The position numbers and the translations under genes were made by a program. A DNA stretch of 64,000 nt from Aurelia coerulea (Eukaryota; Cnidaria; Scyphozoa; Semaeostomeae; Ulmaridae), in assembly GCA_039566865.1 (NCBI GenBank), contig CM076949.1, positions 20,312,501-20,376,500 on the forward strand. The letters are read 5' to 3'. Below, piece by piece: positions 1-64,000 of this stretch. The first letter of the stretch is position 1; every line of letters starts with the position of its first letter. The notes under the pieces were generated by a model. The model saw nothing but the letters and a program-made list of their open reading frames with translations. It made no database searches and had not been told where the DNA came from.

Positions 1-328
1 TTGATTTCTCGAAAGTATTGTTCTCTCTCACCTTGCATCTGATTGGTTACAACTAGAACAATTGTTCTAGTTGTAACCTATCAGATGCAAGGCGAGAGAG
101 AACAATACTTTCGAGAAATCAATTGTTCTAGTTGTAACCTATCAGATTCAAGGCGAGAGAGAACAATACTTTCGAGAAATCAAAAGGCGAACGTGATTGG
201 TTCTTAGACAATGAGGACGGGGGATAAAATTTATCGCTGGAACAGAAAAACTTGAGTGGATGCGCAGACTTTACCTTTCCCTTTTCGCCTCTAACTCCTC
301 CACAATAGTAAAGTCTGCACGCAGGCTA
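1..328. mobile_element. MULE-like palindromic MITE (TAGCCTGCGTGCAGAC family), cut by window edge
   Basis: The right part matches 5623-6078 almost base for base, including the ACTAGAACAATTGTTCTAG centre and the right end GTCTGCACGCAGGCTA. The left end is outside the window, so its target duplication cannot be checked. Confidence 0.85.
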
Positions 329-1062
329 CGAGAGAGCACGTTCGAGGAACTTTCAAAACAGGCCAAACATCACGACCAAATTTGTCTAGAATACCTGCCT
401 TACAACAATGACTTCAACGCGTTTTAGCACATGCTATCTTATTAGGAGGATGAAATCGCCCGGAAAATTGTTACTATGCTCAAAGGGGTGACATTTTCAT
501 CAGGCGTGCATAAACATGGGAACGTGGGAACAAAGTTCCCAGGCAGCTTTTTCCAAAGCAATATTTTGCAAGCAGTTTTTCTAAAATAGTTTTTGATGAA
601 ATGGAATTGCAGTAAAGATGATGACTAATAGCAAACTAATGGTACAAATTGCTCATGTTCTGCTGTTGAATATATGATTAATCGTTTCGTTGCTCCATGT
701 GTAAAAACTGTTTGATACCTGCATTATTACTGGTTCTGGTAATAGGCTTCTATACCCTAGCTGTACACAACTGATATGCAGGCAGGTTTTCAGAGAATTT
801 CTACCGCTCCCAGGCACGTTTGAACACTATGCACGCCTGATTTTCATAGTCTCAAAGGAATGGCATGTGCTAAAGGATGTAGAAAAATTGTTGCTATGCT
901 CAAAGAGGTGACATTTTCATAGTCCCAAAGGATGTAAATTTCATTGCTACAAGGCCTTCAATTTGGTAGTGATTTTGCGCCTGTTTTAAGGCTTTCTTCA
1001 AATTGTCTTCTTGAGAAAATCCCCCATCATTTCAGATCGGAGTAGCCGATATTAGTCAGGTA
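329..1062. repeat. Interspersed repeat holding a hAT insertion
   Basis: The sequence around the hAT insert (501-839) is related to 6480-6600 and, inverted, to 11300-11520. The stretch AAATTGTTACTATGCTCAAA and its flank occur twice (from about 463 and about 882), a local tandem duplication. The repeat continues past the 601-bp insert to a CACCCGGTA end near 1794. No gene is visible. Confidence 0.5.
501..839. mobile_element. Non-autonomous hAT-like element
   Basis: Ends CAGGCGTGCATA and TATGCACGCCTG are inverted. It is flanked by a perfect 8-bp duplication, ATTTTCAT (493-500 and 840-847). The C-A-G start and 8-bp duplication are typical of hAT elements. No transposase reading frame. Confidence 0.82.
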
Positions 1063-1663
1063 AACAAGGGCAGATTTTGTAATACAATAGCAACAGTTGC
1101 GTTTGATCGACACCTCAATTCAAAGCGATTAGCGGATGCAGACAATGGAAATTCTCTCAACCAGTAATTCAAAACAAGCAAAGCCGCAAAAGTTTCCCCG
1201 AAACTAGTAGGGCAAACTCTCGCCTTGTGCAAGCGAAAGATGGTTTTTAAGAGCAGTTATGTGCTTATAGCGAAAGAAGAAGGGTAAATCTAAAGTTCTG
1301 TCGCTTAGATTATGTTTATTTGATTCAGGAGCCGAGCAGAAGGCATTGTAATTCTCGCGTCTCTAGGGCTTAAAATGAAACGATTACAAAACAGCTCCTA
1401 AATCAAATAAACATAATCTAAGCGACAGAGCTTTAGATTTACCCTTCTTCTTTCGCTATAAGCACATAACTTCTCTTAAAAACCATCTTTCGCTTGCACA
1501 AGGCGAGAGTTTGCTCTACTAGTTTCGGGGAAACTTTTGCGGCTTTGTTTGTTTTGAATTACTGGTTGAGAGAATTTCCTTTGTCTGCATCCGCTAATCG
1601 CTTTGAATTGAGGTGTCGATCAAACGCAACTGTTGCTATTGTATTACAAAATCTGCCCTTGTT
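1063..1663. mobile_element. Foldback MITE, 601 bp, AACAAGGGCAGATTTTG family, 9-bp TSD
   Basis: Two long inverted arms (about 270 bases each) around a short centre. It is flanked by a perfect 9-bp duplication, AGTCAGGTA (1054-1062 and 1664-1672). A second 601-bp copy is at 21112-21712 and a 598-bp copy at 9946-10543. A 9-bp duplication and very long inverted arms are typical of Mutator-like (MULE) elements. Arm translations recur as short reading frames but are not genes. Confidence 0.88.
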
Positions 1664-1821
1664 AGTCAGGTAAATTTTGAGATATATTTTAACATTTCCA
1701 CCGTTTAATTTATACTTGCAAATACCATTGCGTTGATATCCAGGGAGCAGTAGTCTTTCAAACAGGGGGGGAGTCTTGTTTGTCTACTCACCCGGTAGAT
1801 CCGCTAATGTTTGCAATTGTA

Positions 1822-2236
1822 AGGGCCGGTTTATATGAGGGAAACACCTCACCTGCCATACCCGGGTCTGACAGGCAAGATTCCTCCTTCCTATACAATC
1901 CCATTGCTTTTTCACTTCGCGTTTATATGACAAACGCGACACCACCAGTATGGTGAGACATCGTCTCACCAGAGGTAGAATCTCACCTGGGCGAGGTGAA
2001 ATTTTTCCATATAAACGAAACACTACCGGTATGGTGAGGTGTATTGGCTTTCTTCGTTGATTTCTATTGGTTAATTCGTTCTGATTTCGCGGATGAGAGA
2101 CTTTACTCCACCTCACGTCTCAGCCCCGGGGCTGACAGGCGACGTAAAATCTCATATAAACAATGGCTGAAATTTACCTCGCCTGTCAGCCCCGGGTCTG
2201 GCAGGTGAGGTGTTTTTCCTCATATAAACAGGCCCT
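1822..2236. mobile_element. MITE with AGGGCCGGTTTATATGAGG ends
   Basis: Inverted ends AGGGCC(G/T)GTTTATATGAGG, with TA immediately outside both. The interior repeats CCCGGG(T/G)CTG(A/G)CAGG in both orientations. The TA flanks suggest a Tc1/mariner-like element, while the GGGCCxGTTT end resembles Harbinger-type MITEs, so the superfamily is uncertain. Confidence 0.7.
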
Positions 2237-2313
2237 TAGTCTGCACATTGTATAAAACCTTTAGAGTAATCATATGACTCTTCCCAGACAAGAATGATAT
2301 ATTTTAGACATAC

Positions 2314-2425
2314 CTGCTGGTGCAGATTGTTAAAAGAGCTATGAATACAGATGCCAATCCAAATTGTAAAGAAATTGTCTTCTTACTGCCAATGTAGCTA
2401 ACAAGTAAAGTGCTGGCAAACAGAC
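2314..2425 (-). CDS. SVOP-like gene, exon with IGSKKT (helices 8-9)
   Basis: Two bases, 36 codons and two bases. Acceptor TTCAG and donor GTATGT. LFASTLLVSYIGSKKTISLQ then a hydrophobic stretch ending TICTS. IGSKKT sits where the second-half MFS signature (RLGRKK) lies. The remaining C-terminal exons would be left of the window edge. Confidence 0.9.
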
Positions 2426-5400
2426 CTGAAAAATTAGACAGATTAGAGATGCGATTGAAAAGGCATTCATACCTTAAGATTGGTTTCAAAATGAAAGCTG
2501 GGGAGCATCACATAGCAATGCTAGGCAGCGATTCCATAAGCGCAAGTATAAACGTCCCGGGTTAGAAATTTTCTGGTTACAAAATACGTGGTGCATTTTC
2601 ATTAACCCGGGTTTCGGCCTCGCTTTTTCATTAACCCGGGTTTCGGCCTTTGAAAGGTAGACCGTTTCCAGTAACCCCTGGCTTTCCATGAAAATCCCTC
2701 TTAAACAACTGGAAATGTTGCAGCATTTTAGAAATTTGCCAGGCTAAGAGTTTCTGGTGTTTCCATTACTATAGCTCCGTCTTTAAACTTATCAATTTTT
2801 AAGCTTCCAACCATGTGCTGGGAGCTTCTGTGTGATTTGATCAAGTGTTTTAAGACCCTTTGTGTGCATTTTGCAACCACGAAACGTTCGCAAAGTTACG
2901 CAAAGTTAAATTTACTAATATTTCCAGTGCTCACAAAAACGCGATAAAAGTCACAAAAATATCTAAATCTCTCGGCTATCAAGCAAAATTCGATTCATTC
3001 TATTTTCAAATGTGGGAACTTTTTCTGGCTGACCCGGTATTGCTCAAAATGTGGCTTTTCCTGTTACCATTTGATAATCGCTTTCCTAGAGAAACACAAC
3101 AACGATCATCTGTTAACAAGGACAGATTTTGTAAGACAATAGTATGAGCAGATTTTGATTGACACCTCAATTCAAAGCGATTAATGATCTGAGACAAAGG
3201 GAATTCTCTCAACCAGTAATTCAAAACAAGGAAAGCCGCAAAAGTTTCTCTTAAACCCAGGTAGCTAGCTCGCTCGTTGTGCATTCCAGAAATTGTTTTC
3301 AAGAGCAAACATGAGCATAGATCAAAAGAAGAAAGATATATCTGCACGTTTGCCTCTGGCATTTAATTTGTTTGGTTCAGAAGCAAATGTTTCAAGGTTA
3401 ATGACCTTTTAATAGGAAACTAAACAGGCTGTTTTGAAAAAACTGGTTTCTACTTTGCGGCTTCTTGCTGCAGCTTCGTCTTTTCGGAAACCTGAATCGT
3501 TTGTTTTGCAAAATTTGCACTTGCTATTGAGATGAGTATATCGGAAGAGATGGAAGATAAGAAGGGGTTAAAACATCTGTTTTAGACAACTTTGAAAAAG
3601 TTGATGTTTATCACATACCTGGTAGTTCTGAGAAAGCAGTCCAAAAATAATCAATGTAGTCTTTCCTCTCTAGATCATGGCAACCACAGACAGCTGACGT
3701 GACTGATGATCCTGAAAGGTTGATTCCGGGTAATCATTGGGCTAAGCAAGGGTGATAGGACACGGATATTTCAATTACGTATTTATTTACCTTGTTTTGA
3801 TCTTCGTCTTGTTTTGTTGTCTTGTTTTCTTCTCTGTTCTGTTTCCTCTTGAACTGATGTAAATGCCTCGTGTTATTTGAATATACCTTCCTTGTATTCC
3901 TGTGTCTTAGCACGCCTTCGTAGAAGAAAGGTTTCAAACCGCAATGCCATATTAAATACTTTAAGTATTTAATATGGCATTGCGGTTTGAAACCTTTCTT
4001 CTACGAAGGCGCGCTAAGACACAGGAATACAAGGAAGATATATTCAAATAACACGAGGCATTTACATCAGCAAGAGGAAACAGAACAGAGAAGAAAACAA
4101 GACAACAAAATAAGACGAAGATCAAAACAAGGTAAATAAATACGTAATTAAAATATCCGTGTCCTAACACCCTTGGGCGAAGTGGAGTTAAGCTGATAGT
4201 AGGGTGGCTACCATTGAGTTTATATACGTCAGTTACGATACAATCTCGTCTTTATACGACATAAAGCAGCCTAAGAACGATGTTAGTTAGGATTAAAGGG
4301 CTTGTGCAAGGTGCAAGGTTAAAACGTTGCACTTGCAAATAGAAAAATAATCTCAAAACATCTAATCCAAATCGAAGTTGCACATGCGCCGTGAACAATG
4401 GATAGCCACAGAAACAATGCTATGCTTGAGCGTTTACTTTATTCTACCGGGGTGTCCCACAAATGTAGACGGATTTGGTTGACTCCAGCGATGTGAATTT
4501 AGTTAGCTTCAACTAATGTCTACTCTCTCTGAAAATGTTCCTCGATAGTTAAAGGCATTGAGTCCGCATAAATAGCGCGCTCATGACCAATATCAACATC
4601 TTTTCAATCATGAAACAAAAGTCGTGATTTAATCACTATTGAAATTAAACCAAAGAAATTCCCAAGGATAATGCAAGGATTTAGAAGCCTTTGGCCTCCA
4701 CTTCTAATGACTTTAGCACTATTGTGCGATAACAAAGGGCCGTCAGCAGTTTGTCAGCAAAATTCAGGATAGCGTTAACGCTCAGCTATTTAATTCCTTT
4801 AACTTGAACATAGGTGCTTCGTTTGTTGGTATTGGTGCTTTGAGAGCGGACATATTAATCTTGAAAGCTCAAATTTGCTTCTTCCTGCAAACCAGAGCTT
4901 TTCAAGGACTAGTCTCTGGAATGGACTAAAAGCTGAAATGAAAAGAGCACCGACTTTCAACAACTTCCGAGAAGGACTTATCAACTCATAAGCATGGACT
5001 GATATGATCTTAGAAGTTCCTGCCTAATTTTCATTAGATCTGAAACTGGGCAGAAACTGGAAGTAGAGCCTTCGCGTTTCAAGGAGCAAAAATATATTTA
5101 ACAATCTACCTCATAATAACTTACAAACTGAAACATCATTGTTGAAATTTAAAGCCTCCAGCAAGGACACAAACCTAGACTTTTAGTCATTTATAAGTTG
5201 TAATTTTAATCTTGTAATATAGATCTCTTATTCTTGTAAATTTTTAACATTATTCTTGTAGATATCAACTTTTATTTTTTTAAATACAGGTCTTTGATAG
5301 ATAACAGTAATCTTATTTACTGAACAAATTAACCTGTATAAATATGAAAGATTATTATTATTTTAATCTTAATTGTAATTAAAGCTAGCATATCTATTTA

Positions 5401-8400
5401 CAATTTTATATACTTGCTGCATAGTCCGAAGTAAATCAATTTGTAAAAAGTGAAAATGAAATTCAATTACAAACCATAAGGATTGCAGCCATTGATCCCA
5501 GTTTGAAACATTTCTGTCCCAAGTAGAACAATTCCGTAATAGCCAAATCCAGCAGCAAACCTGCAAAAGATAATTTTATTTCAGAGTCCCTAAACTGATT
5601 TATTCCAGAACAGTGATCTTAGTAGCCTGCGTGCAGACTTTACTATTGTGGAGGAGTTAGAGGCGAAAAGGGAAAGGTAAAGTCTGCGCATCCACTCAAG
5701 TTTTTCTGTTCCAGCGATAAATTTTATCCCCCGTCCTCATTGTCTAAGAACAAATCACGTTCGCCTTTTGATTTCTCGAAAGTATTGTTCTCTCTCAGCT
5801 TGCATCTGATAGGTTACAACTAGAACAATTGTTCTAGTTGTAACCTATCAGATGCAAGGTGAGAGAGAACAATTGTTCTAGTTGTAACCAATCAGATGCA
5901 AGGTGAGAGAGAACAATACTTTCGAGAAATCAAAAGGCGAACGTGATTGGTTCTTAGACAATGAGGACGGGGGATAAAATTTATCGCTGGAACAGAAAAA
6001 CTTGAGTGGATGCGCAGACTTTACCTTTCCCTTTTCGCCTCTAACTCCTCCACAATAGTAAAGTCTGCACGCAGGCTATGATCTTAGAGATTTCGGGTAG
6101 AATTGTGAATATTATATCACATTTCAAAAGTTCTCTCAAACATCTGGTTGAGTTGAATGTGTTGTGGCGCAGTGGTGTAATCCTCTGATTTTGTAGCCAG
6201 AACAGTCAGGCTGACAGAGTTCGATACCCAATGCAGGGGCGGATCCAGGAAATATTGTGACTACCGCCAAGATGAGGCTATTCGAAATACGACCGGGTGA
6301 GTCAGAAAAAAGAATCCCCGTTTGAAAGGTCATGGCTCTCTGGATATCAAGACAATGATGTCGGCAAATATATAGTTTTATGGTAGAAATGTTCAAATCT
6401 ACTATAAAATATACCCGGCAGAAATCGGCTACTCCATTCTGAAATTAAGAGGGATTTTCTCGAGAAATCCTCTTCAAAAAACCTTCAAAACGTGCCCAAA
6501 ATCATGAACAAATTTCTCTAACATTTCTGCTTTACAATAGCCTTACAGCAATGACTTGTGTACGCATTAGCACATGCTATCCTCTTGGGAGGATGAACAA
6601 GTCCTCCCCCTGGTATCGACGACCTTTTCAGGGGCATTCCTTTCTCCCAAGAGGACAAAATACATGAATTTATGTGAGTGTCATCAATTTTAGGAGGGAA
6701 AATTTGCTCATTGTTTTCATTCGTTTTTGCAGGCTTTTGGAGGGGGCTTTCTGCAGAAAATCACCCATGTCTACGGTAAGGAATGGCCGATAAAAGTCGG
6801 GTAAATTACTGAACCTAATTGAACATATTGGCAATAAAACAAGACTGTTTTGAATATTATTGCTTTAATATTCACGGAGCAGTGGCCTTCCAAGCGGGGA
6901 TTCTTTTTTCTGACTCACCCGGTAGGGTATGGCCTTTTGAGAATAGGTGTGTAGCTATACAAGGATCTGACAATCTAACTACTGCTTCAGCAGTAGTCGC
7001 AGTAGTCTAGATCCGCCCCTGCAATGGAGCTTCGCCATTTGACCGCCTTCCCTACTTCTGCGAAGCGAACAAAACGATTAAGACCTGGAGAACAAAATTT
7101 AAATGACTTTCAGGTTCCATTATCTCAGCCCTTATGTGTGTCTTCTGCATAGAAAATACCGACATTGCTTGTTCTATTCTTTTTAATGTTAACAGATGAT
7201 TACGGAAAAGATGGCGTCGGGGGGGGGGGGGGGGCATTTGACCAAGATACATTGCGTTTGATGATCGAATTTCTATCCATGATAGAACACATTGCATCTT
7301 GGTCATTCCCCCCCCCCCACCTTCCCTTGATGTCATATTTTCCGTAATCGTATATTACATTACTCTGCACAGATATACCGGGTCAGCCAGAAAAAGTCCC
7401 ATTTTCAAAAAAATTATGGCACCAAGAGTATTTCACGGATTTGAAAGATTCAAATTCTACTTAAAAGCCGAACAACCAAGCAACTTTGTTATATTTTCAT
7501 GCGTTTCTATGAGCACTGAAAATGCTGTTAAATTCAACTTTAGGACAATTTCTTAGTTGCGCAACACCTGAAAAAGGGCCTAAAATACTGGATCAAAGCG
7601 CAAGGAATGTCCGCACACAGGGGAATACGCAAAGGCATTTCACCGCTCTCAGGATTCATAAGGAATAGATTTTCAAACAAATAGATCAATTGAAGATTTT
7701 TAATCTCATGGCAATAAATAAGCAGACGATAAATCACATCTGTGAAAAATTATATTTTCTTTATTGTTCTGCGCGAGGAATTTCTTTATGATTGTATCAA
7801 GCGTTGTATGCCTTTTAGGTATTTCGCATGAAATGTTAGCAAAGTCGAATTTACCATAATTTCAATTCTCTTGAAATACGAAATAAAAATGGCAAAAACA
7901 CTTCAATCTATTACCTTTGGTAAGCTGAACTCGAATCATTCCAATCCATCATGTAATCTTGGTGCTGTGACTTTCAAAATTGGGAACTATCTTCTGGTTT
8001 ACCCGGGAGAATATCTTGCAAAATCACAAAAACAGCTTACCAAATAAACATTGAGATGATGTAATGGAATCTGATTTCTTTATTGAAGAGATCTTTCAGT
8101 CTGCCACGTCTTACCTACAGCGATGAAAACTTCAAGGAGCTCTACGGCATTTAGGCCTAGGTTAAACGACGGCCTTCTTTTCCAGTCAACATTTTAGATG
8201 TGATACAAAAGGCAGAACTCGTATTCATATTCTCTGAATTCCGTATTGACTGAATTCGTATTCTCTGTACGACACACGGTAAATAAGTTCAGCCCTTTGT
8301 ATCACATCTAAAATGTTGACTGGAAAAGTAGGCTGTTGCTTTTTCATGCCATCTAAGGGTTGAATTTGATCAGGTTTATCTATCTTCTTTTTGACATGAA

Positions 8401-11400
8401 AATATCGGCGTAAAACCACAGCCAACATCCTCGAATACAATTTTGCCTCTCGGCAATCGGATAAAATAAAGTGTTTGAAATCGGTTCGTTGGCTATGGAC
8501 ATATGAGCAATCAAACGATAATACATCATTTTGGGACACTCGGTATTGTAAACAGATGTAATTTCCAATCAATTTCTTTCAGAAAGAACATCGTAAAGTT
8601 TGATACGGCCCCTGTAAAGAAGTCATCTCGACTGATAAGGCTAGCTATGTAAAGATAATGAAAAATGAATGAACATTGCAGCGACGCTTGCTGCTTGCTT
8701 GCCTTACCGACAGATCGACCGATCGAGCGAGAGACTTGCCTGGTGAGCGAGCACGCTACTGACAAATTCATTGATTGTCTAATTTTGACAAACTGATTCA
8801 TTCTAAAATAAGCACCCGGTATTGTAAACAGATGAAATTTTTAATCATTTTCCTTTAGAAAATAATATCGTAAAGTTTGATACGGCCCCCTGTAAAGCAG
8901 TCATCTCGACTGATAAGGCTAGTTGTGTAAAGACAATGAAAAATGAATGAAAATTGCAGTGACGCTTGCTGCTTGGTTGCCTTACCGACAGATCGACCGA
9001 TTGAGCGACAGACTTGCCAGCAGGTGAGCGAGCGCACTACTGACAAATTCATTGCTTGTCTAATTTTGACAAACTGATTCATTCTAAAATAAGAATATCA
9101 CGAGACTTACCTCATATTTTGGTGCAACGAGATCTTTGTCAGGGTATTCAACATTATTATATCGTGCAATTTTTCGTAAAACCATGATAGCTTCTTCTTT
9201 CTTTCCAGCATTCAATAAATATCTTGGACTGTCAGGAAGCCACTGGAAGGATGAAAAATATGATAGTTAAGTACCCTACTAGAAATGTATGTTAAGATGG
9301 ACGACGTACGCAGGGGACGGCAGGGGCAGGGGCAGGGGCAGGGGCAGGGGCAGGGTTAGGGGCAGGGGCAGGGGCAGGGGCAGGGGCAGGGGCAGGGGCA
9401 GGGGCAGGGTTAGGGGCAGGGATAGGAATAATTTGTGATAAAATCTTCTAAAAATGACTACCAGAAATGAATAAATTAAGTCAATCAGTTGAATTGCCTA
9501 TTGTTGCTGCATTGAAATGTGATCTTTGCAACTTTAAGAGAGAAACATTCTAGATTTTGTTTCTTTTCTGCTCTAAAATTTGTCCAGATCTCGCGGAATC
9601 TTATAAAGAAACAACTATGCACGGTCTTTAGTGTGTTAAACTTTCTGAAAAAATCCCATAAAAACACAAAATAGTATGGTAATCAGCCAGTTAAAGGCTC
9701 TTGGGCAGCAGGTATGCATTGCAGTCCTACTTAAAAAGTGCCTAAAGTTCATGCAGCATGAAAAGCAATTTATGATGTCGCTCTCAACACAGCAGCACGT
9801 TGTTGAGGCTCTAAATGCGGTCTTATTTCTCTTACGTGCGTAAAACATTGGATTTGAAAAGAATGAATTCCAAGAAATCTAAGCAAAAGATAACAAACGA
9901 TCGCAATGCATGCCGGTTACCCGGTTAGCCTTTGAATGTCTAAAGAACAAGGGCAGACTTTGCAATACAATAGCAACAGTTGCATTTGATTGACACCTCA
10001 ATTCAAAGCGATTAGCGACTGCAGACAAAGGAAATTCTCTCAACCAGTAATTCAAAACAAACATAGCCGCAGAAGTTTGCCTGAAACTAGTAGGCTAAAC
10101 TCTTGCCTTGTGCAAGCGAAAGGTCGTTTTTAAGAGAAGCTATGTGCTTCAAACGAAAAACGAAGGGTGAATTTGACGTTCTGTCTGGCGGATTTTGTTT
10201 ATTTGATTCAGAAGCCGAGCAGTAGGCAATGCAATTCTCAGGTATTTAGGGCATAAATGATACGATTACAAAACTGCTCCTGAATCAAATAAACAGAGTC
10301 TGCCGCATAGAACTTCAGAGTTGCCCTTCCTCTTTCGTTATAAGCACATCACTTCTCTTAAGATTACCTTTCGCCTGCACAAGGCAAGAGTTTGCCCTAC
10401 AAGTTTCGGGAAAACTTTGCGGCTCTGTTTGATTTGAATTACTTGTTGAGAGAGTTTCCTTTGTCTGCATCCGCTAATCGCTTTGAATTGAGGTGTCAAT
10501 CAAACGCAACTGTTGTTATTGTATTACAAAATCTGCCTTTACATGTCTGAAGACCTTAAAAAATGATGCCTTATGGGCTTTGTGAGGAAACTCAATACCG
10601 AAGACAGTGAAAGGTTGTTTCTTTATGAAATTTGTTAAAGGGAGTGTGCAATGGTATAAGGGCTTCTCTATAAATAGAGCAAAGAAAACATTCAGGCACA
10701 GCATTGTTTCTTTGGCTATCAATTATTCACAGCACGTGTGGGACATCGATTTGAATGGGATAATTTTAGATTTTTTGCTCTTTGCAAATGCAAGCTTTTG
10801 ACCTTGCACAAACCCTTTAAGATCATGTCTGATACCTGAACAAAAATGCTAGACTCAAACTTTGGAAAAAATCATCCAACTTCGCGCTCGTGTCATTAGA
10901 AAGAAAAGACATGGACCTAAGCTTCACTTCACGTTGCCGAATTTATGCAGCTTGGGCGATTCAACACGAGATGACATAATCGCACGATAGCATATGACAT
11001 ATTGTGACACGACATGACATGACGCAACACCTCATACGACTCGTCGTATCATACAAAAGCATTGCACATCAAATCAATATCACTAAAAGGATATAAACAA
11101 GTGTACCTTGCAAAATAACAGAAAGATGAACAAAGGCAGTGTGGAAAGGACAAGAAACCATCGCCAGCCTAATGAATCCATAGTTCCTAAGCCTAGTAAA
11201 ACAGCAAACTGACTTCCGACTACCCAGAATAGCTGAAAAAAGAAAAATCCAATGTTATATTGGTGGAAATTAACTTCTCCATAACGAAAGCTCCCTCAGG
11301 AGGATGAAAGTGCTTTTCCTGGGAGCAATATTCCAGGAGATTTTTATCCTCCAAAGAGAATAACGTGTGCTAAGACATGTTGAAGTCATTGCTGTAAAGC

Positions 11401-14400
11401 AGAAATATAGGGTGATTTGGTCGTGATTTTAGGCCTGTCTGGAAGATTTCTCCTAGGAAGCTTCTTGAAAAAGATCCTCATAATTTCAGAACAGAGTGAT
11501 TGATTTCAATCAGGTAAATATTAAAATGGACATGAAAATGTACTCTAATAAAGAGCATACTTACCGATATTATCGATTTGATACCTAGGAAGCCTAGACT
11601 TATGACATTTCATCCCTTGTTTTCCTGCGTTCTTTGATTTGCAGATATCACTTTCTCAGTAGGGACTCATTTCATTACTCTTATAAAGTGTAGCAACTTT
11701 AGGCCAATATGGTGTGGATCCGTATTGACCGATCAAATCGCTAGAATCTAGTTTTCAACCAATAAGGAGGCGCTATTTAGAATGTTGTCGTTGTTGCGTA
11801 CAAAAACGGTTGATTTGGGAAAAGAGTTCTCGTAGCTAGCTGCGATAGATCTATTTTGTTTCTACAGAGGAAGATTACTGCTTGAAGTGTATGTAATTTG
11901 CGATGAGTAGGTTCGTAAAACATTATTCTTTGTACTACAAGTTTGCTTTTCAATGTTGAAGCTCTTTAAACCAGAAATTGAAGCAATTTTGTTGAGTGTA
12001 CGAGAACTCCCGCTAGTTTAGGCCATTTTGACACGGGGGGGCCCATTTTATAAGAGAAATGAAATGAGTCCCTTATTGAGCAAGTGATATCTGCAAATCA
12101 AAGAACGCAGGGAAACAAGGGACGAAATGTCATAAGTCTACAGGAAGCCGTTAGCCTGCATGCAGAATCGACTTTTTTCATTTATGTTTTCAGAGAGATT
12201 TCTCCTCCAGTAGGAGAAACCGGCCAATAACCGAAAGCGCCACATTCAAGGATAACTGGTCATGTGACTGGCTGAGCGTTGAAAATATCATTCGATTTGA
12301 TAGATCGGTCATGACATATAAGATTATGAACAAATTAAGCCCTGAAAGTCGATGGGATAAATTTCAGCAAAGATCCTCGCAGTCAAACTATGTAACAAGG
12401 TACTGTACAGATCTTCAAATTCCTAGACTAAATACAGAACATGCGAAAAAGAGTTATCACTATTCTGCTATGAAAGTTTGGAACGATTTTCCAGTTGATA
12501 TTAGGGAACTCCCGACTATTAGTCGCTTTAAAAAGAACTAAAGGAGTATTTGAAGAGCTGACTGAAAATATCAGTTTAAAAACACGACCCCCTGGAAGAA
12601 CAGCATCTTAGGTAATCTTTTTATTTTCATATTTTCTTATTCAACCAACGTATTCATTGTATTTAGGCTGAAAGGTAGTTTCGTGTATAAATAATTATAT
12701 CATATCATATATATAATTGCAGTCACGCAGTCACGGCATGAGAGATTCATGTAGCTTCTGCTTCTGCTGCATTGCAAACTGTTTCTAAGATCTTTCTCCA
12801 AGCTTTTCGGTCTTGTGCTGTCAATCTTATCTGTTCAAAGTCATCCATTTTCTTCATAGTTGGTATTGGAAAGGCTTTTTTCTTTGTTCTCGCTCTGATG
12901 ATGTCTTTGTTTAAAGTTGTTACGATACTTTCTCGAGGTCTGCCTCTGAACCCTTTTTCTGATCTTTCAAAGTAGAATTTCATCGCCTTTACTGCTGGTG
13001 TCTCATCAGATAAACGTAATATATGACCAAACAATCGCCATCTACCTTTCAGGATATCTATTGAAATTGGTCGTTCTTCGCATCTTTTATACAAGTTTTG
13101 ATTGGAAATCTTGTTTGGGTATCTTTTTCCCATTAGCTGTCTCAGTAACTGCCTGTGAAAAGTATCAAGACTTTTTGTATCTTGTTGTATCATTCCCCAA
13201 GTTGAGCTGTTATACATCAAGACTGGTTTTACAAGTGTTCTGTACAGCTTGAGACGAAGCTTTTCACTGACATGGTCTTTTCTGATCCAGATGTGATTTA
13301 ATCTATTCATGGATGCTATGGATAACTGTTTTCTCCTTTGTATATCTTCTGTATCTCCTAACAGAGAACCGAGCTTTTTAGTTGTCCTCCATCGCTCTGT
13401 ATTTCGGTCTCCTCGAAAAATTTCAGTTTGGTCTGTCTTGCTGTTGTTTACTTTCAAATTATCTCTTAGTAGAATCTCTCCAATCTTATCTGTGATGGTG
13501 TTCTTCTCTTCTTCACTTGTCGTAAGGAAGTCATCATATCATATCATATCAGATATCATAGGAGTCTCTGAAAACAAATCGGTCGAGTCTGCACGCAGGC
13601 TGGAGAGCAGTGGCCTTCCAAACGGGCAATGTTGTTTTTAACTCACCCAGCATATCTTCACAAAAAAGTTGAATCCATAGTAAGCGACGGGAGTTTAAAT
13701 TCTAAAAGCTTCAAATTTCTGCAGAAATTTCTGCAACTTCTTGTATCACTGGATAATATTCACACCTCTGAAAGAATCATAGTTCTTGCTCTCGTCGAAG
13801 CAGGTAAGAATTCTGTAAATATTGTCATTCTGCAATGAAATTGAGAGCATTTTAGACATGTAAAGCAGAGCAGAACTGCATGTACATGCACAAAATGCTG
13901 AGTCAAATCTACTACTGGGTATCCCAAAATGATGTATTATTGTTTGATTGCTTACATATCCATAACGAATGAACCAATTTTCAAAACTTTGTTTTATTTG
14001 ATTGTCTAAATGCTAAATAGTATTCGAAGATGTTGGTTCTGGCTTTACGACGTGTCAAAAAGAAGATTGATAAACCTACTCAAATTCAAGCCTTAGGTGG
14101 CATGCGAAAGAAACGGCCTTTTTTTCCAGTCAACATTTTAGATGTGATACAAAAGGCTGAACTCGCATTCGTATCCTCTAAATCACCCACCCATCTTAGT
14201 TCAGTATTAACTAAATTCGTATTCTCTGAACGTCATATATGTTGAGCCTTTTGTGTCACATCTAAAATGTTGGCTGGAGAAGTAGGCCATTTCTTTTTCG
14301 TGCCATGTAAGGCTTGAATTTGTGCAGGTTTATCGATCTCCTTTTCGATAGGAAAACATCTACGTAAAACCAAAACCAACAACATCGTCAAATACAGCAT

Positions 14401-17400
14401 GGGGCTCAAATCTTTCAAATCTTTAAAAAGGTCGGTGTAAAATTCTATTATATTTTTCTTTGAATTGGATTGCTTGAAAGGAACTTATGGTATTTTGCTG
14501 TAAATCTGCCGTGGAAATTTTATGATATCTTTATTTTTTTCAAAATGGCGGCAATTTGATAATTTTTGAAAAAATTCATGGAAAATTTTGAAAAAATTTA
14601 AATCATTGTAAATCCTAAACTAATAGAGGAAACATTACATAACCTTCAAGGAAACCATAGTTTATGGAGGTCTACAATATGGAGGCAAGCAGAAATCTGT
14701 AGCTTTTGTAGTTTAGGATTTAGAAATTTGATGACGTCATAGCCTCAAATTTAATAAATGCCGCCATATTGAAATTAATCAAGATATCAATAAATTGCCA
14801 CGGCAGATTTACAGCAAAAAACCGTAAGTTCCTTCCAAGCTATTTATTTGAAAGAAAACGGCAATAGAATTTTACACCGACCTTTTTAAAGATTTGAGCC
14901 CTATGCTGTCAAATACAAGTTAGCCTTTCGGCAATTGGATAAAATTAAGTTTTTGACAATCGGTTCAGTCGTTATGGACATATAAGCAATCAAATGATAA
15001 TACATCATTTTGGGACACCCGGTACACGGATCTTTTAAACGAAACAAAGGTCCGGGGCTGGTAGGCAGTTTCTTAAATTTTTGGGTCATTTTGCTACCAA
15101 AAGTTTTTCACGTATTTCTTATATTTTTAAAGCCGGAAATGCAGTGTTAATTTAGGTTTGTCAAGAGGGCTCCAAAATTACCTAGTAAGATCTCAAAACA
15201 AGAAAATAACATAATTCGTACTCAAAATAATGTCTAAACAGTTGCGATAACTGTAGGGGAGACCGGGGACAATTGTAACACGAGCAATTGTAACACTGAC
15301 TCTCACGCCTTGCAGAAAAGTGCAAAAAATCTGATTTTTGCACAGAACATGCTCATTCTAACCCTCTATATACGACTTGAGATAGTAAATACGTGCTTTC
15401 ACTGTAAATTTGTGTCTGAAAGATTTTGCTCTTGAGTAAAAAATTTCATTTTCACATCACAGACATGGCATCTATATAGGATCAAAACTACGTTAACACT
15501 TTAAAGCTCCACAGCTTATGAGATGTGAAAATAGTAAATAACGGTGGCTGACCAGGTCAGGGGCAATTGTATGTAACAAGCTGTTACAATTGCCCCGGTG
15601 GAAGCTGTCCGATGCTTTGGTTTTGATTCATTTTCTAATCTGGTCGAACAATGTGCATTTATGCAGTATTAAAGAGTTCAGAATTGAAATTTGTAAAAAA
15701 AGAAAATTTTTTCTCAATAGATTCAATTTTTTCAACTGATGCACCCAACTTTACAAAGAAATAACAACTACATCTTATTTTTAATTTGTTCTTTTGAAAG
15801 CCATGAATAATCTGCCACCTGGTGCTACATTTTGTGCAAGGAAAAAGCGGAGTCGTGCAATAATCATCTGTGATGATTTTGCAGATATGTAACAATTGCT
15901 CCAACCATCTGTTACAATTGCCCCGTACCGGGCAATTGTCACACTTGACCACTGATTTTGAAACTATCACAGCGTCACAAAAATTGGTTCTATTTGATGG
16001 AAACTAATGTCTATTTTATTCCAAGGGATGCAACTACAATATCATTTACCTTCAAGAGGACAATTAATCATTATTTAGACGATATGGCCGATTTTCCAAG
16101 TGGTAAAATTGACCCCGGTCTCCCCTACAGTGTCAAAACATTTTTGAGTGTGATGGGAAAATTAAAACTGCAAATTACAAAATTTTCTTAGCTTTTTAAA
16201 TTCAGGTAGGGTTGTTTCTTAACTTTCGAAAAATTGAGCCTACTGTTTCTTATGAGCGGTTTCTTATAAAAAAAATAAATACGTGTATACTCACATTTGT
16301 ATAGCGCATCCTACATTGAATCCAACGAAAAATCTTGTGACTAGCAGCCATGTAAACGATGGGACTTGTGAACACAGTATTCCAAAATACACAACATTTG
16401 AAGTACTTGCAATGAGACACTGGAATTGAAAATTATTATTGTTATCACTATTTTTATCGATGAAAGAAGCAACTACCAAAGTTTGTTAGCCTACTGGGTG
16501 CGCCCAAAACAATTCAGGCGTTTGAAAAATCAAAGTACCTAAAGAACTGGATGGATTTGAATGAATCTAACTATGCTTGATAGCAGAAAGATTGAAGCAT
16601 TTTTTTATTTTTCTTGCGCTTTTATGAGCATAGGAAACAAAGGTGAATTCAACTTAAAGGTGCTGTACGAGATTTTTGTAAACAATTAGAAAGTACGAGA
16701 CAACCCGCGCACGTGTAAACAATTAGAAAGTACGAGACAACCAGCGCACGTGTCTAAAGCCTTGGGCTATTAATGGCGGCCAGTTTCATCGCAGCTTCTA
16801 CGTACGTTTCATTGCAGTGTTTTCTTGTTTATGTCTACCAAATATGGAACTTTTGATATCCATTAACACTTTCAAATAATCGGCGTTAGAAAAATTGAAG
16901 AAATCCTCCACGAAAGCTCCAATCATCAAGATTGCCGCAGATACTTTGGATTACTATTCTCTGTGCAAAATCACCATTAGCTATGTTGTGTTTAGCCCCC
17001 AAAGGGGGGGGGGTACTCATATTTTTCCGTACGGGGACGTGCCGCTGAAAAGGGTATCATTTTCAGGGTTCCTACTCCGGGACAGGGTATCACTTTTGTA
17101 AAGTCGGCTCCATGAAAGGGTCCATATTTTCTATTATCAACTACGCAACGTCGTTGCAAGCCATTTGCACGCCGCGATTGTGATTTAAATCGTTTGGATG
17201 GCAACTTTTCTGCTTTTTCTGATAGATTTCAATCAAATTTCCGGGGCAGCCTATAACTTTGTATGAAGAAACTCAAGAACAGGGTATTGTTTTTAGAATT
17301 TTACTCCGGGACAGGGTATCATTTTCGGGAATTTTACTCCGGGACAGGGTGCCTTTTCAGATTTTCCAGCGGCACCTCCCCGTATTTTCGTTCGATGATT

Positions 17401-20400
17401 TTACACGCAGAGAGGACGGGTTGTACAGCCCCTCTAAGCAAAATTCATTGGTTGTGAAATGGCTCGAAAAGGCACTAAAACACTTGATCATATCGTAAGG
17501 AATATCTGACACAGAGCAGTGCGCAAGGGCCTTTCAGCTCTCTCAAATCTTATAAGAAATTATTTTCTTTAAATTGATAAACTTTACGATCCCTTGGCAA
17601 TAACGAAGCCAACAGTACTGCTTTGATGTACAAAGACACGACCTCCTCGTTGTGCATTCCAGAAATTGTTTTAAGAGCAAACATGAGTATAGATCGAGAG
17701 AAGAAGGATATATCTACAGATCTATCTCGGGCATCCCGGGCATTTACAGGGCATATATTGCGATAGCAGTTGGTTGATACAACAAAGAAGTTTGGAGTGG
17801 AATTCCATTGTTTCGTGACTTTTCATTTCTGCTTCATGAATTTTTACTTCCGTAAAAATGCAGCCTCGGTCCCGTGCTTTGTACTAAACAAAAGAGATCA
17901 TTGTGTTACATTAGCCAATTAAGTTCATGATACATGCCCTTTAATTTGTTTGGTTCAAAAGCTGATTGAAAGGCGATTCAATTCTGTTATTTTCAGCATA
18001 GGTTCCAAATCTTTAAAAAGACTGGTGTAAAATTGAGTGACCTAGTTCTTTGAACTGAATGACTTCAAAGAAACTTTAGCTATTTCTCTATAATTCTACC
18101 GTTGGACTTTTAGGAAATCTTCGATATTTTTAGATTTAGAGTGATTTTCTTCTTTTTTCAAGAATTCAAGAAAATTTTTCAAAAAAACTTAAAACCATCG
18201 TAATTTTTAAACTGTGTGACGTAACATGACGTAACTTCGAAGAACATCATAGTTTATGAATGCCTAGAATATGGTATCGAGCAAAAGTCTGTCACTCATC
18301 TGGTTTATGATCTGGAAATTTGATGACGTCACATCCTCAAATGAGTTGAAATGTAAGATACGCTGTAATTTCGAAAAATATTCAACAATTTCTGGAAAGT
18401 CCAACGGTAGAATTATAGATAAGTATCTAAAGTTTCTTTCAAGTTATTAAAACAGAAGAAATAGGTCATTGAATTTTACACCCACCTTTTTACACCGAGA
18501 AAAAGATTTGGAACCTATACTGTGATTAACACACTTACTGCTCAGCTTCTGAACGAAAGAAATGAAATGCCCGAGGTAGATGTGTAGATACATTCTTCTT
18601 CTTTCGATATATGCTCATATTTGCTCGTACAACCAATTTCTGGAATGCACAACGAGCGCGCTAGCTACCTGGGGTTTGAGAAAATTGTGCACTGCCGTGA
18701 GAAATATAAAAGTGTGCCATGAGAAATATAAAAGTGTGCTGTGAGAAATATATAAGTGTGCCGTAGAAATATATAAGTGTGCCGTAGAAATATATAAATG
18801 TGCCGTGGAAAAGGTTTGTGCAATGCCGTGGCCGTTGTGGGCCACCGGGAATTTCCTTTGTCGGCAATCGACTAATCGCTTTGAATTTAGGTGTCAACAA
18901 AACCAACTCATGCTATTGTGTTACAAAATCTGTCCTTGTTCTATCAGACTCAATTCATTCAATTCCAATCCATCCAATACTCCAGGTAAAAGCAATTTTC
19001 AAACAACCGAACTTTTCTTGGCGCACCTGATATCAATTTCACAGTGAACACAAGCATGCTTATGTAAATTGTTTTCCCACGATCTCCATTTTCATCAACC
19101 CAAGTTTCTTGTGCCATAGACTTTTTTACTTGTTGAGACTTGGATCGAGCGTCCAAATCTGGTAAATTTTGTGAAGAAAAACAAAAGGGCTCTGCGTCAC
19201 CATCGTGGCGTGCGGACGTGAATTCTACAGCTCCAGGATTTGCGTAAAATATACTCGATATGTAACTAGATCAACTACGAAAACCCATTTCTTAGGTTTA
19301 TTATTTAGTTTAAAACATGTATTTGACTTCTTGTTTTTTCTTCATTTATCTTTTCTTAATCCTTTTATTTTTCTTAATCATTTCATTAAAATTAAAGTAC
19401 ATTGATAGATAGTTATTCTCCTAGTTTTTTCTATAACCTGTAGCAATGCATTAATTTCATAGTATATTCAATATCTGCTGTTCTTAAAATTGTAATTCAC
19501 GAGAGGGGCATATGGCTTGAAAGTTCACTTGAGTTCTTTTCATATGTCCTTCAGCAATATTCTGTTATTAAATGTATACAAATATATGTCATTACTTGTT
19601 TTATAAAATTTAGCTTTCTATTATACACTACACCAGTTGAAATGTATTAGTTTTAAATTTGCTGAGAATATACATTGAATACTTGAATACTTGATAATTT
19701 GAGAAGCATGACCCCCGTTCTCAGTAAAAACATTGCTAGCTGTGGCAAGAAGTTGCTTCGGATCTCAACACTTTTCAATATACCTTGGTGTTCAGGTTGA
19801 CCATCAACTTAAATGGACATCTCAATTGGCCCTAACAACTAATAAGATCTCTAGAGGTATTGGTGTGCTTCGTTATGCCAAGCAGTACCTTCCTATTTCA
19901 ACTGTCAAGACAATGTATAAGAGTTTAGTGGAGCCTTACTTTAGATATTGCTGTCCTGTCTGGGGAAATGCTGGGGTGACTGCCATTGAAAAATTGCAGA
20001 AACTTCAAAATCGGGCTGCAAAACTCGTCACCAACAGTCCATTTGATGCTACTGCTTTACCAGTTATTCGGGCGCTTAAATGGCCCACTGTCAGGGAGCT
20101 TATTGATTTTGAAGCTCAGAAAATGGTCTTTAAATCCCTTAATGGGGACGTGCCTTCTTATATGAAAGACATGTTCACGAGAGTCAACAACTCTACCAGT
20201 CGTTCTCTTAGAAACGCTAAAGTCAATCTCAGGTTGCCATTATTAAAATCGGCAGGGGGGCAGAAATGTTTCGCGTACCGAGGCGCCAAGTTTTGGAACA
20301 GTCTTGGCCCTGAGATCAGAAGTACTTCAACCCTGAGAGCGTTTAAAAAGAAGGTGCAACCATGAATTTCTCACCAATTCTTTTCTGTTTTCTTTCATTT

Positions 20401-23400
20401 ATTTATGACAAATTGTAATTGGTTTAGGTTTAGGTTTAGGTTTAGGTTTAGGTTTTATAGGAAATTTCGTTTTTATTGTAAATTAGTAGTTATTTGTAAG
20501 TTTTTAGCATGGCTCCCTGTAAATCAATTATTATTATTGAGGGGCTACCATGGGTAAAAAAGATAAAATGAAAATGAATTAAATGAGAGAGTTAATCAAC
20601 GGTAACTTTGCTCAAATTGGTTCAGTTTATACACTGGCAAGTTTCATCTGCCTTCTGGCCTTGTTTCTCATTATTCTCATTCATCGTTAGCTGATTTTGT
20701 TGTGTAACCGTTTCAAAACAAGGTGCGAGCATGCAAGGGTTTCATCTTTCGACTTTGCAAATCGTCGTTTGTGTTTTCCACCGTTGCTATTCAAATGACA
20801 GAAAAATCAGCTAAAAATGAATGAAAATAACGAGAAACAAAGCAAAACGATCAATAACACTTGCCTGTTTGCAACCAAGCCATTGCTAACTCACTTTGCG
20901 CAAAGTAGTTGATAACAAATTCTCTGAAAAGTGATGAGATCCGAAGCAACTTCTTGTCACAGCTAGCAATGTTTTTACTGAGAACGGAGGTCATGCTTGT
21001 TTTCTTTCACAAAATATACCAGATTTGGACGCTCGACCCAAACCTCTTTCTTAACAAGTAAAATAGTCTATTGTATTTTTTGCAGCACCAAAGAATTACG
21101 TTGTACAGATAAACAAGGGCAGATTTTGTAATACAATAGCAACAGTTGCGTTTGATCGACACCTCAATTCAAAGCGATTAGCGGATGCAGACAAAGGAAA
21201 TTCTCTCAACCAGTAATTCAAAACAAACAAAGCCGCAAAAGTTTCCCCGAAACTAGTAGGGCAAACTCTCGCCTTGTGCAAGCGAGAGATGGTTTTTAAG
21301 AGAAGTTATGTGCTTATAGCGAAAGAAGAAGGGTAAATCTAAAGTTCTGTCGCTTAGATTATGTTTATTTGATTCAGGAGCCGAGCAGAAGGCATTGTAA
21401 TTCTTGCGTCTTTAGGGCTTAAAATGAAACGATTACAAAACAGCTCCTAAATCAAATAAACATAATCTAAGCGACAGAGCTTTAGATTTACCCTTCTTCT
21501 TTCGCTATAAGCACATAACTTCTCTTAAAAACCATCTCTCGCTTGCACAATGCGAGAGTTTGCCCTACTAGTTTCGGGGAAACTTTTGCGGCTTTGTTTG
21601 CTTTGAATTACTGGTTGAGAGAATTTCCTTTGTCTGCATCCGCTAATCGCTTTGAATTGAGGTGTCGATCAAACGCAACTGTTGCTATTGTATTACAAAA
21701 TCTGCCCTTGTTGTACAGATATGTAATAATCTTCAGTTCTAAATTCATCAAATATTATAGCGACAACGACTCAATTCTGGACTTATATCCTGGATGGTAG
21801 CATAAGTTATAATGATATGTGACGCAAACTACCACTCAGGGTATAACTCTAGGATTGAGTCGTTATCGCTATAATAGTTGATGAATTTAGACAAATACAT
21901 TTAATTTTGTGAACCATAAACTAAACACATACCCTTCTCCTGCCGAATTTGTCACATGCAAATCCCCAAAATGAAGCACCAAATGTAAATCCTAGCATTA
22001 CTACCTGAAAGGAATAAGCAAATATTTTCGACGAGACTGAAGACAATAGAGAAGAGAGAGGCTACCATACCTCGTGATTCCTTTAGCCTGGAATTAAAGA
22101 GCGTTGGCAACTCCTCACACTTCGTAGCAGGCCCGGCAGGGCGGGGACCCGAACCACCAACCTTCAGATCGGTAGTCAAACGTGCTACTACTGAGCCATC
22201 CCCACTATAAATCCTGGTTATAAGCTAGGATTAAGCCAGGATATAATAAACGTGAATAGAAAGGCAAAACGTAACTGAACATTTCTATCTTTGCTGCATG
22301 TTAACCTGGTTGCTCTGCAGTCGTTTGGTATCTTCTTCAGCATCTTCGCAACGCAAGTTTAGGCCAATTGAAAATTGTCACTAAGATTTAATTGAATTGC
22401 TTTATTTACCCTAGAAATTCGTTGCTACAGTTGCCTCGCTCTATTCCACATACAACTTTCCGCTAAAAGAATGTTTCTTCCTTCTTTGGTTTGGAAAATT
22501 TGAAAAAAATCTTTAAAATGACGAACTCGTTATCATTAAAGGTAACGTGTCCATGTAAGTACAGCGTCTTGGTTATTTTCACGTGATATTTCATGTGATC
22601 ACATTACCATGGAACTAGAAAGATAGCCAGGTCTAATACAAGCAAACTGATGACTTACTTGCGGTTGCGCTTTTAGAGCTGAACCCAAAGTCTCACAGCA
22701 GACAGCCTCGTTTTGAAATTTAAATTCTAATTTTGCATGTGATCAGTTAAATTCTACCAATCACAGTGCGCTTCTGGGGCTCTTCGTCAGCATCGTGTCA
22801 GCACATTTTGACAAGAGTGTATACGCTGCTGTACTTACATGGACACATTACCTATCATTAACCTGAAAAGGGAATGGGAAATGAAAATATCCAATAAACC
22901 AGCATGGGAAATAATATTAATGACTGCAATATTTTGGGCAGATTTACACATAGTTTCGAGGATTTACTCCGTTCGGTTGTTTTTGTTGCGGGAGCATTAC
23001 ATTAACACCCAAAGGGTTCAGACGGAAAATTTTCGAAAACTTACTCTTTAAAAAATCGGACCAAATATCCAATAACCAAAATACGTATTTTGAAGGGAAG
23101 TTTGAAATAAGACATATCGCTGCGTAGGAGCTCCAACCGTTTCAACTGAATTTGAATGACGAGAGAAGAACTGAGAGAAGCTGGGACGAGAGAAGAACGA
23201 AGGAATAGCAACATTATCAAGCCTTACTCGCAATCCCGTGGAAGAGAAACAGCACAGTGAGTAAAAATACAATTTTGATCATAATATAGGCCACATCTAC
23301 AGTACATTATTGCCCATGATCGGACATCTAATGTGAGACAGGCTTTACACTACACATTACTCACAGAATTGATCAGTGCTTCTTCCGAAACAGAAAGTTT

Positions 23401-24886
23401 CCATACACATCGAACTTTTGGAGCAAGCAACGAAATGAGCATAATCTCACAGCCATCTGCAACCTAAAGATAGAAGGAGAACTCATATCAGTTTGACAAA
23501 AAAAAACCTTAAAACGTTTCAGAGCCAGCAGCTTGTTATCTTGTCATCAGATTTCCTAAAATTGCTTTTCATCATATAACTATCATTATATATATCTTCG
23601 AAATTATTTCATGTTGCGTCAAACAGTTTAGAAATTACGATAGTTTTAAGTTTTTTTGAAAATTTTTCTCAAATTCTTCAAAAAGGAGAAAAGCACGCTA
23701 ATTCTGAAAATATTGAAGATTTCTGAAGAGTCCAACGGTAGAATTATAGATAAATAGCTAAACTTTCTTTGAAGTCATTCACTTCAAAGAAATAGGTCAC
23801 TGAATTTTACACCAGCCTTTTCAAATATTTGGAACCTATGCTGGCAACTACTGAAAGTTTCTTAAAGGGGCAGTTAGACGTGACGCTGCGCGGGACATTT
23901 TCATTGTATTTTTATGAAAAGTGCTTAGGCCTAGCATCGAATCGTCAATTGAGATTTTGAATGGGATTATCGCATATTTCAATCCATCTCAATCGACGTC
24001 TCTTCTGACAATCTCGCGAATTTAATTGACAGAAATTGTTCGTCTATGTCGATTTCATGTATTTGCAAAGCTATTTTGTTTATCACCAATTCCTGAAAGT
24101 CGAAATCAGCAATCTTGCGGAAGGAACTTTGAAGCAGCGAACAGATAATCTACAAGTCGATGTTGGCAAGAAACTCACCAAAGAATATGGTTTTTGTGTC
24201 AGATTTATGATGCTTGGTGAAACCGAAAGGTGAATAGAACCTTCTCAAACACTCCTGGATTCATTGCTCAATTAATTTCGTCAGAATTACAGCGAACAAA
24301 GAGGTGCAGTAAATATGTTTTGGTATTTAGGCCTATACGAATTGGATTGTGCCACGCAGAATCCGTTACCCGCGTTTTGCGTCTGACTGCCCCTTTAAAA
24401 TTATCAGATTTTGGGTACTCACAGTTTCTTACGAGTTTGTTAAAGGTTTCATAACAATCTTCGTTCTTACCACCTGTGCCCGTAGTATGACACAGGAAAC
24501 AAACAAAAATGAAGTAAAGGCATGTTAAGAATTTCCTTTATCAAAGTAAATAGTTTCTTTGGCTATATTTTTCCAATAGGCACTGGAGTTTCTTAATTTT
24601 TGACGATCTGAGAGTTGAGTTTCTTAAAAGCAGTTTCCTATAAAAAAAAGTCCGTGTATACGGCAGTGTAGTAACATGATGCAATTTAGCGTGATGCAAG
24701 TTGCGGTAATGTTATGTAACGTAACGAACGCGAAACAAGAAACACAATAGGAACAAGTGACGAGTATGGAGAATGAGCGAAAATAAACTAAAGAACTTAC
24801 TAAAGTCATTCCAAGTATAGCAGTGAGTATGATCTGAAATTTGCCATATCCAAGCTGTTCGATAACATCATTGATAGAAACTTCCT
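2314..24886 (-). CDS. SVOP-like: SVOP/SV2-type major facilitator transporter, spliced, partial
   Basis: Multi-exon gene on the minus strand. Exons in transcript order: 24886-24801, 23463-23365, 22004-21933, 16419-16295, 11232-11107, 9242-9111, 8114-8041, 5560-5475, 3711-3619, 2425-2314. All junctions are AG/GT and reading phases agree, except between exons 4 and 5, where a short exon (about 20 residues, the TLYTEFLP-type segment of the family) must be missing. The concatenated protein shows EQLGYGKFQ, ADGCEIM, the MFS signature DKFGRRR after the second membrane segment, WLLVTRFFVGFNVG, SLGWRWF, WLPDSPRYLL, FGYYGIVLLGTEMF, FWTAFSELPG and a degenerate second signature, IGSKKT. This order matches synaptic vesicle protein SVOP and its relatives, 12-pass membrane transporters with uncertain substrates. 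The true start (right of 24886) and the last four or so membrane segments (left of 1) are not seen. The introns are filled with mobile elements. Confidence 0.88.
2826..3420. repeat. Two degraded MITE fragments
   Basis: 2860-3047 resembles 7820-8000 and ends in TTTTTCTGGCTGACCCGGTA. 3107-3400 is one diverged arm of the AACAAGGGCAG foldback family (shares GACACCTCAATTCAAAGCGA and CTCTCAACCAGTAATTCAAA). No target duplication was found for either. Confidence 0.6.
3619..3711 (-). CDS. SVOP-like gene, exon with FWTAFSELPG
   Basis: Two bases, 30 codons and one base. Acceptor TTTCAG and donor GTATGT. It carries a Cys-containing lumenal loop, then DYIDYFWTAFSELPG, equivalent to the WTTLSEFPG stretch before helix eight in SVOP. 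A 429-bp palindromic element begins 35 bases upstream. Confidence 0.9.
3747..4175. mobile_element. Near-perfect 429-bp palindromic MITE
   Basis: Arms of about 214 bases are nearly identical inverted copies meeting at AATACTTTAAGTATT near 3961. Ends CAAGGGTGATAGGACACGG and CCGTGTCCTAACACCCTTG. The flanks GGGCTAAG and GGGCGAAG are near-duplicates if one shared base is allowed. Non-coding. Lies in the intron next to the exon at 3619-3711. Confidence 0.8.
4846..5365 (+). pseudogene. LINE 3' end fragment
   Basis: About 45 codons ending with a stop near 4990 (INLESSNLLLPANQSFSRTS, then WNGLKAEMKRAPTFNNFREG). This matches the extreme C-terminus of CR1-like reverse transcriptase ORFs. An AT-rich 3' region follows and ends near a short ATT run at 5352-5365. 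Truncated at its 5' side. Confidence 0.55.
5475..5560 (-). CDS. SVOP-like gene, exon with YYGIVLLGTEMF
   Basis: One base, 28 codons and one base. Acceptor TTGCAG and donor GTTTGT. FAAGFGYYGIVLLGTEMFQ matches the seventh-helix stretch NAFSYYGLVLLTTELFQ of SVOP. A perfect-TSD MULE MITE sits 63 bases upstream in the intron. Confidence 0.9.
5623..6078. mobile_element. MULE-like palindromic MITE, 456 bp, perfect 9-bp TSD
   Basis: Starts TAGCCTGCGTGCAGAC and ends with its complement. The arms are inverted copies over nearly the whole length. Flanked by TGATCTTAG on both sides (5614-5622 and 6079-6087). A central segment around CTAGAACAATTGTTCTAG has been partly duplicated. Related pieces: 1-328, 25660-26269 (internally deleted) and 31538-31559 (ends only). 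Confidence 0.92.
6160..6233 (+). repeat. tRNA-derived SINE head
   Basis: A pol III A box, TGGCGCAGTGG (6165-6175), and a B box, GAGTTCGATACCC (6217-6229), lie about 50 bases apart, as in tRNA-derived SINEs. It does not fold as a functional tRNA over its whole length. The body is interrupted at 6234 by a hAT-like element. Confidence 0.6.
6234..7021. mobile_element. hAT-like element with nested MITE
   Basis: Inverted ends CAGGGGCGGATC and GATCCGCCCCTG, a common hAT end. CAATG is present just outside both ends, shorter than the expected 8 bp, so one flank may be altered. Inside, 6293-6922 is a second element with ends CCGGGTGAGTCAGAAAAAAG and complement. No transposase. Confidence 0.65.
7197..7349. 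repeat. Foldback element with G-run and C-run arms
   Basis: Inverted arms: ATTACGGAAAAGATG, then a run of about 16 G, then CATTTGACCAAGAT. These are mirrored by ATCTTGGTCATT, a run of about 12 C, and CATATTTTCCGTAAT. The loop is about 45 bases. It would form a strong hairpin, and the G run may form a quadruplex. No gene. Confidence 0.7.
7378..8006. repeat. Degraded MITE (CCGGGTCAGCCAGAAAAAGT family)
   Basis: Left end CCGGGTCAGCCAGAAAAAGT and right end TATCTTCTGGTTTACCCGG are imperfect inverted copies. The body resembles 2860-3047 and 15090-15140. No reading frame. Confidence 0.5.
8041..8114 (-). CDS. SVOP-like gene, exon with RGRLKDLF
   Basis: 24 codons plus two bases, acceptor CTGTAG and donor GTAAGC. 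VRRGRLKDLFNKEIRFHYII is the end of the central loop and the start of helix seven. The split Trp codon (TG then G) joins exactly to the exon at 5560. A truncated mariner-like MITE starts only about 35 bases away in the upstream intron. Confidence 0.88.
8150..8543. mobile_element. Truncated mariner-like MITE (GGGTGTCCCAAAATGATGTA family)
   Basis: The right end TACATCATTTTGGGACACTCGG is followed by TA. The inner inverted segment around AACATTTTAGATGTGATAC is present, but the left outer arm is missing. Same family as 13915-15022 and 60042-60551. Confidence 0.7.
8546..9096. repeat. Tandem pair of about 275-bp units containing a LINE 3' tail
   Basis: 8546-8820 and 8821-9096 are diverged direct copies beginning TTGTAAACAGATG. 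Each contains GTAAAGTTTGATACGGCCCC and GACTGATAAGGCTAG, then AATGAAAAATGAATGAA. This is the 3' untranslated tail of the LINE family at 35747-37080 and 38627-39363. No protein is encoded. Confidence 0.75.
9111..9242 (-). CDS. SVOP-like gene, exon with PDSPRYLL (central loop)
   Basis: 44 codons in phase 0, acceptor TTCCAG and donor GTAAGT. WLPDSPRYLLNAGKKEEA corresponds to the WLPESxRY motif after the sixth helix and the start of the large cytoplasmic loop. A G-rich CAGGGG hexamer array lies about 70 bases away in the upstream intron. Confidence 0.92.
9311..9423 (+). repeat. CAGGGG hexamer microsatellite with TTAGGG variants
   Basis: About 18 tandem hexamers of CAGGGG, with at least two GGGTTAGGGG variants, in the SVOP-like intron about 70 bases from an exon. 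The G triplets and quadruplets could form a quadruplex on the plus strand, which is the non-template strand for this gene. Confidence 0.9.
9946..10543. mobile_element. Foldback MITE, AACAAGGGCAG family, third copy
   Basis: Same long-arm structure as 1063-1663, but more diverged. Flanks TGTCTAAAG (9937-9945) and TGTCTGAAG (10544-10552) are a 9-bp duplication with one mismatch, so this is an older insertion. Confidence 0.8.
10553..11100. other. Intron sequence, no recognised content
   Basis: AT-rich, with short open frames on both strands but no motif, no clear repeat ends and no coding signal that I can support. Confidence 0.4.
11107..11232 (-). CDS. SVOP-like gene, exon with LGWRWF
   Basis: 42 codons in phase 0, acceptor TTTCAG and donor GTACAC. 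The peptide LFWVVGSQFAVLLGL, then SLGWRWFLVLSTLPL, covers the fifth and sixth membrane helices. The GWRW motif between them is typical of this transporter group. Confidence 0.9.
11290..11525. repeat. Fragment of interspersed repeat
   Basis: Inverted relative to 331-480 and 6480-6600. It shares AGCACACGTTATTCTCTTTGG-like and CATTGCTGTAAAGCAGAAAT-like stretches. Ends undefined. Confidence 0.45.
11595..12140. mobile_element. MITE with TAGACTTATGACATTTC ends
   Basis: Inverted arms of about 100 bases start TAGACTTATGACATTTC and contain GATATCACTTTCTCA and its diverged complement. Flanks TAGGAAGCC (11586-11594) and CAGGAAGCC (12141-12149) match at 8 of 9 bases. No reading frame. It lies in the interval where an SVOP-like exon is expected. 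Confidence 0.78.
12299..12715 (+). pseudogene. LINE reverse transcriptase C-terminal fragment
   Basis: About 80 codons to a stop at 12541 (DRSVMTYKIMNKLSPESRWD, later SYHYSAMKVWNDFPVDIRE). This is the C-terminal tail of a Jockey/CR1-type reverse transcriptase ORF. A 3' untranslated region ends in an ATATC-rich tract. 5' truncated. Confidence 0.65.
12747..13535 (-). pseudogene. RTE-like LINE reverse transcriptase, 3' part
   Basis: About 260 codons. It starts just inside the active-site Y-x-D-D region (YDDFLTT), continues KVNNSKTDQTEI and TTKKLGSLLGD, then the thumb and C-terminal stretch LVKPVLMYNSSTWG, WRLFGHILRL and FRGRPRESI. The KLGSLLGD, MYNSSTWG and GHxLR pattern is typical of RTE-clade proteins. 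All of the endonuclease and most of the polymerase are missing. ATATC-rich microsatellite lies on both sides (about 12690-12715 and 13526-13558). Confidence 0.8.
13915..15022. mobile_element. Tc1/mariner-like MITE, split by a MULE MITE
   Basis: Ends CTGGGTATCCCAAAATGATG and complement of CCGGGTGTCCCAAAATGATG, with TA on both sides (13913-13914, 15023-15024). Long inverted arms include GATAAACCTRCTCAAATTCA-like and AACATTTTAGATGTGATAC. A separate 512-bp element occupies 14396-14907. Without it this element is about 590 bp. Confidence 0.85.
14396..14907. mobile_element. MULE-like MITE (AGCATAGG/CCTATGCT family), 512 bp
   Basis: Flanked by a perfect 9-bp duplication, GTCAAATAC (14387-14395 and 14908-14916), inside a mariner-like MITE. 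Long inverted arms contain TTTAAAAAGGTCGGTGTAAA and complement. Relatives: 17995-18521, 25665-26189, a half copy near 23620-23850, a degraded copy near 59220-59728 and, by ends only, 44389-45366. Confidence 0.9.
15250..16131. mobile_element. DNA element with ACTGTAGGGGAGACCGGGG ends
   Basis: Inverted ends ACTGTAGGGGAGACCGGGG at both sides. Inside, the motif CAATTGTAACA or its complement TGTTACAATTGCCCC recurs at least five times, in both orientations. No transposase is visible and no convincing target duplication was found. Short frames on both strands look like chance. Confidence 0.7.
16295..16419 (-). CDS. SVOP-like gene, exon with RFFVGFNVG
   Basis: 41 codons plus two bases, acceptor TTCCAG and donor GTGAGT. 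Encodes the third and fourth membrane helices, with WLLVTRFFVGFNVGCAIQ matching the LRGLVGFGIGG stretch of the family. It ends in phase 2, whereas the next recognised exon starts in phase 0, so at least one exon is missing between them. Confidence 0.9.
16675..16754 (+). repeat. Two-copy tandem repeat of about 37 bp
   Basis: GTAAACAATTAGAAAGTACG followed by AGACAACC(C/A)GCGCACGT occurs twice in a row with one difference. Confidence 0.85.
16992..17395. mobile_element. G-run element (GGGGGGTACTC family), right end lost
   Basis: Starts CCCCCAAAGGGGGGGGGG then TACTCATATTTTTCCGTACG. The interior repeats TACTCCGGGACAGGGT several times and ends near TCCCCGTATTTTCG. The body shares GTGCCG(C/T)TGAAAAGGGTATC-like sequence with 35887-36205. 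No matching C-run end. Confidence 0.6.
17995..18521. mobile_element. MULE-like MITE, AGCATAGG family
   Basis: Ends AGCATAGGTTCCAAATCTTT and AAGATTTGGAACCTATACT. Long inverted arms share AGTCCAACGGTAGAATTATA with other copies. Flanks GTTATTTTC and GTGATTAAC match only partly, so this is an older insertion. Confidence 0.8.
18689..18806 (+). repeat. Minisatellite, about 24-bp unit
   Basis: Five to six tandem units around GTGCCGTAGAAATATATAA, with GAGAAATATAAAA variants on the left. Confidence 0.85.
19733..20365 (+). pseudogene. CR1/Jockey-like LINE reverse transcriptase, C-terminal third
   Basis: LINE sequence begins about 19776 (YLGVQVDHQLKWTSQ) and runs open to a stop at 20365. It keeps the post-polymerase thumb and connection region: GIGVLRYAKQYLP, LVEPYFRYCCPVWG, KLQNRAAKLVT and FRGAKFWNSLG-type (FAYRGAKFWNSLG). 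The polymerase core and endonuclease are missing by 5' truncation. The first 14 or so codons belong to the flanking foldback. Related to the LINEs at 35747-37080 and 38627-39363. Confidence 0.75.
20366..20590 (+). repeat. LINE 3' untranslated region with GGTTTA hexamer array
   Basis: Five to six tandem GGTTTA units at 20423-20455, then GTAAATCAATTATTATTATT, and a tail of AAAATGAAAATGAATTAAATG, as in the 3' tails of related LINEs here. Confidence 0.7.
21112..21712. mobile_element. Foldback MITE, 601 bp, AACAAGGGCAG family, second intact copy
   Basis: Exactly the same length as 1063-1663, with about ten base differences by eye. Perfect 9-bp duplication GTACAGATA (21103-21111 and 21713-21721). 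Ends AACAAGGGC and GCCCTTGTT. The best-preserved copy of its family in the window, together with 1063-1663. Confidence 0.92.
21933..22004 (-). CDS. SVOP-like gene, exon with MFS signature DKFGRRR
   Basis: 24 codons in phase 0, acceptor TTTCAG and donor GTATGT. The second membrane helix ends in the major-facilitator loop signature DKFGRRR (D-x-x-G-R-[RK]). The next coding exon in frame is at 16419. The join gives a segment of the same length as in SVOP, with no gap. Confidence 0.9.
22050..22205 (-). repeat. tRNA-derived SINE
   Basis: On the minus strand, GGATGGCTCAGTAGTAGCAC carries a pol III A box and GGTTCGGGTCC (22145-22155) a B box, about 30 bases apart. A short unrelated body follows. 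Not a functional tRNA, because no complete acceptor stem can be drawn. Confidence 0.72.
22540..22853. mobile_element. hAT-like MITE, 314 bp
   Basis: Inverted ends AGGTAACGTGTCCATGTAAG and complement of AGGTAATGTGTCCATGTAAG. Perfect 8-bp duplication ATCATTAA (22532-22539 and 22854-22861). An 8-bp duplication fits hAT or P elements. The ends do not start with CAG, so the superfamily is not certain. Confidence 0.82.
23365..23463 (-). CDS. SVOP-like gene, exon with ADGCEIM segment
   Basis: 33 codons in phase 0, acceptor TTTAG and donor GTGAGT. The peptide VADGCEIMLISLLAPKVRC aligns with the ADAMEMMILSILAP stretch of SVOP (end of the first membrane helix and the following loop). Confidence 0.87.
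23600..23850. repeat. Half copy of AGCATAGG-family MITE
   Basis: The right arm only: AGTCCAACGGTAGAATTATA, then CAAATATTTGGAACCTATGC. Confidence 0.7.
24801..24886 (-). CDS. SVOP-like gene, exon with EQLGYGKFQ segment
   Basis: Acceptor TATAG at the right edge and donor GTAAGT at the left. It reads EVSINDVIEQLGYGKFQ then a hydrophobic stretch ending GMTL. This is the segment just before and into the first membrane helix in SVOP-family proteins. Starts in phase 1 (two bases of a split codon) and ends in phase 0. An upstream exon is required but was not recognised. Confidence 0.85.
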
Positions 24887-24924
24887 CTATAAAAAGAAAA
24901 CTCTACTAAAATGCAATGTTTATA

Positions 24925-25499
24925 CTGGGTGCGCCAAAATAAACTTTGTATGTTTGGCGGGCCACAATAAATCCTACACTGGACCAATTTTGAAGAGTCA
25001 TGACTTAATCTGTAGCAAACAGCCTGAATTAGATTCTCGATTTTTTTGCAAAATTTTCTGCTTTCAGTTTTTAGTGCTGGACGCGAGTATCCTAAAAGTT
25101 TCGTTTAAAAAAAACACTGAAAACGATCAAAATAAGTCGATCAAATTTTCTAAAGAATCGACATGAATGGACAAAGAGAAAACTTGTTCGTGGTGATTTG
25201 GAATTAGAAATTGATTAATCGATTTCTAAATCCCATCGATTTCTAAATCTCTTTGTCCATTCATGTCGATTCTTTGGGAAATTTGATTGACGTTTTTGAT
25301 CGTTTTCAGTGTTTTTGAAAACGACACTTTTAAGAAACTCGCGCCTAGCTCTAAAGCCTCAAAGCAGAAAAATATGCAAAAATTCTAGAATCTAATTCAG
25401 GCGTTTTGCTAAAGATTAAGTCATGAATCTTCAAAATCAGTCCAGTGTACAATTTATTGTCACCTGTCAAGCGTGCATTGTTTATTTTGGCGCACCCAG
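24925..25499. mobile_element. Mariner-like MITE, CTGGGTGCGCCAAAATAAAC ends
   Basis: Inverted ends CTGGGTGCGCCAAAATAAAC and GTTTATTTTGGCGCACCCAG, with TA outside both. The arms are inverted along the whole 575 bp, with centre AAATCGATTAATCAATTTC-like near 25220. Non-coding. Confidence 0.85.
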
Positions 25500-25659
25500 T
25501 AGTATCGAAATAATGCTAAAGTCCCTGCTTAAAAACCCATGGCTAACTATGATCCTTCACGGCGCCTAAGTCAACAAACTCGTTCCCAGGGTGTTCCTAC
25601 GTCATACGCTGACCACAAAGCTGAATGAACACCCTGGTAGACTTCGATCAAATACGCCC

Positions 25660-26269
25660 TAGCCAGCATAGGTTCCAAATCTTTAACTCGGCGTAAAAAG
25701 GTGGGTGTAAAATTCAATGACCTATTTCTTCTGATTGAATGGCTTGAAAGAAACTTTAGATACTTATCCATAATTCTACCGTTGGACTTTCCAGAAAGTT
25801 TGAATATTTTTCAAAATTACAGCGTATTTTACATTTCAGCTCATTTTAGGATGTGACGTCATCAATTTTCTAAATCATAAACCAGATGAGTGACAGACTT
25901 TTGCTTGATACCATATTGTAGACATTCATAAACTATGGTTTTCTTCGAAATTACTTCATGTTGTGTCAAATGGTTTAGAAATTACGATGGTTTTAAGTTT
26001 TTTTGAAAATGTTTCTTGAATTCTTGAAAAAGAAGAAAAACACTCTAATTCTGAAAATATTAAAGATTTCAGAAAAGTCCAACGGTAGAATTATAGATAA
26101 ATAGCTAAAGTTTCCTTGAAGTCATTCAGTTCAAAGAAATAGGTCACTCAATTTTACACCAGCCTTTTCAAAGATTTGGAACCTATGCTGCCCTAACCTG
26201 CGTGCAGACTTTACTATTGTGGAGGAGTTAGAGGCGAAAAGGGACAATAGTAAAGTCTGCATGCAGGTT
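25660..26269. mobile_element. Internally deleted TAGCCTGC MULE MITE, split by another MITE
   Basis: The right part 26194-26269 keeps both ends of the 5623-6078 family joined by a short centre. Its first five bases (TAGCC) lie at 25660-25664, separated by the 25665-26189 insertion. AATACGCCC flanks the whole unit at 25651-25659 and 26270-26278, a perfect 9-bp duplication. Confidence 0.8.
25665..26189. mobile_element. MULE-like MITE, AGCATAGG family, nested
   Basis: Ends AGCATAGGTTCCAAATCTTT and its complement. Flanks GCCCTAGCC (25656-25664) and GCCCTAACC (26190-26198) match at 8 of 9. The duplicated target straddles the left end of the TAGCCTGC element. Confidence 0.85.
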
Positions 26270-26388
26270 AATACGCCCTGGTATACTTCGATCAAATACA
26301 CCTCTTGCATTCCAGAGTAAAGCAACGAACTCACTTTGGGGACGAGATTGCAAAGTCGACGTTCGTACTATCTGAATGTTGTTTTGGC

Positions 26389-27794
26389 CAAGGGCGCCGG
26401 AGCCACGGGGGCAGCGGGGGCAGCTGCCCCCGTTGCCCTAGTGGTACGGGGGCAGCGCGGGGGCAGCAAAGTGCCCTTTCCAAAAAATGCATTTCAGAAA
26501 ACTATTGATTAATCGCGCCTGTTAGTTGGAAGCGAGTTGTTTCTCGTCCGCAGTCACAATAATAGAACGATTCCTTCTACTCTCAAGATTACAGTACGTT
26601 CGAAGGACAGTAGCGTCGCCACGGGGTGGTCTGGGGTTTGACATGTCGACCACAGTTTTCACAGAGTCGATGTTATAATTTCTCGAAATCAGTCAAAAAG
26701 ATTGGGAAGGGTAGATTTTTATTGACTTGACACTTTTGTGATAACTGGCCTTCCTCCTGAATTCTCAATTCCTTTATTGAAGATTTCGAGAAAGGCCTTA
26801 AATTTCAGTTTCTAACCAGTGGCGTGGCCACGGTGGGGGGTATAGGGGGCAATTGCCCCCCACTTTTGTCGGAAGATGGTCCTTGAGATTCCTCTAAAAC
26901 CGAGGAGAAAATAGCTGCGTATAGGTTGGGTAAGAATTTTCCGAGAAATGTCAAATCTTCCATTTTACCACTGGCAAGCATGACATTGGGAGATGCATTC
27001 TAAGCCAAAGTAAAGGATACTTCTTCAAAAATTTTCTTCGTGCTCTGATTCATAGCATAACTGTAACAAAAAGATCAAGGTTTCCTTGTCGCTAGAGGCA
27101 AGCATAATATTGGGAGATGCATTCTAAGCCAAAGTAAAGGATATTTCTTCAAAAATTTTCCTCGTGCTCTGATTCATAGGATAACTGTTACAAAACGATC
27201 AAGGTTTCCTCGTCGCTAAAGGCAAGCATGATATTGGAAGATGCATTCTAAGCCAAAGTAAAGGGCGTGGCCCCAAAAAATTTCCTGGGGCTTCGCCCCC
27301 AGACCCCCTAATTTTACATTCCCCTCCCACTTAATTTGCCCTGGCCACGCCGCTGTTTCTAACCATATTTTTTCCTTCCTCGTAAATAAATATATGATGT
27401 TCTTCTCTGTTTCGATTTTTGTTGCACCAAAATGCCCGCTGTTGTAAAAAGTACTGCTTGAGATGGCTGCTTTTCCAGAAATATCTAAATAGATCAAAAT
27501 AATAAAAAGAGCATTCCCATCATGTTCTCCGAGTGTCTGAAGGGCGTTTCGCACGTTTTCCGAGGGTCTAAAGGGCGTGGCCAGGAGTATTTTTTCTGGG
27601 GGCTTTGCCCCCAGACGCCCTTATACCTTTCCGCCCCAGCTTTTTGGGCTGGCGACACCCGTGTCGAAATAGATGTTGAGCACAATATCCTAAATGACGA
27701 TTCCCGATTATTTTCAATGGCAAATGTTGACACCCTAAGGTGCACTTTCTGCGATTCCTGCCCCCGCCGCATCATGGAGCCTCCGGCGCCTCTG
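26389..27794. mobile_element. Non-autonomous hAT element, 1406 bp
   Basis: Ends CAAGGGCGCCGGAGCC and complement of CAGAGGCGCCGGAGGC. Perfect 8-bp duplication GTTTTGGC (26381-26388 and 27795-27802). The left subterminal region repeats CGGGGGCAGC. It contains a second hAT element (26817-27355). No transposase frame in the remainder. Confidence 0.88.
26817..27355. mobile_element. Nested non-autonomous hAT element, 539 bp
   Basis: Ends CAGTGGCGTGGCCACGG and complement of CAGCGGCGTGGCCAGGG. Perfect 8-bp duplication TTTCTAAC (26809-26816 and 27356-27363). The interior carries about 2.5 tandem units of 122-127 bp containing GCATTCTAAGCCAAAGTAAA. Confidence 0.9.
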
Positions 27795-27802
27795 GTTTTG
27801 GC

Positions 27803-28962
27803 CTAAATTCGCTTTGCCTCGCTGTTCATTCAGCACACAAAGGATCATGGTTACAATGGGTCTCTAAATTTACCATCCCCTAAACCGATTAACAAAATTC
27901 CTTTCATCCATGCAGTAAGTAATCCTGTTGCTCAACAGGGACCCACAATAAAAAAGTAAATGCAGAAAAAATCACATTTGGCAGACGGTAGACTTGCCCC
28001 AAGTCTATCCCTTCCGTCCGTCTACCGTTCCATTTACAGTTGTTCCTGGATCTGCCACTTCCTGGATCCGCCATTCCAACATTCCGTTTAGAGAGCTCTC
28101 TTGACGGAATGTTGGAACGGTAGATCCATGAAATGGCGGATACAGGAACTACCGTAGTAGAAAGGGAACGTACATCTATTTACCAAGTTTAAAGATTATA
28201 GCTACTATAACAGCGAAGAAAAAGAGGGGGGTGGATTCCAATATCCACCACCCCCCCTCCCTCAGGTATTAACCGCTTCAAAACGCTAATGTGAGATAGG
28301 GTTACATTTCTTGAAACCGTTTCTTTGGGTCCGGTTCACAGGATATTTATTTCCTACATAGAAATACGTGTATTCTGCATTCAAGACAAATAACTATTTT
28401 CCCTCAAACTGAAACCAAAAAGGAGGACGTAGAATGCATTGTTCTATTATCACATCAAAAATACAGCGGGGAAATTATGACGTTAAACATTTTCAACGGG
28501 GATATAGAACTATTTTTTTTTCATATATATTCAATCTAAAAAATTTACATGACAGATTACTACCTACACTACTTAATCTACTTTACAACACTACGACTAC
28601 GATACCAAGAAGTCAACCCCGAGGCCTTAAAAAGAAGAAAAACATTGAAAAAGTACATTTATATAAACCAGACAAACAGAGCTACAAGCTAAGGCATCTT
28701 GCAACCAAACAATTTCGAGTGAAGATTTGCAAGGTTTAGAACCAAGAAAGGCAATGTAAAATATATTATAGGGTTGCAAGCTTCCTTAAGACGCATAATT
28801 GCAGAAAGAAAACAAACAAACAAACAAAAAAACAAACAGACAAAAACAAAACAAAAACAAATTACTAAAAATATACTATAGGGTATATTTTTCGGACTTT
28901 TAGTCTAGCCAAGGGTATACTTTATAGTCATTTTAGCCTAGCAACGGTCTAGCTAAGGGTAT
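27803..28962. other. Gene-free stretch with several hairpins
   Basis: No supported gene. It contains a perfect short hairpin near 27986-28030 (ACGGTAGACTTG and its complement), an inverted pair at 28040-28147 (CATTCCAACATTCCGT and complement), a very strong hairpin at 28226-28262 (GAGGGGGGTGGAT...ATCCACCACCCCCCCTC) and an AAAC-rich tract at 28808-28862. Confidence 0.6.
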
Positions 28963-29817
28963 TGTAATAAAGGTCAACTTAGACATTTGCGTTGCCTCGT
29001 TTTGAATAATGATTCCCGTTTATTTCTAAGATATAGCCAAGGAGATGACGACAAAAACTTTCCTTACTAGCATTTTCCCACGTTATTTTGGTTGTTTACT
29101 CGAATTTGGTTTATTGATGTCCGTCGGAATCGTAGATTTCACACATTACACTACCCAATAGGAATAAGTATTATGTAGGCAAGCATTGATTTTATAACTG
29201 TTTTGCGTCACTGTTATTTCGAGACTAAGTTTATTTATTTTAACTGCCCCTGAGCGAAATGACTATTCAACTCTTTACTCGTTAGAAGCATGTCAGAAGC
29301 AAAGCTGATTTAGTCCAAATGTCAATAAAATCACTTTTCTTTGAAATATAGATATCTGACAATCATCTACCGCCTTTGAAGTAGAACCATGTTTTCCCAT
29401 TTGTTTACGTTAGTTGATTTGAGACGTTACATGTGTTATTCTTTTGTGTACTTTATCATAAATAGAGTAATCCTTAATTGTTGACGGGGAGAAGGAGAAG
29501 AGAACAGACATGGACGATCTAGGTTAAGTCGAGAAGGGAGACACAGGATGCTTGTGAAAGATCTTGTTGTCTGTGATTATTTTGATGTGAATTATTGTGA
29601 TTTTGGTGCATTTTGGATGTATTGATGCGTACTTATTCAGTGGCTTGCGAGTCCACAGAGTAGATTTAACCTTGGTGTGTAAAGAAAGTAATAGAATGCG
29701 ATGTTTATGGAAGAATTGATGCTCTATACATTTGTCATTTCATTTGTACATGTCTACATCGGCAACCGCTCGTGCTGATTATGGATTCCTTAGCGTCTTC
29801 GAAATATCCCTATTACA
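28963..29817. repeat. 5' LTR
   Basis: 855 bp, TGTAATA...TATTACA. Differs from the 3' copy by about ten substitutions and a few small indels counted by eye, so the insertion is fairly recent. Confidence 0.92.
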
Positions 29818-30271
29818 TTTGGTGTCAGGTGTGGGATATTCATCATCATTGGAGAGGAGAGAATTGGAATCGAACGGACAAATCAAATCGAAAAGAAACC
29901 TACAGATTGGACTTGCTTTGGGACCAGCGGAATATTTCTTATTGGGACGAAACAAAAGAGACAATGATGCTTGGCGCTTGTGGAAGGCCACGAACCCCTC
30001 TTTCACTTGAAGACGATATCAAACTGAACCATTCAATCCAAAAGGGAGATAAGTGAAATGATGCAAAAAAAAAGAAAGAAGTAGTATAGCAGCATGGCAG
30101 AGAAAGATTAAACATTAAACCGGACTTTCAAATGCAAACAAGTGTAACACTGGACTGTCGTTTATTTATATTTAAATTGTTTTGTGTCCCAAGGTATTGC
30201 AACGTTTTCGAGGAATGCAATTGATATCACTGTAAGAATCGGGGACGATTCTTTTCTAGGAAAGGGAGGTA

Positions 30272-31119
30272 TGTAATAAAGGTCAACTTAGACATTTGCG
30301 TTGCCTCGTTTTGAATAATGATTCCCGTTTATTTCTAAGATATAGCCAAGGAGATGACGACAACAAACTTTCCTTACTAGCATTTTCCCACGTTATTTTG
30401 GTTGTTTACTCGAATTTGGTTTATTGATGTCCGTCGGAATGGTAGATTTCACACATTACACTACCCGATAGGAATAAGTATTGTGTAGGCAAAGCATTGA
30501 TTTTATAACTGTTTTGCGTCACTGTTATTTCGAGACTAAGTTTATTTATTTTAACTGCCCCTGAGCGAAATGACTATTCAACTCTTTACTCGTTAGAAGC
30601 ATGTCAGAAGCAAAGCTGATTTAGTCCAAATGTCAATAAAATCACTTTTCTTTGAAATATAGATATCTGACAATCATCTACCGCCTTTGAAGTAGAACCA
30701 TGTTTTCCCATTTGTTTACGTTAGTTGATTTGAGACGTTACATGTGTTATTCTTTTGTGTACTTTATGATAAATAGAGTAATCCTTAATTGTTGACGGGG
30801 AGAAGGAGGAGAGAACAGACATGGACGATCTAGGTTAAGTCGAGAAGGGAGACAAAGGATGCTTGTGAAAGATCTTGTTGTCTGTGATTATTTTGATGTG
30901 AATTATTGTGATTTTGGTGCATTTTGGATGTATTGATGCGTACTTATTCAGTGGCTTGCGAGTCCACAGAGTAGATTTAACCTTGGTGTGTAAAGAAAGT
31001 AACAGAATGCGATGTTTATGGAAGAATTGATGCTCTATACATTTGTCATTTCATTTGTACATGTCTACATCGGCAACCGCTCGTGCTGATTTTAGCGTCT
31101 TTAAAATATCCCTATTACA
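30272..31119. repeat. 3' LTR
   Basis: 848 bp direct copy of 28963-29817, with a 9-base deletion near its right end. Confidence 0.92.
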
Positions 31120-31537
31120 GTATCATTTTTGACAATATTGGTCTACCGAACGGTCATGATCTCACATTTGGTGCAAATTTGACGAATTGGTCCAGGAAAT
31201 GGTCAAAATTGGTCTAGCCAAGGGTACCATGTTCGTAAAAATTAGTCCAGCCAACGGTACCATTCTGAATATGCTCGCGGCAGACCCCTACCCATAATTT
31301 GGCCAAGAACCCCCCCCCCCCAACCGTGGATGAAACTTGTACAATTTTTGACGGGGAAACAAAAGTTTCAACGGGGAACCAACAGAAACACGGCGGGGAA
31401 AATGTTTCAACACTCAAACTTAGCGGGGAAAAGATTTTCTTGGTGGGTCATCCTTCTACCTTGGCGGGGCAATGTTTCAGCGGGGTCGTTACTACTGGGG
31501 GGTGTGTATTATCCATTATGGTTCAATTAGCTTGCAG

Positions 31538-31559
31538 TAGCCTGCGTGCACGCAGGCTA
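31538..31559. repeat. 22-bp palindrome made of MULE MITE ends only
   Basis: TAGCCTGCGTGC followed by its remaining complement, ending GCACGCAGGCTA: the two ends of the 5623-6078 family with everything between removed. The flanks GCTTGCAG and GCGTGCAG match at 7 of 8. Confidence 0.65.
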
Positions 31560-32625
31560 GCGTGCAGCGGTTATCAGATTGTATGCAGCGATAATATGGG
31601 CATACAGTAAAAACCGGACCCTGGGACCCTAGAACCATTGGACCCGTACCAATGTGAGATAGGACCTTAACACCGAAGGGTCATCACCCTCAAAAGAAAT
31701 AAAATGCTAATTTGTTCTTGTATTTTCACTATCATTACTACTTTTTGTTGTTATCATATTATAGATCAAGAGTTGTAAGAGATAACTTTGTTCTTTCACA
31801 AGGTGTGATTTAAGAAAGACGATCGAAAAGCGAGCTGCAATGAAAGGCATGAAACACTGCAAAGTCTCCTTCCTTTGTCAGTATGCTCATCCTGAACGTG
31901 TCCTGAAGAAAGGGGTGCCATTATTGCTATCTGTTTCTGATTGCCATGATTTTCTATGGTGGCCTTTTTAACTTTACAATCTCATGCCATTCTAGTTTTG
32001 TTTGGAGGATACACTGAATGAAATGAAAGGTTTCTCTGCATTACACACAACAAGATGTCTTGCACACATTGATGCAATGCGATGGAGGAAGTGGAAATCT
32101 TGTTTCACCATGGTTGAACAGGGGGTGAATAGGTAATTTTCGTGAGCTTGAGTCACCAACAAAACGGCTAAAAGATTGCTTTTAACGTCCCCTAGCAATA
32201 AAATGGGTCTGTATGATCCATCTGCCTGAAGATTCGGCAATTTTCTCCAAAAATCAGTCAAGGTTTTATAATCTTTCTGAAATCCCCAAAAAAACATCCC
32301 GTTTACCAACAGAAATGTGTTGAAAAGGTTCAAGTATGCGCAGTTGGATTTCAGTGTGACTGAGATGATCCTTGCCAGAATACCAAATTAAATTGATGCT
32401 ACTTCTTTGTATTTCTATGGTAATTCATTACAAAAACCATAGAAATACCAAATCCGCATTTCTGGGAGCATTATTGAAGCTGAAATACCACTTTTCAAAT
32501 AAGAAATTTCACTATGGTGATGTGCAGACACCGGCGTGTACCAATGAACTATAAAATTGCAGGCACATCTATGCGAGCATGCATGCGAGCCATTGTCAGC
32601 CGGCTGTTCTCTTCCTGTTTTCCTG
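31560..32625. other. Gene-free stretch, one unassigned open frame
   Basis: A minus-strand frame at 31992-32333 (113 codons) has a protein-like composition but no motif that I recognise. Nothing else is supported here. Confidence 0.3.
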
Positions 32626-33083
32626 CCCCAGGGGGGTACTCAGGTATAATTAGGATAGCGGTGCTCAGGCTGGGGTATAACGCATCAACCAAAAAATAAT
32701 AATGTCTAGCAAGAAAACAGACCCAAAAAAATAACGTTTCCGACCTTACATTTATATACCCAAAAGTTATGAAGTCAGTATCTTAAATATGCATAAAAGT
32801 GCCCTAACTGATTAGATTTCTCATAATGTGTTTGGATATTTATATGTCCTTTGATTTCAGTACTGCTACTTACTTGACTCTGATTTTGTTTATGAATTAT
32901 ATTTTTCACAATTGTTTTAGTTTTTCTCATATTTGAGACCCAAAAAAGTAAGCCAGAATTCCTTGAACCCAAGAAATAACTGCACAAATCATTGACCCAA
33001 AAAAATAATCCGTGCCTAAATTTTAGACCCAAAAAAGTAACCTGAGCATCCCTATCCTGAAAATACCAGAGTACCCCCCTGGG
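32626..33083. mobile_element. G-run element, CCCAGGGGGGTACTC ends
   Basis: Inverted ends CCCAGGGGGGTACTC and GAGTACCCCCCTGGG. Flanks TTTCCTGC (32618-32625) and TTTCGTGC (33084-33091) match at 7 of 8. The interior repeats GACCCAAAAAAGTAA in the right half. Same end type as 35887-36205. Confidence 0.78.
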
Positions 33084-33257
33084 TTTCGTGCAGTGCAGCA
33101 AACTAACTTCTTCGGTGTGTTGCTAAACCGTATGCATTTACCTTGCACCTTCTTACAAATTCAGATGGCTCTTGTGTGCACAATTTCTTAGCGTCCGTCT
33201 GGTATCTATTCAATCGCCTCAATATTGTTCTATGTATGTTAAAATGTTAAAATGTTT

Positions 33258-33755
33258 CTATGTATGTTCTGAAGGAATAGTTAGGACAAAGCGACAAATC
33301 GTTTCTAGGATGAAAAGTTGGACTTTATCAAAAAATTTAAATTCTGTTATACCCTTTTCTTTTAAATCGTCAGAGTTTGCCAGGCCATACGTCTTCTTAG
33401 ATCCTGCACGAAACAGATTTTCTCCTGAAGATTCGCTTCCTTCACTGGCATGGCCTATTTCCTCCGCCATCACATCCCATCTGAGAAAAGCCGCATGAAC
33501 GGTCGTGTTGTGACCCCTAAACAAAAGAACTCTGGCCAATAGCCTATGTCCTTTGTTGGGCGTCATCTTTGCATGTAAAGTATTGAGAGTATTGTTCTGA
33601 GCTGTCTCATATTGTTCTTGCAAACAAAGCTTGTCGATTTCACTAATGCACAAAATGCGGACCATTGGGAAATGGGACCCTTTGGAAATGTTCTCGTGAA
33701 CAAATGCCAGAAAAATCGTATACGTTCTTTTTTTATAAGAAACTTGGATCAGCAC
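33258..33755 (-). CDS. Unassigned open reading frame, 165 codons
   Basis: I do not recognise this protein. The C-terminal two thirds are polar and protein-like (HAKMTPNKGHRLLARVLLF, then WDVMAEEIGHASEGSESSGE), without low complexity, which is unusual for a chance frame in this AT-rich sequence. It could be an exon or a fragment of a mobile-element gene. No splice sites or neighbours support either view. Confidence 0.3.
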   Translation of the reverse strand: MLIQVSYKKRTYTIFLAFVHENISKGSHFPMVRILCISEIDKLCLQEQYETAQNNTLNTLHAKMTPNKGHRLLARVLLFRGHNTTVHAAFLRWDVMAEEIGHASEGSESSGENLFRAGSKKTYGLANSDDLKEKGITEFKFFDKVQLFILETICRFVLTIPSEHT

Positions 33756-34124
33756 TTAGCACTAAAAGTTTCTTAATTTCGCATGGAAATTTCGGTGTTT
33801 TAGTAGTAAAAGTTTCTTAATTAGTTTCTTATTTTTTGGGCCTAAAATTGCGATATTGTTCAAATTTGTGGCTTCTTCTTGACAAAGGGCTTTCATTTTA
33901 CATTGACATTGTCATCACGAATAAGTCATGCACATTCAGGCAAAAAACGACCAATTTTTGCAGTTAAAAGTTAAAAAAAGATGAAGGTACCTTTGTTAGA
34001 GAGACATAGAATAAAAGAGACATGCAGAAATTGAATTTTAAGAGTTTCTTAACCTTAACTGTTCTTGAGCGTAGTACAAGAGTTTCTTAAATTTTTGGTC
34101 ATAGTAGTACTAGTTTCTTATATG

Positions 34125-34341
34125 GAACGCCGTTTGCACAAAATGACATAAACATAGTTTATGTTACATAAACTATGTTTATGTGCACATAAACTCAGTT
34201 TATGTAACATAAATATAGTTTATGTGCACATAAACATAGTTTATGTACATAAAACTATGTTTATGTGCACAAAAATGGACATAACCTATGCTTATGTGCA
34301 CATAAACATAGTTTATATCCATTTTTATGCAAACGGCGTGG
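34125..34341. repeat. Palindromic minisatellite in inverted-repeat element
   Basis: Outer ends CGCCGTTTGCACAAAATG and complement (CATTTTTATGCAAACGGCG). Between them is a tandem run of the self-complementary unit CATAAACATAGTTTATG with ACATAAAC and GTGCAC spacers, about ten copies. A shorter copy of the same element lies at 35261-35338. Confidence 0.8.
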
Positions 34342-35260
34342 TGCCTATTGTTCTGAGCAGACGCGTCTAAATTATTTCCCGAGGATCAGTTTGCAAATTA
34401 CGGCACTCTGTAGCACACATCGCATCAATCTTGCACAGATTTGTTTCGAATATTGTTGGAAAGTATGGAAATTACGTTTTATTTGTCTTTGCGTTTTCGG
34501 TCCTAGATAAATTATGATTAACGGTAAAATCAATTTTATGAATACTAAGAAACTAAACAAGGAGTCTTGTTCGCGAAGAATTAGGCCCAAAGTTAAGAAA
34601 TCGAAATACAAAGTTCAGAGCCCAGGGGGTGGGGAACCCGTAAAAAATTCGTGACGACGTAAAAAAATTGCCAAAATTGTTTGAGAGCTTAGTCCACTTA
34701 GCCCTTTTGCAAAAGTGTTCACAATAGATTAAATTTGATTCTGCAATAGGGTTAACAAGAAGTCTGAAACATAGATTTTTTGTTTTTAATGTTGAAAAAG
34801 CGTTTCATGATTCAGTATTTTAATTTTTTTTAACGTTTGGTAACCATTATGAATTCGCAAAATTTGCACATCTCAAGGTAAAATTTTCAATCGACTTTTC
34901 ACTACATATGCTGCAAAGTTCAATCTTTCAAAAAAAACAAAGATCATGAAAATCGAGTGAGTGCAAGCTAAGAAATTTGAATTTGAAATTTAGTGCTATT
35001 TTGTGCCCTTACTGTGCAAAGAAAGAGGCCTAAAATACACTTTGTATGCCTAACTTGAAATAATACCTCAGGCTACGTTTAACAGTAGAAAAGTTTGTTT
35101 TGTACAATTCTGATATTTTCATTTTTTTCACTAAAATGGAAATCTGGATCACATTGCACCGGTGTTCTGAATGCGATAAGTCCGCTATTGTTACCGACGT
35201 GACGCTACAGGTACTCATTATGACTATGATTATGACGCCTTCTAGAACAATGACAATGAC

Positions 35261-35338
35261 GCCGTTTGCACAAAATTGGACATAAACTATGTTTATGTAA
35301 CATAAACTATTTCTATGTCATTTTTGTGCAAACGGCGT
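35261..35338. repeat. Short copy of the CGCCGTTTGCAC element
   Basis: CGCCGTTTGCACAAAATTGG ... GTCATTTTTGTGCAAACGGCG around two CATAAACTATGTTTATG-type units. Its right outer flank GTTCCATATTCTTATAAAC is the complement of the left outer flank of the 34125 copy, so the two may be ends of one larger inverted structure (about 34112-35352). Confidence 0.7.
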
Positions 35339-35746
35339 TCCATATTCTTATAAACCAGTTTCTTATAAAAAAAATCACAGATAAAGGACTCCGTGAATCA
35401 CCACACGGTTTCCTTTAATTAAGGATTGACAGGCAGTTGAGCATGAGAATAAGCGTGGATCTGAAAATCAAGGATCAAAAATTAACAAACATAAAATTAC
35501 AATTAAATTGTTTCCTGATGTAATCACAGATAAAGGACTCCGTGAATCACCACACGGTTTCCTTTAATTAAGGATTGACAGGCTGAGCAGGAGGATAAGC
35601 GTGGATCTGAAAATCAAAGATAAAAAATTAACAAACATAAAATTACAATTAAATTGACTTCCTGATGGAATCAAAGATAAAGGACTCCGTGAATCACCAC
35701 ACGGTTTCCTTTAATTAAGGATTGACAGGCAGTTGAGCATGAGAAT

Positions 35747-37080
35747 TTCACAAGTATTTCACATTCTGCGAAAAATATCAACGAGTTGAATGACACACTG
35801 AATAGCGATCTCGATCGGCTAAAGGAATGGTTACACGGGAACAAACTGTCACTAAATGTCGTAAAGACACAGGCGATGGTTGTAGGCCCGGGGGGGGGGG
35901 TACGTAGTATATTTGTCCGACGGGGATGTGCCGTTTTTAAGGGTATCGTTTTCACCAATTTTTTCTAGCACAGGCAATGAGGCAATTTTTCTAGAGCAGG
36001 TTGTCAAAACAAGTCAGATGGGAATATTCTGCTAGATTGGGTCGTTTTTCGGTCAAATTTCATTTTTTTGAGTATACTTTTCATCAATTTTTTCTAGAAC
36101 AGGTTATCATTTTGAGCGAAAAATTCTGGAGCAGGGTAAAAAAAATTTTTTTCGTGGGCACACCCCCGTACAAATTTAAGTCAAGTACCCCCCCCCCCCC
36201 CCGGGGTTGTAGGTTCTCGACCAAACCTAAAAAAGATTGCTGACAATAAAGTAGAGACCCCATCATTTGTTATTGATGGCGCTGAAATTGACATCGTTAA
36301 AAATGTAAAATATTTAGGAGTCCAACTTGATGATAGCCTCGTTTGGGATCGGAACACGAAAGTATTATGTAGCAAACTGTCTCGTGCTCTAGGATTTTTG
36401 AAATATGCCAAAAAATTCGTACCCAAGGATACCTTAATCAAAATGTATCATGGCATCGTAGAGCCACATTTCCGTTATTGCTGTTCTGTTTGGGGAGGCT
36501 GCAGTGAAACCAGATTGCAAACCATACAAAAATTGCAAAATCGAGCTGCAAGAATTGTCACCAATAGCAGCTATGATGTATCCGCCTCAAATTTGATCAA
36601 GGAACTAAATTGGCCAACGGTTACGGAAATGATAAAATGCGAGACAGCTACTATTACATACAAAGCATTGTCAGGTCTTGCACCCGGCTATCTTTCAAAC
36701 CTTTTCAAGAAAAACTCTGCGCGTGATATCAGTATGAATTTGCGGAATGCCATTGCCGATGTCCTTGTTCCAAGGATGAAAACTTGCAATGGGCAGAAAG
36801 CGATATCTTTCCGGGGTGCAAAGACTTGGAATGAATTGCCTTTGGATGTCAAACAAGCACCCTCTCTTAGCATTTTTAAAAGTATGCTGAAGAGTAATTT
36901 GCCTCTCTCAGGCTAACTCCTTTGTTTTTCATTTATTTTTTTTATTTAGATTGTAAATATAGGTAATTTGATAGTAATTATTAGTAACATTGTAAAGTTT
37001 GGCACGGCCCCCTGTAAAGCAATCCTCTCGATTGACGGGGCCACCGTGTAAAAATAATGAAAAATGAAAAATGAAATGAA
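35747..37080 (+). pseudogene. CR1/Jockey-like LINE, 5' truncated, split by a G-run element
   Basis: It begins just after the active-site Y-A-D-D position (TSISHSAKNINELNDTLNSD) and reads to TQAMVVG at 35886. It is interrupted by 35887-36205, resumes VGSRPNLKKIADNK, and runs open to a stop at 36916. It contains YLGVQLDDSLVWD, KMYHGIVEPHFRYCCSVWG, KLQNRAARIVTNSSYD and ISFRGAKTWNELPLD. The 3' untranslated region contains GGCCCCCTGTAAAGCAATCC and ends ATGAAAAATGAAATGAA. AGAAT at 35742-35746 and 37081-37085 is its target duplication. The insertion point inside a tandem unit is unambiguous. Confidence 0.85.
35887..36205. mobile_element. G-run/C-run element, CCCGGGGG...TAC ends, 8-bp TSD
   Basis: Starts CCCGGGGGGGGGG then TACGTAG. 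Ends GTAC, then a run of about 15 C, then GGG. GTTGTAGG flanks both sides (35879-35886 and 36206-36213) and belongs to the interrupted LINE frame, which proves it is an insertion. 319 bp, non-coding, with sequence resembling CGGGGATGTGCCGTTTTTAA of the 16992 copy. Confidence 0.85.
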
Positions 37081-37168
37081 AGAATAAGCGTGGATCTGAA
37101 AATCAAGGATAAAAAATCAACAAACATAAAATTATAATTAAATTACTTCACTGATGAGATCACAGGTA

Positions 37169-38625
37169 ACGCTAAGGACCATTGGTTTTTAAAGTGATAC
37201 CTGCCATTACAGCGCTACTACACCCCCGTTTTAAGTGCCCCGGTACATTCTACCCCGGCGATTTCTTAGGTGAGAAAATTGGAGTAAAATCGGTCCCCGG
37301 ACAAGACGAGAATCTCCCCGGTACAAAATGCCTCACCAGTGAAACCTCGCCTGCAAATTGGCAAGCCCCGGGGAAATTTTTGAGGAAATATTTCCTCGTA
37401 GAACCACTTCCCCGTCAATAATTATGCCGTCCTCTCGGATTCCCCGGTGAAAATTTGACCATATTTTTCGGTCACTAGGACTCTGGTGAGCATCTCACCT
37501 CTCACCGGGGCAATTAGACGGGGGTCTGCTACTTGGCGGATGACCCAGAAGAGCTGCTCTTATCCAGACAATTCTTGGCGATTGTGTAATTGATATCGTA
37601 GCAAAGCATTCTCAACAAAACTAGGTCAACTAAAGCACACAAGTACGAGTCGTGTCAAAGCAAACGCGAAGCATCTTTTTCCCGTAAGTATGAAATTTAT
37701 CACTCTCATATGTTTTGAAAAGAAAATATCAGCAACTCAAATAATATTGAATAGTACGTATAATTTTTGTTTATGATTTGGTTCTTTTTTTAAATTCTTC
37801 GCTCAAAAAGGTCCTCAGTGAATTTTGTGATTTAATTCAACGAAAATTAAGAAACTCTTCAAGAAAGTTATCGCATGAGAGTAGGCCAAAAATTAAGCAG
37901 GCCTTCTTCAAAGACCACAACCAATGTTCATATACAAGGTGTTCCAAAAAATTGTTCGATGCTTGATTAAATATTAAAAAATAACGAAACAATGAACGGG
38001 CTCCATTGTAAGATAACCATATTGCTGGGATTATAAATCAATTTTAGACACCAGAAGCTGGCCAATTAGAAAATATTCACAGAGTTACAAGCTTTTGTGG
38101 TTCAAGTTTGTGCAAAAGCTGAAACCAGACGCCCCTAATAGACCAGGAGGGGATGGGGGGCAATCGTCACCCGAGGAGGGAATTTATGAAATTGAGTGTA
38201 TTTGGTCAAGTTCGAGGCGCTGATTCCAAAAATCGATGTTATACGGACAAATTCGGTCCCATTCAGCCTCTATTCCATGTTAAAAACTCGTTTTCGAGAA
38301 AAGTGACATCCTCACTTAGATATTGAAATTCGGTCTCAGTTGGCCCTCTTTACTGCGCTCAAGTCGCGTTTCGATGAAAGCCCTATATCTTCTTAAAATC
38401 TTAAACATTGCTCAAAATGGTATTCAAGTCAAGCGTACAATATGTATTGTTAAGTTGATACTTGGCACATTACGCATCCAAGTTTAATTTAGTTAACGTA
38501 ATGGAATGTCTGTGAAGTGCTCCTGTTCTGTGCTAGCATTGTCTTCTGAACTTCGTTGTTTGCACGAAGAAGCAACTCTGCCACATAGTCAGGGTACATA
38601 ATATCATGCCAGATGACGGATCTTT
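37169..38625. other. Gene-free stretch
   Basis: 37200-37520 is rich in CCCCGG motifs (GCCCCGGTACATTCTACCCC and similar), probably an old repeat. The remainder to 38625 shows nothing that I can support. Confidence 0.4.
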
Positions 38626-38626
38626 C

Positions 38627-39363
38627 TTCATTTTTTTTCATTTCATTTTTAATTATTTATACACGGTGGCCCCATCAATCAACGACTGCTTTACAGGGGG
38701 CCGTGTTAAAAAGCTTACAAAATTAACAATACTTTACTAAAATAACCTAATTACAAGTGATAAAATCTAAAAAATCTAACTAGAATACTTATGATAAAAA
38801 ATTAAAAAGAGTAAAATCAAAACTGGTGAATGGAACGAAAAATCACAATCAAATGGTCAAGCAGAAGGCTGCAGATGGTTTTTTAGTTGGCATTTAAACG
38901 AATTAAGCGAATTTGCTTGTTTTATATCCAACGGAAGCTGATTCCAAGTTCTAGTGCCACGAAAAGATATCGCTTTTTGTCCTTTGCAGGTTGTCATCCT
39001 TGGGATATAGAGATCAGTGGCTGCATTTCGCAAGCTAATATCAATATTTCGGTCAGAATTTTTTGTGAACAAATCAGAAAGAAAGCTAGGTGCAAGGCCA
39101 GTTATTGCTTTATACGTAACCGTAGCTGTTTCACTTTTAATCATATCACTGACAGTAAGCCATTTAAGGTTCTTAATCAAAAGGGTCGCAGATGTATCAT
39201 AACTGCTATTTGAGACAATCCTTGCAGCTCGATTTTGCAATTTTTGCAGAGCTTGCAATCTAGCTTCGCCACAGCTTCCCCATACAGAGCAACAGTAGCG
39301 AAAGTGTGGCTCGACAATGCCTCGGTACATTTGTATCAGAGTAGGTTTCAGAGTAGGCTTCAT
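38627..39363 (-). pseudogene. CR1/Jockey-like LINE, 5' truncated
   Basis: Same family as 35747-37080. The frame 38857-39363 (about 165 codons) contains IQMYRGIVEPHFRYCCSVWG, KLQNRAARIVSNSSYD, SLRNAATDLYIPRM and ISFRGTRTWNQLPLD. The 3' untranslated region reaches the tail AAAATGAAATGAAAAAAAAT at 38627-38660. Only the C-terminal part of the reverse transcriptase ORF remains. The polymerase and endonuclease are absent. Confidence 0.82.
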
Positions 39364-39436
39364 TCCAATGATGCGTTGTCGGACTATCTAAATGAAGCCG
39401 CAGTTCATCTGATTACCTGTATACATAGGCAACTTA

Positions 39437-39888
39437 GGCCCCAGTTACACGATACCGGATTCATCACACACCGGATTGCTTTTTTGCATCGGATAGGGGG
39501 GTACAGTTACACGATGCCGAGGCAATTCGGTGTCACTCCACTCCGTGTTTGCGGAGTGAAACCACTCCGCTCTGGAGGTGAGGTGAAAATGAATCCGATG
39601 CACTCCGCTCCGCATTCCATCTCGTGTAACTGCACCAATCCGGTGTGACCCCACTCCGTTTGCTCGTGTAACTGCACCAATCCGATGTCACCCCACTCCA
39701 TTTGGGCTTCGCAGTTGTCAAAGATAATAGATTTAGACTTCGCAGTGCAGGGTGACTCGGTGTCGTGTAACTGCAATCAAAAATGGGTTCATGGCAATCC
39801 GGTGTCGTGTAACTGCAATGAAAATGGTGCAATTTGGGTTGAAACCAATCCGATGCGAAAAGCAATCCGGTATCGTGTAACCCAGGCC
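39437..39888. mobile_element. Harbinger-like MITE with internally repeated end motif
   Basis: Inverted ends GGCCCCAGTTACACGATACC and complement of GGCCTGGGTTACACGATACC, with TTA on both sides (39434-39436 and 39889-39891). A GGCC start and TTA/TAA target are typical of PIF/Harbinger elements. The motif GTGTAACTGCA(C/A)(C/T)AATCCG recurs at least four times inside, with repeated CACTCCGCTCCG. Confidence 0.82.
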
Positions 39889-40436
39889 TTAATTTGCTCC
39901 TTTGGTATGCAAAGAAGATTGAATGAACAGGGAGCATCAACCTTAAAACTGCATATATGCCTCTATGTGAAAGACTTCCTGAAAAACTTAGCAAGGGCTA
40001 TACTGACGGATTGTTGCTTTGGAAAATCCATAAAGAAAGGAGGTGAAATTTTCAAGACATTCAATAACAGATTTTTCTCAACGTAGATACCACGCTCTTC
40101 AAAAGCATCTATGAATTCTTGACGCTTTAACATTGCTTTCCAACACATCGTTTTGCCCTTCCTATAGAATGGCGAAATGAAACGTAATCATTTCTGCAGA
40201 GAACATGCAATTCTACAAACCAGCATTCTTATCCTGACCAGGGACAAAGGTGAAAGATGTAGCATCAATAATCTTTCTTCTCCTGTAAATATTCAATTGT
40301 AAGTAATTACCATGCCACGTGTGAAGTCATGGGCGAAAAAGAAGGTGAGGATGTTGATATTGTCAGATGGAATGTGAATCGTCGCTGTTTCATCAGGTAC
40401 ATGTTCCGTTATGTTCATGGCAAAAATGATACAAAG

Positions 40437-40791
40437 TCAAGAAACAATCATTTGTATAGTTCGCATAGGTGCGTGAAGAACACAATGCACGTTTTTTCTG
40501 ACTCTTAAGTTATTTTTTTGTTTTTCGAGTGAGTTAGTAAGCATGATAGTTGAAAAAGGTTCTCTTCTCTGGCTCGTATAACTCAACATGGTGACAGGAG
40601 TGGGATACCAAACAGGCTCCTCTGCTTGAGCAAGTGCCAATAAGTTGGTGCCTCCTCTTTGTGGTTACTTGCTCGTTCTTGTCAGATATATGTTTCATAG
40701 TGGCTAATATTTGTGCACTGGCTTGTGTTTGAAAACAGACTACCTTTCCATCTAATGCATCTTTAGAATTCCCAATTGATTGTGGAATCAA
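40437..40791 (-). CDS. Unassigned protein-like frames
   Basis: Two overlapping minus-strand frames. The better one (40534-40791) reads ATMKHISDKNEQVTTKRRHQ then GTCSSRGACLVSHSCHHVEL. Composition looks protein-like with a Cys/His-rich stretch, but I cannot name a family, and no start, splice or neighbour supports it. Confidence 0.2.
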
Positions 40792-40944
40792 CCGAGCAGC
40801 ATCTCCTTTTTATCACCATTTTGCAGGAGATGGTAGATACCTACTTGAGATCTTGAAATCTTTTATCGAATATTTTGAAAACTTCACCTCTAGTCATAAA
40901 GTTGCAGACTAAAGGTTGTTGCTTCCTGTTCATTCAGTCTTCTT

Positions 40945-41100
40945 TTGCATATCAAAGGAGCAAATTACGTTGCCTGCATATACAAGCAAGCAGATGAACT
41001 GAAGCTTGATTTAGACAGCCCGACAACGCATGGTTGGAATGAGGAAAGATCCGTTGTTTGGCATGATACTGTGTACCCTAACTATGTACCATGTACAAAT
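40945..41100 (+). pseudogene. Fragment resembling a repeat-associated invertebrate ORF end
   Basis: HIKGANYVACIYKQADELKL then SPTTHGWNEE resembles the HxKRANYQxxIW...HGW stretch near the end of abundant uncharacterised proteins in cnidarian and arthropod genomes. This is from memory of the pattern, not a search. Homology fades after about 50 residues. Confidence 0.35.
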
Positions 41101-41234
41101 GGAATACTCTGCGGCACTTTCAGTAACTTGGTGCTTGGAGAGGCACCAACAGGCAAATACTTTACGATGAACTGGGTTGGGAATGCCTTATGATAGATGG
41201 TGATATAGACGTATGTGTCATTTTTACATCCTCA

Positions 41235-41800
41235 AAATTACGTCGTCTCTCATGTATCTATTTGAGGACATTCCTCCTGAGCGCGATATCTTATACAATC
41301 TTGGACATGCAGTTACTCATAATCCAAACATTTAAGAACTGTTCGCTTCTCCAATACCTACTTCCACAATGCCCTATATGACTGGAATATGCTCGATCAA
41401 TCAAAAACGCGGCTCCCCTTCTTGGTGAATTCAAAAGGATAGTGTTGGCAAAAGCAGATCGAGGAATCCGATATTCCATGTCCGTGATATTATTGGCATT
41501 CGACGATTGACAAAACTTCGTGTTAAATTTAGTGATTTGAATGAGCAAAAGTTTCGGCACAATTTTGACTATTTACGCCCTATTTGTGATTATGGCGAGG
41601 CGAATGAAAATAAGAAACAGTTTCTCCTGCATTGCCCTAAGTATGACACATTACGACAAGATATTTTTGGTCATCTCGAAAATATTCCTGATTTAAACGT
41701 TTCGGGTATGTGGGCTCCAAATCACTTTGTAATCCATTCCTTTTTGGAAATGATTATGGAGGAAATGAAGTGCTTTATCGAAAACACGAAACGAATGTAG
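41235..41800 (+). pseudogene. LINE 3' coding fragment (L2/CR1-like), decayed
   Basis: Open to a stop at 41800: LTKLRVKFSDLNEQKFRHNF, then ENKKQFLLHCPKYDTLRQDI and NTKRM at the end. This LxxLRxxxSxLxxHKFxHNF...HFFLHCPxY ending is the C-terminal zinc-knuckle-like tail also found in the LINEs at 44140-46551 and 57762-58110. A related upstream stretch (NTYFHNALYDWNMLDQS) is in another frame, so frameshifts have accumulated. Confidence 0.72.
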
Positions 41801-43615
41801 ATTAATGATCAATAGTTGGAAAGCAACAGTTTATGTTTTATGTCCCTTATTTCTTGTATTTTGTTTTCCTCAATCGTTATCAGATTTGTCTTTTCTTATT
41901 GTATTTAAATGAAGTAATATTGCAAATGCCAGTCATAGTGGAAAATTGATGACCTTGTGTCTTTTTCTGCTATTATTGGCACAGTTGAATTGTATTCTGT
42001 AGTTCTTAGCTTTTTAGATTTGATAGAGAAAAACGTACCCTGCCTGACGATATGGCAGAGTTGCTTCTTTGTGCAGACATCTGCCAAACATCCAAACTTG
42101 AAACAGAGGATGAGTTTGATGATGAGACTGAGGATATCACTACGCACTGAAGTTCAGCAGACAATGCTAACACAGAACAAGAGCATTTAATAAAAGACAT
42201 TCCATTATGTTAACTGGGCTGAATTTTGGTGTGTAATGTGCCAAGTATTGATTTAACAACAATACTACTTCGAACAGTGTTTGAGCTTGAAAGAAGATAT
42301 AGGGTCTTCATCGAAACGCGACTTGTAAATTGCATATTTTGTGAAAGTAGGATTTCGTTTATTCAAAGCAACTCAAATGGAATTTAAAAAGCACTTTCGA
42401 TAAAATAGCTACCTCTAACAGTGAATCAAGGTTATGGATGCTTGGAGGAATGCTGATGAGCACAATTTAGAATGGCTCCGTCTCTCATCGATTAAGTTTT
42501 CATTCCATGTTTTTGGATACTTAAATTCTGGCAACGGTTACAAGAATTGAATTACTTTTTGAACTGCTATTTGGTTTGCTCTGATATCAACGAGAGGTAA
42601 AACATTGGACAGTCGAACATTCTACGCTAGTAAATGTAGTTTTAACGCTGAGGCTCCAGCATCAAGTGTATAGATGGGGAACATGATACCTTTCCCAATA
42701 TATGCTTACCCCAGGCCCTATGTCTATGCAGTGCAATGTATGATCAAATCACCAATATCATTTCGCAAATGATTCGCTTCGCAGGTTGATCGCAGATTTA
42801 CAGGAGAATCTTCCAGTTAATTTTATAGCTTGAAGCTTCGTAGAATTACTACAGAATGTTGAGCTATTAGATCCAGAGACACAGTTTTCCAATATTATGA
42901 TTAGCGAAAACACTACAGTTATTACTTGCCTGGCTAAGTTTATTATGGATGCTAACAAACTGAGAGACTCACTCCAAACTGCGACCTACAATCTTGGCCA
43001 GAATACTTGGGACAAATCATAAAATTGCACTACTTCGGTCTTTGATTACGTGCCCCCCGCTCCTCCCGTTTCAAAGTTGCTTGAATCAAACTCCTTTCGA
43101 CCATCTCAACATTGAAGTAGGGGGGGGGGGATTAGGAGACTCTAAACGTATGTTTTCTCCTGAATATTTTAGGAAACATCATGAAGACACTGAAATTTGC
43201 CTATGTTCCAGCTCCTTTTGGCCAGGATTGTAGATGGGTCCGGCTTGGAGCTTCCAACACGCCTAAACCCATTCTTTTCGTTTGTCGTTCTACGTTTCAC
43301 CACAGTTTTATTTGATTCATTTCAGTTCTTCTCTCTCTTATTTTAGTTCACATTATTGTTATTGTATTTTGTATTAGTTTCATTGTGTTAGTTTACTTAA
43401 TTTAGATTAGATTAGTTTAGCTGCCATGCCTGTATAAATACAATATTCTGTGCCGTCCATAGCAGAAATAGACATGACGTCATCTGGTTCTGGCTATGAA
43501 CGGCACTTGACAATTCCTTTAACAGCAATCTTATTAAGCACTTTGTGTACCATGGCACCATTCCATTTTGGCAGACGCTAGCATACGCCAGCTTAGTTTA
43601 GGTGAATTATTGTAA
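41801..43615. other. Gene-free stretch
   Basis: No supported gene. Short frames only. There is a G run of 10 at 43121-43130 and an imperfect hairpin at 43452-43505 (GTGCCGTCCATAGC with GGCTATGAACGGCAC). Confidence 0.4.
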
Positions 43616-43619
43616 AACA

Positions 43620-44139
43620 AAAAGGAAAAAACAAACAAACAAACAAACAAAAAGCAAAAAACAAACAAACAAACAAAAAACAAACAAACAAACAAACAAA
43701 CAAAACAGAAATAAAGACAATAACTAAAAACTATGCACTGGTGCAAAACTTGTGTAAAGATGGTTGGATGTGAGTCACCAATGACTGGTGCCATGGTTCA
43801 CAAAGGGCTTACTCAAAACAAGACTAAACATAAATAAGAATAAGGGGTCGCCAATCGTCAGGTTTTCATCAAGTTTCCGAAGAATTCCCAAAGACCCCAC
43901 AGACCAGAAACGCCCCCGGCCACAAAACCGCCACTCCAACGCCAAAAACCACAAACCAGCCATCACCCGAATGAGCCGAGCAAGCGGAGCCCGAGCCCCG
44001 CAATGACCGCAACCACCACAGGGCCCAAGCCCCACCCACCAAGCGCCCCCGAATGACGCCCAACCCGCAGCACCCGGCAGCAAAGCGGCAGTTCCATGGC
44101 CAAAAGACACCCCCAGCCCACAGAATCCCCGGGAACACC
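43620..44139 (-). repeat. Probable LINE 3' untranslated region with AAAC tail and GC-rich segment
   Basis: It follows the stop codon of the minus-strand LINE at 44140. 43880-44130 is unusually GC- and CpG-rich for the window. The region ends in a (CAAA)n tract at 43627-43707, a likely LINE 3' tail. Long frames across the GC-rich part are chance. Confidence 0.5.
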
Positions 44140-47100
44140 TCAGTTCATCCTGTTAGTAGCTTTGATATATGCTATGGATGCCTCTAAAATCATTCGATTG
44201 TCAGTTTCATCAAAAATTGGGCAACCGAAAAGAAGCAAATTAAGCAGGGCTTTTGAATCCATGTTGTTTACATCAAAATCTGGAAGGTGTGAAAGCTGTC
44301 CAAGGAGATCATTACGCATAGGAACAAACAAAGGGCAATGCAGGAAAAAGTGCACATTATCCTCAATTCCAGTATTACAAGCACACATAGCATAGGAATC
44401 ATTCGTCGTACATAGCCGATTGCTCGTGGCCCATGGTCGAAACCGCCAAAGCCTCATTTTCACGGACCAATCAGGCGGCTAAAAAGCGAGGGAGACAAAA
44501 GAAACCCGTGAAGATTTTCCTAAATTTTACCTACCTTCATAAAACGCAACCAGGAGGAAAAACTGCTTGAGATTTTCCGATTTTTTTTGAAGCAATCTAC
44601 TCTCCAGATGTTTGGGAGTAAAAGTTTGGATGCCGGTTAAAACATCTCCAGGATTGGTGGAGTTATGGCCACAAACAAACCGACAAGGCACTGAACCTTG
44701 AACAATAGAGATTCTGGCCGGGAGACAATAGTAATAACAAGAGTGATTGTTGTAAGAACGACCCAAAAACGCCACAATCTGCGTTTTCAATTGTTCTTGC
44801 TATTGTCTTTCGCTAAATTTTCTTTTATTGAAGATTCAATGCCTTTACGGTTTCTATGTGAATTGAAAAAGTCTATACAAAGGCTTGTTCGCGCATTTCA
44901 AGTCATGTGGCAATGCTCTAGGGAAGTTTCTGTATTGTACTACTTTTTATATTCATGGCAAAAGTTTGCTCGTTGCAAAATAACTTATAAAATTCAAAAG
45001 AGGTTTTATCAAGAGGCTTTATCACCTGACTTGAAGTGGCGTAAACAGGTCTCAACAAGCCTTCGCCGATTTGTCTATTGGAGAGGCAATAACTCCGCCA
45101 ATCCTGAAGATATTTTAACCGGCATCCAAACTTGTACTCCCAAACATCTGGAGAGTAGATTGCTTTAAAAAAATTCGGGAAATCTCAAGCAGTTTTTTGT
45201 CCTGGTTGCGTTTTATGAAGGTAGGTAAAATTTAGGAAAATCTTCATGGGTTTCTTTTGTCTCCTTCGCTTTTTAGCCGTCTGATTGGTCCGTGAAAATG
45301 AGACTTTGACGGTTTCGACCATGGGCCACGAGCAATCGGCTATGTACGACGAATGATTCCTATGCTAGCACACATGGGACTCGGGCACTGGAAATTATGG
45401 CGGAATTTATGCTCATTTAACAAACTAAATTCAAGTCTCAGCATTGTCAGTTGCTTTACGCCAAAGATATCGAATACTCCAAACAAGGAATTTTTTACCG
45501 GTCTTATCAAAGTAAGCAATTTTCGTTTGAACTCGGCAATTGTTGCAGAATTTCTAATATTTTCATCAAGCATATTCCATTCATGGAGAACATTTGTGAA
45601 GTATGTATTTGAAGAGCGCTTTGTCTTACTGAAAGGTATGTCATAATCACGTTTGCCTCTTAGACCATACTGAAGTGGTCTTTCTGTTGGTAATTCTGCG
45701 AACAGATAGGAAGAAGTACCCGTTTTCCTTAGGTTGAAAAGATGACATAAGCGTCTGAACCATCTTCGATGGTACAGACTTTCCCAACAAAGCTCATTAT
45801 AGAGCTTTTGTCTGCTAGTTCCTCTCCAGGCACCCGCAACAGCGAGAGCCGCTGAGTACTGGGTTTGTTCGATTCTTTTTGTAAAATTTAGAATCATGTC
45901 AGGATCATATCTGTGATAAATGATATCACCATAATCCAGGTGCGGCCGAACGTATAACTTATAGATCTGATCAAGGACATCTCGAGATACATATTTAGAA
46001 AGATATTTGATCATTCCTATTCCTCGTCTAGCTTTTAAGATAGCCTTTCTAATATGACTTTTAAAGTCGAGCTTGGAATCAAGAATTAATCCAAGATGCT
46101 TGTGTTCATCCTTCCTTGTCACTTCATCCGACCCCAGGTTCAAAGGCGGGTGTTCTATTTTAGCCCTTTTGACTGAGAAAATCACCTCTTCTGTTTTATC
46201 ACAATTAAACTGCATCTTCCATTGCCAAGCCCAAAGCCGCACTCTTTCAAGATCCTGATTAAGACTCTCAGTAGCCTCATCTTTGTCCTTAACAAATGAA
46301 AAAATAGAAGTATCGTCTGCGAAAAGCTTGATGTCGCTGTGCACACCCTCGACGAGGTCATTTATATACACAAGAAAGAATAGGGGGCCTAAAACTGAGC
46401 CCTGAGGCACACCCGAGGTAACTGTTAACCAACGAGAGTTTTTACCATTTAAGACAACTCGTTGCTGTCGGTTTGTCAAAAAACTACGAAAAAGTGTTAA
46501 TAAATTTCCGGATATTCCGTTACATTCGAGTTTATACAGTAGACCTTCATGTCAAACTCTGTCAAAGGCTTTTGATAGATCTAGGAAAACAGCACGGGTC
46601 TCTAGGCTAGGAACATTCTCAAAAGAACAATAAATCTTATGTGTAATTGATAGTAACTGATTAATTGTTGAATCACCTGGCTGGAAACCCGATTGATGAG
46701 GGGTTAGAAGACCATTTTGTCGTAGGTGGTTATAAACCGAGTCAAATATCATCTTTTCAAACAGCTTTCCAAAAATTGGAAGTAGTGAAATTGGACGATA
46801 GTTGGTTTTACACCGCCTGCTATCTTTCTTGTGTATAGGAATGACATTCGCCTTTTTCCACAGAGATGGGTACATACTCGTTTGTAAACAATTTTCAAAA
46901 ATAAGACACAAGGGTTCAACTATTGAGAAGTCACAAATTTTTATCATAGCAATAGAGATGTCATCACAACCATGAGACTTTTTGCTATCTAGGGATCTAA
47001 TAAGTTTGAGAACCTTCTCCCTGTCGATGGTCAGTCCCTCTAAAAGGGCTGGACTCCTTGGTGTAAAAGATGGAAGGGTGCTGCTCGTTGATGTTTCAGA

Positions 47101-47176
47101 GCACATTTTTACAAAGAATTCATTGAAAATATTTGCCTTGTCCTCTAAGTTTGTCACAAAGAGTCCATTTTCTACT
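44140..47176 (-). pseudogene. L2/CR1-like LINE reverse transcriptase (outer LINE, 3' part)
   Basis: Reads from VENGLFVTNLEDKANIFNEF at 47176 down to a stop at 44140, apart from the insertion 44389-45366. Motifs in order: KKANVIPIHKKDS, NYRPISLLPIFGKLFEK, AVFLDLSKAFDRV, VTSGVPQGSVLGPL, the active-site FADDTS (near 46315), KHLGLILDSKLDFKSHI, and the C-terminal HKFRHNF...CNTGIEDNVHFFLHCP knuckle. An in-frame TGA at 46552-46554 replaces an expected Trp after AFDRV. The frame is otherwise open, so the copy is young but dead. It probably continues upstream as the endonuclease at 55502-56741, with the inner LINE between. About 100 linker codons are missing at the junction. Confidence 0.88.
44389..45366. 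mobile_element. Long-TIR element, 978 bp, 9-bp TSD, inside LINE
   Basis: Ends AGCATAGGAATCATTCGTCG and complement. Perfect 9-bp duplication AGCACACAT (44380-44388 and 45367-45375), which lies in the LINE reading frame, so removal restores a continuous frame. Inverted arms run about 290 bases and include ACATCTGGAGAGTAGATTGC. The centre (about 44690-45060) holds a plus-strand frame of 156 codons with no known motif. The first eight bases match the AGCATAGG MITE family. Confidence 0.9.
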
Positions 47177-47348
47177 TTATTATTATTATTATTATAACAT
47201 TATTTACAGTTGGTTAAAAAAAACTGATAGTTCAAAATTGAACTAATTAAGACCAACTATTTACACAAAAAGGAATACTAATTACAATGAATAGATAAAT
47301 ACATGATTATAATACAGAAATATTTCTGGTGAAATTCCCACGGACTCT
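47176..47348 (-). repeat. Inner LINE 3' untranslated region with TAA/ATA tail
   Basis: Follows the stop of the reverse transcriptase frame at 47349 and ends in (TAA)n at 47178-47196. A short trinucleotide tail is typical of CR1/L2 LINE 3' ends. Confidence 0.75.
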
Positions 47349-49709
47349 TTATCTACATATTTTGCATGAGCAACTGTCACCCTTCCACTCTTTAATTGAT
47401 CTCTTAAAGCTAGCACTGGTTGCCAGGCTTTTTATTGAGTCAGACAAAGTGTTCCAAAGGATGGCCCCCCTGAAAGATAATGAATCATTTCCATATGACA
47501 AGGTGTTGGTGCTTGGTAACCGTAGAAGATTTTTAGTCCTTAGGTTATAGGCTACATCTTTTGCCTGGAAGATATTCCACATAAAAGATGGATTTTCCGA
47601 ATTGAGGCATTTATATATTTCCAGCATTAATTTTTGCAAATTTCGAGTGTGAATAGCACATTCGCTACCCCTAGCTAAGAGTTCAGCAAAGGGGGCTGCG
47701 AAATCCTCCCACATTATTCTCAGTGCCCTTTTATGGACTCTGTTTATTGCTGCATTGGCATCTTTCCCACAGAACATCCAGATTAAAGGACAATAATTAA
47801 AATTTGACATGATAAATGTATTATAAAGAATACGCCTCTTGTCCTGATCTAAATATTCTGCTACTCGTGAAAACGCACTGGTCTTGTTGTTGGCTTTTGT
47901 GCAAAGTGTTTTTACATGTTCGGAAAATTTTAGCCGGGGGTCAATAGTAATACCTAAGAGTTTCACTGTGCTAGTTGCAGGAATCGGTTTCTTATCAATT
48001 TCAAACATGTATTCCTGGCCTGGTTTCAGCCCAAGAAACATGACTTGAAATTTGGAAGGATTTGCAACCATTCCATTGTCCCGAAACCAACACAGCGCAT
48101 TATGGGTATCATTCTTAAGACAGGATATAACATGTTCTAGGTTTTGACTGCATGCATATATTGTATTGTCATCTGCAAAATTACAGAACTCTGACTTAGT
48201 AATGGCATATGTGAAATCGTTCATGAAGAAGTTAAACAGAAATGGACCTAACACTGAACCTTGGGGGACACCTGATTCTATGTTTTGCCATTCGCTAAAT
48301 GAGTTGCCACATTTGACTCGTTGCTTCCTGTTTGAGAGGTAACTTGAAAAGAGTTTCAGGCTTTTTAGACCAAAACCATAGGCAGCCAGCTTAGCTATTA
48401 AGAGATCATGTGGAAGGCAGTCGTAAGCTTTTGACAAATCCATCAGTACCATTCCCACATAGCCCTTTTTATCCAGTGTACTGCGACAAGCTTCAATAAG
48501 ACGGAACAGCGCGTGTTGTGTACTGTAACCGTTACGGAAGCCACACAGTAAACTAGAAAGTCTGGTATTTGCAAACGGTGTCATTTGCTTGGCCATGATG
48601 CGCTCAAAGACTTTAGATAGGGCTGGAAGGACACTTATAGGCCTAAAATTAAATTTTAATGTAGAATCATCAGCTTTAAAGATAGGTGATACATCAGCCA
48701 GTTTTAGTTGGTCTGGAAATTCGCTATTTCCGAACATCTTATTAATATACAATGTGATCTGATCAATACACAAACCTGAGAGTAATTTTAGAATGTCCGT
48801 AGGAATCTCCCCACTAGATTTTTTTGAACTATTAAGCTGGTTGATTTCATTCCAGACATCAATGGGTGCAACAAAATTAAATTCAAATTCGTCAACAATA
48901 CCAACAGCCTCCTTGATTCTGATAATACTTGGATGGTTCCTATATTTTTGGATCGAATGCAGCACATGATCAGTTGTCGAAGTGACTTCAACGTCAGACT
49001 CTGGCGGTGCAGTGATAGGTAGTGTGTCGGTTATATTTACAAAGTAAGAATTGAAAACTTCACATATCATCTTGTCATCATTTATGATGTTATCGTTTTC
49101 TACAAGAACTATTTTGTTGTGCCCAGATGTTTTGTCAGTAAAGAGGGGCTTGAAAGTTTTCCAGAAATTTTTATCTTTTCCAACTTCTTTAGGGTCTAGT
49201 TGGGCGAAAAACTTCCTCTTTGCTGCTCTGTTCAACCTGACAACTAAATTTCTCTGTTGCTTATATTTGCGAAAGTCTTCTTCTGTTCGTGTTTGATTGG
49301 ATTTATTTTTCAATCTTGTTCGAACCATAATTGCTTTTTTGAGTTCTTTTGACACATGGGGCTTGTTGTTTCCCCTGAATATAGCTGTCTTAAGGGGAGC
49401 ATGCTTGTCTAGCTTTGCCTTTACCAATTCCTCGAACTCGTCATATGTTTTAGGTCTGGTTGTACAGAGTCCATTAGCTAGGTCTGCTTGAAAATCCTGA
49501 TCCGAAAAATGTTTGTAGTTGCGATATTTGACAACCTTTGGTGGGACCTTAATGAAGGTAGTTTTTAGAACTGTATAGATCATGTGATGATGGTCACTGA
49601 AACCTGTTTCAAAACTCTGGCTGTTCTGAAAACTGTGCTTTCGATTTGTAAGAAAGAGATCGATACACCTGCCAGACTGACTTTTGAAACAAGTAGGAGT
49701 TTTTATCAT
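47349..49709 (-). pseudogene. CR1-like LINE ORF2: endonuclease end plus complete reverse transcriptase (inner LINE)
   Basis: 786 codons open without a stop. It begins with the last part of an APE-type endonuclease (TCFKSQSGRCIDLFLTN, then FETGFSDHHHMIYTV) and continues through a full reverse transcriptase: FRPISVLPALSKVFERIM, GMVLMDLSKAYDCLPHDLL, SGVPQGSVLGPFLFN, active-site FADDNTIY (near residue 510), VKLLGITIDPRLKFSEH and YCPLIWMFCGK. It ends with a family-typical LSFRGAILWNTLSDS. At 49710-49764 a short piece of endonuclease (LDVSAHSGGLLVY) is fused directly on, so about 130 residues of endonuclease including catalytic parts are deleted. The rest of the ORF lies at 54034-54227, beyond the satellite element. 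Confidence 0.92.
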
Positions 49710-49789
49710 ACTGTACAGTCATACACAAGAAGCCCACCAGAATGAGCTGATACGTCTAATCTATAATAGTGAGGGCTGTTAGCACAAAA

Positions 49790-51170
49790 AAATAGGTGAA
49801 TCGTGCAAATTGTGATACCAGCATGAAACTTGGTAGAGATGGGCAGTTTGATACGCTGAAAAAGATGGGATGTGGACACAAGCTGAAAAATGCCCCCTTG
49901 TGCTATTTTTAGACTGGGGTACTAGGCTCCAGGCCTCCAAAAAGGAAATTGCAATCATTTTGCTGCAAACTACGATACCAGCATGAAACTTGGTGAATAT
50001 GGGCAGTTTGATACGCTGAAAAAGATGGAATGTGGACACAAGCTAAAAAATGCCCCCTAGTGCTATTTTTAGACTGGGGTACTAGGCTCCAGGCCTCTGA
50101 AAAGGAAATTAATTTTGCTGCAAATTATGATACCAGCATGAAACTTGGTGGAGATGGGCAATTTGATACGCTGAAAAAGATGGAATGTGGACACAAGCTA
50201 AAAAATGCCCCCTAGTGCTATTTTTAGACTGGGGTACTAGGCTCCAGGCCTCTAAAAAGGAAATTAATTTTGCTGCAAATTATGATACCAGCATGAAACT
50301 TGGTGGAGATGGGCAATTTGATGCGCTGAAAAAGATGGGATGTGGACACAAGCTGACAAATGCCCCCTTGTGCTATTTTTAGACTGGGGTACTCGGTTCC
50401 AAACCTCTAAAATGGAAATCGCAATCATTTTGCTGCAAATTATGATACCAGCATGAAACTTGGTGGAGATGGGCAATTTGATACGCTGAAAAAGGTGGGA
50501 TGTGGACACAAGCTGACAAATGCCCCCTTGTGCTATTTTTAGACTGGGGTACTCGGTTCCAAACCTCTAAAATGGAAATCGTAATCATTTTGCTGCAAAT
50601 TTTGATACCAGCATGAAATTTGGTGGAGATGGGCAATTTGATGCTCTGAAAAAGATGGGATGTGGACACAAGCTGAAAAATACCCTCTTGTGCTATTTTT
50701 AGACTGGGGTACTAGGCTCCAGACCTCTAAAAAGGAAATTGTAATCATTTTGCTGCAAATTATGATACCAGCATGAAACTTGGTGGAGATAGGCAATTTG
50801 ATACGCTGAAAAAGATGGGATGTGGACACAAGCTGAAAAATGCCCCCTTGTGCTATTTTTAGATTGGGGTACTCGGTTCCAAACCTCTAAAATGGAAATC
50901 GCAATCATTTTGCTGCAAATTATGATACCAGCATGAAATTTGGTGGAGATGGGCAATTTGATGCTCTGAAAAAGATGGGATGTGGACACAAGCTGAAAAA
51001 TACCCTCTTGTGCTATTTTTAGACTGGGGTACTAGGCTCCAGGCCTCTAAAAAGGAAATTGTAATCATTTTGCTGCAAATTATGATACCAGCATGAAACT
51101 TGGTGGAGATGGGCAGTTTGATACGCGGAAAAACATGGGATGTGGACACAAGCTTAAAATGCCCCTTGCT
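49790..51170 (+). repeat. Left satellite array, about 9 units of 154-160 bp
   Basis: The unit contains GCTATTTTTAGACTGGGGTA, then GATACCAGCATGAAACTTGG, then AAAAGATGGGATGTGGACAC. Two subtypes (CTCGGTTCCAAACCTC and CTAGGCTCCAGGCCTC) are mixed in the order B, B, B, A, A, B, A, B. Antisense frames of about 96 codons recur with the repeat and are not genes. Confidence 0.95.
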
Positions 51171-51179
51171 TTTTTCCGA

Positions 51180-52790
51180 CTTGGATACTAGATACTACCG
51201 TAGGTTCCATGCCCCTTTTTCCACCTCGTAATATCGCGCCGAAACCCAAGAGTTAGATGTGAGCCTATAAATGGCTATTTTGTTTAAAGGAACGATAATG
51301 AAGTTAAGGAAGAAATATATGAGGTATTACCAACCGGCTGCTCCCCAGCAGTGCTCTCGAGGACTGGGGCAGAGTTTGTTGTATTGTAGGATCACAATTG
51401 AAAGGGGACCTTTTGGTAATGTTTTGTGGATGTTTTACCAGTGTTTTACAGTGTCTTGGTTCGTAAAGGGACGGGGGTGGATTTCACTAAATGTCTTCAC
51501 AATTTAGGTTGTTATTTTGTTATATTTTCTGGAATACATTTCCTTCAATATCAGGTTTATTGTTCTCGTGTGTACTGGTGTTTGTTTTGAAAGAGAATCA
51601 AAGAAGCTACATGGTGAAAACGCTGAGAAGGATGCGAAAAATGGGACTGAGTTAGGTTTGGCACAGGATCTCCGTATACAGAGGCCTCTTGTACTTATCA
51701 TGTTGCCTGGTGGGATTGGTATATTGTGTGTCATGTTGTGGTTTGGAGGAAATAGGGAATGGGGCATGAGAGTGGGGGGCTAGAATTCTCCAAAGCCTTT
51801 TTTAATTTGGTTCTTAAGGGTTCTGTCGTGTATTTCATGTGATGTTAAGCTTCTGTGTCAAGTTTGTAAAGGGTAGGGTGTGAGAATAGGCTCACAATTT
51901 CAACGGGAGGTGCTAGCACAAGGATATGCCGAGTGACCGTTTGGGTGGGGGGGGGGGGGGTTGGTGTTAAGCAAGGCAATCTGATTGGTGGTTCATTTGT
52001 TAAAATCACTTTCTAGTTTCTGTTTTTGTATGTTGAGGTTTATTTTTCACAATCATTTGATCTTCAACGGTTCTCCTGTCAATATTTCTAGGGTATTAGG
52101 ATCGGAACATTGCCCCTGAAGGGAGATGCAGGTACCCTCAGTGATCCCTGGCCAGTGGGACACTGTCAATGACTATATATAGCTAGTTTTGTTGTGATTT
52201 TTGTTCCACTTGGTTTGAAGGGAGGTGAATTGGGTTTTGATTTCAAGATATTTGGTATTGTGCTGAGTTTAGGCCTTGCAGTTGTAATTATTGGTTGTAT
52301 CAGTTTATCGTCGTGTTATGATAGTATGTATGAATGATGGGATGGAGCGAATTGTACATGAAGCACTGAAAAGGGGAAGCATAGGTGGTTGGGGAAAGGG
52401 AATTGCCTTAACGTTTTATGCCAAGTTTGGAAGAAAAGGTACCATGAAATTAATCATCGAATTACAGGCTGTGTATAAAGTATGAACATGACATTTGCAT
52501 TATTTGCAAGTTCTGTTTGTCTGCATGAAGACTTGCATGGTTCGTTTTTTAACTGTCCATTGAATTGTAAGTGTAAATGTAAAGTGTTTCTGCTAGCAAC
52601 TTAGCATGGTGCGTCAATGATGGCAGAAAATCAGGAGTGAAGATAGGGTCACCCCGCTAGATAAATGTGTGGATCACACCGCTCAATAGCAGCATGCAGT
52701 AAAATCATTCTGGCGATCAGCTAGTTTCGCAACATCAATTCCAATTTCAACAAGAAGTACTGGACCAAATAAGCAAATCTAAAAAGAAAA
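51180..52790 (+). other. Core of the satellite-armed element
   Basis: The plus strand is rich in G and T and poor in C, with a run of about 14 G at 51948-51961. Open frames at 51271-51507, 51517-51783 and 52291-52485 show no known motif. It may be non-coding core sequence. No transposase catalytic pattern was found. Confidence 0.4.
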
Positions 52791-52799
52791 TTTGGGATC

Positions 52800-54005
52800 A
52801 TTTTTACACTTGCGTCCGCATCCCATTTTTTTCAGCTTATCAAACTGCCCCATCTCTACCAAGTTTCATGCTGGTATCATAATTTGCAGCGAAAATATAG
52901 CGATATCCTTTTTAGAGTCCTTGAACCTAGTACCCCAGTCTAAATTAGTACAAGGGGACCTTTTCAGCTTGTGGTCACATCCCATCTTTTTCAGCGTAAT
53001 CAAACTTCCCATCTCTGTCTACCAAATTTTATGCTGGTATCACATTTTGTTGCAAAATGACTACGATAGAATTTTTTAGAGGCCTGGAACCTGTACCACC
53101 CCAGTCTAAAAATTGCACAAGGGGGTATTTTTTAACTTGTGTCCACATCCCATCTTTTTCAGCGTATCAAATTGCCCATCTCCACCAAGTTTCATGCTGG
53201 TATCATAATTTGCAGCAAAATGATTACGATTTCCATTTTAGAGGTTTGGAACCGAGTACCCCAGTCTAAAAATAGCACAAGGGGGCATTTTTTAGCTTGT
53301 GTCCACCCACATCCCATCTTTTTCAGCGTAACAAACTGCCCATCTCCACCAAGTTTCATGCTGGTATCATAATTTGCAGCAAAATGATTACGAAGTCCAT
53401 TTCAGAGGCCTGGAGCCTAGTACCCCAGTCTAAAAATAGCACAAGGGGGCATTTTTTAGCTTGTGTCCACATTCCATCTTTTTCAGCGTATCAAACTGCC
53501 CATCTCCACCAATTTTCATGCTGGTATCATAATTTGCAGCAAAATGATTACGAAGTCCATTTCAGAGGCCTGGAGCCTAGTACCCCAGTCTAAAAATAGC
53601 ACAAGGGGGCATTTTTTAGCTTGTGTCCACATCCCATCTTTTTCAGCGTATCAAACTACCCATCTCCACCAATTTTCATGCTGGTATCATAATTTGCAGC
53701 AAAATGATTACGAAGTCCATTTCAGAGGCCTGGAGCCTAGTACCCCAGTCTAAAAATAGCACAAGGGGGCATTTTTTTGTCCACATTCCATCTTTTTCAG
53801 CGTATCAAACTGCCCATCTCCACCAATTTTCATGCTGGTATCATAATTTGCAGCAAAATGATTACGAAGTCCATTTCAGAGGCCTGGAGCCTAGTACCCC
53901 AGTCTAAAAATAGCACAAGGGGGCATTTTTTTGTCCACATTCCATCTTTTTCAGCGTATCAAACTGCCCATCTCCACCAATTTTCATGCTGGTATCACAT
54001 TTTGC
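52800..54005 (-). repeat. Right satellite array, about 8 units, inverted
   Basis: Same unit as the left array, in the opposite orientation. The outer units nearest 54005 are most alike (four share GATTACGAAGTCCATTTCAG). Inner units near 52800-53100 are more diverged, as expected if new copies arise toward the end. Confidence 0.95.
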
Positions 54006-54033
54006 ACGATGCATGTAATAAGCTCCCCCACTA

Positions 54034-54227
54034 TAAGGCTTCTTGTAACCTGGGATCATGAATTGTGATGTAGGGAACGAGCTATCTAGTTTGGTCTCTG
54101 CTATAACTAAGACATCCACCGAGCCCTGTAAAAGAGCAACAAAATCATGAAATTTGTTCCTGATCGAGTTTATGTTGATATAACTTATGATAATCTTTTT
54201 CGGATTTGCAATGCGCAGTGTTTTCAT
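54034..54227 (-). pseudogene. Inner LINE ORF2 N-terminus, APE endonuclease start
   Basis: MKTLRIANPKKIIISYININ, then NSIRNKFHDFV, VLVIAETKLDSSFPTSQF and GYKKPY up to the insertion point at 54033. YININSIRNK and ETKLD are the first two APE-endonuclease blocks (the Glu of AETKL is catalytic). It continues at 49764 after the satellite element. Confidence 0.9.
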
Positions 54228-54350
54228 TTTTTGGAAAGCATTACCCTCGGAGCTATAGGTATTGGTGCCTTCAGAAATGTTACCATTACCCTCATACAGG
54301 CCAACAACATTTTCTGTAAGATAATTTAAAGTACGTGGACTAGAAGCAGT

Positions 54351-55505
54351 TCAAAATTCGTCCATAGCTTTGATCAAGTTCATAGCAAGCATAGATTTAC
54401 CTTTCTTGTTCAGATGTAATTTGCGAATACCAAGACAGGAATCGTCAATGTTTGAATTTTCCAGGGTCTTGACTTTTTCTTCAACACACAGTGCCTTCAG
54501 TTTTCGATTTAACTGGTCAACTTTCTTTTTCCCTTCCTGTATGTCATTTCTCGGTGTTAACAGGGAAATAGCAATCTTTGTGTGTGGGGTTCCATTCCTT
54601 ATTGACTTGATAGTGCTCTTGAGTTGTTTAACCGAATCGATGTGCTTGTGAGGTCGTTCGTACCGATGTGTATAATCAGAGCATCAGGTTTTCTCCTTAT
54701 GATTGGTTTTATGTGATCTGTAAGATCTTCCGAGTTCGCTCCTGAATGTGGTCGAACGCGAACTCTGTGATTTTTGCTCAAACCTTTCTCTTCGATACCA
54801 TTTAAGATCGAATCTCCAACAACAGTTATGTCTAGCCTTCGCGGCCCTTCCATGTTTTCATTTTCATCTTCGTTTTCGTTTTTGTCAACAACATTGCTTG
54901 CACCTTTTTCGATTGTGTCTGTATGGTCGCTTGGGACTCTTTTTTCGGCAGATTCTGCTGCGTTGGGCAACTCTTTATTTCTCTTCTTTTTGTTATTTTT
55001 CTTTGTGGCCTTCTTTTCAGTGATGCCATTGTTTGGATTGCTTTTGTTTGAATTGTTTGGCTTAGCTTTGTTTTCCTCCTCATAACTTAGGCCCGATTCC
55101 TGCCTGAATATTCCCTCAGAATGACAAAAAACTGGGGATTGCTTTTCGATTAAAGCTGAAATGATTCGCTGTTTATCGTCCAGCTGTCTCTCTAGCGATG
55201 AGATTCGCTCATAGAGACAGCGGATAAGGGGCGAATCATCCGTCGGATATGGGATTGGTTGGGCAGCTGCCATATTATTTAGCTTAGATTTGAGGAGCAC
55301 CAGATCGTTCCAAACAGTTCTCTTGAAATCAATAAAATCATCTGATGCCTCTTCTTGTTCGGTCTTTTTATCAATAGGCTCGATTTCACTCTGTTTTTGA
55401 TTATCTAAAATTACAATATTAGGAATATTGGTATCATTTTTTCGGTAAGATATCTTGCCGCCATACGTAGCCTCTTTGATTACATTTTGCTTTATCGCAC
55501 TGTTC
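54351..55505 (-). pseudogene. Inner LINE ORF1, esterase (SGNH) type, one frameshift
   Basis: The frame is open from about 55505 to 54599, then continues in another frame to a stop at 54351. An N-terminal helical region (SSLERQLDDKQRIISALI) is followed by a Lys/Asn-rich linker and then an SGNH-hydrolase-like domain: VVGDSILNG (block with catalytic Ser), PHSGANSEDL, IIHIGTNDL, and after the frameshift (near 54640) ISLLTPRNDIQEGK and the LHLNKKGKSM block with catalytic His. CR1-type LINEs are known to carry such an esterase in ORF1. The true start is lost at the junction with the outer LINE. Confidence 0.85.
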
Positions 55506-56741
55506 TCTTATAAGGAGGGGGGCAAGGAAGAGAGATGTTTAATCCACCAAACACAATTTGATGTTGACAATGTTCGTCAAGAGATGGGTGTACTCCATAT
55601 TCGATAAAGATGTTTGGTTGGTCGGTTATAATTAAATCGATACAAGTCATGCTTTCTCCTCTTATGTTAGTTGGTTCATCAATGAGCTGGTATAAATTGT
55701 TAGTCTCGATAAGTTCCTCTAGTGCCGTTCCCTCAGGAAGTTCTTCATCCAGGGGCCACCACTGCGCAGATCTACAATTAAAGTCACCCGTTATAATATG
55801 AAGGAATATGGGCGTTCCACCCTAACTTTGTCTATCACAGTTTGTAACCCAGAAATAAACTCTTCAAATTCTTCAACATTCTGGCTAGGACTACGGTAGA
55901 CAACAGAAAATAAGACTTTTTTGCGAGCAACAGTTATTTCGGCACAAACCATTTCATTTAGCGATTCAAGATCTGTTCTTCGCTTAATTGACAGCCCATC
56001 GCGAAAATTAATGCAGACCCCACCACTTCTTAGATTATTAGCATGATCACTGCGATAAATTTCTCTGCTAAACCCTTCAATAGGAATATCATCATTATGC
56101 ACAGTGCTATTTAACATTGTTTCGGAGATCGCAAAAATATCATAACGATGAATTGAATTGTAAGCCTCGATTAGAGAAATTTTTATCTGCTCTCTAGCAC
56201 ATATGCTGTTTAAGTTCCAGTGACAAAATTTTAGAAAACCATTTCTATTGGGACCTGGGTTTTGCTCAATATCACCAGAAAGTAGTATCAATATATCCAA
56301 ATAGAAATACGTCAAAACATCAAAATACTTGCATATCATAAAGCTATAAAGAAAAAGTTTTGCATTCCAAACAACTTGCTTCCGAAAAGACGCAGAGCTG
56401 ACAAAAGTATTTATAAGAATGTTCAGGGATCTGTGTATGACGTAAAGAATGAAATAAGCTGCAGTTGAGACATGCCCAGAAACCTGTGAATAAACAAATC
56501 TAGGGTCATGCCACCTGTAATTAGCAGGTGTGACAACGCTGAGGACAGATGCAGTTAAAATCGAGCAGGGAAGGAAAAACACAGACACACTGATTATCAA
56601 ATACATATAAACAAAAACAGAGCACACAGAGGGGAGCAAAGCCATTAGTGACACCCTTTGGAGAGCAATCAATTGAAGCCTGGAATTTGAATGCGCAATG
56701 CCTGCACGCCATTGGCTGATTCCTATCGGCATACAAGCCAC
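55502..56741 (-). pseudogene. Outer LINE ORF2 N-terminal part: hydrophobic leader, 2A motif, APE endonuclease
   Basis: From the ATG at 56741: about 150 residues with several hydrophobic stretches, then DILILLSGDIEQNPGP (2A motif at 56250-56276). The APE endonuclease follows: FCHWNLNSI, DIFAISETML, SGGVCINF, VLFSVVYRSPSQN, a one-base frameshift near 55790, TGDFNCRSAQWW, MTCIDLIITDQPNIF and SLDEHCQHQIVFGGL, ending at PPPYKRT where the inner LINE interrupts it. All APE blocks, including catalytic Asn, Glu, Asp-Asn and His positions, can be seen. The reverse transcriptase probably lies at 44140-47176. Confidence 0.88.
56250..56276 (-). other. 2A-like ribosome-skipping peptide, GDIEQNPGP
   Basis: Nine codons, GDIEQNPGP, matching the D-(V/I)-E-x-N-P-G-P consensus, preceded by a hydrophobic LILLS stretch as usual. 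2A peptides make the ribosome skip the Gly-Pro bond and are known in APE-type non-LTR retrotransposons of several marine invertebrates. Here it would separate the hydrophobic leader from the endonuclease-polymerase. Confidence 0.9.
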
Positions 56742-57339
56742 CGTTGATCACCTTGGACACGAAGTTCACACCTTCTCCTGCGAATATTGCCTATTGTTAG
56801 ACAGCGACCTTTAAAAATGAAACAAAGAAGATATTTTAAAAGTTTCAAAAAGAACAAAAAACAACTCATGATGTAAAAAGGACGTGAGGTTTTACGAGTT
56901 CTGGGGCAATAGGATTTATTCAAAAACAGTTCTTTCGAAAAGTTATTGAACCTTACAAAAGATTAGGGGAAGTTGACCTAACAAATTAGCGACCTGAACT
57001 AAGGTAAACAACATCGCAACAACCGCAACGGAGCAACCGACCAGACAGGCCAGAGAAGGGAGGCGCCAAACCCCAGGGAACTGAGAGTCACATAGCTAGC
57101 TAGCTACTCGACAAGTCAAAATTTAAGAGCACTCTGTTTATTAAGTAAGAGCCAAAAAATAAATTGAAATATAAATTGGAATTACTCTAAAGAATTCCAT
57201 CAGGGGCATGGCCCCACACCTACCCCAACCCCCAGAATTTGCTCCACTGCAGCGAAAGCGAATTTACCCCCAACTCAACATGTCGCAGGACATATTATAA
57301 TGGTGTTATGATCTGAAAAATAAATAAATAAACAACAAC

Positions 57340-57712
57340 TCACTCATCCTTGTCCAGTTCACTTAGCAGGGCTTCAACCGAAGTAAAAAATATAAATTTA
57401 CCGTTTTTTAGTTTAGCTGCAAGATTGCAGTTTATGTCTGCAAAGGCAAAGTCTATTTCTGATCTTTTCAGGTCTTGAACCACGAGAAGTGTAGAAAGAC
57501 GTTTCTTCATTAAATCCAAGCGTATACGGGGACCATTTGCCACCTTTTTGCGATTTTTATATACACTGGTACGATCTTTGAAAGATTTGAAGCGAACTAT
57601 AATCTGCTGGAACTTTTTGCCTTGATCATTTTCGGTAACTGGGCCAATCCTATGAGCCCTGTCAATAGCATCAGCGCCAACACCACAGTTTAGCTTTTCA
57701 AGTACCTACCCA
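57340..57712 (-). pseudogene. LINE ORF1 C-terminal domain fragment
   Basis: VLEKLNCGVGADAIDRAHRI, then FQQIIVRFKSFKDRTSVYKN, IRLDLMKKR and FAFADINCNLAAKLKNGKF, with a stop at 57340. The IDRAHRIG...IIVRF...RK pattern is the RNA-binding ORF1 protein of LINEs. It lies 600 bases upstream of the 2A/endonuclease frame on the same strand, so it is probably ORF1 of the outer LINE. An in-frame stop and the junction with another LINE fragment cut its 5' side. Confidence 0.72.
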
Positions 57713-57761
57713 GGTGAAATGAACTATTATGTCCAGAAATTAGAATTTCACCATCAGTTGC

Positions 57762-58110
57762 TATCTTCAAGAAAAAGTTGCTTTCGAAAATCCGCCCCCT
57801 ACTAAATCTGTCTTTGGGATCCATGACCCAACAGGCTTATCTTATCTTACTCAACTTAGAGTGGGTCTTAGCAAATTAAGCCTTCACAAATTTAAGCACA
57901 ATTTTAGCGATACCATAAATCCAATGTGCCCTACTAATTATGGTATTGAGAGCACGGAGCACTTTTTGTTGCTTTGCCCCTCGTTTGAGGATCAGCGACG
58001 AGACCTTCTCGCTGGAGTTTTTGCATTACTACGACCATTCGGATATATCGATCTTTCAAATGAAGTTTTGACGCAACTTTTATTGTTTGGTGATAAAGAC
58101 CTCCCAAATG
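57762..58110 (+). pseudogene. LINE C-terminal fragment ending in a GAT tract
   Basis: FGIHDPTGLSYLTQLRVGLS, then LHKFKHNFSDTINPMCPTNY, EHFLLLCPSFEDQRRDLLAG and LFGDKDLPNDVN. This is the same C-terminal knuckle region as in the outer LINE, but on the plus strand and from another copy. The last residues run straight into (GAT)n. Confidence 0.8.
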
Positions 58111-58375
<265 letters not shown>

Positions 58376-58385
58376 CAAATGTTGA

Positions 58386-59205
58386 TGATTTTTCAAAAAG
58401 CTTCATTTCCTTGGGTCACCATGCGCTTTTAAGTACAATGCACGCTGCATACACTTCAAATCTAAGAGAAATCACAGCTGCTATAATATGAATGTTGAAT
58501 GAATGCAAGTACTCTCCTCTCGCTCAAGTAGTAATTCAAGTTCAGAGTTAGTTTTAAGTGTAACACGTGCAGCCCTTATTAGCCCTCTTTAAATAGTATT
58601 AGTAGTCAGTAGATTGACTCGCCAATGTGTTACCCCCTGGCCAAAATCCCCTAAATTTCTTCTCTCTAAGCCTGGCCCAGATGTAACGAAGGCATACTTT
58701 CTTCTGGCAGACAATTTTTTAGCACTTGCCTTTGATCTCTATAATCAACGTCCTCTATCCGACAAATTTAGAAGCATTTTGTTGGGGAGACAAAGTGCTG
58801 ACCCTATTGTTTTGACGCATTGTGTTTCAGCTTTGTTGAGAGCGAATCAACGTTGGGGCTCACGATGTCATGCGCATCGTTGCTATTTCTCCTTCTCTTA
58901 CTCTCAAAGGTCAACGCAAATTTGCATATTACGACATTGAAGTAAATTGTTACTGCGCATGCGATCTGGAGCCACTTTCGGGGGATTCCTTGCGACTCAC
59001 AACTTAACCTGTTCATATCCCCAACAAAATCATTAAATAAAGTCAGCTAGGGGACAAAGCAAAATTTATTTTATTAAATGGTTGGTGCAAAATGCAACAG
59101 GGCCACTTCTTACTCTCCGTATAACAAGTGCTCAAACATGTGAATTTCTTTTTGGCACCCCCGGAAATTAAGGGAGCAAAGAAAAACGCTTACTTTGTGA
59201 TTGGA
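58386..59205. other. Gene-free stretch
   Basis: A plus-strand frame at 58614-58940 has no recognised motif and a weakly protein-like start. No other content is supported. Confidence 0.3.
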
Positions 59206-59219
59206 GCTTCAGCCCGGCC

Positions 59220-59728
59220 TCGGTGTTCCAGGGGGAGGGTGTAAAATTCCATGAACCATTTCTTTTAATTGAATAGCTTGAAAGAAATTTTAGCTACTTC
59301 ACCATAATTCTATGCAGTTGGATTTCTCAGAAACCTTGAAAAATTTTGGAAATTACAGCGTATTCTACCTTTCAACTCAGTTGAGGACGTGACGTCATCA
59401 AATTTCCAAATCATAAACCAGAAGAGTGACAGATTTTTGCTTGATATCATACTTTAGACATCCATCGACCATGGTTTTATTCAAAATTATTTCCTGTTTC
59501 GTCAAAAAGTTGAGAAATTACGATGGTTCTAAATTAAAATCTAAATCTTTCTTGAAGTCTTAAACAATGAAGAAAACACTCTAATTCCGAAAATATTGAA
59601 GGTTTCCTAAAAATCCAACGGTAGAATTGTACTAAAGTAGCTGAATTTTCTTCGAAAAGCAATTCAATTCAAAGAAATAAGTCATGGGAGTTTACGCCAA
59701 ACTCTTTAGAGATCTGGAACCTATGCTG
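59220..59728. repeat. Degraded AGCATAGG-family MITE
   Basis: The right end GATCTGGAACCTATGCT and inner GTGTAAAATTCCATGAACC-like and TCCAACGGTAGAATTGTAC-like stretches are recognisable. The left end is lost. Confidence 0.65.
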
Positions 59729-60041
59729 CCACACGGGGGTCTCTAAGCAGGAAAATGATACATGCGTAACCGTAACACGTTAACAATCTGCTTATCTGAA
59801 AGTAGGATGATTTGTTTGGATTTATTAAAGGAAGCGGAGGTTGATGAATCGTCATCATCAAGCAGGTAGAACATCATCTTATAGATATCAGTCTGTCGAT
59901 CGGTCGTTTCTCTTTTCCCGCGCAAGATAAAGAACACGTCGAACACACAATGATTAACAACAAGATTTGAAAATGTAAGTTTCTTTTAGTATCACATTGG
60001 AAGCGTCTTAACTCTAACTGCTAGAAAATATCTCTGTAAAT

Positions 60042-60551
60042 ACCGGGTGTCCCAAAATGATGTATTGTCGTTTGATTGCATATATGTCCATAACCAATGA
60101 ACCGATTTTCAAAAAATTTATTTTATCCGATTGCCAAAAGGCTAAATTGTATTTGAGGATTTTGGTTGTGGTTTAGGCCGATTTCTTCATGTCGAAAAGA
60201 AGATCGATAAACCTGCTCAAATGCAAGCCTTGGATGGCATGAAAAAGAAACGTCAACAGTCAACATTTTAGATGTGATGCAAAAGGCTGAACTTACATGT
60301 CCTTCAGAGAATATATGTCGTTCAGAGAATACGAATTCAGTTAATACTGAGTTTAGAGAATTCGAATACGAGTTCAGCCTTTTGTATCACATCTAAAATG
60401 TTGATGGGAAAAATAGGCTGTTTCTTTCTCATACCATCTAAGGCTTGAATTTGAGCAGGTTTATCGATCTTCTTTCGACATGAAAACGTCGTGGCAAAAC
60501 CGCAACCAACATCTTAAAATACAATTTATCCTTTAGGTAATCGAATAAAAC
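60042..60551. mobile_element. Mariner-like MITE, GGGTGTCCCAAAATGATGTA family, right end lost
   Basis: The left end CCGGGTGTCCCAAAATGATG is preceded by TA. Inverted arms share AACATTTTAGATGTGATGC-like sequence. The right outer 40 bases are replaced by a LINE fragment starting at 60552. Confidence 0.75.
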
Positions 60552-61112
60552 AAAGCATGCCAAAGCAGTGAGCCTAGAAATGATACAGATTCGATTCCGT
60601 ATGTTGTTGTTCTGGCTTTTGGCAACTGCAGAGTATTCCCACTTCTTAGATTATAGTTTTCCGTTCTTTCAACAAAGATATCTTTCATGAAGCTTGGATT
60701 CAGGTTTTCCTTAGTTTTAAAAATTTCGACCAACAACAACTGCAGATTTTTCTGATGAACAGACACAGAATTATTCCTTTCTAAAAGGGATTCAAAACAA
60801 GAGTGACTATCTTTGTATGCGATCCGTAGAGCTCGTTCATAAATCTTATTTACTTTATTATTGATACGTCTGTCATGAAACATCCAAATTAGGGGACGGT
60901 AGCTGAACTGTGACATGACAAACGTATTCATCATCAGAACTATTTTATCTGTATCCATAAACTTTGATATCCGCGCTAATGCATGAAGTTTCTGACTGGC
61001 CTTCTTACAGAGAGAATCTAGATGGGTTTTGAAACTAAGATCTTTATCGATGGTAACACCAAGAAGTTTTTCTTCAATGTTCTCTCTTATAACGTATGTG
61101 CTGGCTGTTTCT
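60552..61112 (-). pseudogene. CR1-like LINE reverse transcriptase fragment
   Basis: About 185 codons without stop: VIRENIEEKLLGVTIDKDLS, then KFMDTDKIVLMMNTFVMSQF, YRPLIWMFHDRRINNKVNKI, HQKNLQLLLVEIFK, SFMKDIFVERTENYNLRSG and SFLGSLLWHALF. This is the thumb/C-terminal part of the inner-LINE type (compare YCPLIWMFCGK). Truncated at both ends, joined to a MITE on its 3' side. Confidence 0.8.
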
Positions 61113-61450
61113 TAGTGCCTGATTAAATAAAGGGGCAAAAATTGATACCAAAATAGCCGTGCCATCAAATTCAACAAAATCTAAAATGCAACTATGTTAG
61201 TGTCACATGGTTTGTGTTTGAACTCTGAATGCTAGGAAATGCTTATGTTTCTGTGGTGCCTTTTCTTGATGCCTTTTAGTATTTGATGAAAGAGACGGAT
61301 GAAAACTTGACACCAAAGTTCGCAATGACATTAAATTCAACAAGATCTAAGTTGTAAGTTTGTTTCGGTATCAAATAGTTGTAACTCTAAATGCAAGAAC
61401 TGCAATGAATCAAAAGCTCCAATACGATATAAAATCATAACGACAATTCA

Positions 61451-61935
61451 GACTACCCTTTGAGTTTTAGATCGGGTTTAAAATTTGGCTGTGTCTGCTA
61501 ATTTGCCTCCCCTTCACATGAACATTCTCAGATCGGTTTGAGTTCAGCTCACTTGCTCTGCACATGCGCATTTCACAAACATTTCCTGAATAAAAACAAT
61601 GCGTGCGTTCCCCTGTCATTCAGAACAATTATGGCTGCATTGTTGAAGATTTATCTTGATTTTTTTATTGCCACTGGAACGCAAGGAATGTCATTCACAC
61701 TTGTTTTGAAAATTCATTTCGCCCCGAAACGAAAAAAGTTTCTGCTCACATGAAAATTTCAGGTCGACCTGAAAACTCAAACCGACCTGAGAAACCGAAA
61801 CGAATTTCTGGTCGATCTGAGTTTCAATTCGCCTGGGTCATGTGAGCACTCCAAAGGCTTAGACCGCAGACTGAAATGAGTTTCAAACCGATTTGAAACT
61901 CAGACCGGTTTGAGTTTGCTCATGTGAGGGTAGTC
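61451..61935. mobile_element. MITE with GACTACCCT ends
   Basis: Outer ends GACTACCCT and AGGGTAGTC. The inner parts contain CTCAGATCGGTTTGAG and CAGACCGGTTTGAGTTTG in inverted and direct orientation, with several CGACCTGA copies. No clear target duplication. Confidence 0.6.
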
Positions 61936-62363
61936 TCAGAAATATTTCAGATTTCGATCAACGTTGTGACTCGCGTATGATTCGAAATTTCATATCATAC
62001 TGCAAATCATAAATCTCTGTCTAAAATTTCTGTCTGAAAACAAGGTGTGTGTGTCGCAATATTATCATCTCTCTCCACAGAAGCATAAAATAACGGTCAC
62101 ATACATATCAAATTAATTTGGTCTTTCACACAAATGAATAAGAAGAAAAGTTAACGATTGGCAATATAATTAAATATCGGTGATTTTTCAAAAGGTGAAA
62201 TGTTCTCTTTTCTCTCCCGCTATATCCATAAAGTAAGACGTGTATCCAGTTAAATGCACTGCTGTATCATTGTTAAATGTATGAAAGAATGTACCGGACG
62301 GTCTTTCAACTATCTTTGAACATTTGATAACGAACGGGCTTAGCTCGAAATGGCGTGAGATCG

Positions 62364-62433
<70 letters not shown>

Positions 62434-62560
62434 TAATTTATTTCAAGTTGGCGACATGAGTAGCTGAACAGCTAATTAAAGCCACTAAAAGGGGCTCCGT
62501 CGCCAAACCGTAAACAAATCTAATAACACCGCACGTGGCCATTGTTCTCCATTTTTTCTG
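62364..62560 (-). repeat. LINE 3' tail with (TTA)n microsatellite
   Basis: (AAT)n at about 62365-62440. To its right, TTTCAAGTTGGCGACATGAG and AGCTGAACAGCTAATTAAAG resemble the 3' untranslated end of a minus-strand CR1-like LINE followed by its trinucleotide tail. No coding part remains. Confidence 0.6.
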
Positions 62561-64000
62561 CAGTTTGTTTGGTGGCTTCACTCAAGCCACCAAAAAATGC
62601 TCGTTCAAAATCCACTTATATCCAAGCAATCGTAAGAGATATGAATATTTGGATTTTTGCTCTGTGAAGTACAAAGAACTATCTTCAACATGATGCTTTC
62701 ATTTTCGAAAAAACAGGTAAACGTCTATGTTATATTGCCCATCAAAAAAATTAAAATCACCATTTCGACCGAAATTTGAAGAAGGAGCCCCTTTAAAAAC
62801 AAATGACGAATATACAGCGTCTAGTTTTAAAATAGAACAAAGAAGGTCAAGTGTTTTCATTTGTGCAATTGCTTTGATGATACCTCGAGATCATCAAATA
62901 CAATGGAAGACAATGGGCTTTATTCAGATTGCCCAGGCCCCTAACTTAAGTTGTCTTATATCTCCGTCATTTGTCTCTAATTATTAACGTTCCAGGAACC
63001 CTCTTTGAAACAAGGTCAAATTCCTAGTTTCCTGTAGAAACACATGTGGCTGCACACTTGAATGTAATATTGTGAAACACAGTTGAACGACGTAATCATT
63101 GCTGACACAAGTGGCAAGAAAAACATGGACTGGATTGAGGCCTAAACCAAAGAGATTAAAGTTATTTACTTGACATTCTTTTTGGAAACCACCAGTTTCG
63201 TTTGGGTCATTCCACTCAGACTGCCTTTTCACGAACTTGGGTGAAAATAAAAACGGGGTGAAAGTTATTCGTTTTTGCAGTGCGTCCCCACTAACCCAGT
63301 TTAAGATAAGTTAAGATACGGATCTCAGAGTAAATCATTTTTAACCGGGCATCTTTTAATCCACCTTTGGGTTAGTGGAAACGTAGACTTGCCTCAAGTC
63401 CATTTCGTCAAAAAAAATTGTTGAAGGGAAGGCTTATTCAGACAGACAATAACCTAGAAATGCGACCTTCTGAGCAGGTTACTCGGCCTTGCAGAAAAAG
63501 TCGGAACGAAACAAATTTGCAGAAATTGTCCAAGACTGGATGTTTTCAAACAAACTTATATCTTATTTGTAGCGACTTTTGTCAATGTTTGAACGAATGT
63601 CAATATTTGTCGACCGGAGAATGAATACAAGTTCGACTACAAATGAGATATTTGTCTGAACACGCTACAAACTGCAGAGGGGCATCCCTTCTATCGATTT
63701 TTCAAAAAAAAATTCCATGTAATTATTGTAACCTAGTAGCCATTTCAATTTTCGTGAGGGTACTCAAGAAGTCCCTTCCAACAACCGATTTGATATCACA
63801 TGGTTAGAAAGAGGTGATTTGATTGGTTGAGTACCGTGAAATTGGATGATCTCCGCGTGCTTCAGCAACCAGTAAGGATTTGAACTGTAGGGATCGAATG
63901 CAATGCAAGGACCGTTTCCTCAAAAGAAAAGTCACTTCAAGAACAATTGAAGTAATTCAAGGTATAGATCTTTTCAAAAATAAAAGTAAAGGTCAAAGTC
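62561..64000. other. Gene-free stretch at window end
   Basis: Short frames only. No repeat ends, microsatellites or coding motifs that I can support. Confidence 0.4.

Follow-up and report, generated by a model that had tools for sequence, protein, structure and literature searches.

The window analysed here, a 64,000-nucleotide stretch of the genome of the jellyfish Aurelia coerulea, contains at positions 49767–54033 (exact to the base) a non-coding DNA transposon of a eukaryote that is multi-copy and mobile. It lies within a LINE and bears a left terminal motif, TAGTGAGGGCTGTTAGCAC, and a right one, TAGTGGGGGAGCTTATTACATG, both read inward, behind which two arrays of a 160-bp unit face each other across a core. 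The features of the locus are listed below, with the basis of each assignment in brackets.

47349..49718, minus strand: reverse transcriptase frame of the interrupted host LINE (domain search, RVT_1, E = 1.9e-31)
49764..49766, no strand: left copy of the target site duplication, TAA (sequence; equal 3-bp flanks in other copies)
49767..49785, plus strand: left terminal motif (genomic matches against a reversed control)
49804..51216, plus strand: left array of the 160-bp unit, eight full units and partials (TRF, register and unit identities, profile search)
51217..52739, no strand: core, free of units and without recognisable coding capacity (ORF list, Pfam, genome copies, array-less places L029 and L030)
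52740..54006, minus strand: right array in opposite orientation, seven full units and partials (TRF, register and unit identities, profile search)
54012..54033, minus strand: right terminal motif (genomic matches against a reversed control)
54034..54036, no strand: right copy of the target site duplication, TAA (sequence; flank comparison among copies)

The insertion can be read from the host LINE. As the first-pass annotation of this DNA had observed, the LINE endonuclease frame on the minus strand is collinear across the element, the right flank ending in ...FMIPGYKKP and the left flank continuing with YRLDVSAHSGGLLVY. The restored empty site keeps a single TTA at the junction of this frame; a 2-bp TA duplication, worked out from the flank letters, would disrupt it. 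The flanking TAA triplets read TTA on the other strand, in line with the TTA-type duplication proposed earlier. About 20 codons further on the restored frame hits stops, which are a separate lesion of the LINE.

The left array starts about 37 bp inside the left end, and profile search pushed the inner limits of the arrays to 51216 on the left and approximately 52740 on the right. Because both arrays reach slightly further inward than previously annotated, the core is present as described but its limits are not those first given (51180–52790, 1.6 kb); the unit-free part measures approximately 1.5 kb, at about 51217–52739. Elsewhere in the window, the profile search returned no further unit copies at E below 0.1, and a loose form of the end motif matched twice, including the element's own end, with 1.01 matches expected by chance. 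Full units within the element are 80–100% identical to one another: in the right arm the outer four are 99–100% identical and the innermost two are the most diverged, and units L4, L5 and L7 are 96% alike to R5 in the opposite arm. The longest gap-free match between the facing arms is 470 nt at 92% complementarity, and a 1.2-kb stem formed from them would require bulges. No coding capacity was recognised in the core, where six frames, together with eight frames of other copies, gave nothing above the curated cut-off in Pfam. An Rfam scan of 49700–54100 gave no match at E ≤ 1, and searches for unit remnants or inverted symmetry deeper in the core gave scores within the range of randomised sequence.

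Copies with the same ends and core, which the first-pass annotation had proposed to look for, were found in the window's own genome (574 Mb, 294 contigs). A search with the core returned no fewer than 86 pieces (scoring covered 39 of 112 candidates), the left end motif had 95 matches at up to two mismatches (3 for the reversed control) and the right end motif 51 (0 for the reversed control). We fetched the 20 best-scoring core places besides the window at 10 kb each. Inverted tandem-repeat arms of variable number around a middle domain, the arrangement that characterises foldback elements, are present in the window copy and in 19 of these 20, with units facing across the core, so that the earlier description of the arms as facing 160-bp arrays holds beyond this locus. 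The exception, L025, has only the right array in the fetched stretch, and its left end lies approximately 5.2 kb before the core, outside that stretch. Where an arm was seen it holds between one and nine full units, and the numbers in the left and right arms are uncorrelated (rho = −0.10, p = 0.70, 17 copies).

Seventeen copies, the window included, have both ends (L017, L018, L021 and L025 are without one or both within the fetched stretch). The 3-bp flanks are equal in 15 of the 17, compared with a maximum of 8 agreeing in 2,000 permutations, and they confirm the annotated mobile element as a family that duplicates its target. The equal duplications are TAA (five copies), TTA, TCA, TAC and ATA (two each), and TGA and TTG (one each); unequal flanks were found in L014, which has damaged ends, and in L016. 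Two of the copies, L020 and L023 (both TAC), have 5.5 kb in common at 99.1% identity and, since their flanks are shared, represent one site, which leaves equal flanks at 14 of 16 independent sites.

The size range of the family was obtained by pairing left and right ends within 15 kb. All 51 right-end matches were used with 49 of the 95 left-end matches (43 exact, five with one mismatch and one with two mismatches located at a core); the remaining 46, all with two mismatches, were left out, and core here refers to 27 places from the genome core search, which do not include the most diverged ones. The resulting 40 end pairs comprise 16 miniatures of 195–197 bp and one of 259 bp, 20 core-bearing elements of 2,844 to 7,854 bp (window included), and single coreless pairs of 2,601, 9,979 and 11,542 bp. 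Within 15 kb, 9 of the 49 left ends and 11 of the 51 right ends remained unpaired. One unpaired left end, L032, is followed by one unit and by no recognisable right end within 5.3 kb; it was considered as a coding relative and rejected, its 273-codon frame being of low complexity and without a Pfam match. Two 196-bp miniatures (L031 and L033) consist of one end, unit positions 1–30, an inverted unit 70–1 and the other end, with TCG on both sides. Their outer flanks are identical, so they sit in another repeat, which may have multiplied them.

Array structure was compared between copies by single-linkage clustering of 198 full units (98.5% identity). Eight plus seven full units make up the arrays of both the window copy and L011 (contig C8), and the two agree in unit type and order at 13 of the 15 positions (left 11 18 19 x 20 10 x 10; right 4 4 4 4 12 13 7); at the two positions marked x, L011 has a single type and the window copy is unclassified. 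These two copies sit at different sites, as their flanks differ, and their shared order shows that the arrays travel with the element, being placed by transposition and not by local amplification at each site. The first-pass annotation had anticipated such carriage of tandem arrays to new sites. Likewise, L019 and L022 at different sites have the common order 0 1 2 | 0 3 0 1 9. L009 has a core that is 99% identical but only one and five full units; the arrays thus move with the element and also grow or shrink by whole units. The nearest neighbour of a unit is most often in the same arm of another copy (163 units) or of the same copy (22), and is found in the opposite arm of another copy for 11 and of the same copy for 2. 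Exchange of units across arms is accordingly occasional (13 of 198 units). Among 15 copies (L014, L017, L018, L021, L023 and L025 dropped), copies agree at 95% in the first unit of either arm counted from outside, and at 90% (left) and 86% (right) in the innermost full unit. This outer-to-inner gradient would fit binding sites or growth near the ends alike.

The arrayed design is not confined to one type of end. A sister end type, TAGTCAGGGCTGTTAGAAC, makes up 28 of the 95 left-end matches, all among those left out of the pairing. Three copies with this end were partly fetched and two of them have related facing arrays, with sister ends on both sides: L035 (three and three unit matches) and L036 (seven and eight), whose interiors do not match the window core. 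In the third, L034, units occur within 4 kb on the left side alone, interrupted by a stretch with a GIY-YIG domain. L036 is flanked by TAT on both sides and L035 by TAA and TGA, which are unequal.

Among the coreless pairs, a 10-kb relative (C17:7985087-7995065) with the ends of the window element is flanked by TTG at either end and carries three full units and a partial in its left array, and full and partial units in its right. Its similarity to the window core is confined to roughly 100 bp at either inner edge (core positions 4–104 at 79% and 1492–1611 at 89%). Its plus-strand frames include 751, 363, 136, 133 and 90 codons, the 90-codon frame being Cys-rich. Between the two large frames lie 2.8 kb that have inverted 400-bp copies as their borders and enclose a 1.1-kb palindrome; this looks like a nested insertion, so that activity of this copy cannot be taken for granted. 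Pfam gave no match at E ≤ 1 for the 751- and 363-codon frames, a sequence search of the PDB with the 363-codon frame returned one chance-level match (E = 0.15), and single-sequence structure models of both were of unusable quality (mean pLDDT 34.9 and 36.5). The larger relative with a transposase that the first-pass annotation suggested looking for was found as regards the ends and long frames, and a transposase domain was not recognised in it. Its GCDT stretch and Cys-rich frame may resemble Academ proteins. We regard it as a candidate mobilising element. The 11.5-kb pair (C21, 1976274–1987815) was compared through a 1.5-kb piece, which matched neither the 10-kb element nor the core or units.

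The core has a distribution of its own. Its inner part (~51272–52643) is also found elsewhere in the genome without arrays, more diverged core pieces (76–84%) occur at other places, and units and ends are both absent from the two of these that were fetched, L029 and L030. L029 contains 619-bp direct repeats (98.4% identical) on either side of about 1 kb; despite these, an LTR element was rejected for both places, as there are no clean ends or duplication. The inner core would then be a separate repeat taken in by the element, or the reverse. Sequences related to the arrays also surfaced in protein searches: 10 proteins were matched by an open frame that occurs by chance in the array, and 45 by an alignment of frames of this kind (ENA contigs). 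Of 38 matches read, six reach a window-like end (P0121, P0122, P0127, P0128, P0129 and P0158), and four of the six (P0121, P0128, P0129 and P0158) continue past it into other sequence. These proteins are translations of repeats, not genes, and the matches suggest related elements in other assemblies, or possibly in the same genome. Viral and GTDB collections held no confirmed relatives.

Taken together, we consider it likely that the element is a non-autonomous foldback-type DNA transposon, with facing arms of 160-bp units, that is moved in trans by the transposase of a longer relative with the same ends. Movement would be by cut-and-paste. The transposase would come from the 10-kb relative or close kin and would most likely belong to the Academ (AcademX) superfamily, whose scar the 3-bp duplications fit. 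Because similarity between copies is highest in the outer units, the 160-bp units may hold repeated, putative transposase binding sites. Unit number would change through unequal exchange, and pairing of the inverted arms could let them swap units now and then.

An unlikely but not negligible alternative is that the satellite was free first and was later captured between transposon ends, so that the ends, and not the units, drive movement. Such a history would agree with 196-bp derivatives that contain little unit sequence, and with the sister end type, whose related facing arrays (two of three partly fetched copies) surround an interior unlike the window core. However, the units run in register up to both ends, each of which has a unit tail directly beside it, and the array design is common to two end types and to the 10-kb relative; moreover, two of the 196-bp copies share outer flanks and may owe their number to another repeat. 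Less probable again is a PIF/Harbinger element with unusual subterminal arrays, a lead raised by the first-pass annotation. PIF/Harbinger elements make a 3-bp TWA duplication, and the duplications here are 3 bp long; of the 15 equal pairs, 7 read TAA or TTA, but the other 8 are not TWA, and the scar does not support this lead. The two large frames of the 10-kb relative, with no Pfam match at E ≤ 1, would also speak against it. That the structure is a degenerate inverted duplication, or arose in assembly, is scarcely credible: arrays are hard to assemble and the flanks hold many repeats, but the same ends and facing arrays recur at many places with matching 3-bp flanks, and the LINE frame is restored at the empty site.

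Returning to a foldback-design transposon mobilised by a longer relative, we further propose, more tentatively and with some reservation, that the family forms a foldback branch of Academ-type transposons. A single set of ends and satellite arms would be common to a 10-kb coding element, array-armed elements of 3–5 kb whose cores can be exchanged, and miniatures of 196 bp, and the unit would spread as a working part of the transposon, with transposition carrying ordered sets of about 15 units to new sites. It is plausible that the element could seed free satellite arrays, and the family bears on the origin of dispersed short satellite arrays. With small, medium and coding members sharing one end set, it becomes testable what repeated subterminal units contribute to transposition. 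The family would also widen the foldback design to include a transposon that makes 3-bp duplications.

Helitrons and Helentrons are not known to create a target site duplication, nor Helentrons to have such inverted arms; membership there was rejected on the 3-bp duplications. The element does resemble the Helentrons of the Pacific oyster, which bear satellite-like repeats (PMC7492417), in being a mobile element that disperses such a repeat. The window family was not found in literature searched by general terms. Its design is nevertheless an established one, contrary to the earlier statement that no named family was known to have it, as the accessible parts of the sources cited here indicate. 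Tetris of Drosophila virilis is a foldback element with no apparent coding capacity, whose TIRs contain a variable number of ~220-bp tandem repeats that fed a satellite; its duplications are 8–10 bp, its flanking domain is up to 866 bp, and it has a short related derivative, DAIBAM (PMC4079207). The window family is like Tetris in its inverted tandem-repeat arms, lack of recognisable coding capacity and short derivatives, and unlike it in its 3-bp duplications, ~40-bp flanking domain and coding relative with the same ends; the Tetris authors, in the part of the paper available, found no transposase-coding element (PMC4079207). A 2025 review of transposon-derived satellites, as far as its accessible text goes, names TIRs and short internal arrays as sources and cites Tetris (PMC12628747).

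The F subfamily of Galileo, of the P superfamily, has up to three ~210-bp tandem repeats in its arms, with 7-bp duplications, long non-repeat TIR parts and repeat numbers that differ between arms (PMC3573991), and Galileo repeats hold transposase binding sites, as shown for D. buzzatii Galileo G (PMC3688188). Tandem repeats in the arms (160 bp here), unequal arm numbers and exchange between copies are common to Galileo F and the window family, which differs in its 3-bp duplications and in having up to nine full units per arm. Tm1 and other FB-type elements similarly have composite inverted arms of variable repeat number, and unite MITE-like and coding members in one family (PMC3169594); their repeats are 13–15 bp and their duplications 8–10 bp, unlike the 160 bp and 3 bp here. 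Since MULE-like foldbacks such as Tm1 make duplications of that length (PMC3169594), the scar does not support the MULE lead of the first-pass annotation either. Coral CMITEs, short elements linked to piggyBac, were considered and set aside as a different design, to judge from the available text (PMC2872659).

The closest agreement in scar is with AcademX, which makes duplications of 3 or 4 bp, compared with 9 or 10 for AcademH; arm arrays are not mentioned for AcademX in the accessible part of that source (PMC10045372). Membership in FB, Tetris, Tm1 or Galileo would lead one to expect duplications of 7–10 bp, and 3 bp were found. The element thus works like a foldback element, yet by its scar stands outside these families: its array-armed design is already known from Tetris and Galileo F, and its 3-bp scar is what differs.

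Two genomic copies of the foldback-type element, L020 and L023, lie 13 Mb apart on the same contig (C9) and have 5.5 kb in common at 99.1% identity, including part of their flanks; the pair represents a locus that is either duplicated or nested.

The element's inner core also occurs in a repeat found at two further places (L029 on contig C19, positions 3853-6121, and L030 on C7, positions 3452-6523), and neither stretch carries the arrays or the element ends. At L029, direct repeats of 619 bp stand on both sides of about 1 kb. Inside the 10-kb relative of the element (L037), the large open frames are separated by a 2.8-kb stretch (3311-6102) that has inverted ends of 400 bp and a palindrome of 1.1 kb.

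The window holds other repeats and frames, two of them LINE-like and near the interrupted LINE:
34146-34316, tandem repeat with a palindromic unit, ACATAAACATAGTTTATGT-like
45340-47199, LINE-like frame with two reverse transcriptase pieces
55791-56747, LINE-like frame without a Pfam match
58119-58343, about 75 GAT triplets within an open frame, translated as a long aspartate run

A sister element was observed at L035 and L036, where both sides end in TAGTCAGGGCTGTTAG-like sequence and facing arrays enclose an interior that differs from that of the element; the genome listing of left-end matches contains 28 exact left ends of this type. At L034, a place bearing the same sister end, a GIY-YIG domain (514-978, E = 1.4e-05) is located between array units; this domain is known from Penelope-like elements.
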